Virus record (IMG/VR): IMGVR_UViG_3300025449_001003
Span: 1-20,182 of that record
Origin: a virus
Reading direction: 5' to 3' (one strand)
DNA length: 20,182 bases
Below, piece after piece: positions 1 through 20,182 of this stretch. The stretch's first letter is position 1. The number at the start of each line of letters is the position of its first letter. The translations under genes were made by a program, and so were the position numbers. A model generated the notes under the pieces. That model did not search any database and had not been told where the DNA came from. It saw only the letters and a list, made by a program, of their open reading frames with translations.

Positions 1-249
1 TCATCCTTGCTGTCCTTCTAACGACCACACATAATCTTCTTCGTTATACCAACGACCAGCACGACCAACCTCTACTTCGTAGACAGCGTACCAATCAGCA
101 GCAGCACAATATCCTTCAGACCGATCATCGTCCAAAGCACGATCCTGATAATAGTGAGCAGCAACCTGAGCTTCTACGAGAGAAGCGTAGACACCTATCA
201 CAGACTCACCTTCATACTGCTCAGCACCAACCAAAACAAATACTTGCAT
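1..249 (-). CDS. Small hypothetical protein (82 aa)
   Basis: I do not recognise this family. The protein begins with a hydrophobic beta-strand-like stretch (MQVFVLVGAEQ) and is rich in Tyr, Trp, Asp and Glu, which suggests a small soluble protein. A longer reading frame exists, but ATG at 249 is chosen because a GAGGAG Shine-Dalgarno (about 257-262) sits 7 bases upstream of it. The in-frame ATG at 255 is only one base from that site. The stop is TGA at 1-3. It follows the gene ending at 261 with a short gap and is probably co-transcribed with it from the promoter at 513-541. Function unknown; coding status fairly sure. Confidence 0.75.
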   Translation of the reverse strand: MQVFVLVGAEQYEGESVIGVYASLVEAQVAAHYYQDRALDDDRSEGYCAAADWYAVYEVEVGRAGRWYNEEDYVWSLEGQQG

Positions 250-260
250 TTTCATACTCC

Positions 261-488
261 TCAAACAAAATCAACTGCATAGTTGTCAGCATACTTGCTG
301 ATCCGTACATGCTCTAACCCGAACTTATCGATAAGAAAGTGCCACACCATACGAGCAGACCTTTCAGACTTCTCAGCCTCTTGATCAAAATTAATGAAAA
401 GAGTGCCGTTGAACCACTCAATGACAATTCCCTCAAAATGGTTCAGCATATCTGTCACCTGCTGTTCGCTCTCAAATGTATGCTTCAT
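261..488 (-). CDS. Small hypothetical protein (75 aa)
   Basis: Unrecognised soluble protein, first gene after the sigma70-like promoter at 513-541. The open frame extends upstream to 677, but that extension runs antiparallel through the promoter and into the neighbouring gene. ATG at 488 has an AAGGAG Shine-Dalgarno 7 bases upstream, so the short form is taken. The sequence shows mixed alpha/beta composition with a central FNGTLFINFDQE strand pair and a helix containing ARMVWHFLIDKFGLEHV. No catalytic motif or membrane segment is visible. It belongs to the accessory early-type gene cluster at the low-coordinate end of the window. Confidence 0.75.
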   Translation of the reverse strand: MKHTFESEQQVTDMLNHFEGIVIEWFNGTLFINFDQEAEKSERSARMVWHFLIDKFGLEHVRISKYADNYAVDFV

Positions 489-512
489 ATCTAATCTCCT
501 TATCATGTACTC

Positions 513-541
513 AGTATAGCTGCTTTTGAGAAAAAGGTCAA
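513..541 (-). promoter_or_regulatory. Sigma70-like promoter P1
   Basis: Read on the minus strand: -35 TTGACC (536-541), a 17-bp spacer and -10 TATACT (513-518). It lies just upstream of the start at 488. Its flank (TGTTGACCTTTTT) is shared with the other promoters of this region. Confidence 0.85.
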
Positions 542-551
542 CAGCAATGCT

Positions 552-569
552 ATGGGTCTTTAGGCCCAT
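552..569 (-). terminator. Hairpin after the 571-762 gene, variant copy
   Basis: Minus-strand sequence ATGGGCCTAAAGACCCAT begins two bases after the stop codon at 571. It is a diverged copy of the repeated hairpin, with one C-A mismatch in the transcript stem and no U-tract behind it. It sits 10 bases before promoter P1. Termination would be weak at best; a boundary or processing role is also possible. Confidence 0.5.
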
Positions 570-570
570 G

Positions 571-762
571 TTAAGACTTTGAAACCCATTGCCCAGTATG
601 AGACTGAACCATACCAATATACTCCATCCTGTAAGTATACTGATCACCATAGTGCGCAGAACGCATGATACGTTCATTCAATACTTTCCAACCACGCTTC
701 TGTAGGTCACGTACTTTGCGTGTAGTGTATGCTTTTGAACCTGTGAATATTTGTACACTCAT
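571..762 (-). CDS. Small basic hypothetical protein (63 aa)
   Basis: ATG at 762 has a clear AGGAG Shine-Dalgarno a few bases upstream. The protein has a basic middle segment (TTRKVRDLQKRGWKVLNE) followed by a beta-rich tail with YTYRMEYIG. The 'LQKRGWKV' pattern recalls small phage proteins with one helix packed on a sheet, but I cannot assign a function. It is separated by 12 bases from the gene ending at 775, so both probably come from promoter P2. The repeated hairpin directly follows its stop. Confidence 0.75.
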   Translation of the reverse strand: MSVQIFTGSKAYTTRKVRDLQKRGWKVLNERIMRSAHYGDQYTYRMEYIGMVQSHTGQWVSKS

Positions 763-774
763 AATAAACTCCTA

Positions 775-1137
775 TCAAAGCTGAATTCTAAAGTAAAAGT
801 CAAACTCTTCTTCAGTAAAGCCAAACTGTACAAGATTGTGTTCTACATTAACACCATAGAAATCTTCAACATACTCAGTCATTTCATCAAACTCGTCAGA
901 ATCGTAACCATCGCTGCATAACAACTCAATGCACTCTACTTTGTCTAATACATCAAGTTCAGTAGCATCTACTTCACCAACAAGTTCTACTTCTTCAAGA
1001 TAGCCTCTGCTGCCAGACATAATTCTATAGATACCACTCTCTTTTACATCATCAGCAAACAACTTAACATCCCAACCAGTCAGTTTAGCCACCTCAGCCA
1101 ATGTAACAGCTTTCACGTTTGAAATATCTACAATCAT
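775..1137 (-). CDS. Acidic hypothetical protein (120 aa)
   Basis: ATG at 1137 follows an AAGGAG Shine-Dalgarno at 7-base spacing. The protein starts with MIVDISNVKAVTLAEVAKLTGWDVKLFADD, whose 'TLAEVAKLTGWDV' could form a small helix-turn-helix-like element, and continues as a strongly acidic chain with many Asp/Glu in the last third (residues about 90-115). Highly acidic small phage proteins often act as DNA mimics or host-protein inhibitors; that is inference only, since no specific motif is visible. It is the first gene downstream of promoter P2. Confidence 0.8.
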   Translation of the reverse strand: MIVDISNVKAVTLAEVAKLTGWDVKLFADDVKESGIYRIMSGSRGYLEEVELVGEVDATELDVLDKVECIELLCSDGYDSDEFDEMTEYVEDFYGVNVEHNLVQFGFTEEEFDFYFRIQL

Positions 1138-1162
1138 CTTTATCTCCTTTGCTTATGTCCTA

Positions 1163-1191
1163 AGCATAGCTTATTTTGACAAAAAGGTCAA
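1163..1191 (-). promoter_or_regulatory. Sigma70-like promoter P2
   Basis: Minus strand: -35 TTGACC (1186-1191), 17-bp spacer, -10 TATGCT (1163-1168). It lies about 25 bases before the start at 1137 and shares TGTTGACCTTTTTGTC with P5. Confidence 0.85.
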
Positions 1192-1204
1192 CACATATTT
1201 GAAC

Positions 1205-1229
1205 AAAAAAAATGGGCCATTAGGCCCAT
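1205..1229 (-). terminator. Rho-independent terminator, repeated hairpin with U-tract
   Basis: Minus strand ATGGGCCTAATGGCCCAT (1212-1229), a perfect 7-bp stem with a TAAT loop, is followed at once by a run of eight Ts (1205-1212). It sits 7 bases after the stop codon at 1236. This is the best terminator among the hairpin copies and precedes promoter P2. Confidence 0.85.
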
Positions 1230-1235
1230 ATACAG

Positions 1236-1412
1236 TTAAACTGGCTTACCAGCTTTGATCCTGGCTGCTCGAACCATTGCTTCGAACTCTAGTTGTCGTT
1301 TACGCATAAAGTCAAGTTGTTTCTGAGTATATACAACACGTTTGTTGCTCTTTACAACCTTTACTTTAATATTTGGATTAAAACCAGTGTAATGTTTAGC
1401 AAAAGCATTCAT
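1236..1412 (-). CDS. Small basic hypothetical protein (58 aa)
   Basis: Lys/Arg-rich protein with a basic middle (IKVKVVKSNKRVVYTQKQLDF) followed by a predicted helix (MRKRQLEFEAMVRAARIKAG). Such composition fits nucleic-acid or RNA polymerase binding, but no family is recognised. An ATG at 1421 is in frame, yet it abuts the AGAGG Shine-Dalgarno; ATG at 1412 has 9-base spacing and is preferred. It lies 15 bases downstream of the gene ending at 1428 and probably shares promoter P3. A strong terminator follows. Confidence 0.7.
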   Translation of the reverse strand: MNAFAKHYTGFNPNIKVKVVKSNKRVVYTQKQLDFMRKRQLEFEAMVRAARIKAGKPV

Positions 1413-1427
1413 TGTATACATCCTCTA

Positions 1428-1598
1428 TTAGCTTCTCACATACTCTTCATTTTCATCAAGAAGTATAGACATATTGAATTGCTCAGTAATTGAATCCAAT
1501 ACTGGATCTTGATCTGCTATAGGTTCAAGTACATTCAGCAAATAGTTCATTTGTTCTTCAGTAAAGATAACAGCGTATTTGGTTTGTGAATTAGTCAT
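1428..1598 (-). CDS. Small hypothetical protein (56 aa)
   Basis: ATG at 1598 follows GAGGAG at 6-7 bases spacing. A longer frame to 1694 runs through promoter P3 and a hairpin and is rejected. The protein contains KYAVIFTEEQMNYLLNVLEPI, a pattern of one strand then a helix, with an acidic C-terminal half. It resembles the 59-aa product of 2309-2488 in design (LT-EQ-x-x-x-I/L-x-N-x-L near the start), which may reflect a shared small fold. Function unknown. Confidence 0.75.
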   Translation of the reverse strand: MTNSQTKYAVIFTEEQMNYLLNVLEPIADQDPVLDSITEQFNMSILLDENEEYVRS

Positions 1599-1620
1599 CG
1601 TTTTCTCCTCTTGATATCTC

Positions 1621-1649
1621 ATTGTACAAGATTCTAGCAAAAAGGTCAA
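1621..1649 (-). promoter_or_regulatory. Sigma70-like promoter P3
   Basis: Minus strand: -35 TTGACC (1644-1649), 17-bp spacer, -10 TACAAT (1621-1626). Upstream of the start at 1598 and directly behind a hairpin. Confidence 0.85.
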
Positions 1650-1656
1650 CAGCAAA

Positions 1657-1680
1657 ACCATGGGTAAAAACACCCATGGT
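1657..1680 (-). terminator. Second hairpin in the 1650-1715 spacer
   Basis: Minus strand ACCATGGGT, loop GTTTTT, ACCCATGGT: a 9-bp perfect stem followed by TTTT. Different sequence from the repeated hairpin at 1697-1714, with which it forms a tandem pair behind the 1718-2230 gene. Likely the functional terminator of the two. Confidence 0.7.
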
Positions 1681-1696
1681 TCATAAACGATCAAAG

Positions 1697-1714
1697 ATGG
1701 GCCATTAGGCCCAT
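1697..1714 (-). terminator. Repeated hairpin, copy after the 1718-2230 gene
   Basis: Minus strand ATGGGCCTAATGGCCCAT, identical to the copies at 1212-1229 and 2655-2672, begins 3 bases after the stop codon. Followed by CTTTGATC rather than a good U-tract. Confidence 0.6.
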
Positions 1715-1717
1715 CTG

Positions 1718-2230
1718 TTAGACAACGATGTAGTTTCCACCTTTGCGCTTAGCAGAGACCTCTTTCATCAGTTCGAGGTTCTTTTCACGCTGAGCTGCTT
1801 TACGCTGATGCTCAGGATCAGACAGTGTTCCATGAGGAAAGTCGTAGCTGTCAATGTCTTCTACGAACTTATCGAGCTCTGCATGGATTGCTGCAGACTG
1901 TTCTGCCTTAGCCTTAGCCTTAGCAGCCTTCTCAGCTTCTGACATCCACTGTTCTGCAGTCTTAGCCTTACGCTTAGCGAACGTAGCTACTGCTTCTGCA
2001 GTAGTCTTAGGCTTAGCAGATGCATTTGCCTTAGCTACAACAGCCAAACGCTTATCCTTGTTCTTCATACGAGTCGAAGGTTCACGAGTTTCAGCAGTTG
2101 CATTGTAGTAATAAGTCGTAGCACCAGCCTTAGACATAGACAGCTCTGACATAAACAGAGCGATCAGTTCTTGGCGAGAAGCATTAGCATGAGCAGCAAC
2201 GATAGCCTTAGCCTTTTCAATCTTAGTCAT
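1718..2230 (-). CDS. Lys/Ala-rich phage protein with N-terminal helical domain (170 aa)
   Basis: Three consecutive ATG codons occur at 2236, 2233 and 2230; the AAGGA site best fits the third (7 bases). Residues about 1-45 (IEKAKAIVAAHANASRQELI followed by FMSELSMSKAGATTYYYN) form a compact helical domain that I recall as a recurrent N-terminal module in T4-like phage proteins, possibly helix-turn-helix-like. Residues about 50-110 are a low-complexity Lys/Ala-rich segment (KAKAKAEQ-type repeats), probably a long charged helix or linker. The C-terminus is charged and ends in GGNYIVV. Nucleic-acid binding is plausible from composition but not shown. It has its own promoter (P4) and is followed by two hairpins. 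Confidence 0.8.
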   Translation of the reverse strand: MTKIEKAKAIVAAHANASRQELIALFMSELSMSKAGATTYYYNATAETREPSTRMKNKDKRLAVVAKANASAKPKTTAEAVATFAKRKAKTAEQWMSEAEKAAKAKAKAEQSAAIHAELDKFVEDIDSYDFPHGTLSDPEHQRKAAQREKNLELMKEVSAKRKGGNYIVV

Positions 2231-2271
2231 CATCATATCCTTTTTTGATGTAATCTGTAGTCTGTATTATC

Positions 2272-2300
2272 ATAGTACAACAAGTCAGCGGAAAGGTCAA
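2272..2300 (-). promoter_or_regulatory. Sigma70-like promoter P4
   Basis: Minus strand: -35 TTGACC (2295-2300), 17-bp spacer, -10 TACTAT (2272-2277). It starts only 8 bases after the stop codon at 2309, with no hairpin between, so upstream transcripts may read through. Confidence 0.8.
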
Positions 2301-2308
2301 CAGTTTTG

Positions 2309-2488
2309 TTAGTTTGCATCTAGAAAGTAGTCAGATTCACTATACTCTACTGAAACAACTAGAGCATTCTGAAGTACTCTCAATAGGTCATTATCAACAT
2401 CGTATACACCATCGTATGCAACTTCAGTCAGAATGTTAGCAATCTGATCGATTTGCTCGGACGTTAACACCTTGATTTGCTTAGACAT
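2309..2488 (-). CDS. Small acidic hypothetical protein (59 aa)
   Basis: Starts MSKQIKVLTSEQIDQIANIL and ends with an acidic, aromatic tail (SESDYFLDAN). Its ATG overlaps the TAA of the upstream 33-aa membrane peptide gene by one base (TAATG), and an AAGGG site lies about 8 bases upstream, both supporting translation. It resembles the 56-aa product of 1428-1598 in layout. Function unknown. It forms a two-gene unit with the membrane peptide from promoter P5. Confidence 0.75.
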   Translation of the reverse strand: MSKQIKVLTSEQIDQIANILTEVAYDGVYDVDNDLLRVLQNALVVSVEYSESDYFLDAN

Positions 2489-2589
2489 TATTGCTTCCCT
2501 TCATAAACATGTACAAAGATCCCAACGATAGCTGCCATTACTAAGAATGGCCCAAAAATAAAGATCTCTGCTAAAATTGTCTGATTCAT
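2488..2589 (-). CDS. Small single-pass membrane peptide (33 aa)
   Basis: The peptide has one hydrophobic segment at about residues 5-27 (ILAEIFIFGPFLVMAAIVGIF) and a short polar tail, so it should insert in the inner membrane. ATG at 2589 has AAGGAG at 7 bases and lies just downstream of promoter P5. Its stop overlaps the next start by one base. Phages often encode such peptides for envelope modification, lysis timing or exclusion, but nothing here chooses between these roles. Confidence 0.75.
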   Translation of the reverse strand: MNQTILAEIFIFGPFLVMAAIVGIFVHVYEGKQ

Positions 2590-2615
2590 TCTGTATCTCC
2601 TTAACTTATGTCCTC

Positions 2616-2644
2616 AGTATATCAGGAAACGACAAAAAGGTCAA
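2616..2644 (-). promoter_or_regulatory. Sigma70-like promoter P5
   Basis: Minus strand: -35 TTGACC (2639-2644), 17-bp spacer, -10 TATACT (2616-2621). Directly upstream of the 33-aa membrane peptide gene and 10 bases after a hairpin copy. Confidence 0.87.
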
Positions 2645-2654
2645 CAGGTCTGCT

Positions 2655-2672
2655 ATGGGCCATTAGGCCCAT
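2655..2672 (-). terminator. Repeated hairpin, copy before promoter P5
   Basis: Minus strand ATGGGCCTAATGGCCCAT, extendable to 8 bp by an outer T-A pair, identical in core to two other copies. It lies about 38 bases after the stop codon at 2711 and lacks a U-tract. Confidence 0.6.
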
Positions 2673-2710
2673 AAGCAACTATTTGTATTGTTTCTGCTAT
2701 AGTTAGGGAA

Positions 2711-2833
2711 CTATTTGTTCACAGCTAGGACTTTATTAGAACGTGGTAGACTATAGCTGACTGTTACTGCTGCTATACCTGCTATTGTTGAAAAGATCAA
2801 AGTAAAGCAAAGTATCGCTGTTTTTATTGGCAT
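2711..2833 (-). CDS. Small membrane or exported peptide (40 aa)
   Basis: ATG at 2833 follows GAGG at 7 bases. Residues about 5-27 are hydrophobic (AILCFTLIFSTIAGIAAVTV), preceded by one Lys and followed by a basic, polar tail (PRSNKVLAVNK). It could be a membrane-anchored peptide or carry an uncleaved signal. No good promoter is visible immediately upstream; it may be read from the 3686-3027 operon. Function unknown. Confidence 0.65.
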   Translation of the reverse strand: MPIKTAILCFTLIFSTIAGIAAVTVSYSLPRSNKVLAVNK

Positions 2834-3026
2834 TTTTCTACCTCTTTCACCACACAAATATTATTATTTTCGCTATTTAAATCGCTGCAAAAATAGTTCA
2901 CTATAAGTCGATTCTGTAAACTATTTTATCACTATTGCAAAAGCAGCAAAGCTGCTTACAGTAGAAAACAAACTATATTTTCTCCTAGATCTGTTGTTAT
3001 ACCAGGGGTTACAGTATAGTTTACTT
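2834..3026. other. AT-rich intergenic region without a supported gene
   Basis: No reading frame here has a ribosome binding site. The stretch holds several short ATAGTT/AACTAT words in both orientations (for example near 2891, 2918, 2980 and 3015) and the hairpin at 2941-2957. No TTGACC-type promoter is present. Confidence 0.5.
2941..2957 (-). terminator. Possible terminator hairpin
   Basis: Minus strand AAGCAGC-TTT-GCTGCTT followed by TTGC: a 7-bp stem with a 3-base loop, about 70 bases after the stop at 3027. The U-tract is weak. Confidence 0.4.
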
Positions 3027-3242
3027 TTATGTTACTACTATCTCTGCATCTGTTTCAATCCATACTTTTGCTCCACATGCTAGAGGCTTATCTGGACTAT
3101 AAACTAGTGTACTTGGTCCTAGTATTTGTACACTATTAGCATACGTATTAGTTCTTCCCTGCTTGATTGTTATTACAGGATGTCTATCACCAGACTTAGC
3201 ATTACTTCTAATGACATGTTGATTGATGTGTATACGTTTCAT
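3027..3242 (-). CDS. Conserved small phage protein, beta-rich (71 aa)
   Basis: The layout MKRIHINQHVIRSN, a beta-rich middle, then GPSTLVYSPDKPLACGAKVWIETDAEI matches, from memory, a small conserved protein widespread in phages with no assigned role. The distinctive parts are the N-terminal HINQHVIR and the YSPDKPLxCGAxVWIET block at residues about 46-66. Its ATG overlaps the upstream TAA by one base (TAATG) and has no evident Shine-Dalgarno, so it probably depends on translational coupling. Last gene of the P6 operon. Confidence 0.8.
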   Translation of the reverse strand: MKRIHINQHVIRSNAKSGDRHPVITIKQGRTNTYANSVQILGPSTLVYSPDKPLACGAKVWIETDAEIVVT

Positions 3243-3448
3243 TAGCTAGCTACTTGTTGTATACCGATTTGTTTACAGTCTTTAGGATAGTTTGCTAACA
3301 TAATAGCAAGTAAGTTCTCTATATCTTCTGCTACATTAGGTATTTCTTTTACCTCTTCTAGTACTATTAGTTCTTCGAATAGTTGATCAAAAGTCCAGTT
3401 ATGCCAATTGCTATTAATGTTAGTTTGTTTATGCTTACGCTTTACCAT
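3242..3448 (-). CDS. Small hypothetical protein (68 aa)
   Basis: A basic N-terminus (VKRKHKQTN) is followed by an acidic helical middle (FDQLFEELIVLEEVKEIPNVAEDIENLLAIM). The start is uncertain: GTG at 3457 would overlap the upstream gene by 8 bases, while ATG at 3448 begins one base after that gene's TAA. Neither has a strong ribosome binding site; I chose ATG. It is coupled on both sides in the P6 operon. No family recognised. Confidence 0.65.
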   Translation of the reverse strand: MVKRKHKQTNINSNWHNWTFDQLFEELIVLEEVKEIPNVAEDIENLLAIMLANYPKDCKQIGIQQVAS

Positions 3449-3449
3449 A

Positions 3450-3686
3450 TTATACACTCATTGCTATGTTGTTTGAACTATAGAATGCTCTTTGAGATGC
3501 TTCTTGCTGTTCTAGTATAGCATTGTTTACATCTATTACATGCTGTGCTACTTCGTTATATGTTTTGAAGTTGCTGAAGCTAGCAAGATATACTATGTCT
3601 ATTACTGTTTGTAGACTATCTGTATGTTCTAATAGATTGACAATGAGAAGATCAAAGTTTGGTTTGGATAAAGAAATAGTCTGCAT
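3450..3686 (-). CDS. Small hypothetical protein (78 aa)
   Basis: First gene after promoter P6. ATG at 3686 has an AAGGA site at suitable spacing. The sequence looks mostly helical (FDLLIVNLLEHTDSLQTVID; YNEVAQHVIDVNNAILEQQEA) with no Cys or catalytic signature. It could be a small helical bundle or protein-protein adaptor. Function unknown. Confidence 0.75.
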   Translation of the reverse strand: MQTISLSKPNFDLLIVNLLEHTDSLQTVIDIVYLASFSNFKTYNEVAQHVIDVNNAILEQQEASQRAFYSSNNIAMSV

Positions 3687-3716
3687 ATCTGAGTCCTTTT
3701 GTGATTCAATATACAG

Positions 3717-3745
3717 ACTATATGTTATTTTGGCAAAAACGTCAA
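3717..3745 (-). promoter_or_regulatory. Sigma70-like promoter P6
   Basis: Minus strand: -35 TTGACG (3740-3745), 17-bp spacer, -10 TATAGT (3717-3722). Lies between the YdcH-like gene and the start at 3686; flank CTGTTGACGTTTTTG matches the other copies except for one base. Confidence 0.83.
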
Positions 3746-3753
3746 CAGCTAAT

Positions 3754-3936
3754 TTAATGATTTAACTTTTTTTCACAAAAATGTATTTCATCTTTTAATT
3801 TAAGTTTTTGTTTCTTTAGCTGATGTAGTTCTTCTGCTGGAGCATGCTTTTTCTCTAGTATTTCAATATGTTTATCTAAAGCTGTATGTTTATACTTTAG
3901 GCTATTGTAGTGAGATAATGTTTTTGCTGTATTCAT
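3754..3936 (-). CDS. YdcH-like (DUF465) coiled-coil protein (60 aa)
   Basis: The pattern HYNSLKYKHTALDKHIEILEK (residues 8-28) followed by EELHQLKKQKLKLKDEIHFCEKKL (35-58) fits the DUF465/YdcH family: about 60-70 residues, two helices forming a small antiparallel coiled coil, and an H-x-x-L-x-x-x-H/x-x-L-D-x-x-I signature. The family is common in Proteobacteria and present in T4-like phages; its function is not established. ATG at 3936 follows an unusually strong AGGAGGAG site, suggesting high expression. It lies 17 bases after the phoH-like stop and can be co-transcribed with it. Confidence 0.8.
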   Translation of the reverse strand: MNTAKTLSHYNSLKYKHTALDKHIEILEKKHAPAEELHQLKKQKLKLKDEIHFCEKKLNH

Positions 3937-3953
3937 TTACTCCTCCTATAGTA

Positions 3954-4703
3954 TTAGACAACGATGTTTAAGTTGTCTTTCATAATAATGTATTCTTTTA
4001 CTAGAGCTGATCTAACTATATCTTCCCTCTCAAAGTCTATTGTCTCAAATGACTTCATTCTTGTTACTATCTTCATGAAGTCTAATAGTCCTGCTCTCTC
4101 GTTATCTCTTGTGAAGTCTGATTGTCTATAGTCTCCACAGAAGATTACTTTACAGTTCTGTCCAATTCTTGTTATTACTGAATCTAGTTCATGAAGTGAG
4201 AGATTAGCTATTTCATCTACAATAACGATTGAGTCGTTTAATGTTATACCTCTGATGAATGATGTGCTGATGAATTCAATGAAACTTTTTTGCTTTAGAT
4301 ACTCATATGCATCACCACGATTGAATAGCTCTGTGTAGATTGCATAGTATGGAGCTTCATATACTTTTGCTTTGTCTTTACTACTACCAGGCAAGAATCC
4401 CATATCTCTTGTTGGTACTACTGATCTAACAATAACTACTTTCTTGAATCTGCTTTCACCTTCTAACACTTGCTTGATTGCAAGATAGTTAGCAATGAAT
4501 GACTTACCTGTTCCTGCAATACCATGCAAGACTAGGTTCTTTTCATTGTGATATGCATTGAAAGTTTTCTTTTGATTCTCTGTGAGAGGATCTATATGCT
4601 TTAGCTTGAAGTTTAATCTGAGATCGTTTTGCTTAGATGGTTCTGTATGTCTTGATTGCTGTTGCTGAATTCTTTTTTGTTTTCTTGTTAATCTTTCAGA
4701 CAT
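3954..4703 (-). CDS. phoH: PhoH-like P-loop ATPase (249 aa)
   Basis: Cytoplasmic ATPase of the PhoH family, related to the helicase-like ATPase part of RNA-associated PhoH proteins. Residues 61-68 GIAGTGKS form the Walker A loop, 158-164 (IVIVDEI) the Walker B strand, and 190-196 GDYRQSD the conserved sensor-like motif. The family-typical IVRSVVP-RDMGFLPGS segment lies at 91-107. The first 35 residues are a basic, Gln-rich leader (RKQKRIQQQQSRH). Length is usual for phage PhoH. The gene is very frequent in T4-like marine phages; its role in infection is unproven, with phosphate-stress and RNA-metabolism proposals. ATG at 4703 has only a weak AGAG site. Confidence 0.93.
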   Translation of the reverse strand: MSERLTRKQKRIQQQQSRHTEPSKQNDLRLNFKLKHIDPLTENQKKTFNAYHNEKNLVLHGIAGTGKSFIANYLAIKQVLEGESRFKKVVIVRSVVPTRDMGFLPGSSKDKAKVYEAPYYAIYTELFNRGDAYEYLKQKSFIEFISTSFIRGITLNDSIVIVDEIANLSLHELDSVITRIGQNCKVIFCGDYRQSDFTRDNERAGLLDFMKIVTRMKSFETIDFEREDIVRSALVKEYIIMKDNLNIVV

Positions 4704-4747
4704 GGATTCTCTTTTGGTTAGAGGAATGATGATAACTTAAATATTTA

Positions 4748-4801
4748 TTATGCTACCCTTACTAATACAAATGTTGCTACTAGAAACGTTACTGCAAGCA
4801 T
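4748..4801 (-). CDS. Possible 17-aa hydrophobic micropeptide
   Basis: A start codon overlaps the TAA at 4801 in the TAATG manner used by many real gene pairs here. It opens a 17-codon frame that is almost wholly hydrophobic (MLAVTFLVATFVLVRVA). An in-frame ATG at 4807 would add two residues. It fills the gap before phoH. It could be a micro membrane peptide, or chance in AT-rich sequence. Confidence 0.25.
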   Translation of the reverse strand: MLAVTFLVATFVLVRVA

Positions 4802-5040
4802 TACCATGTGTTAACTGTACTCTTTGTGAATCCTCTTGAATGCTCACGCTTGACATTCTTTAAGATATCTCTGAAGCTAGAGTCTGGCTTCTTACCAGCA
4901 ACACCAGAAACAATACTAGGTGCTGTTAGCTCTTGAACAAGATCAGGATTGTCTTTAAGATACTGATCTACATCATTCATACTCATAAACTCTTCGTGGT
5001 ACTCTTCTGTTTTTGTATTACGAAAAACGTATGTTGGCAT
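4801..5040 (-). CDS. FmdB-like small phage protein without zinc-ribbon cysteines (79 aa)
   Basis: MPTYVFRNTKTEEYHEEFMS at the N-terminus and the following YLKDNPDL-QELTAPSIVSGVAGKKPDSSFRDILKNVKREH are the hallmarks, from memory, of a small phage protein related to FmdB-type regulators (MPTYxFxC start). FmdB proteins carry a CxxC zinc ribbon; this one has no cysteine at all, so the ribbon is lost. The C-terminal FRDILKNVKREHSRG segment is basic. ATG at 5040 overlaps the upstream TAA by one base, indicating coupling. Role unknown. Confidence 0.75.
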   Translation of the reverse strand: MPTYVFRNTKTEEYHEEFMSMNDVDQYLKDNPDLVQELTAPSIVSGVAGKKPDSSFRDILKNVKREHSRGFTKSTVNTW

Positions 5041-5246
5041 TATTGATATTCCCTATCATAGAATGTATCGTCGTAATCCTCATCATACTTTGTTAGATTA
5101 GAAACGTCTTTTGTACGAAGAGCTCTTTGATATCTACGCTCTTCTCTCTTATTCTTTCGTTCGGATCTATTATCGACCCCATAACCATCAACATAATCAC
5201 GATCTGCATAGCGATCATTGTACTTGTTATGCTTAGACTTAGACAT
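5040..5246 (-). CDS. Small highly charged hypothetical protein (68 aa)
   Basis: An extremely polar protein dominated by Lys, Arg, Asp, Tyr and Asn (MSKSKHNKYNDRYADRDYVD onward), probably disordered, with a basic middle (SERKNKREERRYQRALRTK) and an acidic, Tyr-rich end. The open frame reaches 5291 inside the upstream gene, but ATG at 5246 comes one base after that gene's TAA and is preferred; an AGGAG lies 13 bases upstream. Function unknown; charge segregation suggests binding to nucleic acid or a protein partner. Confidence 0.65.
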   Translation of the reverse strand: MSKSKHNKYNDRYADRDYVDGYGVDNRSERKNKREERRYQRALRTKDVSNLTKYDEDYDDTFYDREYQ

Positions 5247-5247
5247 T

Positions 5248-5673
5248 TTATTTGTTAGACTCCTGTGGAAGTAGATTTGGATATGCTTCACGAACGATAT
5301 CTTCTGTGATACCTTTAAATGGTAATACTTTGTCCTTGATAGAAACTAATAGCTGAGCATCTTTCTTGTCGACAGCTTCTAATAGCTCAATGAACATCAT
5401 CTCACGCTTGTTCTGATTGAGTCCTGGATAAGGACCTTCAATGAAGTATACTAGCTTACGACATTCTTTTACAAATACATTCTCCTGATCAACTAACTCT
5501 GATGGTCTATAAGGAGGAATACCTTCTGGTAGTAGGAACTTAATACGTGGATCAAATACTGCTTGCAAAACAGTACGAACTGGAAACGTATCATTGTTGC
5601 GAAGAGCATTAACCTTCTCTTCTTTCTTTCTTAGCTTTGATACTGCATCAAGAAACTCATATACACTTTTCAT
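5248..5673 (-). CDS. Conserved T4-like phage protein, DUF6433-like (141 aa)
   Basis: The sequence MKSVYEFLDAVSKLRKKEEKVNALRNND, then FDPRIKFLLPEGIPPYRPSE at about 41-60, FIEGPYPGLNQNKREMMFIELLEAVDKKDAQLLV and PFKGITEDIVREAYPNLLP is a pattern I know from a conserved family of marine T4-like phages, to the best of my recall named DUF6433. No biochemical role is known to me. ATG at 5673 has AGGAG at 7 bases and follows the RNase H gene's TAA without a gap. Its place next to the RNase H gene hints at replication, by context only. Confidence 0.8.
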   Translation of the reverse strand: MKSVYEFLDAVSKLRKKEEKVNALRNNDTFPVRTVLQAVFDPRIKFLLPEGIPPYRPSELVDQENVFVKECRKLVYFIEGPYPGLNQNKREMMFIELLEAVDKKDAQLLVSIKDKVLPFKGITEDIVREAYPNLLPQESNK

Positions 5674-6534
5674 TTAAAACTCCTGTATCGATTCCATAAG
5701 GTTCTTTAACTTATGTGAAACAAAATAATTAAACAGCTTAGATCTATCTTTCTTTGGCTGTTCGTTGAACTCTTTTAATATCTTTTCTTCTATCTCTTGT
5801 GGAATCATACTTAGATCAATCAGAGTCTTATTACGAGCAAAGTTACGCTCATGCTTACTGATAGAATTTGTGCTATCATATTCTATCCACAACTCATCAA
5901 TTGTCTTCTGCCTCATTGGCTTTTGTTTCTTTGTACTGATAATGAATGTGTCATCGTCAGACAATATGTTAGGAACACCATCACCTGCATCACCTTTGAG
6001 GATATGTTCAAACAAATACTTCTTAGGATCATCATGCTTGATCCACTTCTTACGAACAGGATCGTACTGCTTAATGTTTGCATTTGTGTGAAGCTGGATA
6101 AAGTCTTTATCACCAGAAAGGATTAGTATGTTTTCCATACTACCAAAGTTTGAATGCTCTCTAACAAGAGTTGCAATGATGTCATCAGCTTCACAAGCTT
6201 CAACATCAATTACTTTATATGGAAAGAACTCCTTGAGCTCTGAACGTATCTTATTCATACACTCGTGGATAGCTTGCCAGTTAAGCTCTGATGCTTCCTG
6301 ACTCTTCTTACGATTAGCTTTGTAGTATGGAAACACTTGCTTACGCCAATAGTTTCTATTGTCACATGCAATAACTATCTCACCAAACTCATCTGTGAAC
6401 TTAGTCTTATATGCTCTCAATGCATTAAGAACCATATGGCGAACCATACCTTCTTCTAGCTGAGCATTTGTGTGATTACCTAATTGCATCATTAGGTTAG
6501 ATAGCATAGTTTGGTTTAGATCAACGATTATCAT
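5674..6534 (-). CDS. rnh: T4 RNase H-like 5'-3' exonuclease / flap endonuclease (286 aa)
   Basis: FEN/T4 RNase H-family nuclease that removes RNA primers and short DNA from lagging-strand 5' ends during phage replication. Metal-binding acidic residues appear in order: D5 in MIIVDLNQT, D58 in ACDNRNYWRK, E115/D117/D118 in EACEADDII, D142/D144 in SGDKDFI, and D182/D185 in KGDAGDGVPN. The DNRNYWRKQVFPYYKANR block (58-75) is typical of the T4-like branch. Length is close to the T4 protein (305 aa). The ribosome binding site is weak. It lies 12 bases after the gene ending at 6547 and next to a DUF6433-like gene, a replication-associated block. Confidence 0.92.
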   Translation of the reverse strand: MIIVDLNQTMLSNLMMQLGNHTNAQLEEGMVRHMVLNALRAYKTKFTDEFGEIVIACDNRNYWRKQVFPYYKANRKKSQEASELNWQAIHECMNKIRSELKEFFPYKVIDVEACEADDIIATLVREHSNFGSMENILILSGDKDFIQLHTNANIKQYDPVRKKWIKHDDPKKYLFEHILKGDAGDGVPNILSDDDTFIISTKKQKPMRQKTIDELWIEYDSTNSISKHERNFARNKTLIDLSMIPQEIEEKILKEFNEQPKKDRSKLFNYFVSHKLKNLMESIQEF

Positions 6535-6546
6535 ATCAAATACAGC

Positions 6547-6927
6547 TTAGCTGTTTCCCTCATTAGCATCTCTTAAACGAACATTGAGATGATCTACAAC
6601 TCTCAATGTTCCTGGCTCAGTATTCTCTCTAGTGTATACTTCTTCTGCAATAATATTAAAAGGATGGAATATTCCATAGTACTTACACAGTAAAGACCTT
6701 ACTGCTTCTACTAGGAATGCTCCATCCTTAATATAAGGATCTACTTCTTCATCGTCAACAGAGAAATCAAAACCAGCTACATCCAATTGTGAAAACAACA
6801 ACGGCATCAATGCATCAAGCGTTTGGTTAATGTGATGATGTTTAAGTGAGGATACTCTGTCCTCGATATCAGTTTCGTTTAGAGTTACTCTAGGATTGAA
6901 CTTAGGAAACTGTACAACGTTGTCCAT
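6547..6927 (-). CDS. Conserved T4-like phage hypothetical protein (126 aa)
   Basis: The MDNVVQFPKFNPRV start, then LDALMPLLFSQLDVAGFDF, KDGAFLVEAVRSLLCKYYGIFHPF and a C-terminal LRVVDHLNVRL match from memory a conserved unnamed protein of marine T4-like phages. The GAFxVEAVRSxLCxYYGIxHPFQ/N-type helix at about 68-91 is the diagnostic part. No enzymatic motif is seen. ATG at 6927 has an AAGG site at 5-6 bases. A perfect T4-type late promoter core lies 25 bases upstream, so this gene and those after it may be expressed late. Confidence 0.78.
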   Translation of the reverse strand: MDNVVQFPKFNPRVTLNETDIEDRVSSLKHHHINQTLDALMPLLFSQLDVAGFDFSVDDEEVDPYIKDGAFLVEAVRSLLCKYYGIFHPFNIIAEEVYTRENTEPGTLRVVDHLNVRLRDANEGNS

Positions 6928-6951
6928 TGGAACCTTCTGGTTTTGATCTAC

Positions 6952-6959
6952 TATTTATA
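6952..6959 (-). promoter_or_regulatory. T4-type late promoter core
   Basis: Minus strand TATAAATA, identical to the T4 late promoter consensus, overlapping the TAA stop (6955-6957) of the glycosyltransferase gene and 25 bases before the next ATG. Late promoters of this type need no -35 box. It is the only perfect match I found in the window. Confidence 0.65.
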
Positions 6960-7959
6960 CGCGATAGACGAAACGATCTTTTGGTTCTTCTCTATTCTTC
7001 AACTGTCCTGCTTGCTTAGCATTAACAAGAGATGTCATTAGTGACTTCCACTCACGCTCTCTACGATCCCAATTAAATCTAACATTTGCATAGAACCGTG
7101 TGAATGTCACTTCTTCCTGGATATGTTGATTGTTTCTCATATCATCAATCGACACTTTGAGAATATCCATAAACCTTGCAGCATGAACATTAGGATCTTC
7201 ATCAAACTGATACATTCTTGTCAGCTGACCACTTGTATCCCACAATGCTCCTAAGCTACTATGTACACAAAGTACACTAGCAGACATAGCTTCCATCAAG
7301 CTAATACAAGATGACTCAGTCCAGATGGATGGATATGCATAGATGTGAGCTTTCTTCAATGCTTCACGAATGACATCATTCTTCTGATAACCATGATAGT
7401 TAATACCAGGATGTTGCTTACATCTATCAAACAAACCTTGATAGGGAGCATCACGCTCGCTCCAACCATACATGCTAAAGCTAGAATACACATCAAGCTC
7501 TATGTTCTGATCTTGCTCGTACAACTTCTCAAATACAGGAACAAGCAACTCTAATCCACGATGAGGAGTTGTATGATAGATGATGTTAACTTTCTCCTTA
7601 GGATCTGGCTTCACATGATCTTCAAAAGGAATAATAGCATTACAAAGCGTCACACACTTCCAATATGGAATGTTGAATGCTTTCTGATATGCTGTTTGCT
7701 GCCAATATGAATTGAACACAAGCATATCAAAGTTCTTCCATCCACCATTCTTTAGTGGTTCAACACTATGTGGATCTTCTGGAAGATCTTGATGCCAATA
7801 GATTGCAATCTTATTTGGGTCGCGTGGTTCTTGTACACGTGATACATAAATTTGAAACTGATCGAATAGTTCTGGATCAATACGCTTTGCAAGCTCATAC
7901 TTCATAAGCTCACTACCACCCATTGCTTTTGTGCTCAATTCATCCTTTGCTAGTGCCAT
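6955..7959 (-). CDS. GT-B glycosyltransferase, GT4-like (334 aa)
   Basis: Retaining glycosyltransferase of the GT-B fold transferring a sugar from a nucleotide donor. Evidence: MGGSEL near residue 13, which resembles the Gly-rich GG(A/S)E acceptor loop; IIYHTTPHRGLELLV at 126-140, the usual start of the C-terminal Rossmann domain; and AYPSIWTESSCISLMEAMS at 208-226, containing the E-x7-E pair (E215, E223) that binds the donor sugar. ATG at 7959 overlaps the epimerase gene by 20 bases and has AAGG at about 6 bases, so the two are translated together. Target unknown: host surface glycan, virion protein or modified DNA are all possible. The family does not tell the sugar. Confidence 0.88.
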   Translation of the reverse strand: MALAKDELSTKAMGGSELMKYELAKRIDPELFDQFQIYVSRVQEPRDPNKIAIYWHQDLPEDPHSVEPLKNGGWKNFDMLVFNSYWQQTAYQKAFNIPYWKCVTLCNAIIPFEDHVKPDPKEKVNIIYHTTPHRGLELLVPVFEKLYEQDQNIELDVYSSFSMYGWSERDAPYQGLFDRCKQHPGINYHGYQKNDVIREALKKAHIYAYPSIWTESSCISLMEAMSASVLCVHSSLGALWDTSGQLTRMYQFDEDPNVHAARFMDILKVSIDDMRNNQHIQEEVTFTRFYANVRFNWDRREREWKSLMTSLVNAKQAGQLKNREEPKDRFVYRV

Positions 7960-8836
7960 GTTCAGCCTTCCATTGTCTAATATGTTTAATCACATCACTT
8001 GTAGCTCTCCACCCAGCAACGTTTGGCTTGCTGAGAGTAGTATGTAGCTCATACGTTCTCTTACCTAATTGGTAATCAATTGGATGGTCAAATGCTTCTG
8101 CAATCTCTTTGATTGTATAGTTGCGACCTGTACCAATATGGTATACTCTTTCATGCTCATTCTTCAACGTAATCATTTCAAGAGCATCGATTGTATCTTC
8201 AATGCTTGTGAAGTCTCTACGACGATCAGGTCCATATACAGGAAGAGGAAGACCTTCTTGTACTTTCTGTTTGAACTTACGAATGATCGTTGTATAGTCA
8301 CCAAGATCCTTTTCTCTCATTGAACCATATACATTATAGAACTTAACAATTGAATAGTCAACACCATAATGCTTTGCATAAAGTTCAAGGAGGTCATCGC
8401 ATGCAAATTTACTGAATGTATATGGATTATTAAACTTATCCGTAAACTCTGTCGTGCTCGATGATGCATAGAACAACTTAGCTTTAGGACAATCTTTCCT
8501 AATCATTTCTAAGATTGCTATTGTGCTTTTATAGTTATTGAGGAGAGTTTCTTCCGGATAGTCAAACGACATTGAGATTCTAGCATTGTTTGCTAGATGA
8601 AAGATGATGTCATAATCAAATGATTCTTGACCCATAGCTTTTGCATTATTACAAAAGAAATCTACATCATCTATGAAGTACTTTACGTTTGGATATTTAA
8701 ACGTACTTAGCTTCCATTGCTCATCACCTGTAGAGAGATTATCAACGACAACAACATAGTTATCCTTGTTCTCAATCAATCTCTCTACTAGGAAACTACC
8801 AATGAACCCAAGTCCACCAGTCACTAGTATTTTCAT
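7940..8836 (-). CDS. NAD-dependent sugar-nucleotide epimerase/dehydratase (298 aa)
   Basis: Extended short-chain dehydrogenase, most like GalE/WcaG-type NDP-sugar epimerases. Residues 7-13 GGLGFIG form the NAD-binding GxxGxxG loop; D32 in VVVDNLSTG selects NAD; S125-S127 and Y139-x3-K143 (YTFSK) give the catalytic Ser/Tyr/Lys; KFYNVYGS (165-172) and PDRRRDFTSIEDT are the usual substrate-side motifs. Length 298 is slightly short for the family. The C-terminus overlaps the glycosyltransferase start, so the pair probably makes and transfers the same sugar. ATG at 8836 has AAGG at 6 bases. Exact substrate cannot be read from sequence. Confidence 0.9.
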   Translation of the reverse strand: MKILVTGGLGFIGSFLVERLIENKDNYVVVVDNLSTGDEQWKLSTFKYPNVKYFIDDVDFFCNNAKAMGQESFDYDIIFHLANNARISMSFDYPEETLLNNYKSTIAILEMIRKDCPKAKLFYASSSTTEFTDKFNNPYTFSKFACDDLLELYAKHYGVDYSIVKFYNVYGSMREKDLGDYTTIIRKFKQKVQEGLPLPVYGPDRRRDFTSIEDTIDALEMITLKNEHERVYHIGTGRNYTIKEIAEAFDHPIDYQLGKRTYELHTTLSKPNVAGWRATSDVIKHIRQWKAEHGTSKG

Positions 8837-8844
8837 GTTATACC

Positions 8845-9234
8845 TTATTCGGTTACTTCAACCTGAACATCTGATGTTGGAGCTTGGCGCTCAATGAATG
8901 CAGTATTGAAGTTACCACACTTGAAGTACTGCTTTGCAAGATCCATAACAATATTTGGATCATATGGCTTGCAAGAGAACACATCAAGATACATATGATC
9001 ATGCTCATTAACAAAGTGAGCACAAATGTTACTTGTTTCAATCAATTGAACAAGGGTATATCCTGCTTTGTTTCCGCTACCAAAGTCAATGATTTGAGGT
9101 TCGCCATAAGGAACCATGTCAATGTCTTTAACAAGCTGTTTAACAAAGTTATAGATGTTATCGTGAGATGTAATAGCATCGTGATCACAGCCAGATGCAT
9201 CGAAAATTAAATGGTAGCCCCAATAGTCACTCAT
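8845..9234 (-). CDS. speD: SpeD-like pyruvoyl decarboxylase proenzyme (129 aa)
   Basis: Homologue of the prokaryotic S-adenosylmethionine decarboxylase proenzyme, which self-cleaves to form a pyruvoyl cofactor for spermidine synthesis. S68, H73 and C88 have exactly the spacing of the processing/catalytic Ser63, His68 and Cys83 of the Thermotoga enzyme as I recall it (plus 5 and plus 20), and E77 fits Glu72. LDVFSC (83-88) matches the usual (I/V)D(L/V)F(T/S)C strand. The residue before the serine is Thr (E66-T67-S68), where the family has Glu. Some SpeD homologues act on ornithine or arginine instead, so substrate is open. ATG at 9234 overlaps the upstream TGA (ATGA) with GGAG at 7 bases. Confidence 0.83.
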   Translation of the reverse strand: MSDYWGYHLIFDASGCDHDAITSHDNIYNFVKQLVKDIDMVPYGEPQIIDFGSGNKAGYTLVQLIETSNICAHFVNEHDHMYLDVFSCKPYDPNIVMDLAKQYFKCGNFNTAFIERQAPTSDVQVEVTE

Positions 9235-9593
9235 TTCATTACTCCTTCAGAGGTTGGCCAACCGCCAGTTGTTGCATTATTCAAATCAGGGATTTGTTGT
9301 TTATTTAGATCACGAGTATCACGTATAAGTTTAAGCTTCTGATCTTTAGACCATGACTTAAGATATGAATTGTCTTCGTCAAACATGCGAAGGTATTCCT
9401 TCTCATCAATCTCTCGATGGGAAGAGATGTGATAACCAATATGTTCTTGAGAGAATTCTCTCAACAGATCAGGATTGTGTTGTTCAAAAACAACCGTATC
9501 AATAGCATGTTCAGCATCAGCTGTATCATCTAACATGATAGCATAGCGAATGCGGAAGCTACTAATAGTATCAACCATCACAATTTTAGACAT
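9231..9593 (-). CDS. Conserved phage hypothetical protein (120 aa)
   Basis: Begins MSKIVMVDTISSFRIRYAIML, a strand-turn-strand typical of small phage proteins that I have seen near replication/nucleotide genes of T4-like phages, then EEFSQEHIGYHISSHREIDEKEYLRMFDEDNSYLKSWSKDQKL-type helices (from about residue 45). No catalytic motif is visible. ATG at 9593 overlaps the preceding TAA by one base, and its own stop overlaps the speD start as ATGA, so it is coupled on both sides. Confidence 0.75.
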   Translation of the reverse strand: MSKIVMVDTISSFRIRYAIMLDDTADAEHAIDTVVFEQHNPDLLREFSQEHIGYHISSHREIDEKEYLRMFDEDNSYLKSWSKDQKLKLIRDTRDLNKQQIPDLNNATTGGWPTSEGVMK

Positions 9594-9874
9594 TAGAAGT
9601 TCTCAATGGTTTCTACATAAGAGACATTGTCAATACGGAACGAACGCCAGCCATTTGCTTGAACGTCCCAAGCAACAACTGTATTCTTATTCTCAGGCTT
9701 CTCATGCATTTCACCAAGGTGATTGTAATCAACAGTCTGAGGAAGATAACCAGGCCACAATGTGCATTTCATTACACGCTGGTCTCCATTTAATTTAGTG
9801 AAGTGAATTTCACACACATTATGCTTAAGGTCTTTCAATACTTCATCACGATTGTACTTCATCATTGGATTCAT
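9593..9874 (-). CDS. WYL_2-like (DUF2693) small beta-barrel protein (93 aa)
   Basis: EVLKDLKHNVCEIHFTKLNG then RVMKCTLWPGYLP and the C-terminal VVAWDVQANGWRSFRIDNVSYVE (68-90) fit the phage WYL_2/DUF2693 family, an SH3/Sm-like barrel about 80-100 residues long. WYL-type domains are thought to sense ligands or nucleic acid; for WYL_2 proteins the role is not known. The WDVQANGWRSFRIDNV block is the diagnostic part. ATG at 9874 overlaps the glutaredoxin stop as ATGA; a second ATG at 9865 is a possible alternative because AAGGA is very close to the first. Confidence 0.78.
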   Translation of the reverse strand: MNPMMKYNRDEVLKDLKHNVCEIHFTKLNGDQRVMKCTLWPGYLPQTVDYNHLGEMHEKPENKNTVVAWDVQANGWRSFRIDNVSYVETIENF

Positions 9875-10134
9875 ATTCCTTCATTTAATAATTTACGGTT
9901 GTCCACCGTATTAAGTTTCTCTACTAGCTGACTATACCCCCCAATGTGGAAGCCGTCAACAACTATTACTGGAAACGTCTTAGCATATGGGAACTTTTCT
10001 AATAGAATCTGTCTTGTAAAGTCCTGATCTAGCTTTTGTTCACTAAAAGGTATGTCCATGTTGCGTAGAAGAACCTTTGCCTTTGTGCAGTAAGGACAAT
10101 CTTGCTTTGTATAGATCTCTACATTACCAATCAT
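9871..10134 (-). CDS. grx: Glutaredoxin (87 aa)
   Basis: Dithiol glutaredoxin: active site C13-P-Y-C16 after the first strand (VEIYTKQDCPYC), cis-proline P55 in TFPVIVVDG, and GGY at 65-67 for glutathione binding. Length 87 is typical. In T4-like phages such proteins (T4 nrdC product) deliver electrons to the phage ribonucleotide reductase, whose genes lie about 6 kb upstream here. A longer frame to 10152 is rejected because ATG at 10134 has GGAG at proper spacing. ATG overlaps the TGA of the preceding 32-aa gene. Confidence 0.92.
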   Translation of the reverse strand: MIGNVEIYTKQDCPYCTKAKVLLRNMDIPFSEQKLDQDFTRQILLEKFPYAKTFPVIVVDGFHIGGYSQLVEKLNTVDNRKLLNEGI

Positions 10135-10229
10135 TGTAATCTCTCCGCCCAATATGTAATTACATCGGAAAAACTAGAAGGATTGAATCCATTCTCTATC
10201 ATATCTTGTTTTACCATTTCCTCTAGCAT
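10131..10229 (-). CDS. 32-aa coupled small protein
   Basis: This short gene is locked between two others: its ATG overlaps the upstream TAA by one base (TAATG at 10229), and its TGA overlaps the glutaredoxin ATG (ATGA at 10131-10134). The product is amphipathic, with an acidic N-terminal helix (MLEEMVKQDMIENG) and FNPSSFSDVITYWAERLQ. Double coupling and absence of a gap make it very likely to be translated. Function unknown; it may mainly keep ribosomes flowing into the glutaredoxin gene. Confidence 0.72.
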   Translation of the reverse strand: MLEEMVKQDMIENGFNPSSFSDVITYWAERLQ

Positions 10230-11479
10230 TATAAACTCAACTCCTTGTCATGTAAAGTACTCATGTACTTGTTCATTTTATCTAATAAGCCACGATTACG
10301 TAACTCTTTGAATACTAGATTCTCAAAGCTAAACTCTCCACCTTGCGCAATCGCAGCAGCCCTCATATTTGATATCTTACTCTTAAGGTCTCTAAATGCT
10401 TCAGCACTCATGTTACCTTTGATCATTGAATTGATCATGTTACTGTAGAACATAACCTTCTTCTTTAAATTAGGATCGTTTTTGAAGTCCATTTGCTTTC
10501 TAATAGGCTTTTGTATCCATTGTCCTTTTAGTAGACTGTATACACCTTGATTCTCTGGATAAGGTGCTGATGAGTCTTGAGCATATGGTTCTACAGGCAA
10601 TCCTGCTATCTTAATGTTATGTGTAAGAGTCCATAACATCTTCTTCGATTGTAGATAGTCATCGACCATTGGCTTGTTTGCTGGTAGTTTATATCTATCA
10701 ATGATGATATGAACGTCAATGTCTGACTTACTTGTATAGTTATAATTAGCGTTTCCACCCAAGATAATAATGTCTTGGATCATGGTTCTTGGTATCATAG
10801 CAAAGTCTGCCCATGCATAACCAAAAGCTATCAGCTTATCTTTAATCTCTGGCTTAAGTTCAAAATCAAGCCATAGTTTGGGATTCAACTCATCATGATA
10901 CTCAAGGCTAATCTTTGTTTCGTCAATAGGAAGACCAACACTCTCTTTAACCGTTCTTGATACAACATTCTTGACATGCTCTTTAGACATCAGAGCTGTA
11001 AGAACTTTCTTGTCATGCTCATCAGCATATGGTTCAAGATCTAAGTCTTTTGGAACCTTATCAAGATGTTCGTAATGAACTTTCTTAATGTATGGATCAA
11101 GATACGCACTATACTCTTTCCAACTGAGTCCAGCTTTCTCAACTGCCATACGCTCTAAGTGAGTTGCAACATGGTGTGCTTCTTGATATGTTAAATGATC
11201 AAGATCCAATATAGCTTTCTCAGCACACTCATGTATGCGAAGGAATGGAGAAAGATCAACACCATTCCACTTTGTCTTTAAATGCTTATCAATATAGACT
11301 GTCTTACCATCTTTTGAATAGCCAGCAAGATAAGGAATGTCGTAATTTCTATTGATAGGAGTAAGATGACATCTTGCCATACGAGCTTTGAACTTGTCAT
11401 CGTTCATCATTTCTTTAGCTTTTTTGGAAAGTATCTTAGGAACGTTTTTCGTTCCACGCTTACTCATTACACCTGGCAT
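10229..11479 (-). CDS. HExxE-domain / nucleotidyltransferase-fold fusion protein (416 aa)
   Basis: Two domains are visible. Residues about 11-160 (KILSKKAKEMM..., PYLAGYSKDGKTVYIDKHL at 49-67, IHECAEKAI at 82-90, YQEAHHVATHLE at 98-109) form a conserved phage domain with an HExxE motif and a downstream HH pair, suggestive of a zinc-binding, metallopeptidase-like helix but not proven. Residues about 210-330 show a polymerase-beta-type nucleotidyltransferase: ILGGNANYNYTSKSDIDVHI (239-258) with D253 and D255 as metal ligands and a possible third acid at E297. The C-terminal helical part (LKKKVMFYSNMINSMIKG onward) is of unknown role. ATG at 11479 directly follows the upstream TAA; ATG at 11467 is an alternative. 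Substrate (tRNA, nucleotide, protein) unknown. Confidence 0.82.
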   Translation of the reverse strand: MPGVMSKRGTKNVPKILSKKAKEMMNDDKFKARMARCHLTPINRNYDIPYLAGYSKDGKTVYIDKHLKTKWNGVDLSPFLRIHECAEKAILDLDHLTYQEAHHVATHLERMAVEKAGLSWKEYSAYLDPYIKKVHYEHLDKVPKDLDLEPYADEHDKKVLTALMSKEHVKNVVSRTVKESVGLPIDETKISLEYHDELNPKLWLDFELKPEIKDKLIAFGYAWADFAMIPRTMIQDIIILGGNANYNYTSKSDIDVHIIIDRYKLPANKPMVDDYLQSKKMLWTLTHNIKIAGLPVEPYAQDSSAPYPENQGVYSLLKGQWIQKPIRKQMDFKNDPNLKKKVMFYSNMINSMIKGNMSAEAFRDLKSKISNMRAAAIAQGGEFSFENLVFKELRNRGLLDKMNKYMSTLHDKELSL

Positions 11480-12160
11480 TTATTTGTTCCACACTAATTT
11501 TGATAATTGCTCTAGTGTATTTATCGACGAATCTCTATTGCATAGCATGTGATACTCATCTACGCTATCACACCACTTAGACCCAGTCCAAAACTCAAAC
11601 CCATCAAATCTGCATTTGTATAAGCATGTTGTACCATAGCCAGGACCAATATAAAGGTAATCTAATCCTAATGATTTTGCATACTGAACTTCATAATCAA
11701 CTATCTTTATTCCAAGTGATAGTTTTGGTTCAGCATAATCCCAAGCAGTAAATTGACTTTCTATTCCACCATCATACAGGAGAAACTTAGTGAACGCAAC
11801 GAGTCTCTCGTCTTTGTGAACAAGTAACCATTTAACTCTATAAATGTCAGATGATATATTATACTGTGGTGTAAAATTTCTAGCGGTAACAAAATCATCA
11901 AATACTCTTTGTATCTCTTCTGTAGGATATATGTTATCTGCTATTGTGAATGTATGCTGCTTGACAGGCTTTGGTAGCTTATTGTGCTTTGATAGATCAA
12001 GGCGAACCATACGCGAAGCGTACCACTCGCCATTCTGTATTCCCCAGCCTTGACTGAGGGCATCCGATTCTCTATCATCCTCTAGATCTAATGATAGCTT
12101 ATAGCCTTGGTAATCGTATGCATCGATATTACCAAAGATGTGATTGATTATTGTTTTCAT
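11480..12160 (-). CDS. GNAT/arginyltransferase (ATE)-like protein (226 aa)
   Basis: The C-terminal half (residues about 148-205: SLGIKIVDYEVQYAKSLGLD, YLYIGPGYGTTCLYKCRFDG) resembles the arginyl- and leucyl-tRNA-protein transferase (ATE/Bpt) C-terminal domain, where SLG-x-x-x-(I/L)-x-x-I-x-x-A-K-x-LG-x-x-Y-x-Y-LGY-x-I-x-x-C-x-x-M-x-YK-x-F-P is typical, a GNAT-fold aminoacyl-transferase. The N-terminal half lacks the CxxC-type Cys cluster of true ATE proteins as far as I can see. It may transfer an amino acid or acyl group to a protein or small molecule; substrate unknown. ATG at 12160 overlaps the upstream TAA by one base. Confidence 0.68.
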   Translation of the reverse strand: MKTIINHIFGNIDAYDYQGYKLSLDLEDDRESDALSQGWGIQNGEWYASRMVRLDLSKHNKLPKPVKQHTFTIADNIYPTEEIQRVFDDFVTARNFTPQYNISSDIYRVKWLLVHKDERLVAFTKFLLYDGGIESQFTAWDYAEPKLSLGIKIVDYEVQYAKSLGLDYLYIGPGYGTTCLYKCRFDGFEFWTGSKWCDSVDEYHMLCNRDSSINTLEQLSKLVWNK

Positions 12161-12369
12161 TAACCTATTGTAAATTTATTGATTTTGTTTGATACTAGGT
12201 CAACCCAAACATTAAGACGATTGTCGTCCACATCAATGTTATCTACATTATCTGGTATTACATTTACTGAAGTTAATCCAACAACACTTGCTCGTGTGTG
12301 GATCTTAGATTGTTCGTCATCAAAGATCAATCCAACAAACTCATCAAAGTGGTCTAGAAGATAATTCAT
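12160..12369 (-). CDS. Small acidic hypothetical protein (69 aa)
   Basis: Unrecognised. The chain is acidic, with an amphipathic N-terminus (MNYLLDHFDEFVGLIFDDEQ) and an Asp/Asn-rich beta-prone middle (PDNVDNIDVDDNRLNVWVDLV). ATG at 12369 overlaps the RlpA-like gene's stop as ATGA, and an AGGAAAG site lies upstream. No membrane segment or catalytic motif seen. Confidence 0.72.
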   Translation of the reverse strand: MNYLLDHFDEFVGLIFDDEQSKIHTRASVVGLTSVNVIPDNVDNIDVDDNRLNVWVDLVSNKINKFTIG

Positions 12370-12737
12370 TTTGCTTTCCTTAATACTTCTACTAGCAGCT
12401 TTGCCGTTCCACTGTGAAAGAATCCTAGCGCAATAGCTCCACCACGACTAACATCAAACTCTTTACCCTTTGAGAATGGCCCTCTATCATTAATTCTTAC
12501 AACAATAGACTGTCCTGTCTTTGGGTTTGTAAGTCTTACAATAGTATCAAAAGGAAGTGAGCGATGAGCAGCTGTGAATCCGTTTGGATCAAATTGCTCA
12601 CCATTTGCTGTCTTCTTGCAACACTGATACCATGTTACATTTGAATAGTATTTATGAGTTTTATTAGCAGCAACCGCATGGTTACACGAAAACAGTAGCG
12701 CTATCAACGCTACTGCTAATGTTATTTGCTTTGTCAT
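12366..12737 (-). CDS. RlpA-like exported double-psi beta-barrel protein (123 aa)
   Basis: Residues 1-23 form a signal peptide (MTKQITLAVALIALLFSCNHAVA) ending in AVA; C18 is an imperfect lipobox alternative. The remainder is a single double-psi beta-barrel of the RlpA type: AAHRSLPFDTIVRLTNPKTG with H58, then VRINDRGPF with D84, and FDVSRGGAIALGF (94-106). H58 and D84 match the His/Asp pair of RlpA lytic transglycosylase, which cleaves denuded peptidoglycan glycans. The ATG at 12737 comes one base after the YkuK-like gene's TAA; an upstream in-frame extension to 12794 lies inside that gene and is rejected. It likely acts on the host periplasmic cell wall during infection or lysis. Confidence 0.86.
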   Translation of the reverse strand: MTKQITLAVALIALLFSCNHAVAANKTHKYYSNVTWYQCCKKTANGEQFDPNGFTAAHRSLPFDTIVRLTNPKTGQSIVVRINDRGPFSKGKEFDVSRGGAIALGFFHSGTAKLLVEVLRKAK

Positions 12738-12738
12738 G

Positions 12739-13218
12739 TTAAGCAGCCAGAATATCCTTAAGCCTATCAGCCGCATAAGAAGCAGCAAATGCATCTGGCT
12801 TTATCATAGGAACAACATTACACATACCGCGAATGTAACCTACAGCTTGTTGTGCAACACAAGATGATCCATGCTTAAGATCAGGATTGATATCGAGATG
12901 AACTTCAAAGTGTCTATCACCAATAGCATCTGCAAGATCAAGATAAAGCTGAGCAGCTTTCATTACCTCATTCATAAGACGCATTGCTGGCTTGTCCATC
13001 TTCTGATCGTAATCACGTTCAGTTATTACTTCACCAAACACTTTACAACCTCTACAGCCATCATAGTGAACGACAACAGCTAGCGTATAGTCTGCCATCC
13101 ACAGCTGTGACTTCTTCTTACGATAGCGTTCTGAGTCAGCACCAATATAAATTGCTGTTTCAGGAGATGTGTTACGAATGAATTTTCTGATTTCTTCTAG
13201 ATCAAATTTAGTACGCAT
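12739..13218 (-). CDS. YkuK-like (DUF458) RNase H-fold protein (159 aa)
   Basis: Matches the DUF458/YkuK family, predicted RNase H-like. Seen here: YIGADSERY with D28, VHLDINPD with D109 at 107-113, VGYIRGMCNVVPMIKPDAFAASYAADR (126-152) with K140-P-D142 and D151, the family's hallmark C-terminal block. The acidic positions fit a two-metal nuclease site. Function in phages is not established; RNA or DNA processing is plausible. It is the first protein gene after the tRNA, 15 bases beyond its CCA, with an AGGTG site 4 bases before ATG 13218. Confidence 0.83.
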   Translation of the reverse strand: MRTKFDLEEIRKFIRNTSPETAIYIGADSERYRKKKSQLWMADYTLAVVVHYDGCRGCKVFGEVITERDYDQKMDKPAMRLMNEVMKAAQLYLDLADAIGDRHFEVHLDINPDLKHGSSCVAQQAVGYIRGMCNVVPMIKPDAFAASYAADRLKDILAA

Positions 13219-13232
13219 ATTACACCTGTTAA

Positions 13233-13309
13233 TGGTGCGGGCGGGGAGACTCGAACTCCCAGAACTCAGATTTTAAGTCTGATACGGTTACCTATTACGT
13301 CACGCCCGC
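13233..13309 (-). tRNA. tRNA-Leu (anticodon UAA) with short variable loop
   Basis: A 77-nt cloverleaf including encoded CCA. Acceptor GCGGGCG/CGCCCGC is a perfect 7-bp stem with discriminator A; D-arm is a 3-bp ACG/CGT stem with an 11-base loop containing GG; anticodon stem TCAGA/TCTGA with loop CTTAAAA gives anticodon UAA (13273-13275), reading UUA; T-arm is GGGAG/CTCCC around TTCGAGT. The D-arm geometry is that of class II tRNAs, but the variable region is only GTTCT, not the long arm of bacterial leucine tRNAs. It is transcribed from P7 and co-transcribed with the YkuK-like gene. Confidence 0.93.
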
Positions 13310-13324
13310 AATACTGTATTAATG

Positions 13325-13353
13325 ATCATACTTATAACCATTACAAAAGTCAA
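13325..13353 (-). promoter_or_regulatory. Sigma70-like promoter P7 (tRNA and downstream block)
   Basis: Minus strand: -35 TTGACT (13348-13353), 17-bp spacer, -10 TATGAT (13325-13330). It starts about 16 bases before the tRNA 5' end and its -35 box overlaps the stop codon of the gene ending at 13350. Confidence 0.82.
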
Positions 13354-14486
13354 CGGTAATTTGCAAATGTATTATCTGGTCTCATAAACGTTTCAACATC
13401 AAATTCATATAAGAAGTCAAGCTGATCGTTGATTGCAATACATGTTTCCTTCTTAAGCAGCAATGCTCTCAAGCTACCCATTTTGACCTTATAGTCACGG
13501 TAATCTGTGTCCTTGTTGAAGTCATAGATGATATCTTTACACGTTTGCTTATACTTCTTCATCGTATCACATATCAGTTTATCACTGTTATTCATGCTCC
13601 ACAATTGGAAGTCAACGGGTGAGTAGAACATTGTGTAGTCATCCATATTGAATGTATCGTGATGTTGCTTGATTGCAAACGTTGCACTTCTCATATAGAC
13701 ACTTTGCCATTTACATGTAAAGTTGATCCACCACAACCACTTATAGATACTGTCTACTTCAAATGGAGCATTCAAACAGATAGTGTTTAGGATTTCATAA
13801 ACCATCTTTCCATCTTCATAGCTTTCACACTCACCTTCAAAATGCTTAATAAGCAGATCAGGATCAGGTTTAACTTCCCATGGCTTTGTTGTAAATGCAT
13901 GTGTGTTGTTTGTAATAACAGCACTACCAAACAGCTGATCGTTTCCTTCACCTGTAACAATGATGTATCTTGGGTCACCAATGTATCTGTGGAAGAAGTG
14001 GCTATTCCTTACTTCAAACACCTTTGTAATGTGCTCATCATAGAATCTTCTGTTCTCAACGATACTATCATCATTCATAAGAATAATAACATGATCTTTA
14101 AGGTCTTGCTTACTGATGTTCTTTAATAAGCTAACAACAACAAGAGTACTATCAACGCCACCAGAGTACATAACAACCAACTTCTTGTTGTTATTTTTTG
14201 CTCTATTGAATAATTCAATTGCTCTTTTGTTACAAATCTCTTCGAATGTTAGTGGCTGCTTTGCCATCTTAGGCAACTCCAACCCTGGAATACTAATAGT
14301 CTTGAATGGAGTGGTGATTGTCCCACTACGATCGTGGAATGACAAATTAGAACCAAAGCTCTTATGTATTGCAAGATAAGAGCTTATTCCAGCGTAGTTT
14401 TCACTTGGCAAGTCACTAAAATATCTTTCGTTGTTATGAAAGATATTGCTACCACTATAAAAATACAAACCATTAGACTGATGCAT
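13350..14486 (-). CDS. Asparagine-synthetase-like PP-loop ATP pyrophosphatase (378 aa)
   Basis: Residues 108-114 SGGVDST form the PP-loop that binds ATP, and TGEGNDQLFG (178-187) matches the SGEGADELFGGY-type motif of asparagine synthetase B. The N-terminus has no catalytic Cys2 or glutaminase domain, so ammonia from glutamine hydrolysis is not expected within this chain. Such stand-alone domains adenylate a carboxylate or a carbonyl group and add an amine or sulfur; here the substrate is unknown. An amino-acid or cofactor/nucleotide modification role is possible. A longer frame begins at TTG 14507, but ATG 14486 is preferred. It overlaps the upstream gene by 14 bases and ends on promoter P7. 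Confidence 0.83.
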   Translation of the reverse strand: MHQSNGLYFYSGSNIFHNNERYFSDLPSENYAGISSYLAIHKSFGSNLSFHDRSGTITTPFKTISIPGLELPKMAKQPLTFEEICNKRAIELFNRAKNNNKKLVVMYSGGVDSTLVVVSLLKNISKQDLKDHVIILMNDDSIVENRRFYDEHITKVFEVRNSHFFHRYIGDPRYIIVTGEGNDQLFGSAVITNNTHAFTTKPWEVKPDPDLLIKHFEGECESYEDGKMVYEILNTICLNAPFEVDSIYKWLWWINFTCKWQSVYMRSATFAIKQHHDTFNMDDYTMFYSPVDFQLWSMNNSDKLICDTMKKYKQTCKDIIYDFNKDTDYRDYKVKMGSLRALLLKKETCIAINDQLDFLYEFDVETFMRPDNTFANYR

Positions 14487-15186
14487 TAACGTAACTTTCT
14501 GTTTCAAATTGTTTCAATGCCAAGAATATATCATCCATCTTTTCAGCTTTCAATATCTTGTCTGTGAACTTTAATCTAAGGTTCTCGATACCGCTGAGAT
14601 ACATTATATCACCTTCCGCTTGGAAGATAATTTGTTTAGCTGCTTGCTCTACAGGAATCTGTTTGAGTTCAGCATAATCATGAACAAAATATGTGTTTAG
14701 ATATTCAGTATCGCCTGCAAGATATTTGTGTGCTTGTTCAGCTTTTACTCTGTATATCTCTCCTTGATAGGGAAGGCTTCCTCTATACAGTTGCAACTGT
14801 GAGAATTCTATCTTATGAAGAAGGACTTCAACAGCAAAGCACTTTTCGTTGATAAGTTCAAACTCTGCAATATATGATGGATCAACGTTCTCCAAGCTAG
14901 GATCATAAACCAGCATTTGTGTCGTTTGACACCATCTATAAAACCATGGTTGTATTGCTGTATTGATTGGACCAGGAAAGCGGCGGCCGATGTTAAGAAC
15001 TAGCTTGAGCCCTTGTCTTAGCTCTTGGAAACATCTTCCTACATAAATGAAACTTGTAAAGTAAATAACACGTCTTGTTTCAGGATCAACTAACCCAGCA
15101 AACCTGTTATTCATATACATCATGCTTTGCATGATTTCTTGTTTATGCTCTTCGTATTCTCTTCGAGCCTTACCAAATAAACTCAT
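14473..15186 (-). CDS. Phage hypothetical protein (237 aa)
   Basis: Not recognised with confidence. The N-terminal part is mainly helical (MSLFGKARREYEEHKQEIMQ, then DPETRRVIYFTSFIYVGRCFQEL), the middle has LQLYRGSLPYQGEIYRVKAEQAHKYLAG, and the C-terminal half (AELKQIPVEQAAKQIIFQAE, then LSGIENLRLKFTDKIL) recalls the helical part of tail-fibre assembly chaperones, where residues like A-x-x-Y and A-x-x-I recur. That link is weak. It overlaps its neighbours on both sides (ATGA at 15183), showing it is part of the same operon. Confidence 0.75.
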   Translation of the reverse strand: MSLFGKARREYEEHKQEIMQSMMYMNNRFAGLVDPETRRVIYFTSFIYVGRCFQELRQGLKLVLNIGRRFPGPINTAIQPWFYRWCQTTQMLVYDPSLENVDPSYIAEFELINEKCFAVEVLLHKIEFSQLQLYRGSLPYQGEIYRVKAEQAHKYLAGDTEYLNTYFVHDYAELKQIPVEQAAKQIIFQAEGDIMYLSGIENLRLKFTDKILKAEKMDDIFLALKQFETESYVNASV

Positions 15187-15590
15187 TTTATGTGACTCCT
15201 ACTCACTTTAACCATGATCCATGTATTGTAGTAATCATCACGCTCTAAAGCCTGATGTATAAACTGTAGGCGTGCTTCTTCGTAATTGCACTTGCCTTTT
15301 GACTTGCAAAGGACTAGGATCTCTCTTCTAAAATTATGAGCACCTAATTTAGCAACATCCTCTTGTAGTTCTTTATTGGAACCATAATAGCTCTTCCAAT
15401 CAGACTCTACAAGAGAACGTTTTTTCCTGCCCTTGACTTGGCGTGTCTTTGTCTTCTTTAATAGCTTCTTACCAATATACTTTTTGAAGTTTGTAGTGTT
15501 GGTAATAATATAAACAAATCCAATATAGTCTTCTAAAACCTCAGAATCAACTATGTTACCCTCAAAAAGCCATGGGTTTTCATAGCTCAT
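15183..15590 (-). CDS. GIY-YIG-like nuclease domain protein (135 aa)
   Basis: GFVYIITN (24-31) and KKYIGKK (36-42) are the two strands of a GIY-YIG nuclease core; FRRE (87-90), the NYEEARLQF helix (102-110, with E104/E105) and N122 are candidate partners of the active site. A basic stretch (LLKKTKTRQVKGRKKR, about 43-58) may bind DNA. From memory, this small protein (SDWKSYYGSNKELQ, then YEEARLQFIHQALER) is conserved in T4-like phages at a fixed site, unlike mobile Seg homing nucleases, so a housekeeping repair or packaging role is more likely. ATG at 15590 overlaps the upstream TGA. Confidence 0.8.
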   Translation of the reverse strand: MSYENPWLFEGNIVDSEVLEDYIGFVYIITNTTNFKKYIGKKLLKKTKTRQVKGRKKRSLVESDWKSYYGSNKELQEDVAKLGAHNFRREILVLCKSKGKCNYEEARLQFIHQALERDDYYNTWIMVKVSRSHIK

Positions 15591-15844
15591 TCGTCTTCGT
15601 CATAGTCCTGGTCTTCTTCCCACTCATCGTCATCGTCATCATCCCAAGAATCTTCAGGATCAACTGCTTCAGAGGAAATAACCTCATCTAATACAGTATC
15701 AATACCAACATACTGTTCAATGTCAATATCGTTTTCTGATAATACTGAAACGATAGATTCAAATACTTCGTGCTTATCTTCATCAATTAATGATTGTGAG
15801 ACAGCATATAGGATTTCGTTTACAATTCCGTCAATATCAGTCAT
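15587..15844 (-). CDS. Small protein with poly-acidic tail (85 aa)
   Basis: An N-terminal helical part (MTDIDGIVNEILYAVSQSLI, then SVLSENDIDIEQYVGIDTVL) is followed by a run of Asp/Glu from about residue 66 to the end (DDDDDDEWEEDQDYDEDE). Such tails can mimic nucleic acid or bind basic partners; function not known. ATG at 15844 has GGAG 6 bases upstream; the frame extending to 15883 lacks a good start. It overlaps the nuclease gene by 8 bases and the GIY-YIG gene as ATGA. A role as acidic inhibitor or escort of the neighbouring nucleases is speculative. Confidence 0.72.
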   Translation of the reverse strand: MTDIDGIVNEILYAVSQSLIDEDKHEVFESIVSVLSENDIDIEQYVGIDTVLDEVISSEAVDPEDSWDDDDDDEWEEDQDYDEDE

Positions 15845-16667
15845 CGGATGCTCCTTTACATTGCTTCTTCTTATCAGCAGCAATTGTCTTTAGGTCTGCT
15901 ACTGGTGGAGGGTTCTTGATATTCTTTGCATCAGGAACTGGGAATGTAATACCAGAAGCCTTTTCAACGTCAGCCACTGTTACCTGATACTGAGTAAAGT
16001 CAGATGACAATCCATCCTTATGTGGGAATAAGAAAGCATACGACTTTTTAGTTGTATTGTCAATAACAATCTTGAATAGTGCGTCAGGAACAACTACCTT
16101 ATCTGCACCAATTGTCTTTGATGATGAAGAGTAAACATTACCAGCATAGAATGTATGTGGATGTTTTGTTTGATAGACCCAAGCACGTCCTGCTGATTCT
16201 AAGTTCTTCCATGTTCCACGATTAACTGATGGCAGTTGTGGTGACATGTTAGACATATAGAATGATTCATGCTCAACCTGATTATCCCAAGACATATCAG
16301 CATCGTTTGCTAGATGACCTTGATCATAACCAGAATGGGCGTAATCATCGGGTGTAGATCTGGCTCCGTTAGGTAAAGATAAGTCAGTAGCGAAAGCATT
16401 AGTCCGAGCAACGCAACCAATAGCATGGTCAGGCGTAAGAGTCCAAGCAACCCAATTGGGAATCTTAGCAACTGGATCATGCTCCAAGAGATAAGCAGTA
16501 CGGCAGATAACTGGATGATTAGCAACGGTTGAAGGTGAGCCATATGGAATTTGTGCTGCACATGAGGTTACTGGTTTAGGTGGAAGTTGGTCGGCAGCAA
16601 ATGCGATCGACCCAAGCGCACCAAGTGCGAAAATAATACTAAAGTGTAAAGCCTTTAAAAGTTTCAT
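15837..16667 (-). CDS. Exported DNA/RNA non-specific endonuclease (276 aa)
   Basis: Beta-beta-alpha-metal (NUC1/Serratia nuclease) family. Residues 1-24 form a signal peptide (MKLLKALHFSIIFALGALGS with an AFA end before A25), so the enzyme acts outside the cytoplasm. The active-site block is YDQGHLANDADMS (114-126): H118 is the general base, while Q116 replaces the Arg of the usual DRGH motif. N140 and N149-R150 (VNRGTW) are the usual metal-site neighbourhood. Cysteines at 36, 55 and 85 could form disulfides in the periplasm. ATG at 16667 has AAGGA at 8 bases; the upstream frame lies in nrdB, which it overlaps by 29 bases. A periplasmic role against incoming DNA, or host DNA release, is inference. 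Confidence 0.9.
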   Translation of the reverse strand: MKLLKALHFSIIFALGALGSIAFAADQLPPKPVTSCAAQIPYGSPSTVANHPVICRTAYLLEHDPVAKIPNWVAWTLTPDHAIGCVARTNAFATDLSLPNGARSTPDDYAHSGYDQGHLANDADMSWDNQVEHESFYMSNMSPQLPSVNRGTWKNLESAGRAWVYQTKHPHTFYAGNVYSSSSKTIGADKVVVPDALFKIVIDNTTKKSYAFLFPHKDGLSSDFTQYQVTVADVEKASGITFPVPDAKNIKNPPPVADLKTIAADKKKQCKGASDD

Positions 16668-17745
16668 TAGATACATCCTTCCTGACACCTCCCACGACGT
16701 AGGAGCTAATTTCTGTTTCTTGTGGAGCTACTTGAACCTCTGCACCACTGATCCACTTTTGTGTCCAAGGAAGAGGGTTAGATCCGTTTTTGTATATAGT
16801 CGGCAACCCAACAGCTGTCATACGTTTATTGCAAATCCATTCAACATAATCATTAAGAAGTGTCTCATTGAGACCAATCATTGATCCATCTTTGAATAGA
16901 TAGTGAGCCCAAGCCTTCTCTTGTTCAGCTGCATCCTTAAACATCTGAATGCATTCATCCTTAGTTTCTTCACGAATCTTTGCAAAGTCTGGATCATCGG
17001 TAGGTAATACCTTCAATAACTGCTGTGTGCCAGCAAGATGCAGGTTCTCATCACGAGCAATCAACTTGATGATCTTCGCGTTGCCTTCCATCTTCTTCAA
17101 TTCAGCGAATGCCCAAGAGCAAGCAAAGCTGACATAGAAACGAACACCTTCAAGAATGTTGACCGACATGAGTGTGAGCCACAGAGCTTTCTTGTGCTCA
17201 TATTTTTCATGCAGAATTTTTTGACTTAAATTTTTTGCATGTTCCAAGTCGTTATTATAAGCAATTAAGTTGTCGTAGTACTTGCTGATGTCGCCAGCGC
17301 AGTCTACGATCTCCTGCATGTCTAGAATACCGTCGAACACCTCTGATGGGTTGGCGTAGATGTTTCTGATAATATGAGTGTATGATCTAGAGTGGATGGA
17401 CTCGCTAAATGCCCAAGTAAGGATCCAGTTCTCAAGTTCTGGTAAACTACAAATTGGACCGAAGGCGACCGTAGGAGCTCTGCCTTGAACACTGTCGAGT
17501 AGGATCTGACGCTTGAGGTTTGAAGTAAAGATGTGCTGTTCATGCTCAGTCAATCCTTTAAAGTCTTTAGCATCACGATAGATATCAACTTCCTCTGGAC
17601 GCCAGAAGAACCCTAGTTGCTTTTCTGTTAGCTTCTCAAGGAATGGATACTTTTGCTTATCATAACGAGCAATAGTGGGTGGATCATCAAAGAATGCTTT
17701 GACGGTTGTAGAATCTTTACGGTTAGTTGAATCAAAAACGCTCAT
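16639..17745 (-). CDS. nrdB: Ribonucleotide reductase class Ia small subunit NrdB (368 aa)
   Basis: Diiron-tyrosyl radical subunit that starts catalysis in NrdA, making deoxyribonucleotides for phage DNA. Iron ligands and radical are visible: D84, E115, H118, E199, E233, H236, and Y122 in SESIHSRSYTHIIRN (114-128), with the first ones at the same numbers as in E. coli. The C-terminus SYVVGG-FKGFTL contains the expected R1-binding tail ending in a hydrophobic peptide. Length is close to E. coli NrdB (376 aa). ATG at 17745 overlaps the TGA of the small gene between nrdA and nrdB; GAGGG lies 9 bases upstream. No intron or homing insertion. Confidence 0.96.
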   Translation of the reverse strand: MSVFDSTNRKDSTTVKAFFDDPPTIARYDKQKYPFLEKLTEKQLGFFWRPEEVDIYRDAKDFKGLTEHEQHIFTSNLKRQILLDSVQGRAPTVAFGPICSLPELENWILTWAFSESIHSRSYTHIIRNIYANPSEVFDGILDMQEIVDCAGDISKYYDNLIAYNNDLEHAKNLSQKILHEKYEHKKALWLTLMSVNILEGVRFYVSFACSWAFAELKKMEGNAKIIKLIARDENLHLAGTQQLLKVLPTDDPDFAKIREETKDECIQMFKDAAEQEKAWAHYLFKDGSMIGLNETLLNDYVEWICNKRMTAVGLPTIYKNGSNPLPWTQKWISGAEVQVAPQETEISSYVVGGVRKDVSNETFKGFTL

Positions 17746-17894
17746 TTTACAATGCCCTCGGTTACCAGCTTAATAACTTTTTCTGCTCGCTCACGCCAAA
17801 CATTCTTTTGATCTTCATTGTAATGTTTAGCCCAGTCACCACCATTATTACCCATGGCCATCTCAATAGCAATCTTCTCGATTAGATCTTGCAT
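17742..17894 (-). CDS. 50-aa protein between nrdA and nrdB
   Basis: The start ATG at 17894 lies 13 bases inside the end of nrdA and the TGA overlaps the nrdB ATG (ATGA), so it exactly bridges the two genes. The product is helical and charged: MQDLIEKIAIEMAMGNNGGD, then HYNEDQKNVWRERAEKVIKLVTEGIV. From memory, similar small proteins with 'W...H......R..W...A..V...L' occur in phages at this site and elsewhere. No function known; a partner of the reductase is possible by position only. Confidence 0.75.
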   Translation of the reverse strand: MQDLIEKIAIEMAMGNNGGDWAKHYNEDQKNVWRERAEKVIKLVTEGIVK

Positions 17895-20182
17895 GCTTCA
17901 CAGTCCTCATCATCTATTGCACCAGCTGCTAGAGGTGTCCCAACATCTAGCTCACCAGCACCATCGTTTGTATTAAAGTAGTATAGTTGCTTACCACCAT
18001 ACTTGTAGAACATCAACACGTCCTGCAACATAGTGCTCAATGGAATCTTTTCCTCTTCAAAGAATTTTGGATTATAAGATGTATTGACACTGATTCCTTG
18101 ATCGATAAACTTTTGTAAAACAGCACATATCTTGAGATAGCCTTGTGGGGATTTCTGATCCCACAATAGGTCATACTTGTTCTTAAGCCTCCTAACTTCC
18201 GGAACGACTTGTTTAAGAACGCCGTCTTTACTTTGTTTGACGGATACAAGGCTTCTAGGCGGTTCAATACCGTTGGTCGAATTGGATATTTGTGCAGACG
18301 TTTCAGCTGGCATAAGAGCCATGAGTGTCGAGTTGCGAATGCCGTGCAGCGCTGATTCCGCTCTAAGTGTTTCCCAGTCTTTCTTGTATTGTGGCGCGAC
18401 AAGTTCATCTAAATCTCTCTTATACGTATCAATTGGCATTATACCCATTGAGTACTTTGTCTCGTTTGTCTTAGGGCATGCACCCTTTTCTTTAGCAAGA
18501 TCAACTGATGCTTTAATTAGATAGTATGACCAAGCTTCTGCATATTCATGGAGCTTTTCTAAGCCATTATTATTATGTATATGCTGGTAACTAAGTTCAT
18601 TACGAGCCAGCCAATATGCAAGATTAATAATGCCAATTCCAAGCGGACGTCTTCCCATGGTTGAAGCTTTCGCCGCAACAACCGGATAATCCTGATAGTC
18701 CAATAGCTCGTCGAGAGCACGCACCACAAGAACGCAAGGCTTCTCAAAGTCGTTGGGGTCACGTATCTTGCCCCAGTTGATAGCTGCTAATGTACATAAT
18801 GATATTTCTCCATTTGGATCGTCAAAGCTGTTTAGTGGTTTGGTAGGAAGATCAATCTCGCAGCAAAGGTTCGATTGTTTTATCGGTGCCAGTTCTTTAA
18901 TGAATGCACCATGGTCATTAGCGTGGTCGATATTCTGTAGATAAATTCTACCAGTATCCTTTCGCTCTTGTATAAAAGAGGAGAAGAGATCGATCGCTGC
19001 AACTGTCTTCTTGCGAAGTTTGCTGCTTCTCTCTGCTTTTTCATAGAGCTCTCTGAACTTGTCGCAATCTGTGAAAAACGCTTCGTACAGTTCAGGTACA
19101 TCATGCGGCGAGAAGAGAGTAATGTTTCCGCCAGTAAGCAGTCGCTCATACATAACCTTATTGAATTGGACTCCATAATCTAAATGCCTTATTCTGTTAT
19201 CTTCTGTTCCCTTGTTATTCTTTAGTACTAAAAGGTCTTCAATTTCTAGGTGCCAAATAGGATAGTATAGAGTAGCAGCGCCTCCGCGCACACCTCCTTG
19301 GCTGCAAGACTTAACTGCACTAGAAAATAATTTATAGAACGGTATAACGCCAGTATGACTTGCATCACCGCTACGAATAGGAGAATTGATAGCGCGAATG
19401 GAGCCAGCACCAATCCCGATGCCAGCTTTTTGGCTAACGTACTTAACGATGGCAGATGTTGTTGCATTGATTGAATCAAGCGAGTCTGCAGTCTCAATAA
19501 GAACACAAGAGCTAAACTGCTTTTGTGGTGTACGTAATCCTGCCATGATCGGCGTAGGGAGAGAAATTGTGAAAGTAGAAACTGCATCATATAGATCCTT
19601 TACCCATTGTAGTCTTGTATCTTTAGGATAATTCCTAAACAATACCATTGCTATGAGCATAAACGCGTATTGAGGGGTTTCGTAATATTTTCCTGAAACT
19701 CGATTCTTAACCAAGTACTTGCCACGAAACTGTTCCATCCCAGCATATGTGATATCAAAATCACGAGTATGATTAACATAGTTGTTGAGGATGCGTAGCT
19801 CGTCGGCACTGTACCACTCGAGAATATCCTTATCGTAATAGCCAGCACGAACCACATTAGCAATATGCTGATCAAAAGGAACTGGATCATATCCGCCATA
19901 GACTTCTTTCCTCAAGTTGTAATTAATAAGATTACCCGCAACATACTGATAGTTTGGTGTTTCTTCTGAGATAAGATCAGCAGCAGCTTTGATAAGTGTT
20001 TCTTGAATTTCTGTTGACTTCATTCCGTTAAAGAACTGAATATGAGACTTAATCTCGACCTGTGACTCTGATACACCAGAAAGACCCTCACAAGCCCAAG
20101 CTACTACTTTATGAAATTTATTCAAGTCCAAAGGTTCTTTACTACCGTCTCTCTTCACAACCATAATTGGACTTGCTATCAT
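17882..20182 (-). CDS. nrdA: Ribonucleotide reductase class Ia large subunit NrdA (766 aa)
   Basis: Catalytic subunit reducing NDPs to dNDPs. Residues about 5-95 form the ATP-cone allosteric domain (VVKRDGSKEPLDLNKFHKVV...). Catalytic Cys226 is in QFSSCVLIE, thiyl-radical Cys440 and Glu442 in SNLCCEIDLP, Cys463 in SLCTLAA; Tyr-Tyr in LYYFNTNDGAGE relays the radical; the last residues DCEACKI hold the C761/C764 shuttle pair as CxxC, where E. coli has CxxxxC. Collinear with E. coli NrdA (761 aa), so the ATG at the window edge (20182) is probably the true start, but its ribosome binding site is outside. Glutaredoxin at 9871-10134 is the likely electron donor. Confidence 0.96.
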   Translation of the reverse strand: MIASPIMVVKRDGSKEPLDLNKFHKVVAWACEGLSGVSESQVEIKSHIQFFNGMKSTEIQETLIKAAADLISEETPNYQYVAGNLINYNLRKEVYGGYDPVPFDQHIANVVRAGYYDKDILEWYSADELRILNNYVNHTRDFDITYAGMEQFRGKYLVKNRVSGKYYETPQYAFMLIAMVLFRNYPKDTRLQWVKDLYDAVSTFTISLPTPIMAGLRTPQKQFSSCVLIETADSLDSINATTSAIVKYVSQKAGIGIGAGSIRAINSPIRSGDASHTGVIPFYKLFSSAVKSCSQGGVRGGAATLYYPIWHLEIEDLLVLKNNKGTEDNRIRHLDYGVQFNKVMYERLLTGGNITLFSPHDVPELYEAFFTDCDKFRELYEKAERSSKLRKKTVAAIDLFSSFIQERKDTGRIYLQNIDHANDHGAFIKELAPIKQSNLCCEIDLPTKPLNSFDDPNGEISLCTLAAINWGKIRDPNDFEKPCVLVVRALDELLDYQDYPVVAAKASTMGRRPLGIGIINLAYWLARNELSYQHIHNNNGLEKLHEYAEAWSYYLIKASVDLAKEKGACPKTNETKYSMGIMPIDTYKRDLDELVAPQYKKDWETLRAESALHGIRNSTLMALMPAETSAQISNSTNGIEPPRSLVSVKQSKDGVLKQVVPEVRRLKNKYDLLWDQKSPQGYLKICAVLQKFIDQGISVNTSYNPKFFEEEKIPLSTMLQDVLMFYKYGGKQLYYFNTNDGAGELDVGTPLAAGAIDDEDCEACKI

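Follow-up and report, generated by a model that had tools for sequence, protein, structure and literature searches.

Canonical class II leucine tRNAs are defined by a long variable arm, and the tRNA-Leu of phage T4, 87 nt long in NC_000866, does carry the long arm that the earlier note had ascribed to it. According to a review of tRNA identity, charging of tRNA-Leu in E. coli depends on A73, A15-U48, G18G19 and A20a, neither the sequence nor the fold of the long arm correlates with charging, and tRNA-Leu variants without the arm stay active; in animal mitochondria, where tRNA-Leu(UUR) has no long arm, the leucyl-tRNA synthetase (LeuRS) charges it mainly on A73 and A14 (PMC9976931). SerRS, in contrast, uses the long arm (PMC7609411; PMC11541572). 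In the Mycobacterium mucogenicum clade, the tRNA-Leu(TAG) of a tRNA gene cluster is reported to have a short variable loop, unlike the long-looped standard isoacceptor (PMC6582537). Among phages, the tRNAL2 gene of Salmonella phage 5 (T5-like, AJ604531) has a 5-nt variable region (GTTTT) and, according to its GenBank record, reads UUA and, once its anticodon has been exchanged for CUA, acts as an 'effective amber suppressor'. This shows that a short body of the tRNAL2 type can be charged and used by the ribosome, the inserted amino acid being unnamed in the record.

The window analyzed here, i.e. the whole stretch of 20,182 nt of viral DNA, contains a single tRNA gene according to ARAGORN, a tRNA-Leu(taa) (Table 1). 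A covariance-model search accepted it as a tRNA (Rfam RF00005, E = 5e-12), with a score of 63.8 bits where the cut-off is 29 and with every pair intact. Minimum free energy folding on its own failed to recover the complete cloverleaf (z = -2.1), a result that is uninformative beside the more suitable covariance model. ARAGORN, Rfam and a structure read-out bear out the previous description of a 77-nt cloverleaf with a UAA anticodon, an A discriminator, an encoded CCA, a D-arm of 3 bp and 11 bases and a variable region of merely five bases. The read-out comprises a 7-bp acceptor stem (GCGGGCG/CGCCCGC) followed by TG, a D-arm with stem ACG/CGT and loop TAATAGGTAAC followed by A26, an anticodon arm with a 5-bp stem (TCAGA-CTTAAAA-TCTGA), and a T-arm, also with a 5-bp stem (GGGAG-TTCGAGT-CTCCC), followed by A73 and CCA. 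All 20 helix pairs are standard, as they are in L114, a relative described below. With five nucleotides in its variable region, the molecule lies outside the canonical class II leucine tRNAs, taken as those with an arm of at least 10 nt, and its 7/5 acceptor/T-stem differs from the 8/4 or 9/3 base pairs that define allo-tRNAs (PMC7609411). The anticodon reads UUA and, by wobble, UUG; TTA and TTG together make up 35% of the leucine codons in the window, the GC content of which is 38%.

Table 1. Position of the tRNA-Leu(UAA) gene, its elements and neighboring features in the window.
Feature	Position	Strand	Description	Basis
tRNA-Leu(UAA) gene	13233..13309	-	77 nt with encoded CCA	ARAGORN, Rfam RF00005
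Anticodon UAA	13273..13275	-	ARAGORN position 35	ARAGORN
Variable region GTTCT	13261..13265	-	5 nt, last base is U48	structure read-out and script
A15	13295	-	pairs with U48 (Levitt pair; E. coli leucine identity element)	position table, PMC9976931
A73	13236	-	discriminator base	sequence
Putative sigma-70-like promoter	13325..13353	-	TTGACT-17-TATGAT, ends 15 bases upstream of the tRNA	10/12 matches
RNase H-like protein gene	12739..13218	-	next gene downstream of the tRNA; synteny anchor	PF04308 / phrog_11311
226-aa protein gene	11480..12160	-	about 1 kb downstream of the tRNA	
385-aa protein gene	13350..14507	-	between the tRNA and its upstream neighbors	
DNA/RNA non-specific endonuclease gene	15837..16688	-	product looks secreted, judging by its N-terminus	PF01223

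With Salmonella phage 5 tRNAL2 the window tRNA shares its length, anticodon, A73, encoded CCA and the 3-bp D-stem and 11-nt D-loop, 50 of the 77 bases being identical, but tRNAL2 is one of a large cluster of tRNA genes, and the window gene has no other tRNA gene within its 20 kb. Its body, D-arm geometry, A15-U48, A73 and anticodon loop are those of canonical class II tRNA-Leu, from which it departs in the defining arm. The animal mitochondrial tRNA is organellar and weakened in its folding, whereas the phage gene specifies a full, G+C-rich cloverleaf, and the M. mucogenicum clade gene differs in its bacterial tRNA cluster setting and its anticodon. Short tRNA-Leu bodies with A73, like that of the window, are also present in cultured phages of differing hosts (Cronobacter phage S13, Aeromonas phages BUCT695 and APT65, Stenotrophomonas phage DLP6, Erythrobacter phage L02 and Leptolyngbya phage Lbo-JY46), with UAA, CAA, UAG, CAG and GAG anticodons, and some of these phages encode long-arm tRNA-Leu as well (UAA in APT65, UAG in DLP6). 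DLP6, the nearest cultured phage to the window by its RNR and RNase H-like proteins, combines short CAA, GAG and CAG genes with its long UAG gene. The Erythrobacter phage (vB_EliS-L02) has a tRNA array and a tmRNA-like gene beside a proteasome-like gene, and its tRNAs are unannotated in the record.

The earlier note had regarded the short form as exceptional, but hundreds of cultured phages, and Actinobacteria, carry short tRNA-Leu genes. BLAST searches located them in Cronobacter, Aeromonas, Erythrobacter and Leptolyngbya phages and, with a consensus-like relative as query, matched 481 phage records, most of them from T5-like Salmonella and Escherichia phages; 365 of these records align along 80% or more of the gene, and the alignments among the matches listed show no length change. 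The region of T5 itself (AY543070) that was read has a long tRNA-Leu(UAG) as its sole tRNA-Leu gene. When viral contigs were scanned inclusively, 21 of the roughly 107 CCA-encoding UAA genes among the matches listed were short, a share of about one fifth that is an estimate from sampled genes of that kind. At loci picked because they carry a long UAA gene, the other leucine tRNAs numbered 36, and 15 of these were short. The window tRNA has the leucine anticodon, A73, A15-U48 and variable region of about 4-7 nt by which the phage short-arm genes are grouped. A FastTree phylogeny built from 376 leucine cores of both forms contains at least 32 changes between short and long, the 65-nt cores being too short for a count of losses.

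Beyond phages, a pattern scan of genomes detected the short-arm UAA gene among Actinobacteria, with a few further groups also represented. For 10 actinobacterial genomes, a pattern that tolerates length differences gave a single credible UAA tRNA, a short one; atypical long genes could escape this pattern, and the other matches were not individually confirmed as tRNAs. A class-wide actinobacterial sample, for which an encoded CCA was required, gave 1 long and 3 short carriers in 60 genomes, the low number of genes probably being due to that requirement. The short gene is apparently the sole UUA-reading tRNA of the actinobacterial genomes that contain the loci L232, L240, L242, L243, L259, L282 and L289 and at other genome loci. 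In the earlier note, many phages carrying the same short tRNA-Leu with documented charging were named as the observation that would speak against its proposal; the many phages are there, whereas documented leucine charging of a short phage tRNA-Leu was not found. No paper devoted to short-arm phage leucine tRNAs was found in the open literature either. The short-arm phage tRNA-Leu is a known but little-described kind, to which the window gene adds another member.

The amino-acid identity of the tRNA body was assessed using a simple position-wise classifier with the anticodon and variable region masked, based on 1,847 ARAGORN tRNAs from the fetched loci. Long-arm Leu was the best class for the masked window tRNA, 7.6 nats ahead of Lys; the classifier called only 2 of about 1,120 tRNAs of other isotypes Leu. 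Identity to the nearest long-arm Leu core is 0.82, compared with 0.73 for the closest other isotype. The window tRNA keeps A73, U8/A14, A15-U48, G18G19 and A20a, i.e. all of the E. coli leucine identity elements that were checked. Jointly, A73, A14, A15-U48 and G18G19 occur in 92% of short and 96% of long leucine tRNAs and in 17% of other class I tRNAs, and A73 is present in all 254 distinct short tRNA-Leu genes. These comparisons support the view, already taken in the earlier note, of a leucine-type body in class I form. Many short tRNA-Leu genes of a second body type were not called Leu by the masked classification, and the identity of those genes is therefore less clear. Two suggestions on the function of the short form did not hold. 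Altered recognition by LeuRS, or altered charging, is not a necessity, since all leucine identity elements checked are retained and E. coli LeuRS is arm-independent (PMC9976931). Escape from a host nuclease acting on the anticodon loop is likewise rejected, as the loop CTTAAAA is also the commonest one in long tRNA-Leu(UAA), where it is present in 82 of 95 genes.

Relatives were compared using the RNase H-like protein encoded downstream of the tRNA as a synteny anchor, and 6 related viral contigs were found. A short-arm tRNA-Leu(UAA) lies upstream of the RNase H-like gene, at or near the same place, in all 6. In one of them (L380) both the tRNA and the RNase H-like protein are identical to those of the window, and this contig probably represents the same phage or a very close one. 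The nearest distinct relative, L114, differs by 8 substitutions that constitute 4 double compensatory changes (3 acceptor pairs and 1 anticodon-stem pair), with no unpaired base differing, a pattern that indicates that the tRNA gene is under selection and by which a pseudogene is rejected. The short tRNA-Leu(UAA) of L381 (2406-2483) and L384 (1684-1759) has a clearly different body type, and in L384 one extra gene separates it from the RNase H-like gene. Since the bodies differ and the UAA short form stays, the function would have been kept or re-acquired while the sequence was replaced, which suggests replacement of the tRNA gene with its function preserved. Sigma-70-like sites, differing from that of the window but similar to it, precede the tRNA in L382, L381 and L384 with 9-10 of 12 matches. 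The promoter score of the window was reached by 63 of 2,000 shuffles and that of the L381 site by 477 of 2,000; each site is weak taken alone, and their role as tRNA promoters is suggestive only.

The gene for the 226-aa protein lies on the same strand as the tRNA and is conserved in relatives, though none was seen in the examined part of L381, which has the tRNA. Its product has a weak ATE_C match that is over the cut-off (28 versus 25 bits), and its low-confidence structural model (mean pLDDT 57.8) matches MprF, FemX and ATE1 (E ~1e-5, TM ~0.4), all of which are aminoacyl-tRNA-dependent transferases. In cultured phages, tblastn matched it only twice, distantly, in records named Acinetobacter phage MD-2021a. 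The protein may possibly be a phage aminoacyl-tRNA-dependent transferase, and a functional link between it and the tRNA-Leu is speculation. It is highly unlikely that the tRNA partly serves as donor to this ATE1/Bpt-, FemX- or MprF-like protein, such that the phage would leucylate a host protein or lipid and the short arm would divert the tRNA from translation. The 385-aa protein, absent from the corresponding place in L114, has very weak matches only, to ATP-pyrophosphatase families (asparagine synthase, LarE). The predicted endonuclease is conserved in L114 and L384.

The favored reading, to which we assign a probability of roughly 0.85, is that the gene encodes an ordinary leucine adaptor for UUA and UUG during infection, charged by the host LeuRS. 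The tRNA would be transcribed on the minus strand, probably from the host-type promoter directly upstream; the host enzyme would charge it with leucine, and it would then supply leucine at both codons in the infected cell. Bacterial LeuRS is expected to read A73, A14, A15-U48 and the D-loop/T-loop contacts, leaving the long arm dispensable, and because the enzyme needs no arm, phages may often keep a shorter leucine tRNA that lacks it. At the loci where the leucine tRNAs were counted, the long arm is present in all 98 serine and all 42 tyrosine tRNAs; a loss confined to leucine fits relaxed constraint, as LeuRS ignores the arm and SerRS uses it. One point against this reading is that the swapped anticodon of the tRNAL2 suppressor could attract another synthetase. 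That anticodon and body can disagree is illustrated by a human tRNA-Leu(CAA) gene without the long arm, whose body marks it as derived from tRNA-Met (PMC8450103), so that the window tRNA might analogously be charged with another amino acid and recode UUA in phage genes. Such recoding is very improbable, given a masked body of leucine type, a core closer to long-arm leucine tRNAs than to any other isotype, and the retention of the leucine identity elements checked.

Compared with this leucine adaptor, a decaying or non-functional class II remnant would account for the departure from the class II standard, yet the compensatory changes and lack of unpaired substitutions relative to L114, the encoded CCA, the persistence in all 6 relatives and the promoter-like site upstream make decay so improbable that it can be nearly dismissed. 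The short arm could also act against host defense, if it puts the phage tRNA out of reach of nucleases that grip or cleave a variable arm, so that UUA translation continues. Septu and retron-Eco7 do cleave the variable loop of host tRNA-Tyr, T5 tRNA-Tyr resists retron-Eco7 through its distinctive variable loop (PMC13096335), and the toxin MenT3 requires the long arm of tRNA-Ser (PMC11541572). This role is nevertheless unlikely: no nuclease was found reported to cleave tRNA-Leu in its variable arm; tyrosine tRNAs, known targets of such cleavage, are long-armed in every gene counted above; and in some bacteria the short form is the only UAA tRNA found, leaving no host tRNA to outlast. The window tRNA is real, probably functional, and of a widespread short-arm kind.

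Taken alone, the window gene is a routine phage tRNA, and its interest lies in the wider pattern. The textbook rule of the long arm fails for some Actinobacteria and for about one fifth of the viral UAA genes sampled, and tRNA classifiers whose training relied on class II leucine tRNAs may misjudge such genes. The loss of the arm in leucine tRNAs only would amount to a natural confirmation of the biochemistry, namely that LeuRS ignores the arm.
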